The notes beneath the pieces are model-generated. The model worked only from the letters and a program-made list of their open reading frames with translations, ran no database searches and had not been told where the DNA came from. A DNA stretch of 64,000 nucleotides from a virus: positions 1 to 64,000 of the IMG/VR virus record IMGVR_UViG_3300044953_000102, one strand, 5' to 3'. The stretch's first letter is position 1; every line of letters starts with the position of its first letter. Below are positions 1-64,000 of this stretch, one piece after another. The position numbers were made by a program, and so were the translations under genes.

Positions 1-3000
1 CTAGACCAAGCTACAAAACAAAAACTTGAAGATAGATATCAAGCAGCTAGAGAATGGCTTGGAAGAAGTAATTTATCAGCAGATACTTATGCTGGTAAAT
101 TAGTAAGAAGAGATATGATGCAAGCTGCTAAGGCTGATGGTATTTATGCTGTTTCAGAACTAGTTAAACCTGGTGTAAAAGGTAGAAAAGGATATATAAA
201 TAAAACTAATCATTCTATTATAGAAGGAGGAACTGGTTATGCTGTAGCTAGTGGAATTTTACTTGGTAAACAAGTGTATGTATTCAATCAAGATTCATCT
301 TATGGTTATCCTATTGGATGGTATAAATGGGATACTTCTAAAAATGATTTTGTTTCTACAAGTATTCCAGTTCTAACTAAAAATTATGCTGGTATTGGTA
401 GTAGTACAAATGAAACAGAAGCTGGTAAACAAGCTATTAGAGATGTGTATGCTAATACATTTAAAGCTACTACCCAACCATCTCAACAACAAGGTAGTGT
501 TAAACCAGGAGTAGATGAACTATTTGAATCTAATCCTGAATTAGCTAATCAAATTTATGAAGCTTTAGGGTTTAAACAATCTAATTCTGAATCTAAGATA
601 TACAATAGAACTTTTCAAAATGAGGAATATCATAATGCTTTTGTCAAAGGAGGCTTAGATGCAGTTAAGAAAGTAATAGAAAAAAATAAACAAAAGGAAC
701 TTTCTGCCGCAAAACAACTATCTAAAGAAGTAGATTTGTTGACTGAGTTTGAAGAACTAAGTAATAAAACTAATAAAACAAATAAAGAAAATGACAGAGT
801 TATAGAACTATATGTTATCTTAAAAAATTCAAAAGAACTAGATTTTGAATATTCTTTAAAAGAAATCGGTTTACCAAATAATTATGTAAAACCTACCATT
901 GAAATAACTCAACAACAAAAACAACAAGCACAACAACTTTATTCTGAATATCTTGATAGTTTAAGTAAACCCAATACTAATCCTATATTTCAAAGTAATA
1001 AACAAGAACAAGTTAAAAAGTTTACTGAACTACAAGAAAGACTTAACAATAAAGAGTTTTTAGAAGGAGCTAAAACTGCTTATGAATCTACACCTGCTTT
1101 AAAACAATATGGTACACAGGAAGAATACAATGATTACATAGCAAGAGTAAGCTTAGGTATTCTTAAAAATCCTTCAAGTGGAGAATATAATTATACCAGT
1201 AAAGTGAAGGATATTGTTTATCATACTACAGATAATGTTTTTAATTCCTTTGATGTCAAAAAAATAGGTAGTAATCAAAATACAAATGCAAAGGATGTTA
1301 TTAAAGGATTTCATTTTACAACTGATAAAGAATCTGAAACTATTTATGGAAACATTAAAATGTTTACAATATTAGATGTCAGAAATCCAAGAACTGTAGA
1401 ATACATACTACCTCAAAAGTTAAACGATAATGAAGATAGTATTATATATAAAGAATCAAATCCTACAACAGAAGATTCTAATAATATTATAGTCTTGAAA
1501 TCTAGTCAGATTCATATATTAGGTTCTAAACAAGATATAGAAGGGTTTAAAGAGTTTGTTAGTCAACCATCTACTCAAAAACAAGGTAGTGTTAAAGAAG
1601 GTGTATCAGAACTATTTGAATCTAATCCTGAATTAGCTAATCAGGTATATGAAGCTTTAGGGTTTACAGGAAATATTTCTTTAGAATCTAATTTAAAAAA
1701 TACAGGTAAGACTGAACAAGAGTTAACTGAGTATCTTAAAAAGAAATATCCTGAGATTAAATTAACCATTACCAACAATCCTGTATGGGAAAAAGATGAT
1801 AATATATTTAATCAAAAGTTAGAAGAACAAGTAAACAACTTTGAATTATTTGAAAACCAAGATAAATTATGTCCTAGTGGTATTTGCAATTATACTGCAA
1901 AAGCATCTACTGAACATTTGCAAAAAATAGGGCTTAATCCTTATCCTTCAAATTATAACGGTTCTCAATTACCAGTAAAAGTAAAATCTCCAATTGGAGA
2001 TTTTGATATAGAACATTATGTGTCAGCAGTAGCAATAAATAATGGAATATATATTTACGATATGCCTCAAAATGAGTTTATATCTAACGAATTTTTTGGA
2101 AAAGGTTCTGATGTTAAAGTTAAAGAATCTTATAAACCAAGATTGATACCTTTAACAATAGATGAAATAAAGGCTAATTATAATCTTTCTACAGAAGAAG
2201 CTGGGAATTTTATACATTCTATTTTAAACAATAATGGTTGGAGAGGGGCAGATGCAGCACCTTCTTTTAGAGAATATATAACAAAAAATATTAAAAACTC
2301 AGAAGAGTATATCAATTTACTAGAAGCTCAAATAAAAGATTCTGGCTATGAATTTAAACAGTGGGATGTAGAAGAATACAGAAAAAGTATTAAAAATAAA
2401 AAAGATATTTTAAAAACTAAAAAAATAACAAAAGAAGAAGAACAAAAGGTAATTAAATACTATGAAAACAAATTAAAATTAAAAACAAAAGAATATCTAC
2501 CTAAAAAAACAGACTCTTTTAGTTTAAGAACTTTAATTAACTCAGTTTTAGGAAGAGGTTTTGAAAATAAGATTGATTATAGTTCTTTTGAAACTGCATT
2601 AGAATCATTAGATAAATATTTAAAATCTGAAATTTTTATTGAAGATTTGTTAAATAAAGTAACAAATGCAAAAGAAAATTTAGATTCAATAAATAAATCC
2701 ATTGACCAAGTGTATTCATTGGCAAAATTATTTGCGTCTTTTACAAAACAAGTTAAAGTATATGGTATAGAAGAAGCTCTTAAAAAATATGATTCTAAGC
2801 AACAATACACAATAAAAACTTTATTACCGTCAAATGTTTTAGATAAATATAAATCTAAAGAACAAGCTGCTTTACTACTGCAAAAATATTGGGGAAATAA
2901 AGATAACATTGTTAAACAATTTAATATTTATAAAACTCAAACTTTTACAGACTTAATTACTAATAAATTTAAAGCTCATTCAGTATTTAATAAGTATCAA

Positions 3001-4242
3001 ACTGTTTTAAACTTTTTAAAATCAACAGATTTTGATTCCTCCTATTTATACCAAGCACTTTCAAACGAAGCTATAAGAAAATATACTTATTTTGATAAAA
3101 TAGAAAATACTCAATTTCAAAAAGATGAATTTAATAGAATAATAGGTCAAGCTAATATTAAAGCTATGACAGTACTTGTTGATGCTGTAAATAAAAAAGC
3201 AGATACAATACCTCATGAATATGCTCATCACTATATAGCTTGGTTTAGAAATACACCTATTGTACAAGAAGCTATTAAAAGATGGGGTAGTGAAGAAGCA
3301 TTAGTTCAAGCTATTGGAGAACAAGTAGTTAAACAAAAAGGAGAAGCATATAACTGGTGGAAAAAGTTTACCAACTTTATTCTTAGATTATTATCTGATA
3401 AACAATTATTACAGGTATTAACTGATAGTTTTCTTAATAGAGCTGACTTAAATGAATTTACTTATAATAAAGTAACCCCACAACAAAAACAACAAGCCCA
3501 ACAACTTTATTCTCAATACTTAGAGCAAACTGGTAAACAAGATATAGAAGGGTTTAAAGAGTTTGTTAGTCAACCATCTACTCAACAACAAGGTAGTGTT
3601 AGTACCCAACCCACTGTAAATACTCAAACAGATTCTACTAATATAGACACACTATCTGAAACAAAAAGACTCGGTTTAAAAAATACTGATGATCCAATGG
3701 TATTTACTTATAATGACTCCGGTGCAAAAAATTTGTTTTATTATAAAAATTTAGGTAAAAATAATCCGGATGTAGTGTTTGTACATAATGTAAGTGTTTA
3801 TGAAATAATGCCAAATCAGATTGAAAGAGGTATTAACTTAGGTGGATCATCTAACTTTATGACAGAAGTAGCAGATATGTCTGTTAACTTACCTACAGAT
3901 TTATTTATAAACGTAGTAAATAATCAAAGAGTTCCACTTAATCCTGAACAGTATAACACACTAAAAAACATTTGGGAGAAAAGAATTAATATACTAAAAC
4001 AAATTCAAGAAAAAGGTGGTAAAATTGCATTTCCTGAGTATGGTTTTGGCAATCCTAAGACAATGCCTCAAGAATTATTCGTATATTTAAGTAAGAGATT
4101 GTTTGAGGAATTTGGATACATCAATCCTGGTTCAACTATGTACAATGAAATACGAGATATGGTTGGAGTAATTCAAGGAATCTCTGATGAAGAAATATTA
4201 ATGCAATTGGAGCTAGAAGAAGATCCATTTAAATGTTCATGA
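1..4242 (+). CDS. Giant modular polyvalent phage protein, 5' end outside window
   Basis: The reading frame is open from base 1, so the N-terminus lies upstream; the first ATG inside is at 115. The product is a string of unrelated domains joined by near-identical linkers. In order I see a Rossmann/SLOG-like segment (GGTGYAVASGILLGKQVYV, bases ~225-290), linker copies containing ELFESNPELANQ (~510 and ~1610), an ADP-ribosyltransferase-like segment starting DIVYHTT (~1211-1530), a possible papain-like segment with Cys (1870), His (~2013) and Asp (~2056), a long coiled-coil-like Lys/Glu-rich part, a zinc-protease motif HEYAHHY (3214), and an unrecognised C-terminal domain. Such polyvalent proteins are thought to be packaged and injected to act on the host; that role is inferred. 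The linker motif KQDIEGFKEFVSQPSTQ occurs twice. Domain calls other than HEXXH are tentative. Confidence 0.9.
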   Translation, partial: LDQATKQKLEDRYQAAREWLGRSNLSADTYAGKLVRRDMMQAAKADGIYAVSELVKPGVKGRKGYINKTNHSIIEGGTGYAVASGILLGKQVYVFNQDSSYGYPIGWYKWDTSKNDFVSTSIPVLTKNYAGIGSSTNETEAGKQAIRDVYANTFKATTQPSQQQGSVKPGVDELFESNPELANQIYEALGFKQSNSESKIYNRTFQNEEYHNAFVKGGLDAVKKVIEKNKQKELSAAKQLSKEVDLLTEFEELSNKTNKTNKENDRVIELYVILKNSKELDFEYSLKEIGLPNNYVKPTIEITQQQKQQAQQLYSEYLDSLSKPNTNPIFQSNKQEQVKKFTELQERLNNKEFLEGAKTAYESTPALKQYGTQEEYNDYIARVSLGILKNPSSGEYNYTSKVKDIVYHTTDNVFNSFDVKKIGSNQNTNAKDVIKGFHFTTDKESETIYGNIKMFTILDVRNPRTVEYILPQKLNDNEDSIIYKESNPTTEDSNNIIVLKSSQIHILGSKQDIEGFKEFVSQPSTQKQGSVKEGVSELFESNPELANQVYEALGFTGNISLESNLKNTGKTEQELTEYLKKKYPEIKLTITNNPVWEKDDNIFNQKLEEQVNNFELFENQDKLCPSGICNYTAKASTEHLQKIGLNPYPSNYNGSQLPVKVKSPIGDFDIEHYVSAVAINNGIYIYDMPQNEFISNEFFGKGSDVKVKESYKPRLIPLTIDEIKANYNLSTEEAGNFIHSILNNNGWRGADAAPSFREYITKNIKNSEEYINLLEAQIKDSGYEFKQWDVEEYRKSIKNKKDILKTKKITKEEEQKVIKYYENKLKLKTKEYLPKKTDSFSLRTLINSVLGRGFENKIDYSSFETALESLDKYLKSEIFIEDLLNKVTNAKENLDSINKSIDQVYSLAKLFASFTKQVKVYGIEEALKKYDSKQQYTIKTLLPSNVLDKYKSKEQAALLLQKYWGNKDNIVKQFNIYKTQTFTDLITNKFKAHSVFNKYQTVLNFLKSTDFDSSYLYQALSNEAIRKYTYFDKIENTQFQKDEFNRIIGQANIKAMTVLVDAVNKKADTIPHEYAHHYIAWFRNTPIVQEAIKRWGSEEALVQAIGEQVVKQKGEAYNWWKKFTNFILRLLSDKQLLQVLTDSFLNRADLNEFTYNKVTPQQKQQAQQLYSQYLEQTGKQDIEGFKEFVSQPSTQQQGSVSTQPTVNTQTDSTNIDTLSETKRLGLKNTDDPMVFTYNDSGAKNLFYYKNLGKNNPDVVFVHNVSVYEIMPNQIERGINLGGSSNFMTEVADMSVNLPTDLFINVVNNQRVPLNPEQYNTLKNIWEKRINILKQIQEKGGKIAFPEYGFGNPKTMPQELFVYLSKRLFEEFGYINPGSTMYNEIRDMVGVIQGISDEEILMQLELEEDPFKCS

Positions 4243-4243
4243 T

Positions 4244-7200
4244 ATGGTTTGTGAAGTACAATTAAACTCTATAAAATACTTACAAAATAAAGGTGCTACT
4301 AATGATGTAAGAAGAATTATTGATGAAGATCTCTTTAATGAGCTTAATGATAAACTTACAGCACTTGCTGAAACTAAGTATGGTCTCAAAACTAATGGGG
4401 CTAAATTGTTTAGTATAAATATGTCTGAGCATATTGATCCTTGGAGATCAACATATTATAGAGATACTAAGTATAAAATACTAAGAGCAGAACCAAACGT
4501 ACCACTCTTTGATAGACTCCAAGAGTTATTCAACGCTAGACCTGATCAACCAATGATGATGAGAGAACTACCAGTTGAAACTCAAGAAGAAATAATTGAC
4601 TCTCAAGAAAATCCATTTATAGAAATTAACGGAGTACTCTTCATGGATGTCAAACTAGATGAACTCCAAAATCAAAGATCACGAGAAATTGCTGAAGTAC
4701 TTGCTAAAAGACTATCACTCGGTACAAACACCAAGTTTGAAAATATCACTAAGGAAGAGGCCGCTGAGATATTAAAAAACAGACCTGTCAAGTACAATGG
4801 AGAACCAGCCTTTTACTATGCAGGAACAGTTTATGTAGTAGGGGAAAATGTCAACGTGAGAACTGTATTGCATGAGTTTTCACATCCTGTACTAAACGCT
4901 CTGAGAAAGACTAACAACATCCTGTTTCAGAATCTATACAATCAAGCTATTGCTACTGAAGAAGGTCAGGGAATCTTTTATTATGTAAAGACTAACTATC
5001 CAGAATTAGAGGAGAGTTCAGATTTATTTAAAGAAGAAGTACTTGCATATGCAATGCAGTTAAAAGCACTCAACAGAATCAACAATGAAATTGAGACTGA
5101 AGGGTATAAGAGTTTCATGAATAAACTCTTCGCTGCCATCAAGCAATTACTTAGAAGATTGTTTGGTAATAAAGTAAATGTTGCCAAGTTAGATGTGGAT
5201 ACTACGTTAGAGGAACTTGCTGACATGCTCTTAGATAAAGACTTTGAGTTCTCTACAGATTTGATAACTGAAGATGACCTTGCAATGTTTTCCAGGGAAG
5301 TACTGGAACGAGCAAAAGAACTAAATAAATTCTCCAACAAAGAATCAATGGAGAAAGTTGTAAGGACTACATATGAATACACCAAAAGAATTCTGACAGA
5401 GGCCGAAAACTTTAAAGGTGATAAAGTATCTAGAAACTTACTTAAAGAATCACTGTTTCAAAAAGGTACTAATAGATACTTGCGGGAAGTTGTAAGTAAT
5501 TTAAAAAACAACCTGGATACTAATATAGAAGGTAAGTCAGAAGATGAACTTATACAAAATGCATTAGATGCTGCTAGAGTTGAGATGGATGTAGATCTCC
5601 AAAGAGCAATGGCATTAGTAAACAGTTTAGATAATATTAATGGCATGACTAAAAACATGTTGTTAGACATATCTAGAATCAACAACTCTAATATAAATAA
5701 CAGAAGTACTATTGCATTGATGATGCTTTACAAGTCTAACTCTAGAGCTTGGTTAAAAATGATCCAAGAGATAGATGAAGCTTTATCATTAAGTGGAGAT
5801 ATAATAGATAGTAATAATCCATTCTATAAAACAATGAATGAGATTATACTAAACATCACCCGGATCAATACAAACATTGCCAACTTACTTAAAAATAACA
5901 ATGTTCAGTTCTATGTTGAGATGACAAGTTATATGTCAAAATATGTTCAGGATAGATTGAAAGGTAATTTAGGCATTGCATTAAAACAAACATTTCCAAC
6001 AGAACAATTAGAACGTGAAGTGGATGACCTGTATAATAAAGTAGTTCAACAGACTCTTACTGATGCAGACATAGATGCATTAGTGCAGAAAGGTGTTCCT
6101 GCTGATGTATTACGTGGGTTTATAACTGAGTATAAAAACTTAGTAATTGATGAAGAAAAAATCAAAGCTGCACTTACTGGAGGAGCTCATGATGTAAGCT
6201 GGTTTAATAGATGGTTAGAGTCATATAGTTCTAGTAATGACATCATAGTAGGTCCATTAGCAATGTTTATTCAGAATGAAAAGACTCAAGTTCAACAACA
6301 AGTTTGGGAGAAGTCAATGAAGTTTAGAAATAAACTTGAAAAACTTTTACCCAAAGTTGGCTTTAGCAAATTGAATTCTATTGCAATGAGAGAGAAGATG
6401 GGATTCAAAGACAAAGTGTTCTGGGTAGATAAAGAAACCGGGAAACCTATTGAGAAAGAAGTTTGGAGTTATGTGGGTGCATTTAAAGATTATAGATATC
6501 ACTATGATCTATTAGAGTGGAACATAGAAGAACCAAAGAAAACTGAAGATCCTGCTAAGATTGCTCAGGCTATTATGGACTTTGATGATTTTAAAAGAGA
6601 CTACATGTGGCAAGAAAATGTTCCTGAATTCTATGCAAAGGATGACATATTTAAAAAATCTGAGGTAGGTCAATTAGCATACTATGTAAAGAAACAGAAA
6701 CTTCAAGCTTATAATAACTTAGTTAACTCAATGGAAAGTGAGCTTGAAAGAGTGGAAAAATACTCTACTATTCAAGCTGCATTTAGAGAATTCCAACAGT
6801 TATATTCTCTTACATATGAAGATGGTACTCCAAAGGTAGATGACCCTGCAAATAATGTCTATGATTTAAGTATAGCAAAAGTACTTATAGAACATAGAGA
6901 AGCTACTAAAGACTTTTATGAATGGAGACCTATTGAAGGTTTGTTACAGAGTGCATATAATGAGTATGTAGATTTGCTTGCTACTAAACAAATCTTTCCA
7001 GGATCTGCTGAGTTTAATAGAGAAATAGAAAAATGGAGAAGACAGAACCTACGTATGGAATATACAGAGGACTTCTGGGAATCTAGAGTTAAACTATGGA
7101 ATGAACTTGGTGAACTACAAGCAAAAATGAATGCTGCAACTAAATCAACTTTTGATTCTGCTGCCGCATTTAAAGAAATTAGTGATCTAATTTATAGTTA

Positions 7201-10192
7201 TAGGGATGAACAAGGAGAGCCTAATAGTTCTGCTATGGGTGAAACAAGACTCAAAAGAATTAGAGATCTTGAGCAAGCCCTTTCAGACTTTAAGTTTAGA
7301 TTTGACATGTCCATGGGTCTTTCAAGAGAAGATGCTGATGAACTTAGAGCTCTAACTAAAAAAGCAAAAAGTGGTTTAATAAAACCTGGTACTCCAGAAT
7401 CTAAAAGATATTTTGAGTTATTAAAAAGACAAGAAGCAGAGGGTATAAATCCTGATGATGTTGCAAGAATAGACGAAATCTTTGGTGAGTTGGGTGCACT
7501 AGCACAAAGTTTACCTACAGTACATTATATTGAAACCTTAAATTATAATCTATCTAAGCAAAATATCAAAGAGCTTGATATGGATAAGATTGATGAGTTC
7601 ATTAATTCTGAAGAGTTTCAAGATATATTAGATGCAGATGAAGGGTTTAAGAAGTGGTTTAATTTAAACCATTATACTGTTGAAGCATATGATAAAAAAA
7701 CTAAATCATATCAAACAAAGTATAAAAGAACTCGGGCCAATAATGTTTCAATACCAAAAAATCCAGATCATATTAAGTATACAAAGATCTTAGATAGAGA
7801 AGGTAATGAAGTTGAGTTAGTTGGTGTACCCTCAGCAAGACATTCTAGGTATGAAGTAAAAGATAAATATAGAACCATTCCTTTTGGTGCCAACAAAGAA
7901 GATTATATTGGAGAATATATTGATAATAAAAATCAGTGGCTACCAAGAATGTTTGATCCTTCAAGCAAATACAGTGCTAAGGATAACAGATTCATGAATC
8001 AGAAATATTTTCAAATGAAATCTGCAAACAATGCAGAATTTCAATTACTTGAAGCTATCAAAGAATACCATCTAGAGAATCAGAAAGGTATGAGTAACTA
8101 TAGTAAACTCTATCTTGATATGCCTAGGTATGCTATTAAAAAAGGTGATATTTATCAAGCATTACAAAAAGGAACATATGGTCAAAGATTCTCTGAACTT
8201 GGTAAAAACATTAAAGAATGGTACAATCAAGCTTTAGGTAAATCTGTAGTAGATGCTGAAAATGATTATAACTATAATCCAGAAAATAACTTAGTCAATA
8301 CAGATCTTGACGGTAATCAAATCACCTATGTGCCTGTATCAGGTATTTACAACTTAGATATAGAGAACCAAGATGCTGATATTTTCAAAGGCTTATTTAG
8401 ATATGCCTTATCTATACAAACCCAGGGTAAACTTTTAGAAAGCTTACCGCTTGTTAATTCCATACTTGAAACATTAGAGGATCCTGAAAATGCTCCAAAA
8501 GAACTAGAGAAGTTTGATAAAAACATGTATAGTCTTAAAGGAGCTCTTAGAATGGCAAAGAAAAAGTTTGATACTAATAATAGACTTGGACAAGTTAAGT
8601 CTCTTATAGAAAGAGAATACTATGGTAAAATGGTTGAAGGTATTGAAGAAACTCACCCAGGATTTGGTAAATGGGTGCAAAGTCTTCAAGGTTTTTCTGC
8701 TATGAGTGCATTAGCTATAAATATTCCTTCTGACCTTAAAAACAAATATGGTGCATATGTACAGTTAATTATAGAAGGTGCAGGTGCTGAGTTTATAAAT
8801 CTTAAAGATATTGCATTAGCAAGACCTTGGGCAGAAAAAGCTATGTTAGAATGGAGTACAAAAGGAATCTATCAAACTGGTCCAGGTGCAATATCTACAC
8901 AACTTATTCAAATCTTTGACCCCGTATTTAAATTCAAAGATGAATTTGGTAGAGAAGTAGAAAGATCTATGGTAAAAGATCTAGCTAATTTTGAGTGGAT
9001 GTATATGCATAGAAGATTTGGTGAGATGCAAGTTGCTACTTCACTTTTTGGTGCATTTATGTATGGTCAAAAAGTAGATCAAGTATTGAATGGTGCTAAA
9101 AAATCAATAAGATATATTGAAGCTTGGGAAAAAGATGAGGATGGTATTATTAGATTAAAACCAGGTATTCATCCAGGTTGGAGTAATTTACCAGTATATC
9201 ATGAATATACTAAAGGTGAGAGTTTAGAAGCAATTGCTAAAAAATATCACATCTCTGTTGAAGAACTTAAAGCTAAAAACAGAATTAAATCTGAAGTGCA
9301 GCTTGAAGATGGTCAAGAAATTATTATTGCTAAGTCAGAGTTATTTATGGGATTGAAAAATAGAATTCAAGGAACATCTCGTAAACTCTTTGGTGCATAT
9401 GATGATATGGGTCAACCAGAAGGAAATAAATTACTACTCTATAGATTATTTTTCTTTATGAGAAAGTGGTTTACCCCTATGTTGATGAATAGATTTGGAT
9501 TTGATTCTAAAACTATTAGTTGGACTCGTGGTGGAGAAAGATATGATTGGGCAACTACATCTTATGGTAAAGGTTTTTATATTACGGCATTTCAAACAAT
9601 GTTAAAAACTATAAAATCAGGTTTTAGAAATTACAGTTATTTAACTGATGAAGAAAAAAGTGCTGTAAGAAAACTTAGTACAGAAGCATTATTTGCAATT
9701 GGTCTTGCTTTGTTAGGTTTAATGATCTTTGGGTTTGATCCAGATGATGATGAAAAATGGAAAAAATTAAGAGCAAAATCAGGAGCAATTGGTCAAGATA
9801 CTTTTAATACATATGGGTTTTTATCTAATCATATGCTTCTTTTAATGATGGGTGTACAAGCAGAAACTTCCGCATTTGTTCCTCTACCTCAAGTAATGGG
9901 AATTAACTTTGGAGCAGATGATTATGTAAAAATGATTACTCAAACAACAAGTGCTTGGTATAACACAATTGTTCTTTATATTGATATTCTTGGAGATGTT
10001 TTAGATTTTATTACATTTCAAGATATGGATAGATATAAAAGAGATACTGGACCATATTCTTGGAAAGAAAAAGGCAGTTTAAAAGTTTGGAGTAAGTTGG
10101 GTAAAACAATTGGATTCAGTGGTGGAACTGGAGATCCAGTTACAGTATATGAAAATATGTTTAAAAATCAATCTAAATCAGGAGGACGTTAA
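4244..10192 (+). CDS. Giant virion-associated protein with HEXXH protease motif, LysM-like repeat and C-terminal membrane segment
   Basis: A 1982-residue protein starting 1 base after the stop of the preceding giant gene, so the two are co-expressed. An HEFSH zinc-binding motif lies at residues 210-214, followed by helical, coiled-coil-rich sequence over most of the length. Around residues 1652-1700 a LysM-like unit is visible (YTKGESLEAIAKKYHISVEE ... LEDGQEIIIAK), which in other proteins binds peptidoglycan. A hydrophobic stretch near residue 1815 (ALFAIGLALLGLMIFGF) looks like a membrane segment. These traits fit a protein ejected with the DNA that crosses the cell wall and membrane, but this is inference. 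It contains no RNA polymerase motif that I can recognise. Confidence 0.9.
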   Translation: MVCEVQLNSIKYLQNKGATNDVRRIIDEDLFNELNDKLTALAETKYGLKTNGAKLFSINMSEHIDPWRSTYYRDTKYKILRAEPNVPLFDRLQELFNARPDQPMMMRELPVETQEEIIDSQENPFIEINGVLFMDVKLDELQNQRSREIAEVLAKRLSLGTNTKFENITKEEAAEILKNRPVKYNGEPAFYYAGTVYVVGENVNVRTVLHEFSHPVLNALRKTNNILFQNLYNQAIATEEGQGIFYYVKTNYPELEESSDLFKEEVLAYAMQLKALNRINNEIETEGYKSFMNKLFAAIKQLLRRLFGNKVNVAKLDVDTTLEELADMLLDKDFEFSTDLITEDDLAMFSREVLERAKELNKFSNKESMEKVVRTTYEYTKRILTEAENFKGDKVSRNLLKESLFQKGTNRYLREVVSNLKNNLDTNIEGKSEDELIQNALDAARVEMDVDLQRAMALVNSLDNINGMTKNMLLDISRINNSNINNRSTIALMMLYKSNSRAWLKMIQEIDEALSLSGDIIDSNNPFYKTMNEIILNITRINTNIANLLKNNNVQFYVEMTSYMSKYVQDRLKGNLGIALKQTFPTEQLEREVDDLYNKVVQQTLTDADIDALVQKGVPADVLRGFITEYKNLVIDEEKIKAALTGGAHDVSWFNRWLESYSSSNDIIVGPLAMFIQNEKTQVQQQVWEKSMKFRNKLEKLLPKVGFSKLNSIAMREKMGFKDKVFWVDKETGKPIEKEVWSYVGAFKDYRYHYDLLEWNIEEPKKTEDPAKIAQAIMDFDDFKRDYMWQENVPEFYAKDDIFKKSEVGQLAYYVKKQKLQAYNNLVNSMESELERVEKYSTIQAAFREFQQLYSLTYEDGTPKVDDPANNVYDLSIAKVLIEHREATKDFYEWRPIEGLLQSAYNEYVDLLATKQIFPGSAEFNREIEKWRRQNLRMEYTEDFWESRVKLWNELGELQAKMNAATKSTFDSAAAFKEISDLIYSYRDEQGEPNSSAMGETRLKRIRDLEQALSDFKFRFDMSMGLSREDADELRALTKKAKSGLIKPGTPESKRYFELLKRQEAEGINPDDVARIDEIFGELGALAQSLPTVHYIETLNYNLSKQNIKELDMDKIDEFINSEEFQDILDADEGFKKWFNLNHYTVEAYDKKTKSYQTKYKRTRANNVSIPKNPDHIKYTKILDREGNEVELVGVPSARHSRYEVKDKYRTIPFGANKEDYIGEYIDNKNQWLPRMFDPSSKYSAKDNRFMNQKYFQMKSANNAEFQLLEAIKEYHLENQKGMSNYSKLYLDMPRYAIKKGDIYQALQKGTYGQRFSELGKNIKEWYNQALGKSVVDAENDYNYNPENNLVNTDLDGNQITYVPVSGIYNLDIENQDADIFKGLFRYALSIQTQGKLLESLPLVNSILETLEDPENAPKELEKFDKNMYSLKGALRMAKKKFDTNNRLGQVKSLIEREYYGKMVEGIEETHPGFGKWVQSLQGFSAMSALAINIPSDLKNKYGAYVQLIIEGAGAEFINLKDIALARPWAEKAMLEWSTKGIYQTGPGAISTQLIQIFDPVFKFKDEFGREVERSMVKDLANFEWMYMHRRFGEMQVATSLFGAFMYGQKVDQVLNGAKKSIRYIEAWEKDEDGIIRLKPGIHPGWSNLPVYHEYTKGESLEAIAKKYHISVEELKAKNRIKSEVQLEDGQEIIIAKSELFMGLKNRIQGTSRKLFGAYDDMGQPEGNKLLLYRLFFFMRKWFTPMLMNRFGFDSKTISWTRGGERYDWATTSYGKGFYITAFQTMLKTIKSGFRNYSYLTDEEKSAVRKLSTEALFAIGLALLGLMIFGFDPDDDEKWKKLRAKSGAIGQDTFNTYGFLSNHMLLLMMGVQAETSAFVPLPQVMGINFGADDYVKMITQTTSAWYNTIVLYIDILGDVLDFITFQDMDRYKRDTGPYSWKEKGSLKVWSKLGKTIGFSGGTGDPVTVYENMFKNQSKSGGR

Positions 10193-10194
10193 AA

Positions 10195-10341
10195 ATGGCA
10201 AAAATAAAAACAACCCCAGGAGCAGTTAAAACTTACAAGAAAATAAAAGTATCCCGTCCAGGAGTACATGCTAAAACTAAAACTAGTAAGTTAAAAAGTT
10301 CAAAGAATTATAAAAAGACCTATAAAAGACAAGGAAAATGA
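10195..10341 (+). CDS. Small very basic protein of 48 residues
   Basis: Starts 2 bases after the giant gene's stop. The product begins MAKIKTTPGAVKTYKKIKV and is about one third Lys/Arg, with no hydrophobic core, so it probably binds DNA or RNA or lies inside the capsid. Similar small basic proteins close the virion blocks of other Bacteroidota phages, from memory. Its stop overlaps the next start in ATGA, which points to translational coupling. Confidence 0.75.
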   Translation: MAKIKTTPGAVKTYKKIKVSRPGVHAKTKTSKLKSSKNYKKTYKRQGK

Positions 10342-10487
10342 ATTGGTGGAATTTAACTATAATGTTTGTTCTACCACATGAAAGATTTCTAGTTGGTTGG
10401 GAGTTTTATACCCCCAATGAAGACTATGATCACTATACATTCTCCTTGTCCCTAGGTATAATTACTATTTCTTTTGATTGGTCTTAA
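10338..10487 (+). CDS. Small hypothetical protein of 49 residues at the end of the rightward block
   Basis: Start overlaps the preceding stop (ATGA). The sequence is rich in aromatic residues and contains FYTPNEDYDHYTFSLSLGI, which looks like one or two beta-hairpins. I know no function. Its last 23 bases overlap the 3' end of the leftward MazG-like gene, so the two transcription blocks meet tail to tail with no space for a terminator between the genes. Confidence 0.65.
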   Translation: MNWWNLTIMFVLPHERFLVGWEFYTPNEDYDHYTFSLSLGIITISFDWS

Positions 10488-10860
10488 TAAACTTAGAAAG
10501 ATCAGGTTTAAAATAACCAGGTCCTTTTAATATTTTACCATCTTCTCTCATGACAGCTTTGCCATCTTCACCAAGTTTGCTCATGTTACTTGCTTGTATC
10601 TCTCTAAATACATCTTCTATTACATCTTGCATACCATGTTTTAGAATAGTCCCACATAAGATGTATAATTGATCACCTAGTGCATCAGCTATATCTACAA
10701 GAGAATTTTTTTGACATGCTTTTAGATACTCATCATTCTCTTCAGCCATTAAGTTGTGTCTTAATACTACTTCTCCATACTCTAATGGTTGTGGCCATTT
10801 ACCATCTTTCTGACCAAATGCTTTGTGAAACTCAGCCACAGAATTTAATTGTTCTTTCAT
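10465..10860 (-). CDS. MazG-like nucleotide pyrophosphohydrolase
   Basis: A 131-residue all-alpha protein of the MazG / phosphoribosyl-ATP pyrophosphohydrolase superfamily. The metal-binding signature is visible: EENDE (residues ~38-42) followed by DIADALGDQLY (~56-66). Members hydrolyse nucleoside triphosphates, dCTP-like nucleotides or ppGpp to monophosphates and pyrophosphate. In a phage this usually cleans the nucleotide pool or dampens the host stringent response; the substrate cannot be told here. It is the last gene of the leftward block, downstream of a strong terminator, so it may be expressed by readthrough or from its own promoter. Confidence 0.85.
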   Translation of the reverse strand: MKEQLNSVAEFHKAFGQKDGKWPQPLEYGEVVLRHNLMAEENDEYLKACQKNSLVDIADALGDQLYILCGTILKHGMQDVIEDVFREIQASNMSKLGEDGKAVMREDGKILKGPGYFKPDLSKFIKTNQKK

Positions 10861-10871
10861 AGTTCAAAGTT

Positions 10872-10907
10872 AAAAAAAAAAGGGGGACAGCCGAAGCCAT
10901 CCCCCTT
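10872..10907 (-). terminator. Strong intrinsic terminator after the DUF932-like gene
   Basis: On the minus strand AAGGGGGA and TCCCCCTT pair around a loop that contains GGCTTCGGCT, giving a UUCG-capped inner helix, and a run of about ten T follows. Confidence 0.9.
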
Positions 10908-10927
10908 AAATTGATAATTATTCATCA

Positions 10928-12217
10928 CTAAAAGAAGTCAGGAACTTTGTCCGTGTCTTCATTAGTATCGTCAGTAAAATCTAAACCAAAGTTGTCAGGT
11001 TTTACTAATGTTGCTGCAATGTCAAATATACTAGGAGTTCCTTTTTCTTCTGCAAAAAGTTCTTCGTTAGATTTATCTATGTCAAAATCTGATCCTTTCA
11101 TATAAGATGCATTCTCACCAGTATATTCTTGATCCTCTGCAGGCTCATATGGTGGAACATCATCTTCAGGAGCAGCTTCTATTGGTAGATTCATCCAATC
11201 ATTTAAATCTTCTTCATCTTCTGGATCTTCCAATTGGTTAGTATCACTAACCACCTCATTATGAAAATTTATAGCTTCAAAAGTATTTCCAACTGGATCA
11301 GTATAAATAATAACCTCTTCTTGAGCTGCATATCTTACATCTTCATCCATTTGATCTGCTTCTAAATCAGCTCTGTTAGCTTGTTCTGCTTCTGCAATAG
11401 CAATCAAATCTAATAAATCCACCTGATTAGGATTAACTACAGGTGTGTTAGCATTAATATCTGTTGGAACAGGTACAACTATCTGTGCAGGTGCACTGCA
11501 CTGTTGAAAGTTATTAACAGTTGAAATAAAATAATGTAACACACGTTGATCTTCCATCCAAGTTTTAGGATGAGAATGCTGCAAAGCAATAGTCACAAAG
11601 TTGTAGAATGCCCACAAGCTGTTACTATCAGTATAGACATGACTAGGTCTTTCCATCTGTTGTCTTACAATACTAGCCTGCTCTGTAGTAAGAATCTGAT
11701 ACTCCGCAAACAAGATACCCAATAACTGAGCTTGTTTTCTCTTGTTCAGTGTGATACCCTTCATAGCTTCTTTGTCAGAGCATAACTGATTATAATACAT
11801 ATGTGCATTAGCTATTTGATCTTGTATGGTTTTAATTGTCTCTTCATCAGCTGTTCCAGTATGTTTTCTGGCCCAGCTTCCCATATCTCCACAAACCATA
11901 GTAGTTCCGGTCAAATTAATATAACCACCAACACCACACTTAAATCTTACTTGTTTGTTATAACTGTTTGTCCAAGCAAACATCATTGACAGCTCAGGGT
12001 CACTATTAAAATTTAACTTGTAAATCCCGTGAGCAATTTGTCCATCAGCAGTACATCTGTACTCCTCACTAATAACACTGAAACCTGCAGTAGCAAGCTC
12101 AGTATATACATAATCCATAACAGATTGGTGACTAATTACAGTATAACTAGCACCATGATTTGGTAGAGGCACACTAACTAAGTGTGCCTTTGTACATTCA
12201 GCAATTTTCTTTGGCAT
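10928..12217 (-). CDS. DUF932-like protein
   Basis: A 429-residue protein. The N-terminal ~250 residues resemble the DUF932 / phage-plasmid-like family (segments such as HGIYKLNF, FKCGVGGYINLTGTTMVCGD, and later LNKRKQAQLLGILFAEYQ and SLWAFYNFVTIALQHSHP). The C-terminal ~180 residues are highly acidic and probably disordered (DEDVRYAAQEE, EDPEDEEDLNDW). DUF932 proteins are common in phages and plasmids near replication and recombination genes; function is unknown. It lies 2 bases downstream of the polymerase gene, so it is in the same operon. Confidence 0.75.
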   Translation of the reverse strand: MPKKIAECTKAHLVSVPLPNHGASYTVISHQSVMDYVYTELATAGFSVISEEYRCTADGQIAHGIYKLNFNSDPELSMMFAWTNSYNKQVRFKCGVGGYINLTGTTMVCGDMGSWARKHTGTADEETIKTIQDQIANAHMYYNQLCSDKEAMKGITLNKRKQAQLLGILFAEYQILTTEQASIVRQQMERPSHVYTDSNSLWAFYNFVTIALQHSHPKTWMEDQRVLHYFISTVNNFQQCSAPAQIVVPVPTDINANTPVVNPNQVDLLDLIAIAEAEQANRADLEADQMDEDVRYAAQEEVIIYTDPVGNTFEAINFHNEVVSDTNQLEDPEDEEDLNDWMNLPIEAAPEDDVPPYEPAEDQEYTGENASYMKGSDFDIDKSNEELFAEEKGTPSIFDIAATLVKPDNFGLDFTDDTNEDTDKVPDFF

Positions 12218-12219
12218 AA

Positions 12220-14118
12220 TTAAAATAAACTAAGTTGTGTTATAATAGGCTCAAGATCCCTTATCTCTTTATAGATCTTGTCCAGATAATAATCATAATT
12301 GATATCATAATCTGTAAATGGTTTTTCTTTGTAATCTATCATCAAAGTCTGCAACCACTTACCTGCTTCTATTTGTATTTCTCTATTGTCAGAGTTGTTC
12401 TTTTTAATCACTTTACTTCCAGTATTAGAGATAAAATATCTGATAGTATGTTGTACTTTTTCAATTAAATACTCTCCACCAACAACCTTGTGTTCATAAA
12501 AATTCCAATCTCCTTTAATTTTTACCCCGCCACAAAAATCAAATATATTTGTGACAGATTTAATAAACTCTTCGGGTCTAATTCCATCTACAAAATATGC
12601 ATGAATTGCTTTGGGAATAATCAGAAAACTTTTGTTTTTATGCATTGCTAAGTCTGCAAATTCAAACCTACCTTTACACTTAGATTTACCATCTTCTGTT
12701 ATAGCAATGTAATTATTTACATCTCCCAAAATAATCTTAGAATACTTGTCGTGTTCTAGTTGTAGATTAGTAATCTTCTCCCATTTTGCACAAATCTCCA
12801 TATATTTATCTACATGCTGTCTAGGGATCATAGTCTCCAAACCATCTGTGTTCTGCATTAGTGGAACAGCATTTGGTATTTCTTCACAGATCATCTCATA
12901 CAACATAGTAAGACTAAGCTGACCATTAATAGTAATTCTCATAGTAAACTCTGGGTCATACAAGAAACTATTCTCATCATTAGATAAACCATAAGTTGAA
13001 TTTAGAATAATCTTGTATACATAGTTCTTGGGATCATGCTTAGGAATCTTTTTCCTTTCCTCAAAAAACCACTCATATAGATTACAGAATTCTTCTTTAG
13101 GTAAATGAGCTGGTGCCCATTTATTTCTAATAGCAAGATTGGGATAGAAACTAGTAACGTCAGACATCATTATAATCATCTCCTCATTAGATGCATATAC
13201 TTTAGTAGATCTAGCACCATGAACACCACCCAAACCAAAATCTGTTTGGACACCTTTATACCTTACAGAATATTTAAACCCACCTTTTGTTCCTCCGGGA
13301 TAGATAACTACGTCCTGGAACTTTTTCAAAAGATTCTGAAAGGTGGCTGTTTTAAATTCTACATAAGGTAGTATAATGTCTTTAACAGTTATTCTTTCTC
13401 GACTTGTTCTCATTTTTCTTAGCTCATACTGTTTAATTCCAGTCTGTTTACTAAGAAAAAATAGAAACAGTTCTTTAGATATTCTTGGCTCAGATGCAGA
13501 ATATAAATCTATTCCATACTCATTTGTTAATTGTCTACGCAAATCTATCTGATTTTTACAGAGATGCATAATCTTTTTAGTGGACTGAACATCATTAATA
13601 CAATATTTGACTATTTCAGGTATTTGTTCTGCTGTAACTTCAGTAGTATGATGAATAGGCATATCAATAATGTTATGCCAATCAATTGTATACTGTATCC
13701 ACTTAAGACTAGATCTTTTAGCATTATTATCCCAATGGTTTAGTTTATAAAGATCTAATTGTCTAATTTTTAAATCTTTAGGGGCATACTCTTGAAAGTC
13801 ACCATTATTACTTCTGTTAATTATATCTTGTGATTTGTCATAAATAAATTTTGCAACATCATCACCGTATAATTTTAACAGAGTTTTTTTATTTCTTAAA
13901 ATGTGCTCGGTAATTTGACTATCAAAAGCAAGACCATTGAAACTTACATGCCATTCATCATAATCAATATTTCTTTCTAGAAATGTAATTAGTTCTATCA
14001 GATCATTTCTAGACTCATGAATAATAAAAACTTCTTGATCTGTGGATTTTACTCCGTCAAAGCAGGCTATGAAACAGTTGGATAATGTTTCATAGTCCAT
14101 TACATAGTGTTGCCTCAT
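12220..14118 (-). CDS. Family B DNA polymerase with 3'-5' exonuclease
   Basis: Phage replicative polymerase. Exonuclease motifs: DYETL near the N-terminus (DxE), FNGLAFDS (Exo II type) and YCINDVQSTK (Exo III, Yx3D). Polymerase motifs: A as DVTSFYP, B as KIILNSTYG, C as QNTDG. The first acid of the usual DTD in motif C is Asn; the second, catalytic Asp is kept. At 632 residues it is short, without a recognisable TPR2 insertion. I start at the ATG at 14118 (MRQHYVMDYETL); a longer frame would need TTG at 14154, inside the upstream terminator. The pairing with DnaB-like helicase and TOPRIM primase elsewhere in the block indicates it replicates the phage genome. Confidence 0.95.
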   Translation of the reverse strand: MRQHYVMDYETLSNCFIACFDGVKSTDQEVFIIHESRNDLIELITFLERNIDYDEWHVSFNGLAFDSQITEHILRNKKTLLKLYGDDVAKFIYDKSQDIINRSNNGDFQEYAPKDLKIRQLDLYKLNHWDNNAKRSSLKWIQYTIDWHNIIDMPIHHTTEVTAEQIPEIVKYCINDVQSTKKIMHLCKNQIDLRRQLTNEYGIDLYSASEPRISKELFLFFLSKQTGIKQYELRKMRTSRERITVKDIILPYVEFKTATFQNLLKKFQDVVIYPGGTKGGFKYSVRYKGVQTDFGLGGVHGARSTKVYASNEEMIIMMSDVTSFYPNLAIRNKWAPAHLPKEEFCNLYEWFFEERKKIPKHDPKNYVYKIILNSTYGLSNDENSFLYDPEFTMRITINGQLSLTMLYEMICEEIPNAVPLMQNTDGLETMIPRQHVDKYMEICAKWEKITNLQLEHDKYSKIILGDVNNYIAITEDGKSKCKGRFEFADLAMHKNKSFLIIPKAIHAYFVDGIRPEEFIKSVTNIFDFCGGVKIKGDWNFYEHKVVGGEYLIEKVQHTIRYFISNTGSKVIKKNNSDNREIQIEAGKWLQTLMIDYKEKPFTDYDINYDYYLDKIYKEIRDLEPIITQLSLF

Positions 14119-14152
14119 AATTAATTTAGTTAAGCTGTTTCCCCTTAAAAAC

Positions 14153-14184
14153 AAAATGGGGCAACCTAAGTCACCCCATGGTGA
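14153..14184 (-). terminator. Intrinsic terminator with an alternative hairpin
   Basis: On the minus strand ATGGGG and CCCCAT pair and TTTTGTTTTT follows. A second, mutually exclusive helix GTCACC/GGTGAC (14169-14184) overlaps it. The alternative pairing is either incidental or attenuator-like. Confidence 0.7.
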
Positions 14185-14194
14185 CCTAAATTAC

Positions 14195-14548
14195 TTACTT
14201 TTCAGATTCAGTCATAAAAGAAGCATAATCAAATTCATTTGCATTTGATGCAAAGAAATGAATTATGTCTTTCATGGCTACTAAATCTTCCACATAAAAT
14301 TCTTGGAAGACTTCTAGTTTATGTCTTTCTTGTTTTACTCCTTTAGTACCAGCAACAGCTTGTCCATATTCATCCAATTTTGGAAGCATATGTAATGCTG
14401 TCTTTTTGATTTTAGAAATAATTACAAAGACTTTTGTTCCTGGATCATAGATACATTCCACGTATGGACATTGATCTGAAGTAGGAATCATTCTAAAGGT
14501 TTGTTGTTCTTGCCATGTAGCTTGAACTAACATCATTGAGTTATTCAT
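14195..14548 (-). CDS. Conserved hypothetical protein of 117 residues
   Basis: Begins MNNSMMLVQATWQEQQTFRM; mixed alpha/beta composition with no motif I recognise. It overlaps the upstream gene by 8 bases and ends just before a terminator, so it closes the transcription unit that includes the nuclease and MoxR genes. The position between a PD-(D/E)XK nuclease and PolB suggests a replication-associated role, by context only. Confidence 0.75.
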   Translation of the reverse strand: MNNSMMLVQATWQEQQTFRMIPTSDQCPYVECIYDPGTKVFVIISKIKKTALHMLPKLDEYGQAVAGTKGVKQERHKLEVFQEFYVEDLVAMKDIIHFFASNANEFDYASFMTESEK

Positions 14549-15137
14549 TTTCTGTTGGTTTTGACAAATTTAATAAATTATTTTCTTCTATACTACCTAA
14601 ATCTGCAAGTTCTAAAACTAATGTTTCTTTTTCAAAATCAGGTTTACTACACAATTCTCCCACTTGAATTAACATTTCAATGTCAACACCTAACAGTTCT
14701 GAATAATTACTAAAATATTTTTCGGGTATTAAGTAACTATGCATATAGGTATAATTTCCACTGTATTTATCAAAAAAGTCAAGGATCTTTTGCTTTAATT
14801 TTATGTTCATTTTACTGTATTTCCCATTTATAAAATGAGACCAATCATCACTTAAATCAGAAAAATCAAATGTAAGTACTGCTTGAGAACCAATTTTAAC
14901 ATAGTCATGCAACCTGTTATGTAATAACAAAGTATTCTTCTCAAAGAACTTGTACTCATCATCTTTTCTAATATCATAAACACATATTAATTTCATATCC
15001 TCAGAGGTATAGCATCCTTCCCAGCAAATATAAGTTTCTACTGGAACAACACTTACACCTCTTTTAATACCCAAGAGCGGATATAAAAACACCTTGGATT
15101 TTTGAAAATACTTTGTATAAACAGAATTTAAAGCCAT
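14541..15137 (-). CDS. Hypothetical protein of 198 residues
   Basis: Soluble, no signal or membrane segment. The N-terminal half is rich in Tyr and Lys (VYTKYFQKSKVFLYPLLGIK) and the C-terminus is acidic. No domain recognised. The start lies 5 bases downstream of the nuclease stop, so it is co-transcribed with it. Confidence 0.75.
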   Translation of the reverse strand: MALNSVYTKYFQKSKVFLYPLLGIKRGVSVVPVETYICWEGCYTSEDMKLICVYDIRKDDEYKFFEKNTLLLHNRLHDYVKIGSQAVLTFDFSDLSDDWSHFINGKYSKMNIKLKQKILDFFDKYSGNYTYMHSYLIPEKYFSNYSELLGVDIEMLIQVGELCSKPDFEKETLVLELADLGSIEENNLLNLSKPTENE

Positions 15138-15142
15138 AAAAT

Positions 15143-16159
15143 TTACAATTTCACATTACCAAATATTAAGTCATACGGTAGTGTAAAGTCTTTGTTTTTA
15201 TAATGATATTTTACCATATCACTTACTTCATCAAAGTCTTGCTGCCATATGGCCATTGTCTCTCTTGAGACTTGAAATGGATAAGCTTGGTTGTATTTGT
15301 CTATTACAATAAATGTAAAGTATAACTGCCACTCACCCAAATCTGGTAAATCTTTTAAGAATTTGTGAAATACAAGTTTCTCATATAACACTGCCTGAAC
15401 CCAATACTTGTAATATTGCACAGACTCAGGAAATTCTAATAAAGATTTACCTGTAGTCTTAAGGTCATTGATAAATATTGTTTTAGATTCTCTATCTATC
15501 ACAAGGTTATCTATTACACCCTTAAAACCATATGGTAGATAATCCACGTCAACCTGCACTTGCAACTCACTATACACTTCTATGTGATCATCTGTTTCTG
15601 CCCTATCAAATTGTAGTAATTGTCTTATGTCTTTATTAGACTTAAATACCTCAACACTTGCTCTACAGCCATCTAGAGTAGGTTGATCAACTACCGTTTT
15701 ATCACGGGCTTCTTTAAGAAAATTAAAGTATTGTTTGTTTTCCTCTGTGAGTATCTTATCAAGTCTCTGTTGATCTGTCTTAAGTGTTTGGTAGAGATTA
15801 GCTGTGAGTAGCTCTGTAAGTATATCTTGTGAGTAGTCCTCCAAAGATAGGGAATTATTTTCTATTGACAAGTGTGTCTTGAAAATATTATCAATAATTT
15901 TCTTCTGACTATCTGTTGGAATCTTGCCCGGCATGCTTGTAAAATAATCATCATACTTATCCTCTTCAAACAAGAGACAGTGTATGACCCTACCTGCTAC
16001 CAGGTGAGGGCCAACACTATCTTCTCTGTTGTTGAGCACATAATGATTATAGAATGCTACCGGAGAATAAAGAAGCTTACTAATGCTAGAATAACTAAAG
16101 TAAAACTTTTCTTTATAGAATTTTTCTAGTTCCTCAGAACCATTCAAAGTCATCTCCAT
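15143..16159 (-). CDS. PD-(D/E)XK exonuclease (RecB/Cas4-like)
   Basis: A 338-residue nuclease of the PD-(D/E)XK superfamily. The N-terminal motif SYSSISKLLYSPVAFYNHYV and GRVIHCLLFE are typical of RecB-like phage exonucleases. The core reads FKGVIDNLVID (catalytic Asp), INDLKTTGK (DxK) and a QYYKYWVQAVLYE helix (QxxxY type). Such enzymes process DNA ends for recombination-dependent replication. It overlaps the upstream 410-residue gene by 26 bases. A second PD-(D/E)XK gene of different sequence lies near the terminase, so the phage has one for replication and one probably tied to packaging. Confidence 0.9.
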   Translation of the reverse strand: MEMTLNGSEELEKFYKEKFYFSYSSISKLLYSPVAFYNHYVLNNREDSVGPHLVAGRVIHCLLFEEDKYDDYFTSMPGKIPTDSQKKIIDNIFKTHLSIENNSLSLEDYSQDILTELLTANLYQTLKTDQQRLDKILTEENKQYFNFLKEARDKTVVDQPTLDGCRASVEVFKSNKDIRQLLQFDRAETDDHIEVYSELQVQVDVDYLPYGFKGVIDNLVIDRESKTIFINDLKTTGKSLLEFPESVQYYKYWVQAVLYEKLVFHKFLKDLPDLGEWQLYFTFIVIDKYNQAYPFQVSRETMAIWQQDFDEVSDMVKYHYKNKDFTLPYDLIFGNVKL

Positions 16160-17366
16160 TTGTTTCTTCTATTTGATTGTTATTTAACTCTTCATGCGGA
16201 GTCTCATCTTGAGCTCCTAACTCTTCTTCAATAGCAATTAACTCTGACCTAAGTTCAGCTCTTTGAATGTTAGTTATTGCAGCTTCTATAAGTTCATCAG
16301 TAACTATTTCATCTACAGGATCTGTGACCTCAAGTTCTTCAGGATTAATTAAGTTAAGAGATGTTAAATTAAGTTTGTCAAGATATTCTTGTTTAATAGT
16401 AACTTCTTTGATTTCAAAAACTTCATCATATGCAATTCTTATATGAATATTATTAGCATACTCTTTATACAATATCTTAATCATATCTAAAGTTAACAGA
16501 CCCTTTCCATCTATTATTTTGATTATATTATCAGCATTAAAACTACTTATTTGTCTTGGAACCCAATTAAAATAAGCCAGCATAGACTTGAAGTTCACAT
16601 GATTTTTAGTATGTGTATTAGATATTACAACACTAAAATCACTTATTAGCATCAGTAAGTACACAACACTATTTTCATAATGAGAGTTAGCCATAATTTC
16701 CATAGCTAGGATATGATTGTCATCATCAGAGCTTTCAAACATAGTTTTTAGCTGTTTATAAACATCATAGTCTATAACTGTAGAATCATCACCATTGATA
16801 TTAGTAAGCAACTCTGACTCACAATAAATTGGTTTACCCTGAATAGCATCATATGTTTCTTGATACTCTGGTTCAATACCATAAACATATTGACTTTCAT
16901 AGATGGTAAAATCGTCATTACATAGAGTATTTTTCATGTCTGACCAACCTGAACAAACTTTGGTAGTACCTGTATTTAATATTGCTGTTTCTAGTTTGTC
17001 AATGTAATACTGATCATTGCAAAGATTTTTTACATTTTTAAGAATTTCATTTGCATCTGCAACATAATACCAAGTAGATGTAGTTAGTTTACCCACACTA
17101 CTTTTACCAGTAAATACTACATTAGCTTTTTCTGGATCTCTTACTACTCTAATACCAAGATTGAGTGCAAGATCCCTTAGTTTCATTCTTGGGATATTAA
17201 CTCCCGGCAATAGATATATTGTATCTCCTTTTGTAGGAACATATCCTTTTGAATTTACAAATGTAGCAACTGAATCTGCTAGTCCCTCTACAATAGATAC
17301 ATCAAGACCACGAATTACATTATAATCTGAACCATTAGTTAGTTCAACATGAACAAATTTTTCCAT
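16134..17366 (-). CDS. Hypothetical protein of 410 residues with acidic tail
   Basis: I do not recognise the family. The first ~120 residues contain alpha/beta-like sequence with NGSDYNVIRGLDVSIVEG and VVFTGKSSVGK; the latter looks like a P-loop but lacks a convincing second motif. The last ~80 residues are Glu/Asp-rich (EIVTDELIEAAITNI ... NGDDFEWF). It follows a terminator after the MoxR gene and overlaps the nuclease gene, so it may have its own promoter near 17370. Confidence 0.75.
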   Translation of the reverse strand: MEKFVHVELTNGSDYNVIRGLDVSIVEGLADSVATFVNSKGYVPTKGDTIYLLPGVNIPRMKLRDLALNLGIRVVRDPEKANVVFTGKSSVGKLTTSTWYYVADANEILKNVKNLCNDQYYIDKLETAILNTGTTKVCSGWSDMKNTLCNDDFTIYESQYVYGIEPEYQETYDAIQGKPIYCESELLTNINGDDSTVIDYDVYKQLKTMFESSDDDNHILAMEIMANSHYENSVVYLLMLISDFSVVISNTHTKNHVNFKSMLAYFNWVPRQISSFNADNIIKIIDGKGLLTLDMIKILYKEYANNIHIRIAYDEVFEIKEVTIKQEYLDKLNLTSLNLINPEELEVTDPVDEIVTDELIEAAITNIQRAELRSELIAIEEELGAQDETPHEELNNNQIEETNGDDFEWF

Positions 17367-17384
17367 AATTTAATTTATAAAGAT

Positions 17385-17412
17385 TAGGGGAGTATTACCT
17401 CCCCCTATCTTA
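17385..17412 (-). terminator. Intrinsic terminator after the MoxR gene, proximal arm
   Basis: GATAGGGGGAG and CTCCCCTAATC pair on the minus strand, then TTTATAAAT. A second hairpin, AAAGGG/CCCTTT, at 17439-17454 precedes it and is followed by TTTTAAAT, so termination may use a tandem pair. Confidence 0.7.
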
Positions 17413-17438
17413 GTTTTTAATTTGTATTGTTTTTATTT

Positions 17439-17454
17439 AAAAGGGAAACCCTTT
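17439..17454 (-). terminator. Small hairpin in tandem with the MoxR terminator
   Basis: AAAGGG TTT CCCTTT on the minus strand, directly downstream of the MoxR stop codon, followed by a T-rich stretch. It is weaker than the neighbouring hairpin. Confidence 0.45.
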
Positions 17455-17463
17455 ACGTTTGTT

Positions 17464-18633
17464 TTACTGGATAGCCATCTTCACCACGTTAGTATTCTGC
17501 ATGAGCTTACTGAATTTTACCTTATTTCCGTTCACTATCTCTTTGACCATATAATATCTAAGGTCATTTGTAAATGCATCACATTCAGTAGTAAGGACTG
17601 CTAATCTGTCAATTACTCCTGCAGGAACTGAACTTTTTTCAGCTTGAACAAGTGAATAATTAATCAATCTGGTGGCAATAACACTAGAAATGTCGGCTCT
17701 AAAATCATCATCTTTACCAACTGCATTTGTTAGAGCTCCCATTACATAGTCTTTATCTTTTGTCAAGATATCTTCAGGAGAAATAATCCTATCAAGTTTA
17801 TTATTAATAAACATAGTAAACATAGAACTAAAATCTGCTCCAACAGAACCTTCACCAATCATCTGAACTAGTGGTAATGAATCTTCAAACTTATCAATAG
17901 AACTAATTGCATTAAAGAATGTAGTAATAGATCTTGGATTTACTCTTTGAGTTACCAACTCTGGGTGCATCAACATAAAGTTAATACATCTACCATCTAT
18001 TCCTGCATTCTCAGCCCACTTAGCCCATACATCTGAATCATATTTTAACTCAACAGAGATAAATCTAGTCTTTTGAGCTACATCAAGAGAAGTAACATTA
18101 TAATCACCATTATCTGGATTAGTAGTCAAGATAACATGCCAGTTCTTTGGTAACTTCCAAGAGACATATTCTTGTCTATCTAAAATCTCCATTGTTGCTT
18201 GCATAAAGCGGTGATCCGCACGAGTATAGTCATCAAGAATTAAGAAACCACCCTCTCCTTTACCCTGAATCCACTCAGGAGCAGCATGAGACATTCTCTT
18301 TCCAATAACCTTATAACCCTTTACAGTTGCAGCATTTATCTGAGACTCATTTATCCATGTAGTCTTACCTTCAGAATTTTGAATTTCAAATTCTTTAACT
18401 GGAAAACCAACTAAGTCACCCAATTCTTCTAACTGAGATAAATTCAATTTTACAATTTGCATATTAAGCTCTTTACCTAATTGCATAATAGCAGAAGTCT
18501 TACCAAGACCTGCATCACCCTCAATATTAATTGCTACAGGTACTTTACCTTGAGCTTGTATATGCTGGTTATTGTTAACCATGTGCTTAATAAAACCTTT
18601 TAACTCTTCAACATTTAGTTGTACTTGACTCAT
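17464..18633 (-). CDS. MoxR-type AAA+ ATPase
   Basis: A 389-residue AAA+ protein. Walker A is GDAGLGKT (residues ~32-39), Walker B-like FLILDDYTRA (~130-139), a sensor-1 Asn in VILTTNPDNGDYN, and an arginine-finger-like RFMQATMEIL. MoxR ATPases work as chaperones together with a VWA-domain partner, loading metal or remodelling protein complexes. The partner gene lies upstream in the same operon (19433-20611), with a homing endonuclease gene between them. In phages this pair sits in replication blocks and its target is unknown. Confidence 0.9.
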   Translation of the reverse strand: MSQVQLNVEELKGFIKHMVNNNQHIQAQGKVPVAINIEGDAGLGKTSAIMQLGKELNMQIVKLNLSQLEELGDLVGFPVKEFEIQNSEGKTTWINESQINAATVKGYKVIGKRMSHAAPEWIQGKGEGGFLILDDYTRADHRFMQATMEILDRQEYVSWKLPKNWHVILTTNPDNGDYNVTSLDVAQKTRFISVELKYDSDVWAKWAENAGIDGRCINFMLMHPELVTQRVNPRSITTFFNAISSIDKFEDSLPLVQMIGEGSVGADFSSMFTMFINNKLDRIISPEDILTKDKDYVMGALTNAVGKDDDFRADISSVIATRLINYSLVQAEKSSVPAGVIDRLAVLTTECDAFTNDLRYYMVKEIVNGNKVKFSKLMQNTNVVKMAIQ

Positions 18634-18645
18634 AACTCTTTTTTT

Positions 18646-19386
18646 TTATAATTCTAATTTAATCACTTTACCTTTGCACTTAAATCCGTGTGTAAGTGCT
18701 TTTCTAACTGTGCCCTCATTAGCATTTAATAATAATGCAGCTTCTTTAACACTTGATACAATTACTTTTTCAGTACTATCAATAATGCTAATTTTCTTAA
18801 TAGAATACGGTTTTCTATTTTTTTTAGATATACATGAAATTGAATCAAACTTTTCTCTTCTCCATTGAAAGCCTTTTGAAGATTTATAGTTTCCAATTGC
18901 AGCATCTCCTATAGACTGCTCATTACCATTAACTGCTAATGCAGCTTCTCTTATTGTATCATATTCATTTACATATTCTCCTTCCAAAGTATATTGATAT
19001 ACTTTTACTGAAGCATGATTTTCCTTGCCTAACCTTTTATTTGTATTAGCCATACTTAACTTTTTTCTTGTTTCATTACTCTTTGCATGTGTTACAGGAT
19101 CTCTCTCTACATTTACATCACAGTTATAATACTCAATATAATAAGCTTCTCTTTCTACATAATTATTACAAATTTCAATAAGTTTAAAACTTATATCATC
19201 TGGATATTTATCATAGATTCTTTGTAAAAAACTATTATAGTGTTTTTTATTTTTTAACGCAAGCCTATGTTGTTTATATCTAGCATATAAATTAATACTG
19301 CTTCCAATGTATTTGTGAAAATTGCACTCAATAAGATATACTCCAGATTTCTTAATTAAATCTTCTTTTAATGCTAGTAACTTCAT
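18646..19386 (-). CDS. GIY-YIG homing endonuclease inserted between VWA and MoxR genes
   Basis: The N-terminal domain shows GVYLIE and YIGSS eleven residues apart, Arg/His in YARYKQHRLA, and the catalytic Glu in EREAYYIEYY. A NUMOD3-like SNETRKKLS segment and two NUMOD1/HTH repeats follow (residues ~128-180 and ~197-246). This is the standard layout of a free-standing homing nuclease. I use the ATG at 19386; the TTG two codons earlier is less likely. The gene splits an otherwise close MoxR/VWA pair. It is flanked by a 15-base inverted repeat (18649-18663 and 19421-19435), and its last eight residues, GKVIKLEL, are the same as those of the VWA protein upstream. Confidence 0.92.
   Translation of the reverse strand: MKLLALKEDLIKKSGVYLIECNFHKYIGSSINLYARYKQHRLALKNKKHYNSFLQRIYDKYPDDISFKLIEICNNYVEREAYYIEYYNCDVNVERDPVTHAKSNETRKKLSMANTNKRLGKENHASVKVYQYTLEGEYVNEYDTIREAALAVNGNEQSIGDAAIGNYKSSKGFQWRREKFDSISCISKKNRKPYSIKKISIIDSTEKVIVSSVKEAALLLNANEGTVRKALTHGFKCKGKVIKLEL
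18649..18663 (+). repeat. Left arm of inverted repeat flanking the homing gene
   Basis: TAATTCTAATTTAAT is the exact reverse complement of 19421-19435. The adjoining TTAATCAC (18659-18666) is matched by GTGATTAA at 19410-19417, with an 8-base interruption between the blocks. The arm contains the last codons of the homing gene. It is AT-rich, so chance has some weight. Confidence 0.55.
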
Positions 19387-19420
19387 ATACAAATATACAC
19401 ATAAAAAATGTGATTAAGTA

Positions 19421-19435
19421 ATTAAATTAGAATTA
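19421..19435 (+). repeat. Right arm of inverted repeat flanking the homing gene
   Basis: ATTAAATTAGAATTA lies between the VWA stop codon and the homing gene start and pairs exactly with 18649-18663. In the homing gene's mRNA this would bring the 5' leader and the 3' end of the reading frame together. Confidence 0.55.
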
Positions 19436-20611
19436 AAGTTCAAGTTTGATAACTTTTCCAGGAAGACTATCATTCATGTGTGATCTTTCTGACAATACCC
19501 AAAGGACATTACCTTTTGGTACTACAGATGTATAACACTCACCGTCAGTAAAATACACCAGGCTAGTATATTTCTTTTGGTTAGCATTATAATAATCCAA
19601 GACAGGATCAAACTCTGTTCCTCCTCTTCCTGCTACATTTATTTCATGTTTTCCTTTATAGGGTTCAATAGATCTAATACTAGTATCACATTGCACTACA
19701 GTAACATCTACACCTACTTTGTAAATATGGTGAATCTCTCCCATGAATTCTTGTAGTTCAGAATCACTCACAGAACCTGAAGTATCAATAGCTAACAACA
19801 TGTGTTGTTTCATTTTAATCTTTAGACCCGGATTGTCAGAGAATCTTCTGTTTTCTTTTCTACGGATTTTTTTAGTAAATACCTTTGTGCTCACTCCAGT
19901 AAACCTTCTAATATATCCTCTCCAATCAAACTTAGGTGGAACTATTTCCTCAATAACAATTACTCCTTCTATTTCACCCGGAATATTTCCACGCTTCTTG
20001 ATAGTCTGTTCTTTAGCATCAGATAAAACTTTCTGTAATTGTTTCTCTATTAACTTCTTCTCAGCTTCACTAAGATTATCAAACTCCTCCCATGTACTGT
20101 GATCCGGTCCTTCTCCATTAGCTACTTGGTCAAGTAACTTATCCATATCCTCATTACCACATGTACCTTTCTTATCCTTCTCATCCTGAAACTGATTAAG
20201 CTTGTCATAATAATATCTACAACCAGCTTTTCTTTCAAGATTTAGATCATTATAGTCATCTATATCTATTCCTTCCTCTGGCAACCAGTCTTTATCTATA
20301 TATTGATTGATTTCCATATCCATTGCAACATTAGCAAGTTTCTTATTCTTAAAAGAACTAAAACTTGTAAGGTGTCCAAAAGCAATATGAAGTAATTCAT
20401 GCTTTAGTAACCCCATCTTATGCATCTCACTCAGACCTGTCCAGAATTCTTCATTAATTGCTAACTGGAAGTTGATACCATTCTTACTCACACCTGCAGT
20501 GGGAAGATCTTTTCTCCATACTTTGTTGAGCATAATAAGAAAGAACCCATAATAGGGCTCTTTCAACATCAGCTCTTTACTAATTTTACTTAGACTTTTC
20601 TGTTTGTCCAT
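19433..20611 (-). CDS. DUF2201-type metallopeptidase-like plus VWA protein, MoxR partner
   Basis: A 392-residue protein. The N-terminal half has HELLHIAFGH, the HExxHxxxGH zinc signature of the DUF2201_N putative metallopeptidase family. The C-terminal half is a VWA domain with the MIDAS motif DTSGS, and FTDG later. A Lys/Arg-rich region near the centre (FTKKIRRKENRRF) precedes the VWA part. This architecture is the usual partner of MoxR ATPases. The C-terminus ends GKVIKLEL, the same peptide as the next gene's end. It overlaps the upstream 142-residue gene by 26 bases. Confidence 0.9.
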   Translation of the reverse strand: MDKQKSLSKISKELMLKEPYYGFFLIMLNKVWRKDLPTAGVSKNGINFQLAINEEFWTGLSEMHKMGLLKHELLHIAFGHLTSFSSFKNKKLANVAMDMEINQYIDKDWLPEEGIDIDDYNDLNLERKAGCRYYYDKLNQFQDEKDKKGTCGNEDMDKLLDQVANGEGPDHSTWEEFDNLSEAEKKLIEKQLQKVLSDAKEQTIKKRGNIPGEIEGVIVIEEIVPPKFDWRGYIRRFTGVSTKVFTKKIRRKENRRFSDNPGLKIKMKQHMLLAIDTSGSVSDSELQEFMGEIHHIYKVGVDVTVVQCDTSIRSIEPYKGKHEINVAGRGGTEFDPVLDYYNANQKKYTSLVYFTDGECYTSVVPKGNVLWVLSERSHMNDSLPGKVIKLEL

Positions 20612-21014
20612 CTTCTTTTAGTTTTATATCTAACTCAAATTTATCTGTGGGATACCCCATAGCATCTAACATCTTAGTCATGTCTCTAATAAAATATTCT
20701 AAGAATAATTCTATTGATTGCTTACTAGATTTATTTGCTGTCATTAGTGAAAGTACTTCTCCAGAGCTTAGTTTATTTTCCCAATCTCCATTAAACTTCT
20801 CTATCCTTTTTACTATAAACTCATGTGCAGGTTTACAGTCTTGTTCCCAACTACTCAAGTTATACTCACCATATTTATACATTACCATTATCTCCCCAAT
20901 ATGTTTTTTAAGATCTAGATCTTCTATTATCTTAAAAGCTACAAGTCTATTATCCTTGTCGGGAGATCTTAGCATTCCAATCAGATTTTTTACTTCTTCT
21001 TTTGTTAAAATCAT
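20586..21014 (-). CDS. Hypothetical protein of 142 residues in the MoxR/VWA operon
   Basis: Alpha-helical, soluble, with a repeat-like N-terminus (EEVKNLIGMLRSPDKDNRLV, residues ~6-25) reminiscent of a HEAT-type helical pair. The start shares a base with the DUF6915 stop (TGATG) and the 3' end overlaps the VWA gene, so it belongs to this operon and may be part of the MoxR/VWA system. No family recognised. Confidence 0.8.
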   Translation of the reverse strand: MILTKEEVKNLIGMLRSPDKDNRLVAFKIIEDLDLKKHIGEIMVMYKYGEYNLSSWEQDCKPAHEFIVKRIEKFNGDWENKLSSGEVLSLMTANKSSKQSIELFLEYFIRDMTKMLDAMGYPTDKFELDIKLKEDGQTEKSK

Positions 21015-21355
21015 CAGTCTTCAATTTTTAAAGTTTTAATCATCCACTCTGTAGGTGTATTTATATTATCAACCCATTCTTTAGCACTTGGAATATATCC
21101 ATTGCAATCCTCTTTCACATGTTGTTCTCCAATGTACCTAACATACACTGTTTTACCCACTGAATTTACAAAAGAAATCCCAAATATTTGCTCAAGTTGA
21201 AATATACCCTCACTGTGATGTCTGAACATTCTATGTTTAGAATGTCCTATCCAAGCTTTTGTCTCATCAAACCATTCATGATATCTTAAATACTCATTTG
21301 GTTCACCTCCCCATTTTTTAGAAGAGGACTTTGCATGTTCATAAGGATGTGACAT
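21014..21355 (-). CDS. DUF6915-like protein
   Basis: The 113 residues match my memory of DUF6915: HPYEHAKSSSKKWGG near the start, WFDETKAWIGHSKHRMFRHH in the middle, then GIFQLEQIFG and YIGEQHVKEDCNGYIPS. The conserved His and Trp residues suggest metal binding or catalysis but function is unknown. It shares its boundary base with the DUF6878-like gene upstream; the two families often occur together. Confidence 0.8.
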   Translation of the reverse strand: MSHPYEHAKSSSKKWGGEPNEYLRYHEWFDETKAWIGHSKHRMFRHHSEGIFQLEQIFGISFVNSVGKTVYVRYIGEQHVKEDCNGYIPSAKEWVDNINTPTEWMIKTLKIED

Positions 21356-21750
21356 TATTCTTTTGTTTTTCTAAATAAATTACCCTCATGGAAATATTCT
21401 TCGTAGTTAATAATCCTAATGTTATTTTGTATGTAATATTCCCCAGAAGGAACTAGTATAGCCAATGTACCACTACCACCTTCATTATTCCACCAATCTT
21501 CTATGTCATCAAGGATTTTTTCATGTGCAAAGTTTTCTATACTATTTGCAAACCCATTATTTAATTTTCTTAAATCGTTAGAATCCCAAGGTAAATTCTG
21601 AACATCCTCTATAGAAACATCTTTTTCTTCTGTATAAAGTATAGTATCTATACAACCACTATCTCCACTACCTTCATAATCTATTCTAATACCAGTAACT
21701 CCCAGATCTCCTAACTGGATCAAGGTTTGTGTTAATTCTTGTTCTGTCAT
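21355..21750 (-). CDS. DUF6878-like protein
   Basis: The 131 residues contain GVTGIRIDYEGSGDSGCID, the typical DUF6878 opening strand and GDSG turn, and later NNEGGSGTLAI in place of the common GWEnnDGayG motif. Function unknown. First gene of a tight leftward series DUF6878, DUF6915, 142-residue protein, VWA protein. The family name is from memory of the motif. Confidence 0.75.
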   Translation of the reverse strand: MTEQELTQTLIQLGDLGVTGIRIDYEGSGDSGCIDTILYTEEKDVSIEDVQNLPWDSNDLRKLNNGFANSIENFAHEKILDDIEDWWNNEGGSGTLAILVPSGEYYIQNNIRIINYEEYFHEGNLFRKTKE

Positions 21751-21752
21751 AA

Positions 21753-21893
21753 TTATTTGATTTTTACAATTGTATAAGGTCTAGACCAACATAAGTCTAA
21801 CCATTTTTTTGCAGCAGAAATACTTTCAAATTCTCCAGTAAGTATTTCTCTTCTAATTCCATGAAGTCTTATCTTACATTTTTGTGCTTTCAT
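21753..21893 (-). CDS. Small protein of 46 residues
   Basis: Begins MKAQKCKIRLHGIRREIL and ends RPYTIVKIK. Strand-strand-helix-strand composition with a FESISAAKKWLDLCW segment. Start overlaps the preceding stop in ATGA. Two neighbours upstream have a comparable ending, an aromatic-Cys helix after a threonine or serine turn, so the three tiny genes may be distant relatives. Confidence 0.65.
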   Translation of the reverse strand: MKAQKCKIRLHGIRREILTGEFESISAAKKWLDLCWSRPYTIVKIK

Positions 21894-22009
21894 CTTTTTT
21901 GAATTTTGGACATTATAACAAATTTACCTTTACAATAATCTAGCATTTCTTTTTTAGTCCTAAAACAAATAGGATTCTCAAACCAAGCAACCCATTTAAA
22001 ACCTTTCAT
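21890..22009 (-). CDS. Small protein of 39 residues
   Basis: Begins MKGFKWVAWFENPI. Coupled at both ends by ATGA overlaps (with 22006-22197 before it and the 46-residue gene after it). It contains FRTKKEMLDYCK, which resembles FRTKQEVKDWCK in the 63-residue neighbour, suggesting tandem duplication and divergence. Confidence 0.65.
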   Translation of the reverse strand: MKGFKWVAWFENPICFRTKKEMLDYCKGKFVIMSKIQKR

Positions 22010-22197
22010 AATCCTGCTTTTTTAATAAAATGTTTTGCTACTTCAGGAATGTGTTTCTTGTAATAAGGTTGTTCTGATTTACACCAGTCTTTTACTTCCT
22101 GTTTAGTTCTAAATTTTTGGTACGGAAATGTTATTTCCAACTCATTGATAAAATCTTGTACAGTCCAACCTTCCCAGATGTGTCTGTCATTACTCAT
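22006..22197 (-). CDS. Small protein of 63 residues
   Basis: Begins MSNDRHIWEGWTVQDFINEL; the central FRTKQEVKDWCKSEQPYYK is shared in weaker form with the next gene. Charged, soluble. No family recognised. It follows the GIY-YIG-like gene by 2 bases. Confidence 0.75.
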   Translation of the reverse strand: MSNDRHIWEGWTVQDFINELEITFPYQKFRTKQEVKDWCKSEQPYYKKHIPEVAKHFIKKAGL

Positions 22198-22199
22198 AA

Positions 22200-22625
22200 T
22201 TATTTGAATTTGTAAAACCTACCTAAAATATTACCATTTAGGAATTCTTGTTTCTCAAGTACTTCATAGACAAACTGATGTTTAGTCTCCTGATATGTGA
22301 GCTCCATTTGTGAATAGCATATTCTAAGAATCTCTCTTTTAATAACTATTCCTGCTTTGTGAGCATCTTTAAGAACCTTATTACTACTGTAGTAATTCAT
22401 AAAGTCAGGCTTCAGTTCTCGCTTGTACTTTTTTAATCTTTTATCTGTAGACATAGCCAGTGCTTTTTTACCAAAAGGTCTTTTGATATTAGCAAAGAAG
22501 TTTTTCTTACCTACATATAAAACTGATTTTCCATCTATAATAGCAGACATTATATAAACAAAGCCTACCGCTCTATCTGGAATATGTTTATCATCAAACT
22601 CTTTACCTTGATATATCCAACTCAT
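22200..22625 (-). CDS. GIY-YIG-like endonuclease domain protein
   Basis: 141 residues. GFVYIM near residue 21 and LYVGKKNF near residue 36 form the GIY-YIG core, and DFMNYYSSNKVLKD resembles the Arg/Tyr region of SegA-like phage nucleases. TYQETKHQFVYEVL carries the expected catalytic Glu. There is no DNA-binding NUMOD tail, so it is not a classical homing gene; a small repair or host-attacking nuclease is possible. It overlaps the primase gene end by 4 bases. Confidence 0.8.
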   Translation of the reverse strand: MSWIYQGKEFDDKHIPDRAVGFVYIMSAIIDGKSVLYVGKKNFFANIKRPFGKKALAMSTDKRLKKYKRELKPDFMNYYSSNKVLKDAHKAGIVIKREILRICYSQMELTYQETKHQFVYEVLEKQEFLNGNILGRFYKFK

Positions 22626-23605
22626 AATAATGCCTGTTTTAGTAACGGCAAAAGATTATCTCTTACTTTGTCTATACCATGTACTTTAATAGCATCTGAT
22701 AAATCTTTCTCAAGATCAAGAACAACATACTCAAAACCATACTTTGATTTATACTTCTCAGCAGCTTTTATACCAGCCTCATCATTATCAAACAACACAC
22801 ATACTTTCTGATACTTAGAACTAATGCTATTCATCATGTTCTCAGGTATCATAGTATTCTCACTGTCTGGTGCAATTGCTTCTGAATTACTAATCTTTAG
22901 TTTTTGATATGCCATTAGATCTTTAAGGGAAGATGTAATTATCAAATAAGGTTTATCAAATACTAATTGTTCTGTACCTTGTATATAATCTCTTACCTTG
23001 ATAAATTTACTTTCTTTAACCTTTGGCTGATAGATCTTATAGAGTGTCCCGTCTTCTTTAAAATACCCATAGATGTAATTACCCTTGATTGTTATACTTG
23101 ACACAACATCATTTTCATCTGTCTTTGTCATCACATAATATTGTAATGGAACAACATTATATCTAGATAATAATCTAGAACCAATGTGAAATCCCATCCA
23201 ATATTTTTGGTCAAGAGTATTCCAATGCCGCATTTCATAATCAGTAACTTTAAATTTACTGTGTTGTTTATAAGACATTATAGGATTGTAACCATTGTTT
23301 AAAACATACTGGTTATAGTCTTCAATTATCTTATAACTTGCTGCACCTCTAGTAGATAAATTAAATAGATTTTGGACCAAAGTAAGTCCATCACCACCAT
23401 TACCTGAAGAAAAATCTTTAAATCTATAGATATTATTCCTATCAATATAAATACACATAGAAGGAGTTTTTTCCCGTGTATTAAACACTGACTTCATTTT
23501 AATATCTTGACCTGTAAGTTTTTCTGTAAGATTAAGATAGTGTTCAAAGACCCATTCTCTTGGGACATCAGCTAAATCATATATTAAATTTTTTGTAGAA
23601 ATCAT
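22622..23605 (-). CDS. DnaG-type primase with TOPRIM domain
   Basis: 327 residues. The N-terminal part resembles the catalytic N-lobe of DnaG-like primases (CIYIDRNNIYRFKDFSSGNG, with GDGLTLVQNLF). A TOPRIM domain follows: ITSSLKDLMAYQ, then CVLFDNDEAGIKAAEKY containing the DxD-type pair. No clear CHC2 zinc cluster is visible. It makes RNA primers for the phage replisome together with the DnaB-like helicase encoded upstream. Confidence 0.88.
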   Translation of the reverse strand: MISTKNLIYDLADVPREWVFEHYLNLTEKLTGQDIKMKSVFNTREKTPSMCIYIDRNNIYRFKDFSSGNGGDGLTLVQNLFNLSTRGAASYKIIEDYNQYVLNNGYNPIMSYKQHSKFKVTDYEMRHWNTLDQKYWMGFHIGSRLLSRYNVVPLQYYVMTKTDENDVVSSITIKGNYIYGYFKEDGTLYKIYQPKVKESKFIKVRDYIQGTEQLVFDKPYLIITSSLKDLMAYQKLKISNSEAIAPDSENTMIPENMMNSISSKYQKVCVLFDNDEAGIKAAEKYKSKYGFEYVVLDLEKDLSDAIKVHGIDKVRDNLLPLLKQALL

Positions 23606-23625
23606 AGCAACCCGATTTAATAAAT

Positions 23626-23652
23626 AAAGGGGAGCTAGAATAACTCCCCTTT
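23626..23652 (-). terminator. Intrinsic terminator after the SSB-like gene
   Basis: AAAGGGGAG and CTCCCCTTT form a perfect 9-bp stem, followed by TATTTATT on the minus strand. Confidence 0.85.
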
Positions 23653-23664
23653 ATATAAGAGTTG

Positions 23665-24351
23665 TTAATCTAAGCTAAAGTCTGAAGACTTTTTACTTGG
23701 TGTAGAAAAATCATCTTCATCATCACCAAACTTGTCTACAGGTTTTACATCTAATTTCTTAAGATGTTTTTCTTCATCATATCTAATTACTTTCCCTTCT
23801 TCCACTTCACCAAATGCATACTTTCCATTTTCTGCTTTTGGCAACCACATATCATAATTAGTATATCCTGTTTTACCAACATATTCTTTACCAGCAATAC
23901 AGAATTCTAGATATTTATCTTTAAATGGTGCAGTTTTATTAAATGCAGCTATGAAATTTTCAATAGTTTCATGCTTATTATGTTGAGCTTGCATCCACTC
24001 ATTGATACCCAAAGTTTTACAGAAATTCTGTAAAAAGATCAAGATTGATCTATCTCTTTGAATTTTAATACCAGATTTAGTCTCACCATCTGCAAATGCA
24101 TACTGTGATGCTTTTACTCTACCAATCTGACCTGCATAATGACCCTTTTCAGGATTATCTTTATCAATTGCAAAACCTTCAAAACCATCAATAGGTTCAG
24201 TTTCTACGTGCAAAATCAAATGGTATGCACCACCTATAAATTTGAAATCTTCTAACTCAAGGCTATTAATTTTTAATATCTTGTTACCCGGATTAATTGT
24301 TTTTGGTAGACTACTACTTCCTCCACCAAGATCTTCTGTACTTAAAGCCAT
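23665..24351 (-). CDS. Probable single-stranded DNA-binding protein
   Basis: 228 residues with a beta-rich body (KILKINSLELEDFKFIG, YHLILHVETEPIDGF) and a long acidic C-terminal tail ending FGDDEDDFS ... DFSLD. A beta-barrel followed by a flexible acidic tail is the common plan of phage SSBs. The position between the primase and the Sak4-like gene agrees. Sequence similarity to a named SSB family is not evident, so the call rests on architecture and context. Confidence 0.65.
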   Translation of the reverse strand: MALSTEDLGGGSSSLPKTINPGNKILKINSLELEDFKFIGGAYHLILHVETEPIDGFEGFAIDKDNPEKGHYAGQIGRVKASQYAFADGETKSGIKIQRDRSILIFLQNFCKTLGINEWMQAQHNKHETIENFIAAFNKTAPFKDKYLEFCIAGKEYVGKTGYTNYDMWLPKAENGKYAFGEVEEGKVIRYDEEKHLKKLDVKPVDKFGDDEDDFSTPSKKSSDFSLD

Positions 24352-24372
24352 TTTACTTTACTTTTTAAATTA

Positions 24373-25092
24373 TTAAACAAAAACTTTTTCCCATGATGTC
24401 TTTAGAACACCATCAATCATCTCAGAAATTACTATTTCTTCGTTACGTAAATGCTCTGGTCTTGCACCACAAGTAACTTCTTCATTTGTCTTGAAAGACA
24501 AAATAGTTTGATTACCCTTTCTGTACATGTACCCAATAGCATCTGCATTTGCACAAATTAAAGATTTTATTTTACCCGTTAAATCAATGTTTGCAGACAT
24601 AACCATTTCACCTTTATCATCTACCACTTTGTCTTTAATGTGACCTGATAGAATAATAGTGGGAGCTAAGGTATCAATAAAATCTAAAACTTGAAAGAAT
24701 GCTTGCCGAATATATAAATATCCAGCACCATTTGGTAAAGTTGTTACATTGTCTCCATCATAGTTTTTACCCATTGGGGTTTGTCTGTACAACTTTATTG
24801 CTAACGGCATAATCATATCTTCTAATGCAGTAACAGTATCAATAGTAATATACTTATATGGATTACCAGCTGCTTTAATTGCTTTGCCAGTATCCAATAA
24901 CTCTTGTAAACTACTTACTTTTACTTTAAGAGCTTCTACATAATCAGCACCATTTTCTAAATCAATAATCAGATTGTCTTCTAATCCTGCATATGCAGTT
25001 GTTTTACCAGTCTTTGGCTTTGAATAAATCACAATTCTTTTTGGATTAACTCTTTCTGCCTTAACTTTTTTAGTTGGAAGTACTATACTCAT
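24373..25092 (-). CDS. Sak4-like RecA-fold ATPase (phage nucleotide-binding protein)
   Basis: 239 residues. Walker A is SKPKTGKTT (residues ~25-33), then LIIDLENGADYVEAL; Walker B YITIDTVTAL and a sensor-like ILSGHIKDK. This matches the AAA_24/Sak4 group of phage recombinases, which help anneal or exchange single strands. It lies next to the SSB-like gene as Sak4 genes often do. Confidence 0.88.
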   Translation of the reverse strand: MSIVLPTKKVKAERVNPKRIVIYSKPKTGKTTAYAGLEDNLIIDLENGADYVEALKVKVSSLQELLDTGKAIKAAGNPYKYITIDTVTALEDMIMPLAIKLYRQTPMGKNYDGDNVTTLPNGAGYLYIRQAFFQVLDFIDTLAPTIILSGHIKDKVVDDKGEMVMSANIDLTGKIKSLICANADAIGYMYRKGNQTILSFKTNEEVTCGARPEHLRNEEIVISEMIDGVLKTSWEKVFV

Positions 25093-25093
25093 A

Positions 25094-25693
25094 TTATTTA
25101 CTTTTTAAAGCTGTTGCAAGTTTTTTAAAGTTCTCTGCAATCTCTAATAAAATTTCAGATACTTCATTACTTGTTTCATTAGTTTTAGGAGCAAACTGCT
25201 CTTCAAAATCAGGAAAGATACTTAGTGTACTTTGTAGCTGTGGAATTTCTAAAGCTGCTTCTTCTTTTCTTTTCTCATAAAGAGCATAACTAATTTCTTG
25301 CCCATTAGAAAGAACTGCTACCATTTCATTTACAGGTATAAGGTATTTTCTATCAATTTTACCGTCTGGATCAACTGTCTCAGTAACATCATATTCTTCA
25401 TGAAAATATGGATTATACTTTAGTTTAAACAATTGACGTTCTGCTAACATAGGTTCTATTCCAGTACTTCTACCATCATTGTCATATGTGTTTTCGTAAA
25501 ACTCAATATAGATATCTTCACCTTTCTTTAATTCCCACTCAAAAAATTGTGATTGTCTACCAAACTTACCTTTTTTATAAAAAGCAGTTTTGATTGCAAA
25601 GAACGGATCAGCAAGTCCAATTGCTTTAAAGGTATTCATATGATCCATATAGAATTCCCTCTCTTTTTCTTTTCTTAGATTGTTGTTATTCAT
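25094..25693 (-). CDS. Hypothetical replication-block protein of 199 residues
   Basis: Soluble, mixed structure, with YKKGKFGRQSQFFEWELKKG in the N-terminal half and a C-terminal helix likely to form a coiled coil (SEILLEIAENFKKLATALK). Adjacent to the helicase and the Sak4-like gene (1-5 base gaps), so it is co-transcribed with them. A helicase accessory role is possible; no family recognised. Confidence 0.8.
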   Translation of the reverse strand: MNNNNLRKEKEREFYMDHMNTFKAIGLADPFFAIKTAFYKKGKFGRQSQFFEWELKKGEDIYIEFYENTYDNDGRSTGIEPMLAERQLFKLKYNPYFHEEYDVTETVDPDGKIDRKYLIPVNEMVAVLSNGQEISYALYEKRKEEAALEIPQLQSTLSIFPDFEEQFAPKTNETSNEVSEILLEIAENFKKLATALKSK

Positions 25694-25698
25694 ATTAA

Positions 25699-26706
25699 TT
25701 AATTTACTTGGATTTTCTGTGCAACTTCTCTGGCTGGAGATTGCATCTCTACTATTCTCATAATAGTTCTGTCTAGTTTAAAGAAACTAATTCTTGTAAG
25801 ACCATTTCTAGATTTTAAGAAATGGAAAACCAATGTTTCAGGATCTTCAATCAAAAACTTTTCTGGACCATATTTATTTATTTTTCTTGTAGCAGGTTTA
25901 TTAATACCAATTACTACATCAGCATGTTGTAATAATGCATCAGAACCATAAATATCAGAATCAAGAACATAATTTCCATATGTACCTTCTACCTGTCTTT
26001 TAGTATCATCTATATTTCTATTTAATTGACTTAGAATTACAAAAGCTACAGGATAGTTTTTCTTCATATAAGTTAATGCTTCACCAAGAGCACTTAACAT
26101 TTCAAATTTGTCCTTTTGTCCAGTATCATTCTTAAATAATGCTGAGTGATCTATAGTAATAAGCATGTTTCTGTATTTCCCATCTTCTCTTTTGTACTTT
26201 TCAAATTCATGATGAATTGTAGCACACATCTCTTTCACAGTACAGGTATCATAAACTACATTTACTAAATCACTACCAGCACTTTCATGATAATATTCAA
26301 CACATTTTTCAAATATCTTTCTGTCCACAAGTTTACCACCCTTACTCATTAATGTGTTATAATCAGCACCTGTAATCATACCAAATCTTCTTATGGCACT
26401 TGTTTCATCAACCATTTCCATTTGAAACTTTAAAACTCTAAAGTCTTGATCTGGATTTTTTTCAATGATGTCAGAAACCAGCTGTTCCGCAAAAAGGGTC
26501 TTACCTATTCCAGGTCTTGCACCAATTACTGTAATTGTTTTCCATTCTAGACCATCACAAAAAGCATCATTAAATTTTGGCCAAGCACTGATAAGAAATG
26601 GTATCTTACCTTCTCTTCTTGCCTTCATTTTAATTAAACCTTTTTCAAGACCATCTCTTTCACTAACTGGTAGTAATGGTCGTGCACCATCAAATAACTT
26701 CCCCAT
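25699..26706 (-). CDS. DnaB-like replicative helicase
   Basis: 335 residues, consisting of the RecA-like C-terminal domain of DnaB without the N-terminal primase-binding domain. Walker A is GARPGIGKT (residues ~62-70), Walker B NMLITIDHSALF, and the DnaB motif 3 region VILSQLNRNID followed by GSDALLQHADVVIGI. It unwinds DNA 5'-3' at the fork. The two genes encoded upstream on the same strand may supply loader functions. Confidence 0.93.
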   Translation of the reverse strand: MGKLFDGARPLLPVSERDGLEKGLIKMKARREGKIPFLISAWPKFNDAFCDGLEWKTITVIGARPGIGKTLFAEQLVSDIIEKNPDQDFRVLKFQMEMVDETSAIRRFGMITGADYNTLMSKGGKLVDRKIFEKCVEYYHESAGSDLVNVVYDTCTVKEMCATIHHEFEKYKREDGKYRNMLITIDHSALFKNDTGQKDKFEMLSALGEALTYMKKNYPVAFVILSQLNRNIDDTKRQVEGTYGNYVLDSDIYGSDALLQHADVVIGINKPATRKINKYGPEKFLIEDPETLVFHFLKSRNGLTRISFFKLDRTIMRIVEMQSPAREVAQKIQVN

Positions 26707-26722
26707 AGATTTTTACTTTTAA

Positions 26723-27310
26723 TTATACAATAAGATCAGGAAACAAAACTACATCATCATCTGGATTATCTTTTAAGAATTCACAGTAGGTTGCTAAATC
26801 TGAATCCCAACTTTTGTCTACATTTTGCTTTCTCAAAAAGTATTGAGCAGTTCTCATGTATTCATAGTTTTTAGATTCATATTCTAAAACATATTTTTGT
26901 GTTGCTGCAAATATAGTTTCCCAACTATAATCATACATTTCAAAGAACCATCTAAATGCATTCTCAAGATTCTTAGCAGGCACTCTTGCATATTTTCCAG
27001 AAGATAGTTTCTTATTAGGAAATATAGTTACATATGCCTCTATGTTTTGCATAAAATTATGACCCATTAAATCTTTAGATGTTTTCTTCTTTGACTTCTT
27101 AAAATATCCTTCAATCTCCGTAGTAAAGATAATGCTTTTATCTGTTAATGTCAAGTCCTCATTCAACCAATTTTCAGAAATTAATCTTCTAATTTCTAAA
27201 TCTTTATTTACAAAAGAACAAGGAATTATACTATTTTTTATACAGTGTAATATGTAATAACTATTTGGAGTTATATTCTCCCTAACTAATTTTAGAAATA
27301 TATCTTCCAT
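26723..27310 (-). CDS. Hypothetical protein upstream of the helicase, possible loader
   Basis: 195 residues starting at the ATG at 27310; a longer frame would use GTG inside the UDG gene. The N-terminal part looks like a winged-helix (ILHCIKNSIIPCSFVN ... RRLISENWLN), and helical sequence follows (LENAFRWFFEMYDYSWETI). Phage replication initiators or helicase loaders often have such a wHTH plus helical layout and sit next to DnaB, so that is a reasonable but unproven guess. Confidence 0.8.
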   Translation of the reverse strand: MEDIFLKLVRENITPNSYYILHCIKNSIIPCSFVNKDLEIRRLISENWLNEDLTLTDKSIIFTTEIEGYFKKSKKKTSKDLMGHNFMQNIEAYVTIFPNKKLSSGKYARVPAKNLENAFRWFFEMYDYSWETIFAATQKYVLEYESKNYEYMRTAQYFLRKQNVDKSWDSDLATYCEFLKDNPDDDVVLFPDLIV

Positions 27311-27311
27311 A

Positions 27312-28013
27312 CTACCAATGTATTGTATTACCACTAGATTCTTTTACTAGATGATGTATCTTAGTAAATATATCATTACTATCCCATTTAGAGCCATTAT
27401 AAGCAGCAGAAGCAGGATGTTTAACAAAAAACTTATGGTTATTATCCCCAGTAAGTTCAGACCATTCTTCAGCTTTTTTACCCATGTACACATATACTAA
27501 TCCTGTATTATAATTATTTAACCAATCCAATAAATAAGCAGTAAATGGTTTCCATATATCATAATGACTACCAATTTTATCCACCTCAACTGTAAGAGCT
27601 GTATTTAACATTAATACACCTTGATTAGACCATCTAGCTAAGTCCAGAGGTCTATCATAAAAAGGATACATTTTCTGAGCTTCATCTAGAATAAATCTTA
27701 AAGAAGGTTGTTCTTTTTTAGTATTACTACAACTAAAAGCAATACCATCGGCAACTCCTAATTGTGGATATGGATCTTGACCAATCATTACAACTTGTAA
27801 TTTGTCATATGGGCATTCTTCAAATGCTCTAAATACTTGTTTTAATGGTGGAGTAAATCTTTTACCTTCCGTACTTAATTTATAAAGTTTATTTAAAATG
27901 TCAGTAAACTCATAACTAAATATAAAAGATTTAAAAATTCTACCCCAACCACTAGGTTCAAGTTTATCAAACAATTTTTGTTTAATTTCTTCAATTTCAG
28001 GTTCTATTTTCAT
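27312..28013 (-). CDS. ung: Uracil-DNA glycosylase, family 1
   Basis: 233 residues. The catalytic motif is IGQDPYPQLGVADGIAFS, where the usual GQDPYH has Pro for His; the catalytic Asp is kept. MLNTALTVE and the HPASAA loop match the other family 1 motifs (HPSPLSA). It removes uracil from DNA and starts base-excision repair, and is a regular member of crAss-like replication blocks. It starts the leftward operon; its upstream region holds a divergent promoter pair. Confidence 0.93.
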   Translation of the reverse strand: MKIEPEIEEIKQKLFDKLEPSGWGRIFKSFIFSYEFTDILNKLYKLSTEGKRFTPPLKQVFRAFEECPYDKLQVVMIGQDPYPQLGVADGIAFSCSNTKKEQPSLRFILDEAQKMYPFYDRPLDLARWSNQGVLMLNTALTVEVDKIGSHYDIWKPFTAYLLDWLNNYNTGLVYVYMGKKAEEWSELTGDNNHKFFVKHPASAAYNGSKWDSNDIFTKIHHLVKESSGNTIHW

Positions 28014-28022
28014 TTTTTTTCT

Positions 28023-28041
28023 TATTTTTGATACAAAATTA
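28023..28041. promoter_or_regulatory. Back-to-back Bacteroidota-type promoter boxes
   Basis: TATTTTTG (28023-28030, plus strand) and TAATTTTG (minus strand, 28041-28034) both fit the TAnnTTTG -7 element of Bacteroidota sigma factors. They lie in the 33-base gap between the divergent UDG and 105-residue genes. No clear -33 TTTG is at the ideal distance for either. Confidence 0.45.
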
Positions 28042-28046
28042 AAATC

Positions 28047-28364
28047 ATGATAAAAGCAAAAGAATTAAAAGACGATGCAATTTTAGACATCAAAGTCAAC
28101 AAAAGTTATTACTTAATGGCTAAAGCTGCTTCTTTCACAATATTGCAACAGATGAATGTTGTAGAAAAAGGAGAAGAGTATTTTAAGTCAATAATGACTC
28201 AAAAATACGAAGACCTTGATGATCTTCAAAGAGCTTTTTATACTATTCTTCTTCTTCTTGCTGAAATAGAAAAAAGAGCAACTGATGAAAATCTTTATAA
28301 TGAAAAAGAAATTCTAGAACCTGGGGATGAAGGTTATGTAGAACCTACCCCAGATTCAAATTAA
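28047..28364 (+). CDS. Conserved hypothetical protein of 105 residues
   Basis: Helical acidic protein beginning MIKAKELKDDAILDIKV and ending in a tail with ILEPGDEGYVEPTP. I recall close relatives in several Bacteroidota phages, none characterised. It is a single rightward gene inside the leftward block and its last 20 bases overlap the 3' end of the next leftward gene. Confidence 0.8.
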   Translation: MIKAKELKDDAILDIKVNKSYYLMAKAASFTILQQMNVVEKGEEYFKSIMTQKYEDLDDLQRAFYTILLLLAEIEKRATDENLYNEKEILEPGDEGYVEPTPDSN

Positions 28365-28722
28365 ATTGCTCTCTTCCTAGTTCAATAGCAGATTCTATTG
28401 CCATTGCTAATTCATCTTTACTACAATCTTTAAAAGACTTACAGTATTCAGCACCACCTCCGTCATAACACAGACCAGAGTGCTTTTTAACTATAAATTT
28501 CATTTCTTCAAATGTATAGCCAGATTTCTTGGCTAATTCTCTAATACAGGCATGTACTTTAGCTAATTGTGCTAAACTACCTGAATCTAAAGTAAGTCCC
28601 ATAAACACTTCAACTTCCTGACCTTCTTCAAGTTTATCAAGAAATAATTGATAAGAAATCTTTGTGTTTTCATTAATATGAACTAACTTTCCATTAGTTT
28701 TTGTAAGTTTGAAACTAAACAT
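28345..28722 (-). CDS. Hypothetical protein, NinB-like at low confidence
   Basis: 125 residues: a short beta-rich N-terminus, then LAKVHACIRELAKKSGYTFE and EEMKFIVKKHSGLC, and a C-terminal SKDELAMAIESAIELG helix. The order of elements resembles lambda NinB/Orf-type recombination mediators, but this comes from pattern memory only. It starts back to back with the metallophosphoesterase gene. Confidence 0.75.
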   Translation of the reverse strand: MFSFKLTKTNGKLVHINENTKISYQLFLDKLEEGQEVEVFMGLTLDSGSLAQLAKVHACIRELAKKSGYTFEEMKFIVKKHSGLCYDGGGAEYCKSFKDCSKDELAMAIESAIELGREQFNLNLG

Positions 28723-28736
28723 ACGGCATTTTTTAT

Positions 28737-28750
28737 TATATTATTATGTA
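28737..28750 (+). promoter_or_regulatory. Promoter-like element TATATTATTATGTA, first copy
   Basis: This 14-mer is identical to 41782-41795. Both copies lie just upstream of a rightward metallophosphoesterase gene. Its location 4 bases before the ATG here would give an almost leaderless mRNA, so it may instead be an operator or translation signal. Confidence 0.4.
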
Positions 28751-28753
28751 CTT

Positions 28754-29779
28754 ATGACTGAAAAATCTCATAACTCTTTCAAATCAAATACTAAAATTAT
28801 TTTAGAATATCTTGAAAAGTTTCCAAATTCTCCTACTAAAACTCTAGCTCGTAAAATATATCAAGAAAATCAAGCATTCTTTGAAACTTTTGATATTGTT
28901 TATGATAGAATAAGATATTATAGAGGTCAATCAGGAAGTAAGTCAAGAAAAAAAACAGCTAATAAAAAATTTCAACAAGAACTTAAAGTTAAAGTTATGA
29001 ATAATTTTGTATCATTACCCTCTTCTCTTACACAAAAAAGAGGAACATTTACATTTCCTGCAGGCTGTAAGAAGTTAGGTGTTATTGGTGACTTACACAT
29101 TCCCTATCATGATGAAGATGCAATAGAAACTGCATGTGACAGAATAGAATTAGAAGGTGTAGACAGCATCCTAATTAATGGAGACTTACTTGACTTTTAT
29201 CAACTTTCTTTTCATGAAAAAGATCCTAGAAAAGTTCATTTTAAAGATGAAATAGAATCAGGCAAACAGTTTTTTGAATACATCCGTTCTAGATTTCCAA
29301 ATATTCCTATTTATTTTATACCAGGTAATCATGAAAACAGGTTTGAAAGATATCTTAAAATAAAAGCATCTGAGTTACTTGATATGGATGAATTTAGACT
29401 AGATGTAATCCTACATGTTGCAGAATACAAAATAGAATATATTCCATTTAGAACTAAAGTTATTTTTGGTGATTTTATTATAGAGCATGGTGATAAAATT
29501 CCTGGCTCAGGTGGTGTAGTACCAGCTAGAACTGCTTTAATGAAGCTTAAAACTAATTGTATTGTTAATCACTTTCACAAAAGCTCCCAAAGCTCACAAA
29601 GAGTTTACGGGACTAGTGATTCTACAACTATACGTGCTTATAGCCTTGGATGTCTATGTGAACTAGCACCAGACTACATGGAGATAAATGAATGGAATCA
29701 TGGGTTTGCAATACTAACTAAACAAGATGATAAAGTATCTGTTTCTAATTACAAAATAGAAAATAACACGATAGTATAA
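28754..29779 (+). CDS. Metallophosphoesterase with N-terminal helical domain
   Basis: Starts at the ATG giving MTEKSHNSF; an upstream in-frame start would run into the divergent gene. The first ~90 residues are helical and basic, possibly DNA-binding. The calcineurin-like catalytic part has GDLHIPYHD (DxH), NGDLLDF (GDxxD), PGNHENRFE (GNHE), a later His in IIEHGDK and NHFHKS. Such enzymes cleave phosphodiesters, including DNA ends as in SbcD/Mre11, but no partner ATPase gene is seen. Confidence 0.88.
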   Translation: MTEKSHNSFKSNTKIILEYLEKFPNSPTKTLARKIYQENQAFFETFDIVYDRIRYYRGQSGSKSRKKTANKKFQQELKVKVMNNFVSLPSSLTQKRGTFTFPAGCKKLGVIGDLHIPYHDEDAIETACDRIELEGVDSILINGDLLDFYQLSFHEKDPRKVHFKDEIESGKQFFEYIRSRFPNIPIYFIPGNHENRFERYLKIKASELLDMDEFRLDVILHVAEYKIEYIPFRTKVIFGDFIIEHGDKIPGSGGVVPARTALMKLKTNCIVNHFHKSSQSSQRVYGTSDSTTIRAYSLGCLCELAPDYMEINEWNHGFAILTKQDDKVSVSNYKIENNTIV

Positions 29780-30096
29780 TGTTTTTACCAATTACATTTA
29801 AAGACAAAGACGGAGAATATATTGAATACATTAATATTACTCATATTACAAGAACTTCATTTGTAAATCTTATGAATGTTGATGCAGGTAGTAAAGTACA
29901 TTTAAGAACGGGAGAAGTTTTAACAACTCCCGTACCTATGGATATATTACAAACTGAAATAGATGAGTGTTATAAATCTGCTGCAGCAATGATTATGTTT
30001 AATATACTTGCTGAAAAAGCTCAACTTAAAAAATTTACTGGTGGTGTTGATTTAGATAACCCTGAACCTTTGCAATCTGAAAAAGTTGAAGAATAG
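29779..30096 (+). CDS. Hypothetical protein of 105 residues
   Basis: Start overlaps the stop of the metallophosphoesterase by one base, so the two are coupled. It has a beta-rich N-terminus (ITFKDKDGEYIEYINITHIT) and a helical C-terminus. The last 62 bases overlap a leftward gene end. Function unknown. Confidence 0.75.
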   Translation: MFLPITFKDKDGEYIEYINITHITRTSFVNLMNVDAGSKVHLRTGEVLTTPVPMDILQTEIDECYKSAAAMIMFNILAEKAQLKKFTGGVDLDNPEPLQSEKVEE

Positions 30097-30301
30097 CTTC
30101 TTTTTCTAAAGGTAATTTAACATCCCAATCTGGATTATATACTAACCATTCGTCTGAACTTTCATCATCACAAGATGTGTGTAATGATAAACCTGGCATA
30201 AGATCTATTATATAATAATAGTAATCATAACCATTTTGACTTTCAGAGTTTAAAACTTCTACTTTTTCAAAACCCATATTAATTATTTCTTGTTCTGTCA
30301 T
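30035..30301 (-). CDS. Small hypothetical protein of 88 residues
   Basis: Acidic, with GFEKVEVLNSESQNGYDYYY near the N-terminus, a pattern I associate with a common small Bacteroidota phage family. It couples to the upstream gene by ATGA. Its 3' end lies inside the opposing gene. Confidence 0.7.
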   Translation of the reverse strand: MTEQEIINMGFEKVEVLNSESQNGYDYYYYIIDLMPGLSLHTSCDDESSDEWLVYNPDWDVKLPLEKEAILQLFQIAKVQGYLNQHHQ

Positions 30302-30771
30302 TTTTCTATCATTGTTTCCATGAATACTGTATGGTTAAGAATCTCAAAACTATATTTTTGCTTTACTTCAATATAATTAGTATTTTCTTTAGAATAAACA
30401 CCTTTTTCTTTAATTCTTAAATCTCTTAAGTTTTTAAGAGTTAATGTTGCTATATGAAGATTATCTTTATCATCTGACTTCATCATTTTTACAACATTTT
30501 GCACCTCTGTTTCTGTTAAATATTCAAATTTTTTAAGTAACATTAACTCAGCCATATATATAAAGGGTCGGAAATCATCCTTTTTAGTACCCTTATAATA
30601 CATATACCATAGATAGTTTAGATTATTATCATAACCATCTGTTAAATTATAATGCTCTTCAGATATTGCTGCTACTAAATCTTTTATTTCTTTCATTAGC
30701 TCTTTCATTTTGTTAAATGTCTCTACATCAGAATATGTATCTGATTGTGTTCCACGGAAGAATGGAGTCAT
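30298..30771 (-). CDS. Hypothetical protein downstream of the photoproduct lyase gene
   Basis: Start choice is uncertain. The frame is open from 30921, deep inside the lyase gene. The ATG at 30771 gives a 44-base overlap and an N-terminus MTPFFRGTQSDTYSDV; the ATG at 30708 lies after the lyase stop and would give about 137 residues. The protein is helical and charged, without a known domain. Confidence 0.65.
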   Translation of the reverse strand: MTPFFRGTQSDTYSDVETFNKMKELMKEIKDLVAAISEEHYNLTDGYDNNLNYLWYMYYKGTKKDDFRPFIYMAELMLLKKFEYLTETEVQNVVKMMKSDDKDNLHIATLTLKNLRDLRIKEKGVYSKENTNYIEVKQKYSFEILNHTVFMETMIEK

Positions 30772-31597
30772 GTAAAGCTCTAAATTCTTCAATGTATTTG
30801 GATTTACACCCGGTCTTGTACCTAATATTTCTTCCTCCAAACTCAGAAGTTTTGGGTTCTTGTATAGATGGATTCCAAAGAATTTCTTCGCCCATGAGCC
30901 CATTTTTGATGTTGTATTCATGTTTATCTTTATTATGTGTTAGAAAGATTACTTCAGCTTTAACATCATCTGTATCCCAACTGTTATATATTGCATGTTT
31001 CTTAATTATATCAAACAAAAACTCATATTCAGTTAACCAATTATCATGAACAATAACAGGGCTAAAGTTTAAGTGCACTTCATAACCAGCATCAATAAAT
31101 CTTGGCACAGCATTTAATCTTAAATCAATAGGGCTAGTATTAGGTTCAAGTATCTTTCTCCATTTCTCTGGCATTAGACTAAATCTTATTCTAATTTTTT
31201 CATATGGATCAAACTGTAGCAAATCTGCATTTACATACTTAGTAGCAAATGAACCCATAGCAAGTGGATGATCCCGGAAGAACTTAAATATAGTCTTCCA
31301 ATCATGATATTTAACATGCAGAGCAAAGTCTTCATTACAAGAGATATCATAAGTAATATGCTCTCCTGTTTGATTAGGTTTCTCTACATCAGCAAACCAA
31401 ACATGTGAATTAATCTCTGTCAGGATATCCATAGTATTTGTTGCTATAGATAATCCTTCCGGCTTGTGCCTCTTCATATAACAGTAACCACAGTTATAAA
31501 GGCACCCGTGACCAAAACTGGGTGAAATAAAATCTGTACTTCTTCCTGATGATCTTATTTTAAATGTTTTTCTGGTAACTTTCTCTACTAGACTCAC
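30728..31597 (-). CDS. Radical SAM protein of the spore photoproduct lyase family
   Basis: 289 residues. The iron-sulfur cluster motif is CLYNCGYC (Cys 32, 36, 39), the CX3CX2C form of radical SAM enzymes. YDISCNEDFAL contains Cys 87 at a distance similar to the hydrogen-donating Cys of Bacillus SplB. SPL splits the thymine spore photoproduct back to two thymines using SAM. The start is GTG overlapping the upstream stop in GTGA. It is shorter than SplB (about 340 residues), so other radical SAM DNA modification functions are possible. Confidence 0.85.
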   Translation of the reverse strand: MSLVEKVTRKTFKIRSSGRSTDFISPSFGHGCLYNCGYCYMKRHKPEGLSIATNTMDILTEINSHVWFADVEKPNQTGEHITYDISCNEDFALHVKYHDWKTIFKFFRDHPLAMGSFATKYVNADLLQFDPYEKIRIRFSLMPEKWRKILEPNTSPIDLRLNAVPRFIDAGYEVHLNFSPVIVHDNWLTEYEFLFDIIKKHAIYNSWDTDDVKAEVIFLTHNKDKHEYNIKNGLMGEEILWNPSIQEPKTSEFGGRNIRYKTGCKSKYIEEFRALHDSILPWNTIRYIF

Positions 31598-31815
31598 TTA
31601 TCTAATTTAATCTGATTTTCATCTAGTATCTCATAGAACTTATCTCTGATTCTTTCTACCATCTTCCACTCCTCCTCACTGAGCTCCTCATACTTCCATA
31701 GTGTTCTTAACTCCTGAGAGATATCCCAAAGTGCCGAGTACATAGTGGCACCCTGAATAGCAAGATCAAAATCATGTTTGTCTTCTGGTAGATTATATTC
31801 AAGTGTTGCTTTCAT
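31594..31815 (-). CDS. Small hypothetical protein of 73 residues
   Basis: Helical, acidic protein beginning MKATLEYNLPEDKHDFDLAI, with SALWDISQELRTLWKYEELS in the middle. I recall this pattern as a widespread small phage protein with a Trp-rich core. It couples to the lyase gene by overlap. Confidence 0.75.
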   Translation of the reverse strand: MKATLEYNLPEDKHDFDLAIQGATMYSALWDISQELRTLWKYEELSEEEWKMVERIRDKFYEILDENQIKLDK

Positions 31816-32015
31816 AGTAATTATTTAATAAGTCAATAGTTCTTTCAGCACCATCATATTTTGATTCTGCGTGTAGCATTTCTCCATTGATATTTATATT
31901 TATATGTTGGTTCTAGGAAATATGCTTGCCAATGATCATTAGGTCTGGCAGTAAACCTTTTACATTTTTCTTTAACTGGACATTTAAATCCATGGCAATT
32001 AGCTATATCACTCAT
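31799..32015 (-). pseudogene. Cys-motif small protein gene with an apparent +1 frameshift
   Basis: The intact part (start 32015) reads MSDIANCHGFKCPVKEKCKR then FTARPNDHWQAYFLEP and stops at 31854 after 53 residues. In the +1 frame the sequence continues as INGEMLHAESKYDGAERTID to a TGA at 31799. Joining the frames at the TATAAATATAAATAT run (~31886-31905) gives a sensible ~71-residue protein of a family with CxxxxCPxxxxCxR. It is either a sequencing or assembly indel, a decayed gene or a programmed shift. The 53-residue product alone could still be made. Confidence 0.6.
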
Positions 32016-32223
32016 TTTTTTCTTCTAAATTACTATTTTTTCTTGAATCTCTATAATCAATAATAAACCCAATTGCAACTATTATGTTCATTCCCAGTGA
32101 CATAAGTATCTCATGGATATCCGCATATACATTTAGTGATAGATGTATATGCCCTACCATCCAAAATGGTATGGACAAGTTTTGGCTTATCCATACCAAT
32201 AGATATTTTATAAAGTGTTTCAA
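32008..32223 (-). CDS. Small membrane protein of 71 residues
   Basis: Two hydrophobic segments: residues ~5-24 (IKYLLVWISQNLSIPFWMV) and ~40-56 (LMSLGMNIIVAIGFIID), then a charged tail. The first codon is TTG, overlapping the upstream stop as TTGA; an internal ATG at 32160 would remove the first segment. Coupling favours the longer form. Confidence 0.65.
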   Translation of the reverse strand: MKHFIKYLLVWISQNLSIPFWMVGHIHLSLNVYADIHEILMSLGMNIIVAIGFIIDYRDSRKNSNLEEKNE

Positions 32224-32672
32224 GGATTACTTATAGCATTGTATGCTGCAGTACTACCTGTCATCTTAAATTCATAAATTTCTGAATCACATGTAGTATC
32301 ATTAATTCTAATTTTTACAGATGATGCAGCTTTAAAATCTGCAAGAAACTCTGCATCTGAATTAAGATCATCTACCATAAATACCGTTTTATGATTTTCA
32401 GAAACTTCTCCTGCAATATTATACTTTTGATACTCCCCATTTACTAGGAATGAAATATCTACAGTAACCGATTCATCACATATATATACCCCACCTATGT
32501 AAAATGCAATACCCTTGTAGTTTTCAAGTTTTAAAAACTCACTCTGACCATCTTCAGTATATGCAATTTTATATGGTGTATCAAATCCATTATCAATCTT
32601 TCTAACTAGCCATTGTGATAATGCACTAAAACTAAATAAACTAACACTTACTAATACTAATAACTTTCTCAT
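32220..32672 (-). CDS. Exported beta-rich protein with signal peptide
   Basis: 150 residues. MRKLLVLVSVSLFSFSALSQ is a clear Sec signal with likely cleavage after the Ala-Leu-Ser region. The mature part is beta-strand rich with two Cys pairs possible (YICDES, TTCDSE). A phage-encoded periplasmic protein might act in superinfection exclusion or on the cell envelope; this is inferred from export only. Confidence 0.8.
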   Translation of the reverse strand: MRKLLVLVSVSLFSFSALSQWLVRKIDNGFDTPYKIAYTEDGQSEFLKLENYKGIAFYIGGVYICDESVTVDISFLVNGEYQKYNIAGEVSENHKTVFMVDDLNSDAEFLADFKAASSVKIRINDTTCDSEIYEFKMTGSTAAYNAISNP

Positions 32673-32684
32673 TTTTTTGGTTTT

Positions 32685-32915
32685 TTAATTGTTTTGTTTT
32701 CCTCCTGTTGATTCTCCTTCAGAATCTTCTGTAGTCTCTCCCAGATTTGCTTGTTGATCAAGTTGTAATCTGGCTCTTTCTTGCGCTCTTTCATACTCTT
32801 GCCAATGATAAATGTTTAATTCTCTCATTTTTAGGAAATCTTCAATGGTCATTTCCTCTGGTATACCATTATTTGCATGCATAATCTGCATATATACTTC
32901 TTTCATTCTTCCCAT
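32685..32915 (-). CDS. Small hypothetical protein of 76 residues
   Basis: Helical protein starting MGRMKEVYMQIMHANNGIPE, with an ERAQERARLQLDQQ coiled-coil stretch and an acidic Gly/Asn tail. Overlaps the upstream HTH gene by 13 bases. Unknown function. Confidence 0.75.
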   Translation of the reverse strand: MGRMKEVYMQIMHANNGIPEEMTIEDFLKMRELNIYHWQEYERAQERARLQLDQQANLGETTEDSEGESTGGKQNN

Positions 32916-33343
32916 AACATTTTCATGCTTTTGTCTAATAAAAACTTAATTGTTATCCTTATATCATTGTGTCCATAAATAGAACCAGCAGCTTTTAGTT
33001 TATTAAACATGTTTCTACTAATATCAATTTGAACTCTTTTATTTCTCTGTACTTGTTGAACCGATTCAATTACACTAAAATCAAAAGGAAACATTTGAGC
33101 ATATACATAAACATTTGCTTGAAACAGCTTATCTTTATAAAATTGAACAGCTATTTTTTTATTATAGTTTACTCTAGACCTTTTAATATTAAAAATTTCT
33201 GCAATCTTTGGTTCAGACATTCCAAATCTATAAGCTAAAATACCTATAAGATAACTTCTTTGATCAACAAGTGATCTTGTTCTTAGATGTTGAGAAAGTT
33301 GCTTTAATGAAGCAATAACATCCTCTTTAGTATAATTTTCCAT
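32903..33343 (-). CDS. Helix-turn-helix domain protein
   Basis: 146 residues. An HTH is visible at about residues 24-58 (ILAYRFGMSEPKIAEIFNIK then RSRVNYNKK), of the kind seen in transposase-like or sigma region 4-like domains. A C-terminal basic helical part follows. Possible transcription regulator of the leftward genes. Confidence 0.75.
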   Translation of the reverse strand: MENYTKEDVIASLKQLSQHLRTRSLVDQRSYLIGILAYRFGMSEPKIAEIFNIKRSRVNYNKKIAVQFYKDKLFQANVYVYAQMFPFDFSVIESVQQVQRNKRVQIDISRNMFNKLKAAGSIYGHNDIRITIKFLLDKSMKMLWEE

Positions 33344-33619
33344 TTATATTAAATCAAGTTGAACTTCTTTTTCTTCTATCTGATGTTCTTGATCATAAGC
33401 AATCAATCCATCTATTGGTAAAAACCTAGAAGCATCATAATACTCATAAGGAAATGATTTTTCAGTTAATTCTACTTCATTAAGTTTAAATCCTATTTTG
33501 TTTGGTTGTAAACCCATTCTTGTCATAGAAATTACAGTGTATACTACACCTTTTTTTATCCATTCCTCCAATGATATTTTTGTAGGTTTATTGCTTGCAT
33601 CAATACATATAACTTTCAT
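33344..33619 (-). CDS. Small beta-rich conserved protein of 91 residues
   Basis: Begins MKVICIDASNKPTKISLEEW and contains KKGVVYTVISM and ASRFLPID. This pattern, an SH3-like strand set with a conserved C-terminal FPY..Y.A.RF, belongs to a small family frequent in Bacteroidota and their phages, uncharacterised. It overlaps the ClpS-like gene by 20 bases. Confidence 0.78.
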   Translation of the reverse strand: MKVICIDASNKPTKISLEEWIKKGVVYTVISMTRMGLQPNKIGFKLNEVELTEKSFPYEYYDASRFLPIDGLIAYDQEHQIEEKEVQLDLI

Positions 33620-33854
33620 GCGATTCTATTTCTGTAATCAGTTCTAGTTTTTCAAGATCTGTTTTTATTTCTAACATCTCTATAAAATCCCCATTTTTTA
33701 CAAAACATTTACCATTAGTATGTGCAAGAAGTGCACATTGTTCCGCTTGTAAAGGTTCGTGTTTACAGAATCTAATAAGACATGCAATAACATACAAAAA
33801 ATCATGAGTATTATCATTATACAATACTAATTTGTGTGTGTTTGTACCTTCCAT
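33600..33854 (-). CDS. ClpS-like N-end rule adaptor
   Basis: 84 residues that resemble host-type ClpS of Bacteroidota closely: LVLYNDN, then VIACLIRFCKHEPLQAEQCA, and LLAHTNGKC. The N-degron pocket residues Asn13, Asp14 and His45 correspond to E. coli Asn34, Asp35 and His66. The next Asp, usually conserved, is Asn15. ClpS feeds proteins with bulky N-terminal residues to ClpAP; a phage copy could redirect or block host proteolysis. The N-terminal extension needed for ClpA control is almost absent (7 residues before the core), which argues for an altered delivery role. Confidence 0.85.
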   Translation of the reverse strand: MEGTNTHKLVLYNDNTHDFLYVIACLIRFCKHEPLQAEQCALLAHTNGKCFVKNGDFIEMLEIKTDLEKLELITEIESHESYMY

Positions 33855-33882
33855 ATACTACTAATATACAAAAACATTGGGG

Positions 33883-34989
33883 TTAATCTAATTTAACCCC
33901 AAAATCTTTCCATGTTATTTTATTTTGGTCAAAGTTTTCAAGTGCTTCTTTTACCCATTTTTCATCTATAGTATTCATATAACATAGTATATGTACAATA
34001 GCTTTATCATCTGGATTTAAACGGAGCAACCTTCCAATTCTTTGACTTGCTTTTCTCTCATTACCATAAGCATGCATAATAATGCCCTGTTTAAGTTCTG
34101 GAATATTCACACCCTCATTCAACTGCAATACAGTTGATAGTTGTTTAATTGTTCCCTCCTTAAATAGTTCTAGGTTTTTTTCAGATTGAGAATTACCACT
34201 ATGATAACTATAAGAACATAACTTATCAGCTTGAGCTTGTGTGTTTGCAAACACAATACATTTAGTTTTTATATGTTCCATTAATAGTTGAGTATACTTT
34301 TCTTTGCTTGGATATTCCATCATAGCTTTCATTCTCATTACTCTCAACATATGCATATTACCAGATCCGACATCTATTCTTCTAGACCAATATGTATAAT
34401 TAGACTGCTCATCTGTAAAAAATTGTTTACTAGACATTTTAACTGAATAGTTTTTTTCTTTTGATAAACTTATTTTGTGTACAATGATTTGATAGTCATT
34501 TAGAATACCATTTTCAACAGCATCATCTGCTTTAAATGTATAAACTACCGGACAGAATTCATTTAACAATTTGCCTTTTTCAGAATATCCTCTTTTAGGT
34601 GGTGTACCAGTCAGACCAAGTATAAGACCTTTATATAATTGTAAAAATCCTCTATGACTATCTAATAAACTGTGCACCTCATCTAAATATACTGCTTCAT
34701 AATCACTAGGAGTATGTTTATTTAGACTTAAATAAGTTGTGAATGTTATTCTATCTAATAAGTTTTCTTTGTTGAATTTAACAGCATCATCTTTCCAAGA
34801 CTGAAATATAGATCTCTTTGGTGCTACTACAAGTACACGCATTAATGGTGTTGTATTTCTTTCAATATGATGCAAACCCACAAGAGTTTTACCAACACCT
34901 GTACCAAGAACAACACTACATCTTTGTTTACCATTTGTAGCATCAAGTGCATCTAACTGTACTTTATTTTTTGTTATAAGTGTCTCCAT
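33883..34989 (-). CDS. SF2 DEAD/DEAH-type helicase
   Basis: 368 residues. Motif I is GTGVGKT (residues ~29-35), Ia VVAPKRS, II LDEVH (a DEVH box), III LTGTPP, and the C-terminal motif VI ASQRIGRLLR. This is a compact UvsW/RecG-like or type III restriction-like helicase as found in phages, used for fork remodelling or recombination. Adjacent to an HNH nuclease gene (5-base gap). Confidence 0.92.
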   Translation of the reverse strand: METLITKNKVQLDALDATNGKQRCSVVLGTGVGKTLVGLHHIERNTTPLMRVLVVAPKRSIFQSWKDDAVKFNKENLLDRITFTTYLSLNKHTPSDYEAVYLDEVHSLLDSHRGFLQLYKGLILGLTGTPPKRGYSEKGKLLNEFCPVVYTFKADDAVENGILNDYQIIVHKISLSKEKNYSVKMSSKQFFTDEQSNYTYWSRRIDVGSGNMHMLRVMRMKAMMEYPSKEKYTQLLMEHIKTKCIVFANTQAQADKLCSYSYHSGNSQSEKNLELFKEGTIKQLSTVLQLNEGVNIPELKQGIIMHAYGNERKASQRIGRLLRLNPDDKAIVHILCYMNTIDEKWVKEALENFDQNKITWKDFGVKLD

Positions 34990-34993
34990 AAAA

Positions 34994-35398
34994 TTATTTT
35001 AAGTAACCAAGTGCTCTTGATTTTTTTGGATGAGCATGAATCCAATCATGGCAATTCCTACAGACTGCAAGCCATGTAGATTGCACTAAATAATAAGCAT
35101 CTCTGTTAGCACCAGCATATGTGTGATGTACATCTGTAGCATTTATGCTACAACCTTTCACTGCAATTTGGCATAGACTAAAGTCTGTAAGAAATCTGTT
35201 TCTAAGTTTTAAGTACTCTTGATCTTTTTTCTTTCTCTTAGAAGAAACCTGAGAGATAGCAGATTTTGTTGGTTTCTGTGTATTATCTTTACTTTTGTGG
35301 CAACTCCAGCAAAGTTTGCAATATCTGTATCCCTCATGGTTCTTCCAAATGACCGTCTCTTTCTGACAGCCATCACAAATTTTAAGCTTTAACTTCAT
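34994..35398 (-). CDS. HNH endonuclease with N-terminal zinc ribbon
   Basis: 134 residues. The N-terminus has two CxxC pairs (CDGCQKE, CKLCW), a zinc ribbon. The HNH core reads CQIAVKGC, then ATDVHHTYAG, and VCRNCHDWIHAHP with two His and a CxxC. It could be a free-standing homing or recombination nuclease. Located directly upstream of the SF2 helicase gene in one operon. Confidence 0.88.
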   Translation of the reverse strand: MKLKLKICDGCQKETVIWKNHEGYRYCKLCWSCHKSKDNTQKPTKSAISQVSSKRKKKDQEYLKLRNRFLTDFSLCQIAVKGCSINATDVHHTYAGANRDAYYLVQSTWLAVCRNCHDWIHAHPKKSRALGYLK

Positions 35399-35873
35399 TC
35401 TTTAATCTTGGTAATATTACTGGTGCTTCCTTTAAACTTAAAAAGTTTTTAGGAAGTACACCTTCAGCTATAAAGATACTAATTATCTGGTCTTTCCCAA
35501 TATTTAAATCTTTAAAAGTTAAAGTATTTATAAACTTTTCATCTGTTTCATTACAGTTTACTAAGTCTTTAGTAATACTTGCTTTGGGAAATAAACTCAA
35601 GAATATTTTGTTAGTATACTCTATTGCAATTTTCTGTTTGAAGATATTCAATACATTTTGAGCTCTTTTGTATACATTTAGTATCCTTTGTTTTTTCTTT
35701 CCACACATTGTGGCAAGTTCTTTCTCACTTAAAGCACTTAAACCATATAGTGCTCTTTTGTACAAATAGTTCTGATATACAGAATATTTGTCTTGTTTAT
35801 ATTGCATGTAAGTTTTACCTCCATTCAATTGATAATCTCTGATGTCTTGTTTTAGCTTTTCCATTTTATACAT
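35382..35873 (-). CDS. Hypothetical protein of 163 residues upstream of the HNH gene
   Basis: Basic, helical N-terminal half (MCGKKKQRILNVYKRAQN) and a C-terminal half with IISIFIAEGVLPKNF. Two possible starts, 35873 and 35864; the second gives MEKLKQDIRDYQLNGGKTYM. The protein overlaps the HNH gene by 17 bases. No family recognised. Confidence 0.75.
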   Translation of the reverse strand: MYKMEKLKQDIRDYQLNGGKTYMQYKQDKYSVYQNYLYKRALYGLSALSEKELATMCGKKKQRILNVYKRAQNVLNIFKQKIAIEYTNKIFLSLFPKASITKDLVNCNETDEKFINTLTFKDLNIGKDQIISIFIAEGVLPKNFLSLKEAPVILPRLKNEVKA

Positions 35874-35895
35874 TCATATTAATAATCATAATAAT

Positions 35896-35924
35896 AAAAA
35901 TGGGGGTCATTGACCCCCATTTTA
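35896..35924 (-). terminator. Strong symmetric terminator
   Basis: TGGGGGTCA and TGACCCCCA form a stem with a 2-base gap, bordered by AAAA and TTTT, so it can act on both strands; it follows the 160-residue gene on the minus strand. Confidence 0.9.
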
Positions 35925-35943
35925 ACCCTATCAACCTTATATC

Positions 35944-36426
35944 TTAGATATTAAAGTCTTGTCCTGCTGCATTTTGGATTGCACTTGTGTTTGCTTTAGA
36001 AGCATTTGCATAAGCAGCACGTAATTGTTCTACATTATCATGTTTGATTAATGTATCTTGTGCATTTCCATCTAAGGTAAATTTAGTTCTACGATAGATA
36101 GGAAGACCACCAATTGTACAAACAATACCAGTCTCTCCTGCAATCTTAAGATCACGTTCTGGAGTTTTAGCATTGAATGGCTCAAGAGATTCTTCTACCA
36201 CAATTTTACCATCCAATTGCTGACCAGCAAAGAATCCAGATTCTGTCAATTCAGACAAAGTACCTGGGATTAATGCAGATACTGGTTTTCTACGTAAGAA
36301 ACCATTATCATCAATCATCATTCTTACTTGTTGTACACGAATATATCCATAATCAGGATTATTCTCTGATACATTTACAACTGTTTTTGTTGATTCGTCA
36401 CCTAATACTACTACTTTTGAGTTCAT
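35944..36426 (-). CDS. Conserved hypothetical protein of 160 residues, probably abundant
   Basis: Beta-rich soluble protein starting MNSKVVVLGDESTKTVVNV. Its codon choice is richer in G+C and CGT arginine than its neighbours and it is framed by its own terminator, both traits of high expression. No domain recognised; a nucleic acid-binding role would fit but is a guess. Confidence 0.8.
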   Translation of the reverse strand: MNSKVVVLGDESTKTVVNVSENNPDYGYIRVQQVRMMIDDNGFLRRKPVSALIPGTLSELTESGFFAGQQLDGKIVVEESLEPFNAKTPERDLKIAGETGIVCTIGGLPIYRRTKFTLDGNAQDTLIKHDNVEQLRAAYANASKANTSAIQNAAGQDFNI

Positions 36427-36523
36427 AACTTAAAGTTTTAAAAATTAATAAATAAATAAATAGATTGTTTTGAGTAGATGTACTATATCATTAGTTACTC
36501 ATGCTAAGTGATAAGTGTTTAAT

Positions 36524-36545
36524 ATTGCATATCGCAATATGCAAT
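36524..36545. promoter_or_regulatory. Palindrome in the gap before the 160-residue gene
   Basis: ATTGCATAT CGCA ATATGCAAT, a 9-bp perfect inverted repeat, directly after the 89-residue gene's stop codon on the minus strand. There is no T run, so it looks more like an operator or RNA processing hairpin than a terminator. Confidence 0.45.
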
Positions 36546-36546
36546 A

Positions 36547-36819
36547 CTAGTTATCCATTGGATCTGTTAAGTCAATGATATCATCAAATGGTAAATCATC
36601 TGATGCAATATCATTTAAATCATAATCTTCCATAGGAAGAAACTCTGTGTCTATGAATTTTTCTCTGGTGTTTTTATCAACAGCAGAGCCGGTAAAAGGA
36701 TCCCTAATATGTTCACCGAAGTCTATTGACATGAGGTATTGTATATCTTCATCTGTAAGATCAAGAAATTCCTCTATTGTTAAGTGAACTACTTTCCCAT
36801 TAGGGAGTTGATATAACAT
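36547..36819 (-). CDS. Acidic small protein of 90 residues
   Basis: I start at the ATG at 36819 (MLYQLPNGKVVHLTIEEFLD); the open frame continues upstream into hydrophobic, non-coding-like sequence. Contains IEEFLDLTDEDIQYLMSIDF and a tail with DLNDIASDDLPFDDI. Known to me only as a recurring hypothetical of Bacteroidota phages. Confidence 0.75.
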   Translation of the reverse strand: MLYQLPNGKVVHLTIEEFLDLTDEDIQYLMSIDFGEHIRDPFTGSAVDKNTREKFIDTEFLPMEDYDLNDIASDDLPFDDIIDLTDPMDN

Positions 36820-36911
36820 TACCTGTATAAATATGCAGATAAATATATAGTATTTATAGTAATCTAAGTTGTTTAAACTAATAATATTTAGCAATATATA
36901 GCTAAACAATG

Positions 36912-36937
36912 AAAAAGGGGATATCTCTACCCCCTTA
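36912..36937 (-). terminator. Intrinsic terminator after the 75-residue gene
   Basis: On the minus strand AAGGGG(G) pairs with CCCCTT, with TTTTT following. Confidence 0.85.
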
Positions 36938-36981
36938 TCATTTATTCAGGAAAAGCATATTTTACAATACACTGTCTTTAA

Positions 36982-37209
36982 TTAATCATTAGAACGCTTA
37001 TAATCAAGTAGTTTGTCATACAAGTCTTGATTAAAGCTAGTCCAAAACTTTTTATTTGTAATTTGATTTAGACTAACTGGTTTAATTTGTGCTTTGTAAT
37101 TAGAATAAATTACACCAGAATTTACAGGTTGACCATTTTGGTCTTGAACTTTACAAGTAAGGTCAAACCCCAGAACTGATTTAATAATGTTGTATGGATT
37201 ATTTCTCAT
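36982..37209 (-). CDS. Small hypothetical protein of 75 residues
   Basis: Begins MRNNPYNIIKSVLGFDLT and ends with a basic tail. A possible OB-like or SH3-like beta pattern (LTCKVQDQNGQPVNSGVIYS). Located directly downstream of tRNA-Arg. No family recognised. Confidence 0.7.
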   Translation of the reverse strand: MRNNPYNIIKSVLGFDLTCKVQDQNGQPVNSGVIYSNYKAQIKPVSLNQITNKKFWTSFNQDLYDKLLDYKRSND

Positions 37210-37225
37210 AGAATTTAGTTTATAG

Positions 37226-37299
37226 TGGTCCCATTTGGATTCGAACCAAAGACCTACTGCTTAGAAGGCAGTTGCTCTATCCAGCTGAGCTACGGGACC
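37226..37299 (-). tRNA. tRNA-Arg (anticodon TCT)
   Basis: Full cloverleaf on the minus strand: acceptor GGTCCCG with TGGGACC, D-loop AGCTCAGCTGGATAGAGC, anticodon stem ACTGC/GCAGT around CTTCTAA, T-arm containing GGTTCGAATCC. Discriminator base A; CCA is not encoded. It reads AGA (and AGG), the arginine codon that dominates in this phage, so it likely supports late protein synthesis. Confidence 0.97.
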
Positions 37300-37363
37300 A
37301 ATATTAAACAGACTATAACACCTTTCATCTGTTTATTGCGGTTAAAGGTGAACGCAAATATAA

Positions 37364-37651
37364 TTAATATTCTGGTCCCAAGTCCTCCCAAGTGACATCA
37401 TCTTCACTTAGAACCCAAACTGATTCAGCAAAACCGGAAGTAGTATTTATTAAATACTTTATACTTCCAAACTCAACCATTAATCTGTCACTGTCAACTT
37501 TGTAAACTTTCTGGAGCTTTTCTGTCTCCATTCTTTCCAGATTTTTTACATACTTAACTTCAGACTTAGTAAGTCCCATATATTTATCATCATCATTAAA
37601 TAAAAGTAAAAATAAAGGGAAAATAAACAATAAAATCAATTTTGTAATCAT
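37364..37651 (-). CDS. Small protein with N-terminal hydrophobic segment
   Basis: 95 residues. I take the ATG at 37651 (MITKLILLFIFPLFLLLF), which overlaps the preceding stop as ATGA; an earlier ATG at 37717 would overlap far more. The hydrophobic start is a signal or membrane anchor; the rest has KSEVKYVKNLERMETEK and an acidic end. Function unknown. Confidence 0.7.
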   Translation of the reverse strand: MITKLILLFIFPLFLLLFNDDDKYMGLTKSEVKYVKNLERMETEKLQKVYKVDSDRLMVEFGSIKYLINTTSGFAESVWVLSEDDVTWEDLGPEY

Positions 37652-37899
37652 AGTGATAATATTAAACCGTAAATAATTAAACTCATTGAAGACGCTATAA
37701 ATAAAGCAAGTCCCCATTTAAAACCAATAAACATTCTTTCTTCTTCAATCTCCTTCTCAATTACATCAAGGTCCCACTGCAAATCATTTACTCTAAACAT
37801 TACAATCTCTGGATCTGCAGATGAATTATATGCAGCATCAATGAGGGATATAATATCCCTCTTTTGATGCTCTAGTTTATTAAGCTTTCTGTAAATCAT
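37648..37899 (-). CDS. Coiled-coil plus C-terminal membrane protein of 83 residues
   Basis: The N-terminal ~55 residues form a likely coiled coil (RKLNKLEHQKRDIISLID, LDVIEKEIEEERM) and the last ~20 are hydrophobic (WGLALFIASSMSLIIYGLIL). Coupled on both sides by ATGA overlaps with a lipoprotein gene and a membrane protein gene, so the three may act together at the envelope. Confidence 0.75.
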   Translation of the reverse strand: MIYRKLNKLEHQKRDIISLIDAAYNSSADPEIVMFRVNDLQWDLDVIEKEIEEERMFIGFKWGLALFIASSMSLIIYGLILSL

Positions 37900-38042
37900 T
37901 TGCTTAAATCTTTTGTGTTAATACTCTGCTTTTCCTGACCATAAGCATCACAATGTGATGAACTCTTGCAACTAACTAAAGTTGCCAAAGCACCAATAAA
38001 TACAAACCATAATACTACAATCATACCTGTTTTCATAATCAT
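37896..38042 (-). CDS. Small lipoprotein of 48 residues
   Basis: MIMKTGMIVVLWFVFIGALA then TLVSC; the lipobox LVSC indicates cleavage before Cys 25, leaving a 24-residue lipid-anchored peptide with SSSHCDAYG. ATG at 38036 is an alternative start. Very small lipoproteins of this type recur in Bacteroidota phages and may block superinfection or alter the envelope. Confidence 0.7.
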   Translation of the reverse strand: MIMKTGMIVVLWFVFIGALATLVSCKSSSHCDAYGQEKQSINTKDLSK

Positions 38043-38047
38043 AAATT

Positions 38048-38374
38048 TTAAAAAGGTAAATTTAAATCAGTTATTAAATCCTCAGCACCAATTGCTCTAT
38101 CTAGCAATGTTGCTTTTTTGCTTGCAAGTTTCTCCATCTTGGCATTTACTTTATAAACCTCAAGTTTTTGAAACCAATTGTGACCAAGAGAATCATTATG
38201 AGAGAGAATTCCTTCTATTCTACATAACATTCTATCTTTTCTGCTTGAACGCATTACAGCAAAACCAAATATTTCTCTAATTTCATCTGCATCTGCAGCT
38301 GTAAGATTCATATTTAGTTTAATAATTGTGTGACCACCAAAACTGTGGTAGCCAAAAGGAATTGTTTTGTTCAT
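38048..38374 (-). CDS. Conserved hypothetical protein of 108 residues
   Basis: Begins MNKTIPFGYHSFGGHTIIKL, then DADEIREIFGFAVMRSSRKD. Basic, helical. No motif I can assign. First coding gene downstream of the small membrane gene at 38392 and the structured RNA region. Confidence 0.75.
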   Translation of the reverse strand: MNKTIPFGYHSFGGHTIIKLNMNLTAADADEIREIFGFAVMRSSRKDRMLCRIEGILSHNDSLGHNWFQKLEVYKVNAKMEKLASKKATLLDRAIGAEDLITDLNLPF

Positions 38375-38391
38375 AAGTTTAATTTTTAAGT

Positions 38392-38571
38392 TTATTTTTC
38401 AGATTCAATTCTTAATGCAGTTGTCACAGTAGCAATTAGTATAATTACTTGGACTATCCATCCAAATATATTATACTGTTCAAAGTGGAATACCCCACCA
38501 AGTGTTGTCATTCCTTCAAGAAAAATGACTAGTAATATAGCCAAGGCTATATATTGGATTTTTTTAATCAT
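38392..38571 (-). CDS. Small two-span membrane protein of 59 residues
   Basis: Hydrophobic residues ~6-20 (QYIALAILLVIFLEG) and ~37-52 (WIVQVIILIATVTTAL). Short charged ends. Reading frame closed by TAA. It lies at the edge of the long non-coding region and could be transcribed with it. Confidence 0.65.
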   Translation of the reverse strand: MIKKIQYIALAILLVIFLEGMTTLGGVFHFEQYNIFGWIVQVIILIATVTTALRIESEK

Positions 38572-38599
38572 AAGTTTAGTTTTAAATAGTTAATAATCA

Positions 38600-40110
38600 T
38601 ATACATTGAGTGGTACTAACTGTACTACTCATTAGTATTTAGTACTTGCTTGAAGCACTAAAAAGAAAGACCGAAACCGTTATAGTTCTAGTCTTTAAAA
38701 TTGTAAAGGGCTGAGTGTTGACCTTTTACTTGCAATAATTCTGACAGTTTTCACCATCTTACACACACTATTATTTCTAACAGTATATTGCATGCACAAT
38801 AGATTAGGTATCTATCAAACCACTACGTACCAACTAATAAGTTCCTGTTCCTACCAACTTCCCTGCAAAGGATTAACAAGATGCCTCCTGTTAGTTAGAT
38901 AGTACTTATTTCCTTTACCATCTGTCTTGCGGACATCAGGTATCTACATATTACAGCAGAATAAGTGCATTTTCATTAGTACGTGTCTGGACACTTTTGC
39001 ATTATAATTAGTAATAATTATTTTGCGGTCCAAGAATGTGAAAGTAGTGGTCCAAACCCTTAATAACATGCTACCTTTTGGGTAGTTTAGTTATACTACT
39101 TTCTGTTTTCACCTGCCAAGGATACTCACTGTCAAATGTAATTGTCCACGGTATTTCTACCAACAGACTACAAATGACTAATAGACGCTTCAAGACTGGC
39201 AATCTCTACTACATACTATTTACTATACCTATCTATTGAGATTTCTCTCTCAAACTCCTACTTGTTAGAAGTTCTGTAATACTGTGCATCAACCGTTAGG
39301 CCACAAGCACCCCACATTACAGGGAATATAGTATCTTTCAGTAGACAGGATAAATCCTGCGCAATATGTTACCAACATATCACTTTATACCATCACTGGT
39401 TTATCTTAAGGTCACGAAGACTGACCTGTTGTTTCAGTAACCCATCAAGTAGGTTTAACGTACACACCATGAGCATTTCAACTCTGAGGGTAACAACATT
39501 GTGTACTTATATTCAGGACTCTTACCTGCAAATCCCTACATAGTCAATAGGAATGGCTTTTTTACATATAGACCATTTGCAAAAAATAAAAGTAAACAAT
39601 AATGTTGGAGAGATACAAAACGATAGATTAATTACTTCTACCTTCCTTGTTGAAAATCTACTCTCTTTTCGATTGTTACATAGTTTTAGTTACCTACTGT
39701 ACTTGCGGCAACACTATTGCTTACTTCTTAAAATCACTTAAAGGAGCTACCTTTCGTTTAAAACGCTAATGAGTGATTTTATTTGTAACTTACAAAACCT
39801 ACAACAATAGGTACATCAGTTACAATGTTTTTCAACTTTAGGAAAACCAATACACTATTGTTCAAATAGTTTAATTGATTTTTAATGAACAAACCTGATT
39901 TAAATAGTTTACTCTATTTACCCCTCTGCACTCAGTTTGTAATAGTAGCTTTGACGTGCTAATAGATGTCACTCTACTCAAATGTCAGGATTAGTTTTTT
40001 TCACCTGATTCTGGCTTGTTTGTTTACCAGCATTTGAACTATTACAAACTGCTCACCCTTACGGGTTAGTGCAAAGAGAAAATAAAGAGCAGTTTAATAT
40101 CATGCTCAGG
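38600..40110 (-). ncRNA. Candidate large structured non-coding RNA
   Basis: About 1.5 kb without plausible genes in a genome that otherwise leaves almost no gaps. It is richer in G+C than its surroundings and full of nested complementary segments. Clear examples: CAGTTTGTAATAG (39933-39945) with CTATTACAAACTG (40039-40051), 13 bp, enclosed by TGCACT/AGTGCA (39928/40067); inside it CAAATG/CATTTG with two further hairpins; a three-way junction at ~39730-39780 (AAAATCACT/AGTGATTTT holding two hairpins); GAAAGTAGT (39040-39048) with ACTACTTTC (39095-39103), containing ATAAC/GTTAT and CTACC/GGTAG; GTACACA (39460) with TGTGTAC (39500). On the minus strand ACCC-GTAA-GGGT has a GNRA tetraloop, favouring leftward transcription like the neighbours. 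It resembles large ornate phage RNAs such as GOLLD or ROOL in size, complexity and closeness to a tRNA; homology is not shown. Confidence 0.55.
39928..40073 (-). other. Multi-branched RNA domain at the 5' end of the structured region
   Basis: Outer TGCACT/AGTGCA helix; within it the 13-bp helix 39933-39945/40039-40051, then CAAATG/CATTTG (39980/40031) holding TCAGG/CCTGA and CTGG/CCAG hairpins, and beside it the ACCC-GTAA-GGGT hairpin on the minus strand. These helices are compatible with one another, which random sequence rarely achieves at this density. Confidence 0.6.
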
Positions 40111-40119
40111 ATAATGTTT

Positions 40120-40359
40120 TTAGTATATAGAATCTAAATCAGGAAGACCTGATTTAATTTCTTCTCTATACTGTTGTACAAGCCAGAGTTTATCTTCAAA
40201 CTCCATACTAGTAATTTCCCGGATTTTCTGTTCATCTAACTTTTCCCGGTAGTACTGTTTAGCAAAAACTAATAGTTCTTGATTAACTAATAGGTTCTGA
40301 TAAGCAAGAGTATCTGTATACTCTCTGTTGATAACTTGATTAATCATAGTTGCATTCAT
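40120..40359 (-). CDS. Small hypothetical protein of 79 residues
   Basis: Highly helical: MNATMINQVINREYTDTLAY, then YYREKLDEQKIREI and WLVQQYREEIKSGLPDLD. Soluble, likely a short helical bundle. Directly upstream of the structured RNA region with 10 bases between, so it may share its transcript. Confidence 0.7.
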   Translation of the reverse strand: MNATMINQVINREYTDTLAYQNLLVNQELLVFAKQYYREKLDEQKIREITSMEFEDKLWLVQQYREEIKSGLPDLDSIY

Positions 40360-40418
40360 ATATATATGTTTAAAAGATTACGTAATTAAAAGTTAGCTAT
40401 ATTTTTTTATTATATAAA

Positions 40419-40433
40419 TACTATAATAATATA
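40419..40433 (-). promoter_or_regulatory. Leftward copy of the TATATTATTAT promoter-like element
   Basis: On the minus strand TATATTATTATAGTA lies 60-75 bases upstream of the 79-residue gene, sharing TATATTATTAT with the two rightward copies. It could drive the small gene and the structured RNA. Confidence 0.4.
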
Positions 40434-40755
40434 TAGTAATAATGTATAGGATGTATGAGTAGTAAATGAGTAGTGAGTATAATACTCACATACTTAAACT
40501 CTCTTATCTAATACAGATTTCCGCGTAGAATTTTATTTAACTCTACAATTATTCTGTATCTTAATTAACCCATACAAAGTATTATAATAATATTATTTAT
40601 TTTTTGTTGAGTAGTATTGAGTATTGAGTAATATCTACTGATGTTAAACTCAATTACTATTTACTAAAAAAATCAGAAATAATGCGGTAACATTATTTCC
40701 CATTTCAAGTGAAGGGTTAGCAAAAAAGAGGGTATTCTAATTACTAAAAAAATGA

Positions 40756-40779
40756 AAAGTAGGACCTAAGTCCTACTTT
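40756..40779 (-). terminator. Intrinsic terminator after the 146-residue gene
   Basis: Perfect 10-bp stem AAAGTAGGAC/GTCCTACTTT with a 4-base loop, then TTTTCATTTTTTT on the minus strand. Confidence 0.9.
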
Positions 40780-40794
40780 CTCATCTCACAATGT

Positions 40795-41235
40795 CTACAA
40801 ATCTTCATTCAATGCAGCATCATCCCCATTTGCAACAGGTTCTTGTATGAATGCATTTGCAGTACTGCTGGATACTTTACCTGCACCAAATACTTTATCT
40901 GCAAGTCTATTTGCAAATGCAGTTGCAAGCACTGATGAAGTTTGCTCCAACATTTCCAATCTTGCAACATCTTTTCTTGTTTCAGATTGGTCTAATGTGA
41001 AGTTACCATCTTGTTTAAGATACAATGGTAGTTCATCTCTAAATGCATCCATATACATTGTATGCATTTGTGGTTCTCCACTTGCAGACTTCCGTGGATA
41101 TTGTTTGAACTGCGGGGAATTAATATATTGTTTAATTTCCTCGGTTGTACCTTTGATGGTATAAATATGGAAGGTTTTACCTTTTTGCTCACCTTCTTTA
41201 CGGATATAGTTCCCACTGTAAACTGCTTTCAACAT
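40795..41235 (-). CDS. Conserved hypothetical protein of 146 residues
   Basis: N-terminal beta-like part (MLKAVYSGNYIRKEGEQKGK, FHIYTIKG) followed by YPRKSASGEPQMHTMYMDAF and a helical acidic tail. Small phage proteins with this layout sometimes bind DNA; no family identified. It has its own terminator and lies second from the divergent control region, so it is probably an early gene. Confidence 0.75.
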   Translation of the reverse strand: MLKAVYSGNYIRKEGEQKGKTFHIYTIKGTTEEIKQYINSPQFKQYPRKSASGEPQMHTMYMDAFRDELPLYLKQDGNFTLDQSETRKDVARLEMLEQTSSVLATAFANRLADKVFGAGKVSSSTANAFIQEPVANGDDAALNEDL

Positions 41236-41311
41236 AATGTTTAAGTTTTAGTTAATGAATAAATTATCAAGATAAGTTAAGGGTTAGCAAGTAGAGGGAA
41301 AAAAAAGAGAA

Positions 41312-41329
41312 AGACCTCCTAAGAGGTCT
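41312..41329 (-). terminator. Terminator overlapping the 80-residue gene's stop codon
   Basis: AGACCTC TTAG GAGGTCT on the minus strand, with TTCTCTTTTTTTT after it; the TAG stop lies in the loop. Confidence 0.85.
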
Positions 41330-41561
41330 GGATCTTTTTGGCTTTACTGATGTAGATGGATTCATATCCAGCTGCATTAGTATAAAGCCTGTAAATGATT
41401 TCATACAATCCAGGAGATTGGATGGAATCTTTTACCACTGCTTTGGGGATTCTTGGAAGCCACAAATCAGTGTTGACTTTCTTTATAACATAGAGAAAGT
41501 CATGAGACTTACAAGGAAGGATGCTCACTAGAGCTGACTGAGTTGGAAGTTGTGTATTCAT
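41319..41561 (-). CDS. Hypothetical protein of 80 residues, first leftward gene
   Basis: I use the ATG at 41561 (MNTQLPTQSALVSILPCKSH). The frame stays open upstream only because the G+C-rich repeat island contains few stop codons. Content: SHDFLYVIKKVNTDLWLPRI, then YRLYTNAAGYESIYISK, a beta-rich small protein. It is the first gene left of the putative origin. Confidence 0.75.
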   Translation of the reverse strand: MNTQLPTQSALVSILPCKSHDFLYVIKKVNTDLWLPRIPKAVVKDSIQSPGLYEIIYRLYTNAAGYESIYISKAKKIQTS

Positions 41562-41612
41562 AAAATTATATTTTATGATAGGTTCAGGGTTAGCCCATGC
41601 AAGACAGACAAG

Positions 41613-41643
41613 AAACTTTTTTTCCCAGAGGATAAAAAAGTTT
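41613..41643. repeat. AT-rich inverted repeat beside the G+C-rich island
   Basis: AAACTTTTTT (41613-41622) and AAAAAAGTTT (41634-41643), a perfect 10-bp inverted repeat with an 11-base loop. It might be an easily melted element of an origin or a weak terminator; the T8 after it would suit the plus strand. Confidence 0.6.
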
Positions 41644-41650
41644 TTTTTCT

Positions 41651-41732
41651 GGCTGATGCAGACACGTGTGCTGGCAGAGACAGGGGGGTACCCACCCTGG
41701 CTGCGGCTGGGGGGTGGCTGCTGCAGGGGGGT
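41651..41732 (+). repeat. Iteron-like G+C-rich repeats, candidate replication origin or control element
   Basis: Four degenerate copies of a 17-base unit approximated by GGCTGCTGCAGGGGGGT: 41651-41667 (first 11 bases conserved, end degenerate), 41673-41689, 41699-41715 and 41716-41732, the last two directly abutting. The island is about two-thirds G+C in a genome near one-third and has three runs of six G on one strand. It lies where the leftward and rightward gene blocks diverge. Repeats of this sort bind initiators in many phages and plasmids; that use is inferred. Confidence 0.65.
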
Positions 41733-41781
41733 CCACACAATCTCTAATGCAAAATATTTTTGGTGCCAAAGAAAATTTTTG

Positions 41782-41795
41782 TATATTATTATGTA
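41782..41795 (+). promoter_or_regulatory. Promoter-like element TATATTATTATGTA, second copy
   Basis: Identical to 28737-28750 and 19 bases upstream of the metallophosphoesterase start, downstream of the repeat island. A TTTTTG lies directly 5' of it. Confidence 0.45.
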
Positions 41796-41813
41796 ACCCA
41801 TTAAAACAAAAGA

Positions 41814-42740
41814 ATGGAGGTTAAAAAGATTAGTAAGAATATACACAATGTTATTTTTACTGGAAAAACAGCAGAGGTTGCTGTATTGTCAGACATACAC
41901 TGGGATAACTCACACTGTGATAGAAAGCTTTTAAAGAAACATCTTAATTACTGTAAGGAGAATAATATACCTGTGGTTATTGTAGGGGATCTATTCTGTC
42001 TTATGCAAGGTAGAGGAGATAATAGGAGGAATAAGTCAGATATACTCCCGGAACATAATAATGCATTTTACTTAGATTCAATTGTAGATACTGCCGTGGA
42101 GTGGTTTAAACCATATGCTGATATTATCAAGGTAATTGGTTATGGTAATCATGAGACCGGGATAATTAAGTACCAAGAGACTGATGTACTGAAGAGGTTT
42201 GTTGAGATAATGAATCTTAAGTATAATTCTAATATACAGGTTGGAGGTTATGGTGGCTGGATAGTGTATAGTTTACACTATAGAAAAAATGCTGTGTCTT
42301 CATTTAAGCATAAGTACTATCATGGTTCTGGCGGGGGAGGTATTGTGACTAAAGGTGCTTTGAATCTTACTAGAGCCTTAGAGATGTATGAGGATATGGA
42401 TCTATTTACTATGGGACATATACATGAGAACTCTTCCCGTAATGATGTTAGAGAAGGATTATTATATCACAATAGTAAATATAAGATCCAACAAAGACAG
42501 ATCAATCATTGTATTACTGGGACATACAAAGAAGAGTATGGTGAAGGATCACATGGTTGGCATATAGAGAGAGGTGCTCCTCCTAAACCATTAGGTGGTA
42601 GAATAATAACTTTTTCTGTAAAAGATTCAGTTGATGAAGACGGTAAAAATTATATAGAAAAAAAGTGGATAGTAAATCTTTTCCAATTTAATTTATATAT
42701 TTGCTTATCTAGCAAAAAACGGCAAGGGGTCTGGAGGTGA
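41814..42740 (+). CDS. Metallophosphoesterase, first gene of the rightward block
   Basis: 308 residues. Calcineurin-like motifs: LSDIHWDN (DxH), VGDLFCL (GD), GNHETG (GNHE), and MGHIHENS (GHxH). Sequence outside the motifs differs from the other metallophosphoesterase at 28754, and it lacks the N-terminal helical domain. A DNA or nucleotide phosphodiesterase role fits. The last codons run into a terminator hairpin. Confidence 0.9.
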   Translation: MEVKKISKNIHNVIFTGKTAEVAVLSDIHWDNSHCDRKLLKKHLNYCKENNIPVVIVGDLFCLMQGRGDNRRNKSDILPEHNNAFYLDSIVDTAVEWFKPYADIIKVIGYGNHETGIIKYQETDVLKRFVEIMNLKYNSNIQVGGYGGWIVYSLHYRKNAVSSFKHKYYHGSGGGGIVTKGALNLTRALEMYEDMDLFTMGHIHENSSRNDVREGLLYHNSKYKIQQRQINHCITGTYKEEYGEGSHGWHIERGAPPKPLGGRIITFSVKDSVDEDGKNYIEKKWIVNLFQFNLYICLSSKKRQGVWR

Positions 42741-42760
42741 AAGCCCAGACCTTTTGTTTT
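42724..42760 (+). terminator. Terminator overlapping the metallophosphoesterase stop
   Basis: GGTCTGG and CCAGACC pair with GU-extended AAGG/TTTT ends, followed by TTTTGTTTT. The hairpin loop holds the stop codon. Confidence 0.85.
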
Positions 42761-42773
42761 AAAAAGACTTGGT

Positions 42774-43217
42774 ATGAAAAAGTATGACATGGGTAAATAC
42801 GTTCTATTAGCAGGTAATAATGCTACTGAAGTATTTGACCATTATGATGTTAAAGAGATGCATGGGTTAAATCGTAAAGATGCTCAAGCTGAAGAAGTGG
42901 ATAAGACTACTGGCAATGGAGTTTATATCTATGGACTTACTAACTATGATCCTTCAGATAAGAAACTTACCGCAAAAGATCCATACAAACCATTTCTATT
43001 TATTAACCTAGGAACATTCAAGAAGTATAGCCTTACAGAAAAAGCCACAGCTGTTATGCATGAAACCATGCACATGAGTATCTTGCTAAACAACTGGAAG
43101 ATTGCTGATAAGGAAGAAGAAGTTATTACCTTTGCTGAAGATGAGGCAAATAAGATCATTGAGAAATTAGGGTTTAGTTCTAAGGAACAACCTAAGAAAA
43201 ACTTCTTTAAAAAATAA
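42774..43217 (+). CDS. Small HEXXH zincin-like protein
   Basis: 147 residues. The motif MHETMHMSI (residues ~94-102) has the HExxH zinc signature, and EVITFAEDEANKIIEKLG supplies a possible third-ligand Glu/Asp helix. A minimal phage metallopeptidase or a catalytically dead relative; no signal peptide. Stop and next start overlap by one base. Confidence 0.8.
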   Translation: MKKYDMGKYVLLAGNNATEVFDHYDVKEMHGLNRKDAQAEEVDKTTGNGVYIYGLTNYDPSDKKLTAKDPYKPFLFINLGTFKKYSLTEKATAVMHETMHMSILLNNWKIADKEEEVITFAEDEANKIIEKLGFSSKEQPKKNFFKK

Positions 43218-43849
43218 TGGCATACATAGAACACAACTTCTTTCCTCTCAAGTTGTTTGTTAGAAATGAGTATATGTACCAAGGTACTAAAGGTCATGGA
43301 GAATTTACCCCGGGGGTAATTATATCTGTAAGATGTCTACCGGGACAAGCTGTATTGTTCCAGGTGCTGTTAGAGAATGGTGTACTTAGAGACAAGTTAC
43401 CAAGTCACGCTTTACTAACAAAACCAGAATTACCAGAACCCGATCTACCCTTTCATTACTTACAGATATGGAATTGTTTCTCTTACAACTTTACTCTTAT
43501 AAACTTATCTTATCTGTATAATACACCAGTAGAAGTATACATGAAGGATAAAAAGTTCTATCCGGGTAGTTACTATGCTACAATAAACTGGGGTAGTGGA
43601 GATATTAACACTGACATATCTTTAGCAGAAGATCCATTAGAGCATAAGAGTCATCACATTATATTACTTGATAATGGGCAGATAGCATTACAACCAAATA
43701 ATAGAATTAAGTGGTCTGAACCAAGCTTTGTAACTAAACCTTTTCCTGAAAGACCTGATTACTTAGTCAATAAAGATTACTATAACTGTGAAGGATTTGA
43801 TAAGTGGCATACAGAAGATTCAGAAAGAATGTTCTATGACAATGAATAA
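43217..43849 (+). CDS. Hypothetical protein of 210 residues
   Basis: Beta-rich, aromatic sequence with RCLPGQAVLFQVLLENGVLR, PFHYLQIWNCFSYNFTLINL and FYPGSYYATINWGSGDIN; it ends acidic. It may be a single-domain binding protein, of unknown family. Coupled to the HEXXH gene. Confidence 0.75.
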   Translation: MAYIEHNFFPLKLFVRNEYMYQGTKGHGEFTPGVIISVRCLPGQAVLFQVLLENGVLRDKLPSHALLTKPELPEPDLPFHYLQIWNCFSYNFTLINLSYLYNTPVEVYMKDKKFYPGSYYATINWGSGDINTDISLAEDPLEHKSHHIILLDNGQIALQPNNRIKWSEPSFVTKPFPERPDYLVNKDYYNCEGFDKWHTEDSERMFYDNE

Positions 43850-43885
43850 ATTTTTAACTTTTTAAGTTTAAATAAAAAATGTTTT

Positions 43886-43893
43886 TATATTTG
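43886..43893 (+). promoter_or_regulatory. TAnnTTTG promoter box
   Basis: TATATTTG in the gap after the 210-residue gene matches the Bacteroidota -7 box; the -33 TTTG is not clear. It would drive the following small genes. Confidence 0.45.
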
Positions 43894-43996
43894 CCTTATA
43901 TCAAATTTATGTGTTGTTTAAAAAGAGATGACATTAGCGCAAAAAAAGTTATAATTGCTTGTTGCAAAGAAAACAGGATCTAACCTAGAATTCCGT

Positions 43997-44230
43997 ATGA
44001 TATATGACGAATTAATTAAACAATTAAATATGGCAGAAAAATCAATAATGTTATCCATAGTAGAAACTGAACAGGGAATGGAGGTACACATAAATGAAAA
44101 AGCTTATGGTAATTTAGGCCTAGTTGGTTTGATAGAACAAATTAAGTTATCTTTACTATCTGACTCTGATATGAAATCAGAAAAAAGAGAAAAAATTTCT
44201 GAGTCAACTTCTCAGAGATACGATGCATAA
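43997..44230 (+). CDS. Small hypothetical protein of 77 residues
   Basis: ATG at 43997 gives MIYDELIKQLNMAEKSIMLS. Upstream in the same frame an ATG at 43928 starts MTLAQKKL and meets TAA, then coding-like residues (LVAKKTGSNLEFR) continue, so the gene could be longer with a stop in it or preceded by a leader peptide. Acidic, helix and strand mix; function unknown. Confidence 0.65.
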   Translation: MIYDELIKQLNMAEKSIMLSIVETEQGMEVHINEKAYGNLGLVGLIEQIKLSLLSDSDMKSEKREKISESTSQRYDA

Positions 44231-44247
44231 TAAATAAAACCAACAAC

Positions 44248-44526
44248 ATGAAAAGTCTAAGAAGTAAAAGAGTATTGTTAACAATGCCAGAATTAAAAAA
44301 ATCATCAGTTGAATTATCTGCTAAAGATGAAGAAACAATCATGCAAGAAACTATGAAAAAATGGTTAAAGCTTGAAGTCTTTGCCGTAGGAGATGAAGTT
44401 ACTGATATAAAAAAAGGAGATAAAGTCTATGTTCAAACATATGCTCTACAATCTGGGGAAAAAATTGAAATAGATGGCAGTATAAAACTTATGATTAATG
44501 ATACTGCTATTGCAATAATTTGGTAA
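44248..44526 (+). CDS. GroES-like co-chaperonin
   Basis: 92 residues. SKRVLLTMPELK at the N-terminus, then LEVFAVGDEVTDIKKGDKVY, EIEIDG and a C-terminal IKLMINDTAIAIIW. This is the Cpn10 order: RVL strand, VxxVG..V...K.GDKV, DG turn, and the final I.AII strand. The flexible loop that in GroES holds IVL is replaced by SSVELS. Phage co-chaperonins such as T4 gp31 help fold the capsid protein; that use is inferred. Confidence 0.65.
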   Translation: MKSLRSKRVLLTMPELKKSSVELSAKDEETIMQETMKKWLKLEVFAVGDEVTDIKKGDKVYVQTYALQSGEKIEIDGSIKLMINDTAIAIIW

Positions 44527-44527
44527 A

Positions 44528-44719
44528 ATGAAATTAATAATATTTATACTAGGACTATTTGTAATTGTAATTATGTTTTTTTTAGCAAAAGCATTAAATA
44601 AACCTATATACAATAAAATGCACAATGTTTGGCATGATGATCCTTATGGAAGAACTATTGCTGATTTTTGTATTATAATAGCAATAGTTACTGCTTTTAT
44701 TATTGGTATACTACTATAG
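44528..44719 (+). CDS. Small membrane protein of 63 residues
   Basis: Two hydrophobic segments: LIIFILGLFVIVIMFFLAKA near the start and FCIIIAIVTAFIIGILL at the end, with a loop containing MHNVWHDDPYG. Its role is unclear; it could be an antiholin or exclusion factor. One base after the GroES-like stop. Confidence 0.7.
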   Translation: MKLIIFILGLFVIVIMFFLAKALNKPIYNKMHNVWHDDPYGRTIADFCIIIAIVTAFIIGILL

Positions 44720-44760
44720 CCTGTATCTCTCTTCTCCAAGGTTAATACAAACCAGGCTAG

Positions 44761-44790
44761 TCCCCAGATTTTTTTCTGGGGATTTTTTGT
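44761..44790 (+). terminator. Strong intrinsic terminator
   Basis: TCCCCAG and CTGGGGA form a perfect 7-bp stem with a T-rich loop, then TTTTTTGTTTT. Confidence 0.95.
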
Positions 44791-44811
44791 TTTCTAAATT
44801 ATTTTTCGTAT

Positions 44812-44827
44812 ATTATAGTATATTTAT
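44812..44827 (+). promoter_or_regulatory. Late promoter-like element ATTATAGTATATTTAT
   Basis: Core TATAGTATAT recurs at 47558-47574 and 63278-63293, each just upstream of a rightward gene block and after a gap or terminator. It contains TATATTTA, near the TAnnTTTG box. Confidence 0.5.
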
Positions 44828-44842
44828 TAAATAACAACAACC

Positions 44843-45343
44843 ATGGACATTTTAAATTTTATATACCTTAAGACTAAAGAGTTAATTAAACCAACTATTA
44901 ATAATGTTAATGAAGATATTATTCCTTTAGGTGCATATCTAGGACCTGTTAAAAAAGGTGATAGTTATTTAACTTATGGTATGACAATTCAGAATTTTGC
45001 AAATGCAATTTCTGCATTCTTACCAGTTAACAATACTGGATTTGTTACTCAAACAGGTAGTTCTGGAAATCCAGTAACTTTAAATACTTTAAGTGGTATA
45101 ATTACTACTGTATCTTTGACTAATCTACCAAATACTTCTATTACTTTTCAGTTATTTAATAGTAATATTACAACAAACTCTGTTTTTTTAGCATCAATAA
45201 ATTATACAGATGCTGGCTTAACAGGTACACCAGTAGTTAGAACTGAAACAGGAAATGGTGTAACAAAAATTACAATAACAAATGTGGATCCAGCAATAAG
45301 TTTAAATAATGTTGCTAAAATTCACTTTACAATAATAAATTAA
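44843..45343 (+). CDS. Hypothetical beta-rich protein of 166 residues
   Basis: N-terminal helix (MDILNFIYLKTKELIKPTI), then TYGMTIQNFANAI and a Thr/Asn-rich all-beta C-terminal half (NNTGFVTQTGSSGNPVTLNT). Composition fits a virion or fibre-like minor protein. First gene after the terminator and late promoter-like site. Confidence 0.75.
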   Translation: MDILNFIYLKTKELIKPTINNVNEDIIPLGAYLGPVKKGDSYLTYGMTIQNFANAISAFLPVNNTGFVTQTGSSGNPVTLNTLSGIITTVSLTNLPNTSITFQLFNSNITTNSVFLASINYTDAGLTGTPVVRTETGNGVTKITITNVDPAISLNNVAKIHFTIIN

Positions 45344-45345
45344 TT

Positions 45346-45690
45346 ATGTCAATAGGAAATTTAAAAGATTACGGAAATAAGGGAAATAATTTTCCTTGGC
45401 AATTAAAAGTACTTGAAGGACTTCAAAGTATTTATAATGCTTTAACTGGTTCTGCAACTGGTCAAGTAAGAACTGCAAATATTCTTAATACATCTGGAGC
45501 AGGATCAATTCCAGCAGGAGCATATAGTTTTTCAGTTGCTAATGTTGGTGCTGCTAGTGGAACTTTTTTAGGGCAAACTATTCCTGCAGGTGCAACAGTT
45601 AATTTTGATGCTGGAGCTATGAGTAATACTTTTTTAGGAGCAGCATACAATGCAACTGGTACAACATTTCTAATAACTTGGGTATCTTAA
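45346..45690 (+). CDS. Small virion-like protein of 114 residues
   Basis: GNKGNNFPWQLKVLEGLQSI in the N-terminal third is a motif I remember from small structural-block proteins of Bacteroidota phages. The C-terminal part is low-charge beta sequence (GAYSFSVANVGAASG). Function unknown. Confidence 0.75.
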   Translation: MSIGNLKDYGNKGNNFPWQLKVLEGLQSIYNALTGSATGQVRTANILNTSGAGSIPAGAYSFSVANVGAASGTFLGQTIPAGATVNFDAGAMSNTFLGAAYNATGTTFLITWVS

Positions 45691-45736
45691 TACAATGCCA
45701 ACTTCAATTGATCAGTAATGTATAAAGTTAATTAAT

Positions 45737-46225
45737 ATGAAAAAGTTATATATAGTTAGTTTAGTATTAGTATTTATTACTTCTTGTTCATTAGAAAAAA
45801 AGCTTGCAAAATATTGTCCTTTGTGTACCCAAAAGGATAGTACAGTAACAGTTATACAGTACAGAGATACCACAATAGAGATCCCAGGAGAAACTGTATT
45901 TATAGAAGATACATTATTCTGTGATTCTCTTGGTAATGTATATGCTTCTAGACTATCTGAAAAAGATGGAACAATACTTAAACTTCAAGCTAGAATAAAA
46001 GACAATAAATACAAAGTAATTGCTAAGACAGATACTATTTATAAACTTGTACCCGGTAATACTATTTACAAAACACAAGTAGTAACTAAAACAATAAAAC
46101 CTGAAAAAATAAAATATATCCCTGGTTGGATTAATTTCTTAGCATGGTTAGGCGGTATATGGCTAATAATTATTATAATATATACTATATATCGTTTTAT
46201 TAAATCTCAAATACCTACAATATGA
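45737..46225 (+). CDS. Spanin-like lipoprotein with C-terminal membrane anchor
   Basis: 162 residues. MKKLYIVSLVLVFITSC carries a lipobox with cleavage before Cys 17, and the end has a membrane segment (WINFLAWLGGIWLIIIIIYT). Between them lies a beta-rich stretch. A lipoprotein with a C-terminal inner-membrane segment is the design of a unimolecular spanin, which links and fuses the two membranes in lysis. It sits directly before holin and endolysin. Confidence 0.75.
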   Translation: MKKLYIVSLVLVFITSCSLEKKLAKYCPLCTQKDSTVTVIQYRDTTIEIPGETVFIEDTLFCDSLGNVYASRLSEKDGTILKLQARIKDNKYKVIAKTDTIYKLVPGNTIYKTQVVTKTIKPEKIKYIPGWINFLAWLGGIWLIIIIIYTIYRFIKSQIPTI

Positions 46226-46713
46226 AAACACAATTAACAATACTAGCAACGACGATACAGAATAAGTGGCCTCTGTACCTATCAATGATGAGTGCATTCT
46301 TCATGCCTATCACGGGGCTTATGTTTATGATTGGATTTTCTATAGCTGTGGATACTATTACAGGAGTTTGGAAGGCACGTAAACTCAAACAACCTATTAC
46401 ATCATCTAGACTATCTGCTGTCATTAGTAAGATGTTACTATATGAATTTACTGTTATATTATTCTATTTAATTGATTATTTTATCCTCAATGATATTGTT
46501 CTTATTTTTTTCAGTATACCTTTAATGCTAACTAAGATGTTGGCATTGGTCCTAGTATCCATTGAAGTGGTGAGTATCAATGAAAATTACAAGGCGGTGA
46601 AGGGAATAGACCTGTGGGTAAGTGCTAAGAATTTAATATCACGAGCAAAAGAATTGAAAAAAGATGCAGATGAAATTAGATCTAACGAAAATAGTTCAGG
46701 AGAGACTAGATAA
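46222..46713 (+). CDS. Holin
   Basis: 163 residues with hydrophobic segments around residues 20-45, 75-95 and 97-118, and a conserved TGVWKARK loop typical of the phage_holin_4/Toxin-secretion holin family; charged C-terminal tail (ISRAKELKKDADEI). Overlaps the spanin stop (ATGA) and the amidase start by 50 bases, a lysis cassette. Confidence 0.85.
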   Translation: MKTQLTILATTIQNKWPLYLSMMSAFFMPITGLMFMIGFSIAVDTITGVWKARKLKQPITSSRLSAVISKMLLYEFTVILFYLIDYFILNDIVLIFFSIPLMLTKMLALVLVSIEVVSINENYKAVKGIDLWVSAKNLISRAKELKKDADEIRSNENSSGETR

Positions 46714-47317
46714 TAACCAGTATTTCCATGAAGATTTTGATAAAAAACAGATATATCTTCACCATACAGCAGGTAATGGTAATGCTGTGGGGGTGGCTAA
46801 GTTCTGGAATAGCAATGATACAAGAATAGCTACTGCCTTTGTCATTGGAAACAATGGTACAATAGTACAATGTTTTAGTTCCAAGCACTGGGCCTATCAC
46901 CTTGGCATTGATAGTCAAGACTTTCAAATGCATGGCCTCCGGTATCAGAACCTCAACAAACTTAGTGTTGGCATTGAGGTGTGCAACTGGGGCCCACTTA
47001 AGCAGATCAATGGTAAGTACCTCAACTATGTTAAGGGTGTGGTAGTTCCTTCGGAGGTAACTATCCTGGAAAAGCCATTCAAAGGTCATGTTCTATGGCA
47101 TAAATACACGGATCAGCAGATAGAAAGCACTCGGCAGTTACTTGTGTATCTATGTGAGACATACAACATACCCAAGGCATACCGTAAAGAGATATGGGCC
47201 ATTGATAAGGAAGCCTTCAAGGGTACACCTGGCATTTACACCCACAATTCAGTGAGGAAGGATAAGAGTGATATCTACCCATGCCCTCGAATGTTAGCAA
47301 TGTTACAGAACCTATAA
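46664..47317 (+). CDS. N-acetylmuramoyl-L-alanine amidase (endolysin)
   Basis: 217 residues, Amidase_2/PGRP fold. Zinc ligands visible in IYLHHTAGNGNA (His) and HVLWHKYTDQQI plus C-terminal catalytic region; SKHWAYHLGID is the typical second His region. It cuts the glycan-peptide bond of peptidoglycan for lysis. Start at 46664 or ATG two codons later. It uses more G+C-rich codons than neighbours, hinting at a separate origin. No signal peptide, so it depends on the holin. Confidence 0.93.
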   Translation: MQMKLDLTKIVQERLDNNQYFHEDFDKKQIYLHHTAGNGNAVGVAKFWNSNDTRIATAFVIGNNGTIVQCFSSKHWAYHLGIDSQDFQMHGLRYQNLNKLSVGIEVCNWGPLKQINGKYLNYVKGVVVPSEVTILEKPFKGHVLWHKYTDQQIESTRQLLVYLCETYNIPKAYRKEIWAIDKEAFKGTPGIYTHNSVRKDKSDIYPCPRMLAMLQNL

Positions 47318-47318
47318 T

Positions 47319-47477
47319 ATGAAATTTAGAAACTCTTGGAAATCATCCACAAAACAATGGGATAAAATAATGATAAGAATAAGAATTTCTTCATTAGATA
47401 TCTTTTCATTTGAAATAGATATCTCCAGAAACTTTTATTTATTATCAATATTAAACTTCACAATTAAAAATAGATAA
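47319..47477 (+). CDS. Small hypothetical protein of 52 residues
   Basis: Begins MKFRNSWKSSTKQWDKIMIR and has ISSLDIFSFEIDISRNFYLL, a hydrophobic-polar alternation seen in a small phage family I recall only vaguely. Start is 1 base after the amidase stop. Confidence 0.5.
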   Translation: MKFRNSWKSSTKQWDKIMIRIRISSLDIFSFEIDISRNFYLLSILNFTIKNR

Positions 47478-47504
47478 TACTTTATCTTCTCTATATAAAG
47501 TAAT

Positions 47505-47535
47505 CTAGGTATATAGTATACCTGGATTTTTTTTG
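47505..47535 (+). terminator. Terminator after the lysis block
   Basis: AGGTATA TAG TATACCT, 7-bp stem, followed by GGATTTTTTTTG. Confidence 0.75.
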
Positions 47536-47557
47536 TTTAAATCTTTTCTATTTAAAC

Positions 47558-47574
47558 TTTTATAGTATATTTGT
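47558..47574 (+). promoter_or_regulatory. Late promoter-like element with TATATTTG box
   Basis: TTTATAGTATATTTGT contains both the recurring TATAGTATAT core and a full TAnnTTTG box, 22 bases upstream of the next ATG. Confidence 0.55.
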
Positions 47575-47595
47575 GTAAACTTTAATTAATATATC

Positions 47596-47898
47596 ATGGA
47601 AAACCAACAAATGAATGAGGAGTTAACTCCTGAGCAATTAGAAGCAAGAAGAGATGAAATGAAACAATTTTATGAAAATTCTCTTCCCTATCTTGAAGCA
47701 CAAGCAAAGTATGAAAAATTACTTACTGAGGTTGAAGAAGCAAGATATAAAAGAGCAACAATGCAACTTCAGTATGCATCAATGATGGCTGCTACACAAC
47801 CACCAATGGAAGATGAAGAAGAAGATTTTCCAACACAAACACCACCAAAACCTGTAGCACAAGCACCAGCTAGAGGTAAAAAATTAAAAAGAGGTTAA
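47596..47898 (+). CDS. Hypothetical protein of 100 residues, first gene of the packaging block
   Basis: Helical N-terminal two thirds (LEARRDEMKQFYENSLPYLE) and an acidic then basic tail (DEEEDFPTQTPPKP ... RGKKLKRG). Shares its stop with the next start. Known to me as a recurring hypothetical upstream of the IHF-like gene. Confidence 0.75.
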   Translation: MENQQMNEELTPEQLEARRDEMKQFYENSLPYLEAQAKYEKLLTEVEEARYKRATMQLQYASMMAATQPPMEDEEEDFPTQTPPKPVAQAPARGKKLKRG

Positions 47899-48278
47899 TG
47901 GCACTTGTTAATCAAGTTCAGAAAAGGGTTAGAATGCCCAAATGGGATATTGTAAAGTTTCAGATTTTAACTCATTGTTATATTAACCGTATAGCAATGA
48001 GTGAATCTGATCTTGACTGTCTTACTTTACTTAGTTTCAATCAACCAATTGAACTTAGTAATTTTTGTCTTGATGCATCTTCTGAAGAAGATTGGATTTT
48101 TAAATCACCTCAAACTGTTAGAAATAGTGTAAATAAAGCTGAGAAAAATGGACTTGTGATTAAGGATGCAAGTAACAAAAAAGTAATTATGCTTAATCCA
48201 AATATTAAAGTTCAAACAGAAGGAACTATACTATTAGACTATAAATTTTTAGGAAATGATACCGAAGAAAGCAAGTAG
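47898..48278 (+). CDS. Conserved winged-helix-like protein of 126 residues
   Basis: Contains WDIVKFQILTHCYINRIAMS and KSPQTVRNSVNKAEKNGLVI, which look like the recognition helix and wing of a winged HTH; VIKDASNKKVIMLNPNIKV follows. A small DNA-binding protein before terminase genes could help choose the packaging site. Overlaps the IHF/HU-like gene by 23 bases. Confidence 0.75.
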   Translation: MALVNQVQKRVRMPKWDIVKFQILTHCYINRIAMSESDLDCLTLLSFNQPIELSNFCLDASSEEDWIFKSPQTVRNSVNKAEKNGLVIKDASNKKVIMLNPNIKVQTEGTILLDYKFLGNDTEESK

Positions 48279-48666
48279 TCTATATAAAGAAATAACAAAA
48301 GAGTTTGAAGTCTCTAAAGATTTAGTTGAAACTTTAGTAGAGAATTATTATGAAACATTAAGAAAAAAACTAAGTAGTTTAAGTGATTTAAGAATAAATG
48401 TAGATGGCTTAGGTCACTTTGTTATTAAAATTCAAAAAGTAAAGAAAGCAATACCTCATTATGAAAAAGTTTTAAAAAATCATGACACATCAACTTTTGG
48501 TGCTTATCATAATAAAAAGAATGTTGAGGAAAAATTAGAACTTTTAACAGAAATTCATAAAAAGGCAGAACAAGAATTATTAAAACGAAAAACTTTTAAA
48601 GATGAAAAATACTCTAAAATTAATTTGGCAAAACCGGAAACAGATCCTGGAAGGGATAACCAATAG
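48256..48666 (+). CDS. IHF/HU-like DNA-binding protein
   Basis: 136 residues. The first ~80 follow the HU/IHF plan: two helices (SLYKEITKEFEVSKDLVETL, ENYYETLRKKLSS), then DLRINVDGLGHFVIKIQKVK, the GxFxxxxxK strand segment. A helical basic tail extends beyond. IHF-like proteins bend DNA and are a marker gene in crAss-like phages next to packaging genes. Confidence 0.8.
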   Translation: MIPKKASSLYKEITKEFEVSKDLVETLVENYYETLRKKLSSLSDLRINVDGLGHFVIKIQKVKKAIPHYEKVLKNHDTSTFGAYHNKKNVEEKLELLTEIHKKAEQELLKRKTFKDEKYSKINLAKPETDPGRDNQ

Positions 48667-48904
48667 TATAATTAGAGATGAGACCGTAGAAGAAATAGCT
48701 AGACTAAGATATTCTATTTGTGATGAATGTGAACATATAGATTTAAAAGGTAAAGACTGTGCTATGAAAGGTACTCAACCTTGTTGTGCAGAATGTGGAT
48801 GTTCACTAAATTTTAAAACTAGATCTCTTGCCTCTGAGTGTCCCCTTGGTAAATGGGATGCAATTGCTACGGTAGAAGAAGAAGATAAATTAGAGGAGTT
48901 ATGA
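48602..48904 (+). CDS. Zinc-ribbon protein of 100 residues
   Basis: After a helical N-terminus (MKNTLKLIWQNRKQILEGI) it has CDECEHI, CAMKG, CCAECGCSLNFKTR and CPLGKW, enough Cys for two zinc sites. It overlaps the IHF-like gene by 65 bases. The N-terminus is conserved in the family I recall, so the long overlap looks real. Function unknown, probably nucleic acid binding. Confidence 0.78.
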   Translation: MKNTLKLIWQNRKQILEGITNSIIRDETVEEIARLRYSICDECEHIDLKGKDCAMKGTQPCCAECGCSLNFKTRSLASECPLGKWDAIATVEEEDKLEEL

Positions 48905-49731
48905 TTGTATTTAATGCAGATGATCATAGTTACAGAAGTCTTGATGACAGTAACATTGATTGGATAAGTGTTACTACACTAGTCTCTCATTTTAAAAAAC
49001 CTTTTGATGCTAAGAAAATAGCAGAAAAAGTAAGTAAAAAGAAAAATTCTAAATGGCATGGTATTGAGCCAAAATTGATTCAACAGATTTGGAATAATGA
49101 ATCTGAAAGATCACTAACACTTGGAACATGGTATCATAATCAAAGGGAAGCTGACTTATGTTCATTTGCATCTATGGAAAGAGAAGGTGTTACAGTACCT
49201 GTATTTAAACCATCAGAAGTTCAAAATGGTATTAAAGTTGCTCCTTCACAAAAATTAGAACCAGGCGTGTATCCAGAACATATGGTCTATTTAAGATCAG
49301 CAGGTATCTGTGGACAATCAGATTTAGTTGAAGTAGTCAATGGTAAAGTAAATATCATTGACTATAAGACTAATAAAAAGATTGATACTGAATCTTATGT
49401 TGACTGGGAAGGTAAATCTGAAAAAATGAATCCACCTTTAGATTCACTTGATGATTGTAATTTTTACCACTATGCATTACAGCTTAGTATATATATGTAT
49501 ATTATACTGAAGCACAATCCTAAATTAAAACCTGGAAGAATATTTATTCATCATATAGTTTTTGAAATAGAGAAAGAGGATGAGTGGGGATATCCGGTAA
49601 ATAAAACAGATGAGAATGGTGAGCCTATAGTAAAAGAAGTTAAGCCAATTTCAATACCTTACCTTGTGGATGAAGTACTTGCAATTTTTCATTATCTTCA
49701 TAATAACAAGAATAAAATTAAAAAGAAATGA
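48901..49731 (+). CDS. PD-(D/E)XK nuclease near terminase
   Basis: 276 residues. YRSLDDSNIDWISVTTLVSH and LGTWYHNQREAD at the start, SAGICGQSDLVEV (catalytic Asp), NIIDYKTNKK (DxK) and YHYALQLSIYMY helix. The pattern matches Cas4/RecB-like phage nucleases. Its place between the Zn-ribbon and terminase genes suggests a packaging or end-processing role. Not the same gene family member as the one at 15143. Confidence 0.88.
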   Translation: MIVFNADDHSYRSLDDSNIDWISVTTLVSHFKKPFDAKKIAEKVSKKKNSKWHGIEPKLIQQIWNNESERSLTLGTWYHNQREADLCSFASMEREGVTVPVFKPSEVQNGIKVAPSQKLEPGVYPEHMVYLRSAGICGQSDLVEVVNGKVNIIDYKTNKKIDTESYVDWEGKSEKMNPPLDSLDDCNFYHYALQLSIYMYIILKHNPKLKPGRIFIHHIVFEIEKEDEWGYPVNKTDENGEPIVKEVKPISIPYLVDEVLAIFHYLHNNKNKIKKK

Positions 49732-50246
49732 TACTAACTAAACTATTTGATGTTCAGAATGGTGTTGTAATTCCAACAGAACATTGCTATACATTGAGAG
49801 CATTAAAAGATGTTATGGATGAATATCCTGAAGACTATCTTAAAATATATATGTATTTGTTTTATATGTGCTGCCCTAATCCGGATTTAAATCCTTTTTT
49901 CTTTACACCAGATATGGAAAAAGAGAATATGATTATGGATCAGATTGGAGCAGAGTTTTCTACTGAAGATGAAACAGTATTTAGAGCATTACAGTTTTGT
50001 CAGAAAATGTATGAAACACCTACATCTAGAGCATACAAAGGTATTGCAACTATGTTGGATAGATTGGGTAGATATATGGAAACTACACCTATTACACACG
50101 GTCGTGATGGTAATATGAACTCTCTTATTGCAGCAGCTAAAAACTATGAAGCAATAAGACAATCTTTTAAAGGTGCATATAAAGATTTACAGGAAGAACA
50201 ATCTAGTAGAGTAAGAGGTGGACAAGGATTAGCATATGATATGTAA
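49728..50246 (+). CDS. Hypothetical protein before terminase, possible small terminase
   Basis: 172 residues, helical. LRALKDVMDEYPEDYLKIYM and RGGQGLAYDM at the end. Coupled to the terminase large subunit gene by a shared base and by position where a small subunit would be expected; no HTH motif is evident, so the role is unproven. Confidence 0.75.
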   Translation: MILTKLFDVQNGVVIPTEHCYTLRALKDVMDEYPEDYLKIYMYLFYMCCPNPDLNPFFFTPDMEKENMIMDQIGAEFSTEDETVFRALQFCQKMYETPTSRAYKGIATMLDRLGRYMETTPITHGRDGNMNSLIAAAKNYEAIRQSFKGAYKDLQEEQSSRVRGGQGLAYDM

Positions 50247-52450
50247 TGAGTGAAATTTATCAAGACATACCGACTTATGATAATGAAACATGGACAACAA
50301 CAAGTTTTGAATCCAGAGAAGACTTCAGTAACTTCATTAGAGATCTATTCAAAGAACCAGGAAAGTATAACTTTAATGAAACAACAAATCAAGTATTCAT
50401 ATCGGAATCAGTTAAATTTAAAAAAGATGGAGTATACTGTACAGCTCCATTTAAATCCCTAGACTTTATAAATTACTGGGATGATCAAAAGACAAAATGC
50501 CGTAAGGGTATTATAGTTAAAGATGGAGATAATACATGGTTTGTTGCAAGAGAGTACTACATGTGGTTAAACTTTCTTCCAATCTTTGACAAAGAAATTC
50601 AACAGTTTGGTTTTGCTAAAATTAGAGATGCACAATATCACATGGCATTGTATGAACTATTAGCAGAACTAAATTATAAACATGCAGCTATTTTAAAGAA
50701 ACGTCAGATTGCTTCTTCATATTATCATATGGGTAAGTTTATAAATCAACAATGGTTTGAAGCAGGGGTAACATTAAAGATGGGTGCATCACTAAAAGAC
50801 TATATAAATGAAAAAGGGTCTTGGAAATTTTTACAAGAGTATGCAGCATTCTTAAATGAGCATACTGCTTGGTATAGACCAATGTCACCAGATAAAGTTA
50901 TGATGTGGCAACAAAAGATTGAAGTAAGAAAAGGAGATAGAAAAACTGAGGTTGGTCTTAAAGGAACTATACAAGGTATGTCATTTGAGAAAGATCCAAC
51001 AAATGGTGTAGGGGGTCCAGTTAAATACTTCTTTCATGAGGAGGCTGGGATTGCTCCTAAGATGGATCAGACATATGAGTATATGAGACCAGCAATGAGA
51101 TCAGGTCTCATCACTACGGGAATGTTTATAGCTGCAGGATCTGTGGGGGATTTATCCCAATGTCTTCCACTTAAAGATATGATACTAAACCCTACTGCAA
51201 AAGATATATATGCGGTAGAAACAGATCTTATGGATGATAAAGGTACTGTTGGTCTTTCTGGTTTATTTATTCCAGAACAATGGTCAATGCCACCATATAT
51301 TGATAAATATGGTAATTCACTTGTAGAAGAAGCAGTAGATGCTTTAGAAAAACAATTCAAACAATGGAGAGATGAACTTGCTCCAGAAGAATATCAGTTA
51401 AGAATTTCTCAGCATCCAAGAAATATAAAAGAAGCATTTGATCATAGAACAGTATCTGTATTCCCTCCACATCTTCTTGCAGCACAAGAAAGAAGAATAG
51501 AAGATAAAGAATATGGTTTTGAATTCTTAAATATTTCAGCAGATGCTGATGGTAGACCTGAAGTTACTAAAAGTAACAAAAGGCCTATCATAGAATTTCC
51601 AGTAAACAAAAAGACAGAAGATAAAACAGGATGTCTTGTTGTTTGGGAAAGACCCGTTAAGGATCCAAATTTTGGTGATTACTATGCATCTGTTGACCCT
51701 GTATCAGAGGGTAAAACAACAACATCAGAATCATTATGTTCTATATATGTGATGAAAGCACCTATTCAAGTAACTAGACATACTGGTTCAGAATCAGAAA
51801 CTTATATAGAACAAGGTAAAATTGTAGCAGCTTGGTGTGGTAGATATGATGATATTAATCAGACACATAAGCAACTAGAACTTATTATTGAATGGTATAA
51901 TGCTTGGACACTTGTAGAGAATAATATATCATTGTTTATTCAATACATGATATCTAGACGTAAGCAGAAATATCTTGTGCCAAAAAATCAAATCATGTTC
52001 TTAAAAGATCTTGGATCAAATAACAATGTATTCCAAGAATATGGGTGGAAAAATACGGGTACTTTATTTAAATCACATCTTCTTAGTTATGCCATAGAAT
52101 ATACTAAAGAAGAATTAGATCAAGAATTAAAATCTGATGGTACTGTTGTAAGAACAACATATGGTATTGAACGTATACCAGACCCTATGTTAATCAAAGA
52201 GATGAGAGAATATGCAGATGGGGTTAACGTGGATAGACTAGTTTCTTTTGCAGCTCTTGTTGCTTTTATGAAAATTCAAGAGTCAAATAGAGGATATAGT
52301 AAAAGAACAATAATGGATGAGACTGCTAAAAACTTGCAAAAGTCAGAAAATTTGTTTAAATTAAATAAGAGTCCGTTTAGACATATGGGCAGTAAAATGA
52401 GCAACACTACTGGTAGATTTAAAAAATCTGCATTTAAAAATATTAAATAA
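50246..52450 (+). CDS. terL: Terminase large subunit
   Basis: 734 residues. The ATPase part is divergent: AILKKRQIASSYYH stands where Walker A is expected and KYFFHEEAG as Walker B with the catalytic Glu. The C-terminal RNase H-like nuclease shows YYASVDPVSEG (first Asp). FLKDLGSNNNVF and PDPMLIKEMREY occur in the last third. It packages DNA into the procapsid. The portal gene follows by 6 bases. Confidence 0.9.
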   Translation: MSEIYQDIPTYDNETWTTTSFESREDFSNFIRDLFKEPGKYNFNETTNQVFISESVKFKKDGVYCTAPFKSLDFINYWDDQKTKCRKGIIVKDGDNTWFVAREYYMWLNFLPIFDKEIQQFGFAKIRDAQYHMALYELLAELNYKHAAILKKRQIASSYYHMGKFINQQWFEAGVTLKMGASLKDYINEKGSWKFLQEYAAFLNEHTAWYRPMSPDKVMMWQQKIEVRKGDRKTEVGLKGTIQGMSFEKDPTNGVGGPVKYFFHEEAGIAPKMDQTYEYMRPAMRSGLITTGMFIAAGSVGDLSQCLPLKDMILNPTAKDIYAVETDLMDDKGTVGLSGLFIPEQWSMPPYIDKYGNSLVEEAVDALEKQFKQWRDELAPEEYQLRISQHPRNIKEAFDHRTVSVFPPHLLAAQERRIEDKEYGFEFLNISADADGRPEVTKSNKRPIIEFPVNKKTEDKTGCLVVWERPVKDPNFGDYYASVDPVSEGKTTTSESLCSIYVMKAPIQVTRHTGSESETYIEQGKIVAAWCGRYDDINQTHKQLELIIEWYNAWTLVENNISLFIQYMISRRKQKYLVPKNQIMFLKDLGSNNNVFQEYGWKNTGTLFKSHLLSYAIEYTKEELDQELKSDGTVVRTTYGIERIPDPMLIKEMREYADGVNVDRLVSFAALVAFMKIQESNRGYSKRTIMDETAKNLQKSENLFKLNKSPFRHMGSKMSNTTGRFKKSAFKNIK

Positions 52451-52456
52451 TAGGTT

Positions 52457-55204
52457 ATGCAAGTATACAACGCATTACAACTTAAAAAAGGAGCTAAGAC
52501 AGAACAAAATAGATTGGGTAGTATTACTCAGCCGTTGCAGTTTTTACCTAAAAAAGATAAAACAGAAGAGTGGGCTGCTTGGAACTTAGACTGGTTAGAA
52601 TGGCAAGGATTAAAACAAATCCGTAGAAATGCCAGAAGATTAATGAAAAACTACAAACTTGCAAAAGGTATTATTGATAGAACTGATTATATAATTGAAG
52701 AGGATAATGAATATAGAGATGTTGTAGAACTATTAACAAAAGAAGATGTATCTGCACTAGAATTAAAGTTCTATCCTATTATTCCAAATGTTGTTAATGT
52801 TTTAGTAGCAGAATTTGCTAAAAGATCAACAAGATTAACCTATAGAGCTGTTGATGATTTTTCATACAATGAAATGCTTGAACAAAAAAGAGCACAAGTA
52901 GAACAAACATTAATGGCTGATGCTGCTACAAAAATGTTAGCGGCTATGTTAGAACAAGGACTAGATCCTGGGTCAGAAGAAGCCCAACAACAACTTACAC
53001 CAGATAATTTAAAGACACTACCTGAAATAGAGCAATTCTTTAAAAAGGATTATAGATCTATGGTAGAACAATGGGCTGAACATCAACATAAAGTAGATGT
53101 TGAAAGATTTAGAATGGATGAACTTGAAGAAAGAGCATTTAGAGATATGCTTATTACAGATAGAGAGTTCTGGCATTTTTATATGATGGAAGATGATTAC
53201 CAAGTAGAACTCTGGAATCCGGTGCTTACATTCTATCACAAATCTCCAGATATTAGATACATATCACAAGGTAACTGGGTAGGTAAAACAGATATGTTTA
53301 CTGTATCAGATGTTATTGATAAGTTTGGACATGTACTTACTGAAGAACAACATAGAGCACTTGAATCAGTATATCCAATTAGATCTGCTGCTTATAACAT
53401 TGGTGGTTTACAAAATGATGGAAGTTTTTATGATGGAACTAAAACACATGACTGGAATGTCAATATGCCATCTTTAGCATACAGACAGTATACATCATTT
53501 ATGGCAGGTAATATTTTTGATGGTTCAGATATTATTGCACAGATACTTGCCGAAGGTGAAGATTACTATGATCAGGGTACAGCATACTTGTTAAGAGTAA
53601 CAACAGCATACTGGAAATCTCAAAAGAAAATTGGTCACTTAACTAAAATATCAGAAGAAGGTGAAGTAACTAATGAAATTATTTCTGAAGATTATAGAAT
53701 TACAGATAAGCCAATTTATGATACTAGACTCTTTAAAAATAAAACAAAAGATAATTTACTCTTTGGAGAACATATTGATTGGATTTGGATTAATGAGGTT
53801 TGGGGTGGAATTAAAATAGGACCAAATGTACCATCATTCTGGGGTATGAATAATCCAGGTGGATTTTCTCCTATATACATTGGAGTAAATAGAAATCATA
53901 TTGGACCAGTTAAATTTCAATTTAAAGGAGAAGCAAATCTATATGGATGTAAACTTCCGGTAGAAGGTTCTGTATTCTCAGATAGAAATACTAAGTCTAC
54001 TGCACTTATTGATTTAATGAAGCCATATCAGATTGGATATAATATTGTAAATAACCAGATTGCAGATATCTTAGTAGATGAGCTTGGTACTGTAATCATG
54101 CTTGATCAAAACTCATTACCTAGACATTCATTAGGAGAAGATTGGGGTAAAGGTAATTTAGCTAAAGCATATGTTGCAATGAAGAACTTCCAGATGTTAC
54201 CTTTGGATACTTCAATTACAAATACAGAAAATGCATTAAACTTCTCTCATTTCCAAAAACTTGACTTAGAACAGACTAATAGACTTATGTCAAGGATTAA
54301 CCTTGCAAACTATTTTAAACAGCAAGCATATGAAGTTATAGGTGTAAATCCACAAAGAATGGGACAACAACTATCACAGACTACTGCTACTGGAGTAGAG
54401 CAAGCAATGCAAGCATCTTATGCTCAAACAGAAACTTACTTTATTCAACACTGTGATTATTTAATGCCAAGAGTACATGAAATGAGAACTGACTTAGCTC
54501 AGTATTATCATTCTACAAAACCTTCAGCAAGATTAACATATGTAACATCTGCAGATGAAAAAGTAAACTTTGAAATTAATGGAACAGATCTTTTACTTAG
54601 AGATCTTAATATTGCTATAAGTACTAATGCAAATCACAGAGCTATTCTAGAGCAGTTAAAAAAAATGGCTATTCAGAATAATACAACAGGGGCTTCTATA
54701 TATGACTTAGGTAAAATTGTACAATCTGACTCTATTGCTTCTCTTAACAGTGTTCTTAAAGATTCTGAACAAAAACAACAGCAGATGAAACAACAGGAGA
54801 TGCAGCAACAACAGCAAATGCAACAAGAACAACTTCAAAAACAACAAGAGATTGAACAAATGAAGATTGATTCAACTGCTGCTGAGAAAGAAAAAGATAG
54901 ACAAAGAGATATTCTAGTTGCAGAAATTAGAGCTGCTGGCTACGGATCTATGGCAGATGTTGATCAAAATCAAATGTCTGACTATAGAGATGCTATGAAA
55001 GATATTCGTGAAACAGAACAATATCAAGAACAAACTGGACTTCAAAGAGAAAAAGAAGTAAATAGAATGACTATTGAAAATCAAAAAACTCAGTTAGAAC
55101 GTGAGAAAATACAAGCACAGAAACAAATTGCAGATAGACAATTACAAATTGCACAAGAAAATAAAAACAAATTTGATGTAAAACCTCCTAAAGAAAATAA
55201 GTAG
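52457..55204 (+). CDS. Portal protein with Gln-rich coiled-coil tail
   Basis: 915 residues. It begins with basic sequence (LKKGAKTEQNRLGSITQPL), has the helical core expected for a crAss-type portal (FYPIIPNVVNVLVAEFAKRS), and QIGYNIVNNQIADILVDELG later. The last ~150 residues form a Gln-rich coiled coil (QKQQQMKQQEMQQQQQ then EQLQKQQEIEQMK). It forms the 12-fold DNA entry ring. Identification rests on the location after TerL, size and composition. Confidence 0.85.
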   Translation: MQVYNALQLKKGAKTEQNRLGSITQPLQFLPKKDKTEEWAAWNLDWLEWQGLKQIRRNARRLMKNYKLAKGIIDRTDYIIEEDNEYRDVVELLTKEDVSALELKFYPIIPNVVNVLVAEFAKRSTRLTYRAVDDFSYNEMLEQKRAQVEQTLMADAATKMLAAMLEQGLDPGSEEAQQQLTPDNLKTLPEIEQFFKKDYRSMVEQWAEHQHKVDVERFRMDELEERAFRDMLITDREFWHFYMMEDDYQVELWNPVLTFYHKSPDIRYISQGNWVGKTDMFTVSDVIDKFGHVLTEEQHRALESVYPIRSAAYNIGGLQNDGSFYDGTKTHDWNVNMPSLAYRQYTSFMAGNIFDGSDIIAQILAEGEDYYDQGTAYLLRVTTAYWKSQKKIGHLTKISEEGEVTNEIISEDYRITDKPIYDTRLFKNKTKDNLLFGEHIDWIWINEVWGGIKIGPNVPSFWGMNNPGGFSPIYIGVNRNHIGPVKFQFKGEANLYGCKLPVEGSVFSDRNTKSTALIDLMKPYQIGYNIVNNQIADILVDELGTVIMLDQNSLPRHSLGEDWGKGNLAKAYVAMKNFQMLPLDTSITNTENALNFSHFQKLDLEQTNRLMSRINLANYFKQQAYEVIGVNPQRMGQQLSQTTATGVEQAMQASYAQTETYFIQHCDYLMPRVHEMRTDLAQYYHSTKPSARLTYVTSADEKVNFEINGTDLLLRDLNIAISTNANHRAILEQLKKMAIQNNTTGASIYDLGKIVQSDSIASLNSVLKDSEQKQQQMKQQEMQQQQQMQQEQLQKQQEIEQMKIDSTAAEKEKDRQRDILVAEIRAAGYGSMADVDQNQMSDYRDAMKDIRETEQYQEQTGLQREKEVNRMTIENQKTQLEREKIQAQKQIADRQLQIAQENKNKFDVKPPKENK

Positions 55205-55292
55205 TTAGCCATATATTACAAAATTTTTTTTGCAGAGTTTTAAATTTTTGAAGTTTATTTTATATATTGATATATAAACAAAAACCAACAGA

Positions 55293-56549
55293 ATGGAAAC
55301 AACCAACACAAATCCTGAAAATCAGGTCCAAGATTCTACAACGGTAGAACAGGTAGATGTAAATATTGATGCCCTCTTTGGAATGCCTGGAGCAGAGAAT
55401 GTAATGCTCCCTGCAGAAGAAGAAAAACCTAAATCAGTGTTTCATAAAGAAACAGTTGATACATCGTTCTTTGACAACCCTACTGCTTCACCAGAAGAAA
55501 GACAACAAGAGCAAGAAAAGAAAATTGAAGTTCAAGAAACAATTAATGAACTAGATAATCTAATTGCTCAAGAAGAAGAAGCCGGTAATAAAGGAAGACC
55601 AAAGGTTGATAAATCAGGTCTTGCAGAGTTAGCACAGAAAATGATTGAGGATGGGTCTTTAGTACCTTTTGATGATGATAAACCATTAGAAGAATATACT
55701 ACAAAAGATTTTCGTGAACTCTTTGAAGCAAATTTTCAAGAAAGAGAAAATCAAATAAGAAGAGATACTCCAAGAGAATTTTTTGAAGCATTACCAGAAG
55801 AACTTCAAGTTGCTGCTAAATATGTAGCTGATGGAGGACAAGATTTGAAAGGTCTATTTAGAACTCTAGCTTATGTAGAGGAAATGAGACAACTTGATCC
55901 TGCTGATGAATATGATCAAGCAGAAATTGCAAGACAATATTTACATGCTACAAACTTTGGTACTCCAGAAGAAATTGAACAAGAGATTCAAGACTGGAGA
56001 GATTTAAACCGACTTGAACAAAAAGCTAATCAGTTTAAACCAAAGTTGGATGCAATGCAAGAAGAAATTGTTGCAAGACAACTAGCAGAACAAGAGCATA
56101 GAAGAAATATGCAAGCAGAACAAGCTAAAGCATATCAAGAAAATGTGTATAGTACACTTGCTGCAGGAACAATTGGTGGATTAAAACTAGATAAAAAAGT
56201 ACAAGGTCTTTTATTTTCTGGATTAGTTCAACCTAATTATCCTTCTATCTCTGGTAAACCTACAAACTTACTAGGCCACCTTTTAGAGAAATATCAGTTT
56301 GTAGAACCAAGACATGACCTTATTGCTGAAGCACTTTGGTTACTTGCAGATCCAAATGGATATAAGAATAGAGTAAGAGAACAAGGATCAAGACAAGCAG
56401 TAGAAAAAACTGTAAGACAATTGAAAACAGAGGAGTCTAGAAAGATTGCTTCTTCAACAAATACATTGTATGATGATGAACCAAGAAGAACACCTTCTAG
56501 ATCTGAACCTAGAAAATTGTCAAAAAACAGTATGTTTAAAAGATTTTAA
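55293..56549 (+). CDS. Scaffold-like capsid assembly protein
   Basis: 418 residues, acidic and helical with long charged stretches (ASPEERQQEQEKKIEVQET, MQEEIVARQLAEQEHRRNMQ) and an ordered middle (GLFRTLAYVEEMRQLDPADE). The end is basic (RRTPSRSEPRKLSKNSM). Location between portal and major capsid genes and composition fit a scaffolding protein. No catalytic protease motif seen. Confidence 0.75.
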   Translation: METTNTNPENQVQDSTTVEQVDVNIDALFGMPGAENVMLPAEEEKPKSVFHKETVDTSFFDNPTASPEERQQEQEKKIEVQETINELDNLIAQEEEAGNKGRPKVDKSGLAELAQKMIEDGSLVPFDDDKPLEEYTTKDFRELFEANFQERENQIRRDTPREFFEALPEELQVAAKYVADGGQDLKGLFRTLAYVEEMRQLDPADEYDQAEIARQYLHATNFGTPEEIEQEIQDWRDLNRLEQKANQFKPKLDAMQEEIVARQLAEQEHRRNMQAEQAKAYQENVYSTLAAGTIGGLKLDKKVQGLLFSGLVQPNYPSISGKPTNLLGHLLEKYQFVEPRHDLIAEALWLLADPNGYKNRVREQGSRQAVEKTVRQLKTEESRKIASSTNTLYDDEPRRTPSRSEPRKLSKNSMFKRF

Positions 56550-56578
56550 ATTAAGTAACAAATAAAACAAATATAAAA

Positions 56579-58195
56579 ATGGCAACTCCAGTTTTAAACA
56601 ATGGTATCTTTCTACGGGATACAGCCTACCAGGCAAGCTCACACGTAGACTCCTACCACTTGGTTAACATGTTGAAGGATGCAGAACCAATGGACCTTGG
56701 TCCAGTAGACCTATGGGCTATGGCTCAGAAGGTGGAAATGCCCCTTTACCAAATGTCTAGCTTTGGTGGTAAGAATGTAATCATGGTGGATAACCACCGA
56801 GGAGAATATAGATGGCAGACTCCTGTATCTATTGATCTTCCATACATTGTTGAGGATATTGAACCTCAAGCAGCTTACAGAGGTACTGATGGATCTACCT
56901 TCCGTATCAAAATCAACAGACGTGAATTTGGACATGGTGATATCATCACTTATCACAAATATAACGGAGTTGAGATGTACATCACTGACGAGGATATCCT
57001 TCCTGTAGGTGACGGTTATATCTATACTGTACAGTTGGTAAACAACGATAACTACAAGTATCTAGATGCAAAATATCTTACTAATGGTACTAAAATCTTC
57101 CGTAAGGGTTCTGCCCGTGGGGAGTATGGTGAAAGATTCTCTGACATCACAACAAGAACTGGTTTCCGTGAATTCTACAACTTTGTAGGAGGTGCTGAAG
57201 CTCACGTACATTATTCTATCTCTTCTCGTGCAGACTTGATGATCAAAGGTGGAATGAATGCAGATGGTACAGTTCCTGTAACTGAGATCTGGAGAACTTT
57301 TGACAAAGGTATGGATCCTTCTATTTCTTCATTAGAAGATATGGTTAAAGTAATGGGTAAAGATAAAGTTAAACGTGCATTTGACAATGGTGACTTATCT
57401 AGAACATTCTTGACTCAAATGGAAGCTGCACACTTAAGTAAAGTTGCAAGTGACATTGAGACCTACTTAATGTGGGGACAAGGAGGTCGTGTACGTCAAG
57501 ATGGACCAGATGACATTAGATTATCTGTGGGTCTTTGGAGACAGTTAGATAACTCATTTAAAAGAGTATATAACAAAAATAACTTTACACTTGATTTGTT
57601 CCGTGGAGAAATCTACAACTTCTTCAATGGTAAGGTTGAGTTCCAAGGTCCAGATCCAAAAAGATCTCTAGTAGTTCAAACTGGTATGGGTGGAATGAGA
57701 ATGGTAAATGAAGCTATCAAAAGAGAAGCTGTTGCTTCTGGTCTATTGATTCAGGCTGCTGATATTGGTGCTATCACTGGTAAAGGTATGGACTTGAACT
57801 TTGGATTTGCTTATACTTCATATGTAATTCCATTCTTGGCAAATGTTAAGTTTGTTCTTAACTCAGCATTTGACAATGTTCATACAAATGATATTGAGAA
57901 CCCAATCATTGATGGTTTCCCATTATCTTCTTATAGCTTTATCATCTTTGATATCACTGATAACACTAATGACAATATCTACTTATTGAAATTGTCTTGG
58001 GATAATCAATTGAAGTGGTGGTATCAAAATGGTACTATGGATTACATGGGACGTACCCAAGGATTCCAGTCTTCTGGTCAATTCAACGGATACCGTGTAA
58101 TGATGTCTCAAACAATGCCTGCAATTTGGGTAAAAGACCCAACTAAGGTATTGAAGATTGTTATGAGAAACCCAGTAACCGGTGGTTCATTCTAA
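56579..58195 (+). CDS. Major capsid protein
   Basis: 538 residues, moderate charge, no repeats. Sequence marks include DLGPVDLWAMAQKVEMPLYQ, NVIMVDNHRGEYRW, EFGHGDIITYHKYNG and the C-terminal VLKIVMRNPVTGGS. Codon use is clearly richer in G+C and CGT than around it, as expected for the most abundant virion protein. Placement after a scaffold-like gene and before a strong terminator supports the HK97-fold capsid assignment. Confidence 0.85.
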   Translation: MATPVLNNGIFLRDTAYQASSHVDSYHLVNMLKDAEPMDLGPVDLWAMAQKVEMPLYQMSSFGGKNVIMVDNHRGEYRWQTPVSIDLPYIVEDIEPQAAYRGTDGSTFRIKINRREFGHGDIITYHKYNGVEMYITDEDILPVGDGYIYTVQLVNNDNYKYLDAKYLTNGTKIFRKGSARGEYGERFSDITTRTGFREFYNFVGGAEAHVHYSISSRADLMIKGGMNADGTVPVTEIWRTFDKGMDPSISSLEDMVKVMGKDKVKRAFDNGDLSRTFLTQMEAAHLSKVASDIETYLMWGQGGRVRQDGPDDIRLSVGLWRQLDNSFKRVYNKNNFTLDLFRGEIYNFFNGKVEFQGPDPKRSLVVQTGMGGMRMVNEAIKREAVASGLLIQAADIGAITGKGMDLNFGFAYTSYVIPFLANVKFVLNSAFDNVHTNDIENPIIDGFPLSSYSFIIFDITDNTNDNIYLLKLSWDNQLKWWYQNGTMDYMGRTQGFQSSGQFNGYRVMMSQTMPAIWVKDPTKVLKIVMRNPVTGGSF

Positions 58196-58208
58196 TCTAT
58201 CATATATA

Positions 58209-58247
58209 ATAAAAAAGGGAGGGGGTAACTCCTCCCTCTTTTTTAAA
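58209..58247 (+). terminator. Strong terminator after the capsid gene
   Basis: AAAAAAGGGAGG and CCTCCCTCTTTTTT pair around GGGTAACT; T6 follows. Confidence 0.95.
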
Positions 58248-58288
58248 AAGTAATTTAATAACCAACAAAAATAAAAACCAACAAAAAC

Positions 58289-59311
58289 ATGGAAACAACA
58301 GGATTTACAATGGTAGAAGTAGGGGTAGGCAGCATTAAAAAAACATCACTTGCTGTTAGACCTTACTTTGATAAACAAGCAACTAATATGGGGCTTGAAG
58401 AATATGGAATGAGTCTCTTTGATGGAGTAACTCATAATGAGCAACTTGCATGCTTAGAATTAAATGGAGTAATTAGATATATCACAGGTTTAAATGAATT
58501 TGCACCTGAGATTAAATTACTTGACTCAGAAGTAAGAGAAGCAAGAATCAGAGAAATTAGAACTTCAATTGCAGAACTTGAAAAAGAACTTGCTGCAAAT
58601 TTTATTGAAATTGATGATAAAGATTTTTGGAATAAAGTAAAATTACTAAAACCTGATAATAAAGAGTTTTGGAATAAAATTGAGATATCATGTGGTAATG
58701 AACCATTATATTTAGATCCAACTAAACCATTTGATAAAATAAAACTTCATGCAATTGAGGCAGGTGGTTTTCCAATGATAGCAAAAAGTTATGAAGATGC
58801 CAGAGCAAAAGCAGTACCACCTAAGTTTTATCTAGATAAAGAAGAAGAAACTGTAATGGCAAGAACTGAATACAAAAAGATGCGTAACAAAGCACTTTCA
58901 GAACTTCAGAAACTATATGATAAAAACAGTACTAAACTATTCTATGTTGCTAAAGTAGTAGATGCAAATAGTTCTCAGTACAGAAAATCAACTCCACTAG
59001 ATATTATTTATGAGAATATGGATAAATATATTTCTGGAGAAGGAGCTGAGTCAAACAAAGAAAGAGCTTCAAGAACATTCCTTGATGCAGTAAATTTAGA
59101 TATGGAATCATTAAAAATTAAATCAATTGTACGAGATTCCGTATTTTTTAAGTATATTATTAATAAGCCGGATGGATATATTTACCATGCTAAAACAAAT
59201 GCTTTACTTGGTAGAAATGTATCTGATGTAATTGAACACTTAAAAAATCCTTTGAATGAGGATATTTTAAAAGATTTAATTGCATCCTGTGAAAAATATT
59301 GGAACACTTAA
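58289..59311 (+). CDS. Hypothetical virion-block protein of 340 residues
   Basis: Begins METTGFTMVEVGVGSIKKTS. Helical, with two near-repeats DDKDFWNKVKLLKPDN and NKEFWNKIEIS (residues ~112-132). Acidic N-terminal half and a basic C-terminal third. Located directly after the capsid terminator, so it is a probable capsid or internal protein; no family recognised. Confidence 0.75.
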   Translation: METTGFTMVEVGVGSIKKTSLAVRPYFDKQATNMGLEEYGMSLFDGVTHNEQLACLELNGVIRYITGLNEFAPEIKLLDSEVREARIREIRTSIAELEKELAANFIEIDDKDFWNKVKLLKPDNKEFWNKIEISCGNEPLYLDPTKPFDKIKLHAIEAGGFPMIAKSYEDARAKAVPPKFYLDKEEETVMARTEYKKMRNKALSELQKLYDKNSTKLFYVAKVVDANSSQYRKSTPLDIIYENMDKYISGEGAESNKERASRTFLDAVNLDMESLKIKSIVRDSVFFKYIINKPDGYIYHAKTNALLGRNVSDVIEHLKNPLNEDILKDLIASCEKYWNT

Positions 59312-59322
59312 AATTAAATAAC

Positions 59323-59520
59323 ATGAAAGCAAAAATGCCAATGGTAACAAAAGACGGTAAACAAATACCAGCTTTTGCTGCAGATGGAAAAGGTAAAATG
59401 AAAATGGGTGGAGCTAAAAAACCAAAGATGATGGCTGGTGGTGCTAAACCAAAAGCTATGTATGGTACTGCTATGAAACCTAGTATGATGAAAAAAGGTG
59501 GAGCTAAAAAAATGAAATAA
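59323..59520 (+). CDS. Small Lys/Gly/Met-rich basic protein of 65 residues
   Basis: I start at the ATG giving MKAKMPMVTKDGKQIPAFAA; an earlier in-frame ATG overlaps the previous gene. GAKKPKMMAGGAKPKA and KKGGAKKMK show the MKxGG-like motif repeated through this cluster. Extremely basic; likely internal capsid or DNA condensation protein, by composition. Confidence 0.8.
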   Translation: MKAKMPMVTKDGKQIPAFAADGKGKMKMGGAKKPKMMAGGAKPKAMYGTAMKPSMMKKGGAKKMK

Positions 59521-59717
59521 TGGCCACTAAGAAGACAACTAAAAGCAAAGTAAACCAGGCTGGTGTTTATACTAAGCCTGGTATGCGTAAGTCTTTGTTT
59601 GAAAGAATTAAAGCTGGTACAAAGGGAGGAGATCCTGGAGAATGGTCTGCAAGAAAAGCACAACTTTTAGCTAAAGAATATAAGTCTAAGGGTGGTGGTT
59701 ATAAAACTAAGAAGTAA
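59520..59717 (+). CDS. Small basic protein of the KPGxRKxLF...WSARKAQLLA family
   Basis: 65 residues with AGVYTKPGMRKSLFERIKAG and GEWSARKAQLLAKEYK. I recall this motif pair from small proteins of giant viruses and tailed phages, often beside DUF5872. Function unknown. Start shares a base with the previous stop. Confidence 0.8.
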   Translation: MATKKTTKSKVNQAGVYTKPGMRKSLFERIKAGTKGGDPGEWSARKAQLLAKEYKSKGGGYKTKK

Positions 59718-59983
59718 TGGCTAAAGATCCTCAGCAAAGTTTAAGAGATTGGTCAGCACAAAAGTGGATGACATCTGGAACTTATGCAAATAAGAAGAAA
59801 GGTTCTTCTAAAGAGGTAAAGTCAAAAGGTAAAAAAAGGTATTTACCTGAAGCTGCTTGGGGTTCTTTATCAGCAGGAGAAAAAGCAGCTACAAATAAAG
59901 CAAAGGCTAAAGGTAATAGTAAAGGAAAACAATTTGTTAAACAGCCAAAGGGTATAGCCCAAAAAGCAGCAAGATTTAGATAG
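59717..59983 (+). CDS. DUF5872-like small basic protein
   Basis: 88 residues. The N-terminus AQKWMTSGTYANKKK and C-terminal RYLPEAAWGSLSAGEKAAT, GKQFVKQPKG match DUF5872 as I remember it. Strongly basic. Forms part of the basic-protein cluster between capsid and connector genes. Confidence 0.8.
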   Translation: MAKDPQQSLRDWSAQKWMTSGTYANKKKGSSKEVKSKGKKRYLPEAAWGSLSAGEKAATNKAKAKGNSKGKQFVKQPKGIAQKAARFR

Positions 59984-59985
59984 TT

Positions 59986-60225
59986 ATGGCAATTAAAAAA
60001 ACAACAACAAAATCAACACCAGCTAAGAAAAGTTCTTCAGTTGGTATTTCTATTTTTGGTGGTAACAAAGCAGAAATGAGAAAATGGGAAGTTGAATCTG
60101 CTATGTCTACATTACAAAGAGCTTCTGAGATTCAGAAGAATGCAAAGTTAATGGCAGATGTAAAAAAGATGGCAGCTGAGAAAGCAAAAGAATTTAACAG
60201 TATTGCATCTGGTAAAAAGATTTAA
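59986..60225 (+). CDS. Small basic helical protein of 79 residues
   Basis: Poly-Lys/Thr N-terminus (MAIKKTTTKSTPAKKSSSVG) followed by a long amphipathic helix (EMRKWEVESAMSTLQRASEI). The layout recalls histone-like or internal capsid proteins; no family. Confidence 0.75.
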   Translation: MAIKKTTTKSTPAKKSSSVGISIFGGNKAEMRKWEVESAMSTLQRASEIQKNAKLMADVKKMAAEKAKEFNSIASGKKI

Positions 60226-60227
60226 TA

Positions 60228-60572
60228 ATGGCACAGGCAAAAACTAAGAAAGTAAAAGTTACTGCCGGTGGTGAAAAACATGTAGTATATAAGAAGACTA
60301 CAAAAAAAGGAGAAGGAAAGGTTGGTCATATTATGGTCAACCATCCTACTAAAGATAAAGGACAGTGGGATACTATAGATTTAACTGCTAAAGCAAAAGC
60401 AAAAACAGTTAAACAAGGTGTGGCAGCAACTAGAAAATGGCATAAAGAAAATCCTTATCCCAAACAAAAAATGAAGTTGGGTGGAAGTGCAAAGAGTTGT
60501 TGGCCTGGTTATGAAAAAAAAGGTACTAAAAAGATGTATGGTAAAACATATAACAACTGTGTAAAAAAATAG
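60228..60572 (+). CDS. Basic protein with C-terminal CWPGYEKKGTKK motif
   Basis: 114 residues. After a Lys-rich part that contains KVGHIMVNHPTKDKGQWDTI, the end reads KMKLGGSAKSCWPGYEKKGT then KKMYGKTYNNCVKK. The C..GY...GTKK...GKT..NCV tail is widespread at the C-terminus of small phage virion-block proteins and may be a maturation or packing tag. Function unknown. Confidence 0.78.
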   Translation: MAQAKTKKVKVTAGGEKHVVYKKTTKKGEGKVGHIMVNHPTKDKGQWDTIDLTAKAKAKTVKQGVAATRKWHKENPYPKQKMKLGGSAKSCWPGYEKKGTKKMYGKTYNNCVKK

Positions 60573-60574
60573 TC

Positions 60575-60895
60575 ATGGCAAGTAGTAGAGCACAACAAGC
60601 AGCAATAGCTATCTCAATGAAGAAAGCTGGTAAGAAACCTAAGATGAAATCAGGTGGTTCTACTCCTGCTTGGACAAGAAAAGAAGGAAAATCTCCTTCT
60701 GGAGGACTTAATGCTAAAGGTAGAGCTTCTTATAACAAGTCTACTGGTGGTAATCTTAAAGCTCCTCAACCAGAAGGAGGTCCTAGAAAAAAATCATTTT
60801 GTGCTAGATCTGCAGGTCAAATGAAGATGTGGCCTAAAGCAGCTAAGGATCCAAATAGTAGATTACGATTAGCTAGAAAGAAATGGAAGTGTTAA
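60575..60895 (+). CDS. DUF6321-like basic protein
   Basis: 106 residues with AWTRKEGKSPSGGLNAKGRA, LKAPQPEGGPRKKSFCAR and the terminal DPNSRLRLARKKWKC, the features of DUF6321. The tail recurs alone in the 30-residue gene at 61141. Basic; role unknown. Expected inside virions by context. Confidence 0.82.
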   Translation: MASSRAQQAAIAISMKKAGKKPKMKSGGSTPAWTRKEGKSPSGGLNAKGRASYNKSTGGNLKAPQPEGGPRKKSFCARSAGQMKMWPKAAKDPNSRLRLARKKWKC

Positions 60896-60925
60896 AAATA
60901 TTATTAATTAAAAAATAAATGTATA

Positions 60926-61141
60926 ATGAAAAAGTTAGTAAAAAAACAAGTGGGTGGTCCAGTAAGACCTAAAAATGTACAAAGAACAAGCGGTTCACAA
61001 CCTTTAACAGAATATAGTCCAAAGATTAATAGAGGAGGTGGAAATCTTATACCTGTTGGAGCAACTAAACATCCTAAAACAGGAAAACCTTTAAAACCTT
61101 CTATGAAGAAAGGTGGAATTGTAAAAGGTAAGAAAAAATAA
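60926..61141 (+). CDS. Small basic protein of 71 residues
   Basis: Lys/Pro/Gly-rich with KKQVGGPVRPKNVQRTSGSQ and TKHPKTGKPLKPSMKKGGIV. Contains the MKKGG motif typical of the cluster. Its stop shares a base with the next gene's start. Confidence 0.7.
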   Translation: MKKLVKKQVGGPVRPKNVQRTSGSQPLTEYSPKINRGGGNLIPVGATKHPKTGKPLKPSMKKGGIVKGKKK

Positions 61142-61233
61142 TGAAAGGTATGAAAGCTAAACTTACATCTGCTAAGACAGCTAATGATCCTAACTCTAGG
61201 ATCAATAAGTCTTTAAGAAAGTGGAATTGTTAA
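61141..61233 (+). CDS. Minimal 30-residue copy of the DUF6321 tail
   Basis: MKGMKAKLTSAKTANDPNSR then INKSLRKWNC. The DPNSR....RKWxC ending is the same as in the 60575 gene. TAATG coupling to the upstream gene supports real translation. Perhaps a duplicated fragment that keeps only the tail's function. Confidence 0.65.
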   Translation: MKGMKAKLTSAKTANDPNSRINKSLRKWNC

Positions 61234-61250
61234 ACTAAAAATTATAAGAA

Positions 61251-61916
61251 ATGAAAATGTGTGCTAAATGTGGTGGATCTATGAAAAAAGGTGGTGCTAC
61301 AAAAAAGATGGCTAAAGGTGGTGTGCAAAAAATTGTTGGTATGCCTGGATATAATGCAACTCTTTACCCTACATCTTTTAAGAAAGGTGGTGTTAAGAAA
61401 ATGCAGAGTGGTGGAGAAAAACCTGATAAAAGTGTTTTAAAAAATATACTAGGTTTAATTGGTGGAGGATCTGGTATTTTAGCTGGCACAATATTAGGAA
61501 ATAGAGAAAAGGATTCTGAAAAAGCTAATGAAAGAGATAATAAAAGAATCCAAAGAAAAAGTGATAGAAGGGAAAAGAAAGGTTACAAACCAATCTCTAG
61601 ACCATCATTCAAAAATGGTGGTTCTACTTCTTTTGGTATGCTTTCAGTAAAAGCTGGTGTAGATAAAAATCCTAAACCAACTGCTGCTGATAGAATTGCT
61701 GGAGCTAAGATGAAAAAGAAAATGGGTGGTTCAGCAAAACCTTCTGCTGATCTTAGTGCAAAAACTAAATCTAACATTGCTAAAAAAGCTAGTGCTGGAA
61801 AAGACATTGGTAAGAAAGGTAAAGGTTTTGCAAAAGTAGCTGCTGCTGCAGGTGGTGGTGAAAAAGGTAAAAGAATTGCTGCAGCTGCAATGTGGAAAAA
61901 TATTAAAAGAGGATAA
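61251..61916 (+). CDS. Large basic Gly/Lys-rich protein of 221 residues
   Basis: MKMCAKCGGSMKKGGATKKM opens with a CxxC pair and two GG motifs; MQSGG and KMGGS occur later. A hydrophobic piece near residue 65 (NILGLIGGGSGILAGTILG) could be a membrane or glycine-zipper segment. The rest is disordered and basic. Together with its neighbours probably an internal head protein. Confidence 0.75.
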   Translation: MKMCAKCGGSMKKGGATKKMAKGGVQKIVGMPGYNATLYPTSFKKGGVKKMQSGGEKPDKSVLKNILGLIGGGSGILAGTILGNREKDSEKANERDNKRIQRKSDRREKKGYKPISRPSFKNGGSTSFGMLSVKAGVDKNPKPTAADRIAGAKMKKKMGGSAKPSADLSAKTKSNIAKKASAGKDIGKKGKGFAKVAAAAGGGEKGKRIAAAAMWKNIKRG

Positions 61917-62614
61917 TGTTAAATAGTACTATTACCATAAAGATTAAACAAAGACTCAATAAACTTGACAGTCAAGATTATGATAACATAACCTGCTGGC
62001 AAGTTGTTGAGGCTTTTAATAAAGCTCAGGTGGAATGGTCTAGGAGACAGCTACATGGTATTAATGTAGTTAAGGAAGGTGATGAACAATCTACTCGTAG
62101 AAAGGATGACCTTCAAAAACTTTTAATTAAAACACCTTTGACTTCAGTAAAGAAAGATCTTTATTATGAAGGAGATGTTCCTGTAAACTATTTACAATGG
62201 AAACGTGTAGACATCTATGCAAAAAAAGAGTGTTGTGATAAAAGAAGAATGACTGTATATCTTGCAGAAGAAGGGAATCTTAATCAACTTCTGAGAGATA
62301 AATCAAAACAACCAAGTTTTGAATGGGCAGAAACATTTGCAACTTTAATCAACGACACAGTACATCTTTACACAAACAATGAATTTGAAGTAGAGGAAGC
62401 ATACCTAACCTACTACAGACAACCGGTAAAAATACAAATTGATGGATGTTCAGATCCATACACCGGGATTACTTCCACTACAAATGTAGATTGTGAATTT
62501 AAAGATGACATAATAGAATTAATAATTGATGAGGCAGTAAGTATTCTAGCTGGAGACATAGAGTCTGGAAACCAATTCTCTAGAACACAAGAATCTGCTG
62601 AACGTAGTAACTAA
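61916..62614 (+). CDS. Connector-like (head-to-tail adaptor) protein
   Basis: 232 residues. Helical N-terminus (LNKLDSQDYDNITCWQVVEA) that matches the plan of ring/adaptor proteins of crAss-like phages, followed by a beta region with VDIYAKKECCDKRRM and VEEAYLTYYRQPVKIQIDG, and a C-terminal helix (DDIIELIIDEAVSILAGDIE). Placement after the head genes supports a portal-binding ring protein. Tentative. Confidence 0.65.
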   Translation: MLNSTITIKIKQRLNKLDSQDYDNITCWQVVEAFNKAQVEWSRRQLHGINVVKEGDEQSTRRKDDLQKLLIKTPLTSVKKDLYYEGDVPVNYLQWKRVDIYAKKECCDKRRMTVYLAEEGNLNQLLRDKSKQPSFEWAETFATLINDTVHLYTNNEFEVEEAYLTYYRQPVKIQIDGCSDPYTGITSTTNVDCEFKDDIIELIIDEAVSILAGDIESGNQFSRTQESAERSN

Positions 62615-62620
62615 TAAATA

Positions 62621-63238
62621 ATGGAATCAAAACCAAGAACTTTAAAAAGACCAGAAATTGTAAAAGTGCCTCAATCAACTGGCATACCAAATATTGATAA
62701 ACCAAGTACAGGAACATCAAAAGATACTCCTGAATTTAAAACCATGAACCCTCTAATTACAGAGTCATGTGTAGAATATCTTAATTATAGAATTCAACAA
62801 GAAGAATATTCTTCTAGAATCTACATGGCAATGACGATGTGGTTGGATGAAAAAGGATTTAAAGGAGCTGCTGGTCTTTGGAGAAAATATTCAGATGAAG
62901 AACTTACTCATGCTGACATAGCACGTAAGTATCTTTTATCTTTTGGTGTACAACCATTAACTCCAAGATTAGACCAACCTCAACAAGATTTTCCAGGAAG
63001 TCTTCCTGAGATTATTCAGTTATCTTATGAGCATGAGATAGAAGTATCTACTCAAATTAAAAAGATGGCTGATCATGCACTTGGCATGAAAGATCATATG
63101 TTATATGAATTATGTCTTGGTTATCTTAAAGAACAAGTTGAAGAGCATGATAAAATGCAAACATGGGTTGACAAATTAAAAACATTTGGTACAGATCCAT
63201 TAGCTCTTAGATTACTTGATAATGATATGGCCGGATAA
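62621..63238 (+). CDS. Ferritin with complete ferroxidase centre
   Basis: 205 residues: a 40-residue disordered N-terminal extension, then a full four-helix ferritin. Ligands matching E. coli FtnA: Glu61 (EEYSS), Glu94 and His97 (EELTHAD), Glu139 (YEHEIEV), Gln172 and Glu175 (KEQVEEH); the conserved Tyr in YSSRIY is present. Ferritins store iron as a mineral. The gene sits in the virion block, coupled to the connector-like gene, so it may be carried by the particle or protect late replication from iron damage. The extension is unusual and could anchor it to a virion. Confidence 0.9.
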   Translation: MESKPRTLKRPEIVKVPQSTGIPNIDKPSTGTSKDTPEFKTMNPLITESCVEYLNYRIQQEEYSSRIYMAMTMWLDEKGFKGAAGLWRKYSDEELTHADIARKYLLSFGVQPLTPRLDQPQQDFPGSLPEIIQLSYEHEIEVSTQIKKMADHALGMKDHMLYELCLGYLKEQVEEHDKMQTWVDKLKTFGTDPLALRLLDNDMAG

Positions 63239-63277
63239 TTTTTATAATAATTTGGATAATTAAAAACTTTTGACTAT

Positions 63278-63293
63278 ATTATAGTATATATTT
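63278..63293 (+). promoter_or_regulatory. Late promoter-like element before the last virion gene
   Basis: ATTATAGTATATATTT shares the TATAGTATAT core with 44812 and 47558; TTGACT lies 8 bases upstream. About 21 bases before the ATG at 63314. Confidence 0.5.
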
Positions 63294-63313
63294 ATTAACT
63301 AAAACAAAAAACA

Positions 63314-64000
63314 ATGGCTTATTTTGATCATGCGTACAGAAAAGTCCTTTTGGCAACAAATGGAGTTTCTAACCTAACAGGTGTACAATTAGGTACTCCT
63401 ACTGCACCTGGTGCAACAACTACTTACCAGCTTGCTCCTGGTACAATTACATTTATCAACCCTGAAACATTTATTGTTGATGATGCTCCTGCATCTTGTT
63501 GTGATGTAATTCTTGCTGCTGGTTCAATCTATCCTAAAGATAAGATTGGTCCTTTCCACGGAGGTTATCAAGAGTCTAACAAAACTAAGACTATCAAACC
63601 TCAGTATGTAAGCAAGTATTGGTATGTTAATGCTAATGCACCTTCTAACTATATTATCCATGTTGGATATACTCCATGGACAGATGCAAATCCACCTTCA
63701 AGCAGCAACCCTGGTGAAACAGGAGGTACTTGTTGTAAAGAGTTCTTATGTGGTGAGACTTATTATCTACGTTTAGATGTTAAAGGTTCTCCTGCAATGA
63801 GATACTTAAATCACAATGCATATGAGACTCTTGAGGCTTATACAGGATGTTGTGATCCTGCTGCAATTGCACCTACTCCAGTTGATCCACGTAAAGTATA
63901 TCTTGCTTGGGCTAATCAACTTTTAGAGTCTCCAATTGTAAATCCTTTTGCATATCCAGTAGTTACTTTCTCAAATGATGGTGGAGCAACTTGGACATAC
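63314..64000 (+). CDS. Virion protein, 3' end outside window
   Basis: Open from an ATG to the window end (229 residues seen). MAYFDHAYRKVLLATNGVSN, then Cys pairs (ASCCDV, TCCKEFLC, GCCDP) and beta-rich, low-charge sequence. Own promoter-like element and expression-biased codons suggest an abundant structural protein such as a tail or sheath component. Family unknown to me. Confidence 0.8.
   Translation, partial: MAYFDHAYRKVLLATNGVSNLTGVQLGTPTAPGATTTYQLAPGTITFINPETFIVDDAPASCCDVILAAGSIYPKDKIGPFHGGYQESNKTKTIKPQYVSKYWYVNANAPSNYIIHVGYTPWTDANPPSSSNPGETGGTCCKEFLCGETYYLRLDVKGSPAMRYLNHNAYETLEAYTGCCDPAAIAPTPVDPRKVYLAWANQLLESPIVNPFAYPVVTFSNDGGATWTY

Follow-up and report, generated by a model that had tools for sequence, protein, structure and literature searches.

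ClpS, the adaptor of the bacterial N-degron pathway, has a peptide-binding core and an N-terminal extension (NTE) that lies outside this core (PMC12493166). In Escherichia coli, the NTE comprises residues 2–26 and threads into the ClpA pore; the pull of ClpA on the NTE remodels ClpS, and blocking NTE entry inhibits ClpS-assisted degradation (PMC9663308). In Caulobacter ClpS, the core grips the α-amino group via Asn47, Asp49, and His79, and Val56 and Val78 belong to the hydrophobic pocket (PMC12493166). Leptospira ClpS1 has an altered pocket with Asp in place of the His; it retains ClpA binding and is an inhibitor of the ClpA ATPase (PMC12493166). Phages also encode proteins of this kind. The ClpS proteins described in jumbo phages (Iyer et al. 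2021) were proposed to bring targets to the host ClpAP (PMC7824862), and Gp53 of phage SPO1, an adaptor-like protein, vies for ClpC with the adaptors of its host (PMC6873191).

Here, we describe a phage-encoded ClpS core that lacks the NTE. The DNA analyzed is a stretch of 64,000 nt (henceforth the window) that corresponds to positions 1–64,000 of the IMG/VR virus record IMGVR_UViG_3300044953_000102, which has a total length of 114,943 bp.

A ClpS Domain Protein in a crAss-Related Phage

The terminase large subunit (50,246–52,450, plus strand; family match), the portal, and the major head protein of the genome match phage families. The terminase, on which the phage placement is based, has its nearest relatives in crAss-like phages and the Flavobacterium psychrophilum Fpv20 group, which share only ~25% identity with it, and we call the genome a crAss-related phage in this qualified sense. 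From the terminase placement and the cellular relatives of the phage ClpS, we infer that the hosts are Bacteroidota; the 80 best cellular relatives listed are nearly all labeled Bacteroidota, with one MAG labeled Verrucomicrobia.

The clpS-like ORF (33,600–33,854, minus strand) encodes 84 aa, and the plus strand of the same interval is interrupted by stops. Direct reading of the protein sequence reveals N13, D14, N15, and H45 as well as the motifs AEQCA and NGKC. The protein matches the Pfam ClpS model PF02617 with 49.9 bits against a cut-off of 23 (E = 2.8e-13) and weakly matches PHROG 27368 ("ATP-dependent protease"); the NCBIfam ClpS equivalogs (PRK00033 and PRK13019 series) are not reached, with at most 17.2 bits against cut-offs of 107–149. 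The AlphaFold model, for which an alignment of 51 phage relatives was the input, has a pLDDT of 92.6 and the secondary structure order strand-helix-helix-strand-helix-strand. It superposes on Mycolicibacterium ClpS (9ayo) over 76 residues with a Z score of 15.2 and an rmsd of 1.0 Å, matches E. coli ClpS (3o2b) with a Z score of 14.3, and overall matches ClpS from Arabidopsis, E. coli, and Caulobacter with Z scores of 14–15. ClpS and ribosomal L7/L12 share one fold; however, identity with the L7/L12 C-terminal domain was rejected, as its best Z score is 9.9 compared with 15.2 for ClpS and the Pfam match is to ClpS. The product of the 84-aa ORF is a genuine ClpS-domain protein. The preliminary description had placed a phage ClpS homolog of the Bacteroidota type at this position without naming a strand; the Pfam match and the motifs confirm this assignment, and the structure prediction with ClpS overlay that it had suggested yielded the ClpS fold.

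The phage genome was searched for ClpP, a Clp_N ATPase, and Leu/Phe-transferase, and none was found; any partner must therefore be that of the host. Clp_N ATPases are present in all eight ClpS-bearing Bacteroidota genomes tested. Moreover, 146 of 148 Bacteroidota species genomes encode their own ClpS, so the phage gene supplies no missing function.

Distribution and Selection of Phage clpS

Two scans of the viral collection, each guided by an alignment, identified 73 and then 423 loci with a relative of the window protein (the best 80 of the 423 were used). The search for clpS in other Bacteroidota phages that had been advised at the outset was productive, with relatives that are 46–99% identical in well over 70 viral loci. 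For comparison, 71 distinct phage proteins were set against 78 Bacteroidota ClpS selected by similarity. Because this cellular set is biased by the search patterns, we added a phylum-wide survey of 70 ClpS from the 148 Bacteroidota species genomes, consisting of the 30 best-scoring sequences and 40 spread across lower scores.

The pairwise dN/dS of phage clpS has a median of 0.30 in 717 pairs, a value indicative of purifying selection. In a tree based on 70 columns, the phage set forms one side of a branch with a support of 74, and a single capture of clpS by the phage clade is likely. Given the many relatives, the dN/dS of 0.30, and the near-total synteny described later, the observation is no chance effect.

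The N-Terminal Extension

Only six residues precede the first conserved core residue in the window ClpS. Two tandem TAG stops (33,858–33,863, minus strand; read directly from the sequence) are located in frame just 5′ of the clpS ATG, two codons upstream of it. The short N terminus is therefore real, and a miscalled start hiding an NTE is excluded. The spacing from the Met to the pocket residue Asn13 equals 12 residues in 65 of the 71 distinct phage relatives, compared with about 24–38 residues from the Met to the ND motif in nearly all Bacteroidota cellular ClpS. Among the cellular proteins, none with a start that can be judged is limited to the short N terminus, and three have no Met by which to judge. 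The missing extension, first noticed in the window protein, is thus a property of the clade.

The Degron Pocket and Other Conserved Surfaces

The residues of the window protein equivalent to those of the Caulobacter pocket are Asn13, Asn15, His45, Val22, and Ala44. In the triad that grips the α-amino group, N13 and H45 are present, and the third residue is Asn15 in place of Asp. Asn15 had initially been taken as the distinctive alteration of this pocket, a view that we no longer hold: site 15 varies among the 71 phage proteins (Asp in 48, Asn in 11, Ser in 5, Lys in 3, Ala in 2, His in 1, and Glu in 1), and Asn is also found in a few cellular ClpS (4 of 78 in the similarity-selected set and 2 of 70 in the survey). 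An acid occupies the site in 49 of 71 phage proteins versus 68 of 70 survey proteins. The stronger pocket differences are Ala44, Ile/Val22, and Phe/Tyr19. Val or Ile is found at site 44 in 67 of 70 survey proteins but in only 8 of 71 phage proteins, most of which have Ala, and Val22, present in all 70 survey proteins, is found in 36 of 71 phage proteins, where the site is Val or Ile. N13 and D14 are retained in 70 of 71 phage proteins. The pocket is thus retuned, most clearly at site 44, with Asn15 as a minor part of the change.

Two further candidate features were rejected. Loss of His45 seemed to be a phage hallmark when compared with the similarity-selected cells, none of which had lost it (0 of 80), but 4 of the 70 survey proteins have Asp at this site, and His45 is present in 57 of 71 phage proteins versus 66 of 70 survey proteins (p = 0.02). 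Sites 15 and 45 seemed to change together (Fisher p = 6e-4 on raw counts), but the tree offers too few independent pairs to support such coupling. Asp replaces the pocket His in 11 of 71 phage relatives; by analogy with Leptospira ClpS1 and the ClpS-like domain of UBR1, both of which have Asp, this replacement need not signify loss of the pocket. The phage profile also matches the UBR1 domain.

Outside the pocket, the strongest phage-specific fixed position is Ala24 in helix 1, found in 70 of 71 phages and variable in cells; Arg/Lys28 in the same helix, also variable in cells, is found in 69 of 71. The E. coli ClpA-contact residues E79, E82, and K84 fall in helix 3, for which the alignment register to the phage protein is ambiguous, and the profile–profile alignment of the phage ClpS ended before this helix.

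A Fixed Locus and a Graded Series of ClpS Forms

In the window, clpS is preceded by an SF2 helicase gene (ResIII/Helicase_C; 33,883–34,989, minus strand), identified by family match and synteny, and followed by a 91-aa ORF (33,344–33,619, minus strand) without any family match. The helicase precedes clpS in 72 of 74 distinct crAss-related loci and the 91-aa ORF follows it in 73 of 74, the three gaps being contig ends that adjoin clpS. The 3′ end of clpS and the 91-aa ORF overlap by 20 nt in most loci, including the window. The ORF that usually comes next encodes 146 aa (32,903–33,343, minus strand), has no Pfam match, and is HTH-like by eye only.

Many relatives also have, a few genes after clpS, a conserved gene of the spore photoproduct lyase type. 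In the window, its product is a radical-SAM protein assigned to this family (PF20903, E = 7e-22; 30,728–31,597, minus strand), possibly a phage enzyme for the repair of UV damage, and the gene overlaps the next ORF (30,298–30,921, minus strand) by ~190 nt in another frame, an arrangement shared by locus L001 (3,095–3,982 and 3,789–4,313). The window also encodes a ferritin-like protein (PF00210, E = 2e-25; 62,621–63,238, plus strand) among the virion genes, and its only tRNA gene is a tRNA-Arg (anticodon tct; 37,225–37,299, minus strand).

A separate scan was anchored on the helicase and not on ClpS. Diverged relatives (loci L233, L275, L283, L301, and L310) encode a cell-like ClpS with an NTE at the helicase-adjacent site, NTE-less ClpS with a pocket are also found there, and in loci L234, L236–L239, and L241 the protein encoded just after the helicase has the ClpS fold but neither the ND motif nor the His. 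ClpS is absent beside the same helicase in about thirty distinct loci. The pocketless proteins are 73–76 aa long and keep QAEQCA and the helix-1 motif A-C-x-x-[RK], Ala24 and Arg/Lys28 included. A model of the pocketless form has a pLDDT of 97.0 and matches ClpS with a Z score of 15.0 and 1.0 Å at 7% identity to the best match; sequence-based annotation would probably miss these proteins. As the simplest history, we infer that a host clpS was captured, that the NTE was then lost, and that the pocket was finally lost in some branches.

Possible Functions of the Phage ClpS

The best reading of these data, which we hold tentatively and at somewhat less than an even chance, is that the protein is a dead-end ClpS that would sit on host ClpA/ClpC and prevent N-degrons from being handed over. 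A ClpS core would have been acquired from a Bacteroidota host and would have become fixed beside the phage helicase gene, and its product would dock on the N-domain of host ClpA/ClpC, with the window member probably still binding N-degron ends in its retuned pocket. With no NTE for ClpA/ClpC to grip, substrate hand-over would fail, and the phage ClpS would compete with host ClpS, so that N-degron degradation would be damped or redirected during infection, presumably to the benefit of the phage. This reading derives from the NTE being what ClpA pulls on, and by analogy with the work in E. coli (PMC9663308) its loss would favor inhibition over delivery. It builds on the ClpS fold, the loss of the NTE in 65 of 71 relatives, the lack of Clp partners in the phage, and purifying selection; on the NTE-bearing ClpS that diverged relatives encode at this locus, which is the likely starting state; on the other members of the locus that lose the ND motif and keep the fold; and on the precedents of SPO1 Gp53 (PMC6873191) and Leptospira ClpS1, which inhibits the ClpA ATPase (PMC12493166). 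A fuller scenario, in which the crAss-related clade converted a host N-recognin into a protease-jamming adaptor by deleting the NTE and, in some branches, into a pure plug without a pocket that occupies ClpA/ClpC, is possible but doubtful. If true, it would provide a natural dominant-negative of the bacterial N-degron pathway made from the pathway's own adaptor and a tool for probing the role of this pathway in Bacteroidota, and it would be a hint that these phages are held in check by N-degron proteolysis.

Several observations run counter to a dead-end ClpS. The E. coli NTE accounts for part of the effect of ClpS on ClpA, and by analogy binding by a core without the NTE may be weak. The retention of N13/D14 in 70 of 71 proteins suggests that substrate binding may still matter, and the presumed helix-3 interface (E. 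coli E79, E82, and K84) lies in the region of ambiguous alignment register. Finally, the dead-end model leaves Ala24 (70 of 71) unexplained. This residue and Arg/Lys28 (69 of 71), both of which persist in the pocketless proteins, argue for a ClpS-fold module neofunctionalized outside proteolysis that would act in the phage replication/repair block via this face of helix 1, an explanation that we consider rather unlikely. That clpS is strictly linked to the SF2 helicase gene and that ribosomal L7/L12 uses the same fold (Z about 10) are consistent with such a module, but gene linkage alone is weak evidence of a physical partner, and N13/D14, which contact the N-degron and would be needless in this role, are kept in most members.

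Also unlikely is an active adaptor of changed specificity that delivers other proteins to host ClpA/ClpC–ClpP via the retuned pocket or a new helix-1 surface. Such an adaptor would account for the retention of N13/D14 (70 of 71) and His45 (57 of 71), the shifts from Val/Ile to mostly Ala at site 44 and from Val to Val/Ile at site 22 could alter the accepted side chain (pocket residues according to PMC12493166), and delivery of targets to host ClpAP is the role earlier proposed for jumbo-phage ClpS (PMC7824862). However, the NTE is absent, and its blocked entry into ClpA inhibits delivery in E. coli (PMC9663308); moreover, about six relatives have kept the gene at this locus without the ND motif and His. 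An N-degron sponge that shields proteins with exposed N-degrons without touching ClpA/ClpC is quite improbable: the window member has the pocket asparagine, aspartate, and histidine, and the NTE lies outside the part of ClpS that binds peptides (PMC12493166), but the pocket is eroded in several subclades that still keep the gene, and stoichiometric shielding would require the protein to be highly expressed. A nonfunctional gene, passively carried along or in decay, is strongly disfavored and very improbable since, despite drifting pocket sites and the absence of the gene from some phages with the same helicase, the median dN/dS of 0.30, the near-total synteny, the uniform length, and the confident folds of even the most diverged members speak against it.

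Comparison with Known Systems

The phage form shares with Bacteroidota cellular ClpS (PF02617) the family, the fold, the ND motif, His45, and the QAEQC and GKC motifs. It differs in that it lacks the NTE of ~14 residues, has Ala44 for Val/Ile and the fixed Ala24 and Arg/Lys28, and adds a C-terminal tail of ~7 residues ending in [ML]-[YH]. The ClpS domains of jumbo phages (PA5oct, Phosso, Atu_ph07, and others) are likewise phage encoded but belong to other hosts and gene neighborhoods, and in PA5oct, Phosso, and Atu_ph07 the NTE is still present, with ~26 residues before the pocket Asn/Asp. Alone among jumbo-phage ClpS, that of Vibrio phage 2.275 has the 12-residue spacing, with no upstream start and with Asp for the His, and its loss of the NTE is apparently independent of that in the crAss-related clade; this NTE-less protein (2.275.O, L208, 392–748) also has an acidic C-terminal extension. 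The closest ClpS in the phage collection (40–43% identity) are those of three uncultured phages of 634–642 kb (LR756504, LR756502, and LR745206), which retain the NTE and have none of the neighbor genes of the window. In Erwinia phage Kaldavass (L209) and Cronobacter phage GAP32 (L210), a ClpS-like domain with a degraded ND motif is located behind an extra N-terminal domain, and the gene adjoins that for translation factor IF-3.

SPO1 Gp53 resembles the role proposed here in that it is a phage protein that serves a host Clp ATPase as an adaptor and is a rival to host adaptors (PMC6873191); unlike the window protein, it has a mass of 25 kDa, hardly resembles host adaptors in sequence, and is directed at Bacillus ClpC. 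The UBR1 ClpS-like domain and Leptospira ClpS1 have Asp for the pocket His, as do 11 of 71 phage relatives, but UBR1 is a large eukaryotic E3 ligase and Leptospira ClpS1 has an NTE. Phage ClpS was already known from jumbo phages. The NTE-less, locus-fixed clade and its pocketless descendants are new, and no report of them, or of ClpS in crAss-like phages, was found in the literature searched. Whereas the phage ClpS described earlier were seen as likely ClpAP feeders, an NTE-less clade with intermediates points to inhibition or a new use.

Follow-up and report, generated by a model that had tools for sequence, protein, structure and literature searches.

A divergent GOLLD-lineage RNA in a gene-free phage locus, with predicted self-cleaving ribozymes beside its 3' end in relatives

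What does a phage encode in a 1.5-kb stretch that holds no gene? The question is posed by the window analyzed here, the first 64,000 nucleotides of a viral record of 114,943 bases (IMG/VR record IMGVR_UViG_3300044953_000102), in which a first-pass annotation based on the letters alone had pointed to a gap full of RNA stems and had suggested a giant RNA such as GOLLD or ROOL. The RNA is GOLLD, a known class, in the form of a divergent lineage encoded on the minus strand. The reading that best explains the locus, to which we assign a probability of roughly 0.85, is that this GOLLD-lineage RNA is a putative cage former whose 3' end probably arises by termination in the window and by ribozyme self-cleavage in most relatives.

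The gene-free gap and its phage context

40119-38572: gap without genes, flanked by minus-strand open reading frames (ORFs), one ending at 40120 and one starting at 38572
37225..37299, minus strand: tRNA-Arg (TCT), 1.4 kb downstream and on the same strand; context only

The gap from 38572 to 40119 does lack a believable protein, as first described, since the only ORF of at least 60 aa touching it is a plus-strand frame of 62 aa that is absent from relatives. Its lower AT content also holds, with a GC content of 34.4% for the whole gap and 37.1% for the GOLLD part, compared with about 30% in each flank, and the neighboring tRNA is a minus-strand tRNA-Arg 1.27 kb away. A blastn search of the gap against annotated phages returned no match. 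The terminase and portal proteins of the record match PHROG families 6681 and 6547, respectively, and the named phages closest to them are crAss-like (23-28% identity); one of these, cr1_1, is classed in Crassvirales. In addition, the terminase is 26% identical to those of Flavobacterium psychrophilum phages, and the portal is 34% identical to that of a Leptolyngbya phage. On the basis of these protein matches, we call the window phage a deep crAss-like relative. Its GOLLD RNA is probably cotranscribed with the minus-strand genes on either side.

A divergent GOLLD lineage on the minus strand

38708..39582, minus strand: GOLLD-lineage RNA, about 875 nt, 5' end at 39582, delimited by homology to related loci
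38708..39103, minus strand: GOLLD 3' domain, matching the whole Rfam model RF02032 (positions 1-416 of 416)
39113..39508, minus strand: inner 5' domain, conserved and lying beyond the Rfam model, aligned in 15 relatives
39509..39582, minus strand: outermost 5' module, type A (TTGCAAATGG...), delimited by an alignment of relatives

Model match, homology and covariation together show that the gap encodes a divergent GOLLD-lineage RNA at 39582-38708. Searched by E-value, RF02032 matches the window over its full length with 121.6 bits (E 6.9e-33) and no competing family, a score short of the curated GOLLD cut-off of 150 bits, which is a database threshold and not a structural feature. An Rfam scan of the window at curated thresholds reports the tRNA alone, and the GOLLD RNA is therefore missed by default or automated Rfam annotation; because scores fall below the cut-off, we label it a divergent GOLLD lineage. 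ROOL, OLE and HEARO, which had been proposed for checking alongside GOLLD, gave no match in the window at the gathering threshold and none in 38300-40900 at E values up to 5. No GOLLD was found in Vibrio phage ICP1, Staphylococcus phage K, Leptolyngbya phage Lbo-JY46, csAssE-Sib or cr1_1.

Among related viral contigs, which were fetched by neighboring genes and conserved words, RF02032 matches occur in 22 besides the window (73-134 bits, best 133.7), all under the cut-off. Three contigs (L157, L173 and L183) escaped the RF02032 search, yet align to the window GOLLD at 72-74% identity over its full or nearly full length. Homology with the GOLLD loci of relatives spans 39592-39582 to about 38695, limits that give an RNA of about 875 nt. 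The inner 5' domain and the 3' domain can be aligned throughout the relatives, and both are kept in about 20, while the blast match of L223 is confined to the 3' domain. Other relatives carry an outer 5' module, type B, that is unrelated to type A, which suggests that the outer 5' ends of these RNAs undergo module exchange. GOLLD is optional at this gene junction as far as the fragmentary contigs indicate: in L002 and L010, the neighboring nuclease gene is 90-94% identical and two or three twister-like elements occupy the junction, with no GOLLD in the sequence searched, although other parts of these genomes could contain one.

Both domains show strong covariation across 15 sequences, with a score reached by none of 500 shuffles in either. 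The inner 5' domain contains 112 pairs, of which 51 are changed on both sides; 97.5% of its cells are paired, compared with 85.2% after shuffling and 31-44% with one strand slid, the slid versions being at a disadvantage because the structures were derived from the alignments on which they were tested. The 3' domain (38709-39112) contains 98 pairs, 97.6% paired, and again 51 are changed on both sides. Double changes in more than 100 pairs are not explained by the circularity between structure and alignment. The fold of 39585-38705 is more stable than dinucleotide shuffles (z -4.1, from only 20 shuffles), and the long arm recognized earlier at 39040-39103 is real, being the first stem of the GOLLD model. 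The first-pass annotation had named absent covariation, shuffle-like folding and a conserved reading frame as grounds for abandoning its proposal; the relatives covary, the folds exceed shuffled controls both here and upstream, and no conserved reading frame emerges across the roughly 875 nt.

A putative twister variant at the gene junction

In four relatives (L002, L005, L008 and L014), the gene junction at which the window carries a decayed copy holds a compact element with the layout UAAUGCACC-AUU-[P4]UUCCCAAGG[P4']-CAGUUG...CAACUG-AG-UGCA-GAGGG. A canonical twister, recognized by Rfam in a related contig with 57 bits, has the sequence UAAUGCA-GC-[P3]-AGAG-UCCAAAGC-CUCU-AUAAA-UGCA-GAUGGG, and the shared order and letters suggest that the element is a twister in which T2 has changed from GC:GC to CC:GG. 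About 120 intact copies were found outside the window, with 0-2 intact cores per contig. The searched pattern did not include P1, which pairs in register in 75, 75, 73 and 56% of 120 copies, compared with 30-49% in neighboring registers, its innermost position being uninformative (77% in one slid register via G-U). P4 and P5 covary, P4 with a bias because its pairing had been required in the search. T1, whose three letters were left free on both sides, is fully complementary in 119 of 123 copies and shows compensatory changes (CAC/GUG in five copies, CCA/UGG in two). L2 reads CC in 120 of the 123, with GG in L4, instead of the conserved GC of T2, and a T2 pairing in the CC:GG form is possible.

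The intact element shares with twister (RF03160; PMC5408937, PMC6154101) the UAA at the presumed cleavage site, P1, P2 (UGCA/UGCA), P4 with its loop and the T1 pseudoknot, and in a sister phage its site is held by a canonical twister. It differs in its CC:GG T2, in a long P5 where the canonical form has P3, and in going unscored by Rfam: the twister models gave no score at E values up to 10 for copies in L010 and L125, and twister-P1 detected none of the variant copies in 20 contigs, finding only a separate canonical copy in the contig of L196. Judged by this pattern, the intact element has the architecture of a twister ribozyme, and self-cleavage is predicted. No report of the variant was found in the open papers searched, which is weak evidence of absence.

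Ribozymes at the GOLLD 3' end

The loci with sequence past the GOLLD end were grouped at 97% identity, measured across this end and the next 60 nt, into 21 clusters. In 13 of these, a ribozyme of a self-cleaving class begins no more than 12 nt beyond the GOLLD 3' end. Eleven clusters carry the variant twister 7-12 nt past the conserved CUCAGCC. One (L289/L293) carries a canonical twister 7 nt past it (56.8 bits, E 4e-10, below that model's own curated cut-off of 67.2), and one (L167/L180) a pistol about 6 nt past it (56.5 bits, over the cut-off); both were recognized by curated Rfam models. The GOLLD ends and flanks of L269 and L289/L293 are nearly the same, and the variant of the former and the canonical twister of the latter sit between identical flanks, CTTGTAC and GTACAGTATTAATTAAAATC. 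Pistol (RF02679), which reaches its curated threshold directly 3' of GOLLD in L167/L180, also reaches it further on in L166/L178 (at about 280 nt), in L174 and in L295, where it follows a variant twister, but is absent from the genome of the window. In L015, the variant lies at 89 nt. No close ribozyme was found in 8 of the 21 clusters, including the window, L176 (131 nt seen), L288, L291, L292 and L294. The open papers searched contained no report of GOLLD with an adjacent self-cleaving ribozyme, again weak evidence of absence.

Reviews (PMC5408937, PMC6154101) and background knowledge place the twister cut at the 5' edge of the ribozyme and the pistol cut near its 3' end. A twister copy just 3' of GOLLD would therefore free GOLLD, leaving it a short tail with a defined end, and a pistol in this position would remain attached to GOLLD after cutting. 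In most relatives, the GOLLD 3' end would be set by a ribozyme starting 6-12 nt past the conserved end; the position and class of these elements are observed, and their predicted cleavage probably generates the 3' end. In the window, a different element follows GOLLD directly.

38665..38696, minus strand: terminator-like hairpin followed by CUUUUU (12 pairs, -9.8 kcal/mol, z -2.1), directly 3' of GOLLD

This hairpin was not listed by a simple consensus terminator scan. Hairpin and U-tract, a modest signal, probably set the 3' end of the window GOLLD, with termination replacing cleavage.

We lean towards a general scheme in which the GOLLD RNAs of this phage group are cut from longer transcripts by exchangeable ribozymes (T2-variant twister, canonical twister or pistol), giving them an exact 3' end that cage assembly may require, so that GOLLD and ribozyme would form a modular cassette in which some members, including the window, have swapped the ribozyme for a terminator. 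Alternatively, these phages may simply have many ribozymes between their genes, acting on mRNAs, with the proximity to GOLLD being incidental. This explanation is rather unlikely; in its favor, the element also occurs at junctions without GOLLD, 8 of the 21 clusters lack a close ribozyme, and the clusters, being related by descent, are not independent trials. However, each contig has no more than two intact variant cores, and chance does not account for 11 clusters in which one begins 12 nt or less past the GOLLD end; two further ribozyme classes occupy the same place. If the cassette scheme is correct, three ribozyme classes at one position, the end of a giant, putatively cage-forming RNA, would reveal a concrete ribozyme job, the making of 3' ends, and GOLLD would gain a processing pathway. 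The lineage, lying below the Rfam cut-off, is overlooked by surveys that apply it, and the twister variant is missed by current models.

Variant copies were additionally observed just 5' of GOLLD in L157, L168, L173, L177 and L183, where GOLLD is flanked on both sides; a twister 5' of GOLLD would remain joined to it after cleavage, since the cut would fall on the upstream side of the ribozyme.

Comparison with solved GOLLD and other large RNAs

The env-38 GOLLD, 833 nt long with a split near 420, was solved by cryo-EM as a 14-mer cage (Kretsch et al. 2025, PMC12286853), and that paper describes the 5' region of GOLLD as less conserved. The window RNA resembles GOLLD in matching the whole 3'-domain model, in its two domains, in its length of more than 800 nt, in being phage-encoded, in an AT-rich linker within the 3' part and in a tRNA 1.3-1.4 kb away. 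It differs in scoring below the curated cut-off, in a 5' domain of only putative homology to the solved one, in the two exchangeable outer 5' modules of its lineage and in the 3'-end ribozymes of its relatives. By homology with the solved GOLLD, the window RNA may form a cage, and its copies would then assemble into a hollow RNA shell. ROOL, OLE and HEARO are likewise large ornate non-coding RNAs, and ROOL is also phage-encoded, found near tRNAs and cage-forming, but no covariance model of the three matches the window.

The RNA could instead belong to a separate class that is merely GOLLD-like, sharing the 3' domain and differing in 5' domain and function. Every score lies below the curated cut-off, RF02032 models the 3' domain only and leaves the 5' domain outside, and the 5' region of GOLLD is itself described as less conserved. 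A separate class is nevertheless improbable, because the match covers the whole model (positions 1-416, E 7e-33) with no competing family, and the total length and two-domain layout are those of the solved RNA. Membership of the GOLLD lineage therefore remains the preferred assignment.

Structured sequence upstream of GOLLD

39915..40078, minus strand: decayed twister-variant copy, by comparison with the intact copies at the same junction in L002, L005, L008 and L014
39589..39785, minus strand: structured stretch between this remnant and GOLLD

The window copy of the variant keeps P2, a 13-bp P5 and GAGGGG, whereas CUU replaces the cleavage-site UAA and the 5' strand of P4 is gone, which leaves the twister set of UAA, P4 and L4 incomplete. 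Lacking the UAA site and this strand, it should not cleave and should be inactive. The 13-bp helix reported at 39933-39945 with 40039-40051 is exact, and only 7 of 1,000 simple shuffles give a comparable helix within 150 nt. The ACCC-GUAA-GGGT hairpin seen earlier on the minus strand pointed to the right strand but belongs to this separate element (40078-39915). Twister-P1 gave only a 17-bit hit at 61348-61414 in the window's genome, which is at chance level, as 10 of 14 control genomes gave hits at this threshold too.

Folding of 40119-39590 far exceeds dinucleotide shuffles (z -7.1, 100 shuffles). Between remnant and GOLLD, the fold contains a three-way junction at about 39785-39725 (9-bp closing stem) and an 18-bp-closed stem at about 39721-39589. 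The junction proposed near 39730-39780 is thus present, but outside the conserved RNA, and homology comparison and exact-pattern scans found no relatives of 39589-39785. Intact hammerheads were not found by pattern; the three-way junction has a vague likeness to one by eye, with core letters changed or lacking, and is not claimed as such.

The first-pass annotation had placed all helices in one 1.5-kb RNA. On such a reading, GOLLD would be the 3' part and the twister remnant and upstream stems an extra 5' domain. The strong folding of these 530 nt, the common strand and the lack of a recognized promoter or terminator between the parts fit this view. However, the homology of relatives ends at 39592-39582, some contigs have the twister-like element but no GOLLD at this junction, and no relative of 39589-39785 was found, which makes a single giant RNA quite improbable; only about 875 nt are GOLLD, and the 39933-40051 helices belong elsewhere. 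A decayed coding region or other junk DNA, for which nothing speaks beyond the missing annotation, is extremely improbable given compensatory changes in more than 100 pairs, about 875 nt conserved without a reading frame and the model match.

Other observations in related contigs

In L002, L010, L191 and others, two or three variant copies lie close together at a single gene junction; their cores are conserved and their P5 inserts hypervariable, which looks like duplication of the whole element. The two outer 5' module types, unrelated to each other, occur on otherwise homologous GOLLD RNAs (for example window 39509-39582, L168 and L176). A Hatchet ribozyme (RF02678, 86.7 bits, above its cut-off) lies at L108:158-295 on the plus strand of a contig that also has the twister variant, which brings the ribozyme classes in this phage group to at least four. 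In addition, the GOLLD-bearing viral contig L292 carries a tmRNA gene (RF00023, 85.6 bits) at 5449-5859 on the plus strand, beside a tRNA at 5368-5442.

Follow-up and report, generated by a model that had tools for sequence, protein, structure and literature searches.

A conserved four-part element in the early/late divergent gap of crAss-like phages, a candidate packaged genome end

Between the leftward and the rightward gene blocks of the phage genome studied here lies a short island of G+C-rich DNA, and the question arises which function this sequence fulfils at the very point from which the two blocks diverge. The window analysed, a stretch of 64 kb in total, constitutes the first part of a virus record of 114,943 bp (IMGVR_UViG_3300044953_000102) that is related to crAss-like phages; the terminase of the window phage is 22-27% identical to those of Crassvirales and Flavobacterium phages. 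The island (41651-41736) has a G+C content of 71% compared to a mean of 31.7% for the record, and its best 60 bp (75% G+C) are the richest in the complete 114,943 bp. The preliminary description had considered the island a candidate origin of replication, made up of four iteron-like 17-bp units next to an AT-rich 10-bp inverted repeat at the border of early and late genes. Much of this picture is borne out. The island is indeed about twice as rich in G+C as the genome, which is more than expected by chance, the arms of the inverted repeat, AAACTTTTTT (41613-41622) and AAAAAAGTTT (41634-41643), are exact, and the gene blocks diverge here as stated, with DNA polymerase, a DnaB-like helicase, primase and UDG encoded in the leftward replication block as opposed to an endolysin-like amidase, terminase, portal and major head protein in the rightward block. 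The genes closest to the gap are the following:

41319-41561, minus strand: first early-side gene, 80 aa, without family match; its start was moved inward from a longer GTG ORF (41319-41846)
41814-42740, plus strand: first rightward gene, metallophosphoesterase-like (phrog_7339, DNA repair exonuclease)
42774-43217, plus strand: conserved right-hand neighbour, 147 aa, with HExxH motif

The 17-bp units are repeats only in part. Those starting at 41699 and 41716 form a true tandem pair with 2/17 mismatches, zero such pairs being expected by chance, and TRF reports 2.1 copies for 41698-41732. The remaining two have diverged, the unit at 41673 differing from either member of the pair at 4/17 positions and the unit at 41651 from the other three at 5-7/17. 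The notion that the repeats are conserved in related phages did not survive alignment of the gap. The 17-bp units are confined to the relatives L002, L007, L009 and L010; they are lacking in L003 and L008 even though the neighbouring gene is ~90% identical, and the G+C-rich element is present without the 17-bp repeats in L003, L008, L012, L014, L015 and L016. The iteron reading was rejected on the grounds that the duplication is private to the closest relatives:

41698-41732, plus strand: private 17-bp tandem duplication (units 3 and 4), overlapping motifs B and C described below; absent from L003, L008 and L014-L016

Instead of representing origin repeats, the G+C island is part of a conserved element of about 110-125 bp, which on the late-sense strand comprises, in this order, H (a hairpin rich in A+T), motif A (GGGGGTACCACC), B (a G-run) and motif C (GGnYCCACCAC). 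In the window its parts are located as follows:

41613-41643, no strand assigned: H, AT-rich inverted repeat with exact 10-bp arms and an 11-bp loop, as judged from its fixed distance to A in relatives and from the arm-swap test
41684-41697, plus strand: motif A, GGGGGTACCCACCC (family GGGGGTAcCaCC), near-invariant at 9 positions in dereplicated copies
41709-41716, plus strand: motif B, G-run GGGGGGTG with variable flanks
41728-41740, plus strand: motif C, GGGGTCCACACAA (family GGnYCCACCAC), as judged from the A-C spacing

Direct BLASTn comparison of the window gap with phages gave 0 matches. Relatives were gathered by a search with the neighbouring phosphoesterase, followed by a search with the HExxH protein and two DNA patterns, and 61 distinct element sequences were collected by these searches. 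Part of the set was chosen on motif A, so that the selection itself accounts for some of the conservation of A within it; neither C nor H served as a criterion. Motif C begins at A+44/45 in 60/63 copies, B lies near A+27, and H is centred about 56 bp left of A, its distance from A in relatives being near-constant at ~50 bp. H was furthermore recovered independently as the strongest early-side leader motif (EM score 442 vs 304-329 for shuffled sequences), and its own arms pair better than swapped arms, with p ~1e-4 on the late-sense (plus) strand and 0.016 on the other strand. In some genomes the start codon of an early gene occupies the place where H would sit.

The element is present in dozens of environmental crAss-like contigs. 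Each genome contains one copy, always in the early/late divergent gap (11/11 genomes examined), and its distance to the genes on either side varies between genomes. Wherever flanks were readable in the first set of relatives, from which chance pattern hits were excluded, the genes to the left point leftward, those to the right point rightward and the orientation of the element is constant. All copies checked point in the direction of the late genes, including those of cr1_1 and cr113, the terminase genes of which reside on the element strand. A phosphoesterase gene adjoins the element in L012, L016 and L011, while in most other relatives (L017-L081) it is located elsewhere and other genes are situated directly upstream; the element does therefore not travel with the phosphoesterase. 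In crAss001 the element is found at position 133, inside the divergent gap of that phage. The window phage, crAss001 and the relatives of the latter have in common motif A (GGGGGTAGGACCCC in crAss001), the G-run, the CTCAT motif, equal spacing and a host-type promoter on the late side only; crAss001 differs in motif C, which reads TTGGTGTnnnnnCTCAT. Its Steigviridae kin carry the element with variable A loops (GTAGGA, GTGGAA, GAATAT), motif A taking the form GGGG-n4..7-CCCC in Steigviridae and Suoliviridae. In phi14:2, likewise a member of the Steigviridae, GGGGATACTCCCC...GTGGGGGA occurs at the corresponding place. In the Suoliviridae cr1_1 and cr113 the skew minimum coincides with the motifs GGGG-n-CCCC, G-run and TTGGTG...CTC, which lie on the same strand as the terminase gene. 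The element was not found at the skew minimum of cr127 (Crevaviridae) or Flavobacterium phage Fpv20, and is doubtful in cr130, where only two G-runs are present at this position. Among viral contigs the pattern GGGGGTANGACC...GGTGGGG retrieved crAss001 only, besides apparent chance matches. A literature search, the reach of which excluded most subscription papers, yielded no description of the element, a real and conserved cis element that is apparently new.

Evidence for its function comes from the cultured Bacteroides phages DAC15 (MT074136) and DAC17 (MT074138), members of the Steigviridae whose genomes were deposited as linear and for which an exact direct terminal repeat (DTR) is annotated in the record (1-1842 in DAC15, 1-1839 in DAC17). 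These phages resemble the window phage in location of the element at the early/late divergence, in orientation and in the order of the motifs GGGGGTATAACCCC, GGGGGG and ACCCACACC; they differ in loop and spacer sequences, do not have the 17-bp duplication, and H is not established there. In DAC15 the region ACCCACACC matches C only loosely. The right boundary of the annotated repeat is situated inside the element, at A+47 in DAC15 and A+46 in DAC17, in the context GGGGGTATAACCCC...GGGGGGACCATGAGTTAAT with TAGAACCCACACC following immediately after the boundary, and therefore points to a genome-end or packaging site. As C starts at A+44/45 in the other lineage, a cut at A+46/47 would fall on the first bases of C. 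The chance of finding the boundary in a target of ~65 bp within 99 kb is ~7e-4, whereby DAC15 and DAC17, 98.6% identical over 3.3 kb, have to be counted as a single observation; both belong to one genus. DAC15 bears two copies of the element, one per terminal repeat, as expected for DTR. We put the probability that the element marks the terminase cut, and with it the packaged genome end, at about even. The annotated repeat ends in DAC15 and DAC17 presumably correspond to physical cuts, the terminase would bind the motifs of the element, and the window phage may use the same cut site:

41729-41730, no strand assigned: predicted terminase cut position, derived by homology with DAC15 and DAC17 (A+46/47)

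If this assignment is correct, terminase would recognise A, B and C in replicated DNA, be it concatemeric or circular, and would cut at around A+46, between B and C, thus generating the terminus that bears the early genes. The stretch left of the cut would become the direct terminal repeat, and H could possibly aid its duplication. In T7-type end processing, inverted repeats near the genome ends help to duplicate the terminal repeat, and DTR ends of the T7/N4 type combine a defined end near the early genes with an inverted repeat close by. The likeness of the element to such ends is one of layout and not of demonstrated sequence relation; a small terminase subunit was not found. The record itself (114,943 bp) was found to contain no terminal repeat. 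Contig ends lie within 200 bp of A in 5/30 cases as compared with 1.6 expected, a small excess in contigs that were not sampled at random. In favour of a genome end of this type, PhageTerm independently assigned crAss001 to DTR-type packaging, the repeat being reported as 576 bp long (PMC6235969). Counting against a cut at the element, a pac-type headful call has been made for crAss002 (Intestiviridae) (PMC8042965), and tikkala, a relative of crAss001, is reported to have no DTR (PMC10569736); the same isolation paper from 2023 describes three phages without DTR (PMC10569736).

The layout that had been taken for an origin does represent a genuine cis-acting locus, with the AT-rich inverted repeat as one of its parts, but neither the iterons nor an origin specifically are supported. 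An origin at which an initiator occupies the G+C-rich motifs and the AT-rich repeat melts appears quite unlikely to us. The element shares with iteron origins the presence of G+C-rich motifs adjoining AT-rich DNA, and H is conserved; it differs from them by the lack of conserved direct repeats, those of the window being private to the closest relatives, and a Rep-type initiator as known from plasmids was not found among the scanned proteins of the replication block, in which many small proteins are unscanned or without match. Cumulative GC skew, to which the preliminary description had pointed, reaches its minimum no more than about 1 kb from the element in 11/11 genomes (at 41,093 in our record, analysed as a whole). 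On the other hand, the skew maxima are located at gene convergence and not opposite the element, on unequal arms of which the early one comprises 27-48% of the genome (27:73 to 48:52). The skew therefore mainly reads gene orientation and, being confounded in this way, is not independent evidence for an origin and was rejected as proof of one. ORFs read against the early arm exhibit a coding GC3 skew of -0.17±0.04 vs +0.27 for co-directional ones, a reversal that suggests a strand-based component, though some of the inverted ORFs are probably spurious and read-through transcription could mimic the effect. In AT-rich genomes a G+C island is often the sign of a structured RNA, and the fixed length of the element as well as the higher stability of the plus strand in RNAalifold (-17.7 vs -10.0) would be in line with a small structured non-coding RNA, which we nevertheless regard as very improbable. 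Compensatory pairings noted by eye (CCACC/GGTGG, GGTGGG/CCCACC and stems flanking A) were lost upon arm-swap permutation of 35-47 dereplicated copies. Arm-swap tests revealed no covariation for A itself, between B and C or between A and C, the best value (p ~0.005, around B) being post hoc; A-C covariation is also absent across families, and within the element H alone is supported by arm swapping. Motifs A, B and C are therefore conserved as sequence, which favours a DNA site over an RNA fold. Host promoters reading into the element are not enriched from either side, and Rfam provided no credible match, mir-208 and others scoring far below the gathering score.

Since promoters of host type are present on the late side and lacking on the early side, it can also be put forward that the element is an early promoter or control region, at or next to which an injected virion RNA polymerase (RNAP) starts leftward early transcription. 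This polymerase perhaps reads hairpins on the late-sense strand, that is the template strand of the early genes, and the arm-swap support for H is stronger on just this strand. TAnnTTTG, the Bacteroidetes-type -7 box, occurs 59 times on the late side vs 10.4±3.9 times in shuffled sequences (35/42 genomes) and 4 times vs 4.5±1.8 on the early side reading into the early genes, which is no enrichment. A full host-type promoter is present 71-255 bp on the late side of A in 7/11 genomes, whereas the nearest one on the early strand is at least 3 kb away. According to RNA-seq of crAss001 the first-expressed genes are those on the early side (PMC8375218), and transcription of the early genes by virion RNAP has been reported for phi14:2 (PMC8375218, PMC10136315). 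The promoter pattern fits early transcription by an injected virion RNAP, the promoter of which may overlap the element. We still hold such a promoter to be unlikely as the explanation of the element: a fixed unit of ~110 bp with several motifs is long for a promoter, no mapped transcription start coincides with the element, and the distance between A and the early gene ranges widely, between about 46 bp and several hundred bp. A simple pattern for the RNAP catalytic motif found no match in the giant ORFs of the window, but it failed to detect the known RNAPs of crAss001 and phi14:2 as well. The late side of the gap in the window contains a further feature:

41755-41790, plus strand: region of a possible late promoter of host type (TTTTTGG ... 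AATTTTTG/TATATTAT), kept in the nearest relatives; in relatives TAnnTTTG is enriched on this side

A late promoter is often found just right of C, as would suit an operator or activator acting on it; the distance between C and the promoter is not fixed, unlike the A-C and H-A spacings, and we assign very little likelihood to this role.

In the human gut the crAss-like phages rank among the most abundant. Their packaged genome ends, the start point of the injected polymerase and their mode of replication are unsettled, the latter being called unknown in a review from 2023 (PMC10136315). As a conserved single-copy landmark the element provides a precise coordinate at which genome ends, polymerase start and replication can be tested. 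It also offers a natural start point for circular assemblies, and its pattern can be used to locate the early/late junction in uncultured members. It is conceivable, albeit quite improbable, that one and the same element combines the terminase cut site, the virion-RNAP entry site and early promoter, and the start of replication from the resulting transcript. If true, packaging, first transcription and replication would be wired to a single site of 120 bp.

Several minor observations concern the surroundings of the element. The palindrome TTTGGTGCCAAA is located beside TTTTTGTATATTAT just before the rightward gene (window 41754-41790), is strongly conserved in the nearest relatives and may represent an operator plus promoter. 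A second A-like sequence, GGGGGG(G)TAC, occurs 100-130 bp right of A in the relatives L242, L220, L198, L100 and L261, in several of them with TTGACAT just upstream, and may be either a second, incomplete copy of the element or some other signal specific to the phage. For crAss001 (L130) gp2 is annotated on the minus strand at 279-680; this annotation is probably spurious because it lies opposite the coding sequence of the HExxH protein annotated in relatives, which is broken here by stop codons. Within the leftward block of the window, ORFs of at least 60 aa are sparse between 38400 and 40800, and three rightward genes are found at 28047-30096, one of which (28709-29779) encodes a calcineurin-like phosphoesterase. 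Inverted ORFs of ~105 aa similar to those at 28047-30096 recur in related genomes.

Follow-up and report, generated by a model that had tools for sequence, protein, structure and literature searches.

Why would a crAss-like phage carry a ferritin gene among the genes for its own particle, and what might the encoded protein do there? We examined this question in a 64,000-nucleotide stretch (the window) of the IMG/VR virus record IMGVR_UViG_3300044953_000102, which comprises 114,943 bases in full. A crassvirus capsid protein and a portal are encoded in the window (PF23898 with an E value of 8.2e-30 for the crassvirus major capsid protein), and the gene preceding the ferritin matches two crAss001 ring proteins in the PDB, gp34 (7qoj, E 7.4e-10) and gp35 (E 4.1e-4), so named in the crAss001 virion structure (PMC10172136). 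Alignment with hhalign gave 95% for gp34 and 94% for gp35, and no match to crAss001 gp40 or gp43. With both the PF23898 capsid protein and the gp34 match found, the phage is classed, on sequence, as Crassvirales-like. The features of the locus are as follows.

61916-62614, plus strand: ring protein (tail barrel), a homologue of crAss001 gp34/gp35 by PDB 7qoj and hhalign, ending 6 bases 5' of the ferritin gene.
62621-63238, plus strand: FtnA-type ferritin gene, 205 aa, directly after the ring protein, identified by Pfam PF00210, 3qz3, its ligands and a structural model.
62621-62650, plus strand: N-terminal tag, residues 1-10 (MESKPRTLKR), with a motif that the slot's Dps-like proteins also carry.
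62651-62746, plus strand: variable disordered linker, residues 11-42; tag and linker are net positive, and residues 1-35 have pLDDT <50.
62747-63235, plus strand: ferritin core, residues 43-205, with a dN/dS of about 0.06 among close relatives.
63274-63289, plus strand: CTATATTATAGTATAT, a promoter-like motif that relatives, including ones whose slot is empty, keep 5' of the downstream gene.
63314-64000, plus strand: conserved downstream gene (full length 449 aa, truncated here by the window end), which follows the slot in relatives.

The preliminary description had taken the ORF at 62621-63238 for a complete ferritin with all ferroxidase ligands, and this reading holds. The ORF matches the PF00210 profile with an E value of 1.8e-25 (89.9 bits against a curated cut-off of 24.5), its closest solved structure is the Vibrio cholerae ferritin 3qz3 (E 4.9e-25), and non-haem ferritins are the top matches in both the PDB search and structure alignment. 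Alignment with E. coli FtnA places E17, E50, H53, E94, Q127 and E130 of the latter on E61, E94, H97, E139, Q172 and E175 of the window protein, and the further site residues E49, E126, E129 and Y24 are also kept, as E93, E171, E174 and Y68. All ten of these FtnA-type metal-site positions are invariant among 54 distinct viral ferritins, an invariance that, judged from the alignment, is not a product of chance and that rules out a degenerate, catalytically dead ferritin. AlphaFold, run on the monomer, gives a four-helix bundle with a fifth short helix that superposes on 3qz3 with a Z score of 23.4 (1.6 Å across 160 residues), which together with the kept ligand set predicts ferroxidase competence at the level of sequence and fold. 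Selection on the core among close relatives is strongly purifying, and this dN/dS, combined with the strong homology, excludes a chance or frameshifted ORF. The protein is thus like FtnA (V. cholerae 3qz3, E. coli 1eum) in its fold, its sites A, B and C, Tyr24 and the fifth short helix, but unlike it in its setting within a virion operon, in its membership of a viral clade set apart by a long stem, and in its tagged and disordered N-terminus, a 42-residue tail where an extension of 40 residues had been described.

The placement of the gene had been described as lying between a connector-like gene and a structural gene. The first half of this stands, as the upstream connector is the ring protein homologue; the second was an assumption, since Pfam, PHROGs and PDB searches assigned no function to the downstream gene. 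It does not match the crAss001 auxiliary capsid protein gp36, nor anything else in the PDB. The motif CTATATTATAGTATAT in front of it has a near copy at window positions 44808-44823 and resembles a phage promoter element, although, the window being AT-rich, a single match is no more than chance would give. A run of about eight small Lys/Gly-rich ORFs (KMKKGG-like) separates the capsid region from the ring protein (59299-61916), and their number and sequence differ strongly among relatives.

A survey of gene order in relatives indicates that the ferritin occupies an exchangeable site. Among IMG/VR ferritin relatives the gene mostly lies directly 3' of the ring protein, where 46 distinct ferritins were found, and the random genomic placement that the preliminary description had named as a refuting outcome was not observed. 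Relatives with a major capsid protein (MCP) 89-96% identical to that of the window mostly have no ferritin and instead carry, at the exact position, another gene of about 150-172 aa, a member of DUF5856 (Pfam PF19174; PHROG 858) that we refer to as Dps-like. At 80 connector loci the next gene was Dps-like in 61, a ferritin in eight, absent in ten and truncated in one. Long contigs usually had either a ferritin or a Dps-like gene, rarely both (L011 and L094), and two had neither. On an MCP tree of 84 distinct capsid proteins, at least nine switches between ferritin and Dps-like genes are required, of which six to seven are forced by well-supported branches; shuffled slot labels require about 28 changes. 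Loci L177 and L254 form a clean empty-site pair, in which the flanks match and the entire tagged gene is absent, and such cleanly empty slots in some relatives argue that the cage is an accessory, dispensable for assembly. The slot is therefore an exchangeable site that takes either of two tagged iron cages, a finding new to this study and, like the conserved tag described below, one that the preliminary description had no means of seeing.

The assignment of the alternative occupant draws on its ligands and its predicted fold. In a weak hit (E 0.12), its H48, H60, D75 and E79 align ungapped on H31, H43, D58 and E62 of Bacillus brevis Dps, positions that are the established inter-subunit ferroxidase ligands of Dps. 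The set of four is invariant from the crAss-like phages through T4 rI.-1, LIMEstone1 ORF78 and phiR1-37 g280. Residues 24-150 of the model superpose on Dps with Z scores of 14.9 (MsDps2) and 13.7 (E. coli Dps); as Foldseek alone was weak (E 9e-3) and helical bundles score high in general, the ligand spacing bears much of the assignment. With both a predicted four-helix Dps fold and the inter-subunit ligand set, the occupant is judged to be Dps-like, and DUF5856, whose compared members keep the Dps ligand set, is probably a small family of Dps-like diiron proteins. The occupant of the slot thus belongs with Dps and with the phage DUF5856 proteins (PHROG 858, T4 rI.-1, Sajous1 gp217, LIMEstone1 ORF78). 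The crAss-like copies share the ligand set and the predicted fold with Dps, but differ from other DUF5856 proteins in carrying an R-x-LKR tag and linker and in sharing their slot with a ferritin. T4 rI.-1, which keeps the ligand set, is encoded in the lysis-inhibition region (L302:1965-2348). Three BFVD entries named prohead protease (A0A6J7WPK9, A0A6J7XDU5 and A0A6J7WIS1) were matched by the Dps-like model, a hint that some other phages may have Dps domains joined to head proteases. The Dps and manganese catalase genes of Gratiaviridae are likewise ferritin-superfamily enzymes in Bacteroidetes phages, but they belong to other families, and the available part of their description mentions neither slot exchange nor a common tag (PMC8008677).

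What the two kinds of slot protein have in common is their N-terminus. Ferritins and Dps-like proteins of the slot open with one motif, approximately MxxxR[ML]LKR, followed by linkers that vary in length and sequence. When LKR was required strictly, and among residues 1-18, it was present in 62 of the 65 distinct Dps-like proteins of the slot, in 30 of its 46 ferritins, in none of nine ferritins elsewhere and in 9 of 2238 other ORFs; the sequences are related, so these counts do not represent independent trials. In a set thinned to representatives, a looser form of the tag was found in 26/26 Dps-like proteins and 19/25 ferritins of the slot. Apart from a slot gene cut short where its contig ends, no other ORF in the loci retrieved, virion genes included, had the tag motif. 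The tag's Leu, Lys and Arg residues are encoded by varying codons, so it is the protein motif that is kept, and retention for RNA or codon reasons is not favoured. Constraint is no stronger in the tag than in the linker (dN/dS of 0.30 for the ten tag codons versus 0.18 in close relatives), and within the tag firm conservation is limited to LKR. The tag is also short, and recombination that breaks near the start of the gene, at its 5' end, could account for part of its retention. The N-terminal tails of all slot proteins carry a net positive charge (+1 to +7), averaging +3.4 in ferritins and +2.7 in Dps-like proteins. Both the ferritin and the Dps fold put the N-terminus on the cage exterior, so the tag could reach a partner. 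In lineages with a ferritin after the portal, that ferritin and the adjoining Dps-like protein also open alike, with a different start, M(A)xDINK, which is no more than suggestive.

Ferritins outside the slot also remain close to virion genes, in keeping with the earlier placement of the window ferritin in a virion gene block. All seven viral non-slot ferritins with readable context adjoin, or sit a few genes from, the terminase or portal gene: three upstream of the terminase (L016, L044 and L059) and four just after the portal (L022, L081, L091 and L103), several of them adjoining a DUF5856 gene. In the tree, the viral ferritins form one clade (100/100) on a stem of 2.36 changes per site, which argues that the gene moved within virion modules. 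The ferritin of Maribacter orientalis is the only cellular sequence to join this clade, and a recent pick-up of a host gene is accordingly not favoured. That gene (L186:4998-5507; 45% identity) lies in an ordinary neighbourhood of the chromosome and was the only close cellular ferritin found. The remaining non-slot ferritin, also of the viral clade, lies beside glycosyltransferase-like genes in a Tissierellales MAG; its short contig (L185, JACIXZ010000027.1) is probably phage DNA that was mis-binned.

Whether the cage travels with the particle can be approached through homologues of its alternative occupant in phages that are not crAss-like. Sajous1 gp217, which was retrieved with a Dps-like query, was detected by mass spectrometry in CsCl-purified virions (10 spectra; PMC10892097), and LIMEstone1 ORF78, a DUF5856 member, was identified in virions from three unique peptides at 28% coverage (PMC3296691); the phiR1-37 protein g280 carries the annotation of a phage structural protein. 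Since DUF5856 proteins were found in purified virions of Sajous1 and LIMEstone1, virion association of the cage is plausible by analogy, bearing in mind that ferritin and Dps cages can co-purify in CsCl. The authors of the Sajous1 study named gp217 a ferritin using Phyre2 and proposed a ferrojan-horse entry for Vi01-like phages, in which particle-borne iron engages iron-uptake receptors (PMC10892097). The preliminary description had raised a similar link for the present ferritin, which we consider very improbable: tonB and feoB mutants were infected normally by Vi01-like phages whose virions contain the ferritin-like DUF5856 protein (PMC10892097), ferritin iron is a mineral within a closed cage and not a siderophore complex, and no tail-fibre link to the ferritin was seen at the window locus.

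Position in the virion module, the common tag and the homologues in virions would also agree with a cage that serves the particle chiefly as a structural or scaffold component, its iron chemistry being irrelevant. This appears unlikely, as both core types retain their full set of ferroxidase ligands across wide divergence and some relatives are without any cage. A reading of greater weight, which we regard as possible while leaning against it, has the protein acting off the particle as an auxiliary metabolic gene product that controls free cytosolic iron and peroxide in the infected cell, the tag aiding only folding, DNA binding or translation. It has indeed been proposed that Dps-like proteins and catalases of phages aid host oxygen tolerance (PMC8008677; PMC6669764), the slot is dispensable, and the positively charged tails would suit DNA or RNA binding; set against these points are the placement in the virion module, the occurrence of one tag on two different cores and the detection of the alternative occupant's homologues in purified virions of other phages.

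The explanation that we prefer, and to which we give about an even chance, is that a tagged ferroxidase cage made late in infection reduces the damage that iron does to DNA while particles are assembled and perhaps within them afterwards. In this reading a ferroxidase-competent product would be made late, alongside the head and tail proteins, and its core would take up Fe(II), oxidise it with oxygen or peroxide and store the mineral. Because Fe(II) would be oxidised and stored, less iron would be free for hydroxyl-radical damage to the phage DNA at packaging, and possibly in the finished particle. The core may be either a 24-mer-type ferritin or a 12-mer-type Dps, and its exchangeability suggests that selection acts for an iron-oxidising cage bearing the tag. 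Given the exterior N-terminus of both folds, the R-x-LKR tag would extend outward on a flexible linker and may anchor the cage to a phage-specific partner, either a head component or DNA. Protection from Fenton damage, one of the functions first suggested for this gene, is plausible, and of the functions considered here, protection against iron chemistry is the most economical.

A more specific proposal, which we hold tentatively and judge rather unlikely, is that the short N-terminal peptide docks an interchangeable ferritin or Dps cage to the HK97-type head, as a phage counterpart of encapsulin cargo loading, so that the virion would carry its own iron and peroxide buffer round its DNA. Encapsulin cargo includes ferritin-like proteins and bacterioferritins that are brought into HK97-fold shells by targeting peptides (PMC8346489). 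The slot cages are like these cargo ferritins in belonging to the ferritin superfamily, in their short terminal peptides and in being coded beside a gene for an HK97-fold shell; they are unlike them in that the shell is a phage capsid with DNA, and in that the motif is N-terminal and defined by sequence alone.

The repeated replacement of one cage by another with the tag kept argues that control of iron and peroxide is selected during the assembly of crAss-like phages. The tag, present or removed, on a ferritin or a Dps core offers a compact handle for testing such control. The slot further offers a possible function for DUF5856 (T4 rI.-1, PHROG 858), members of which have been detected in virions although no role for them is agreed, and may link phage heads to the iron compartments of the encapsulin type.
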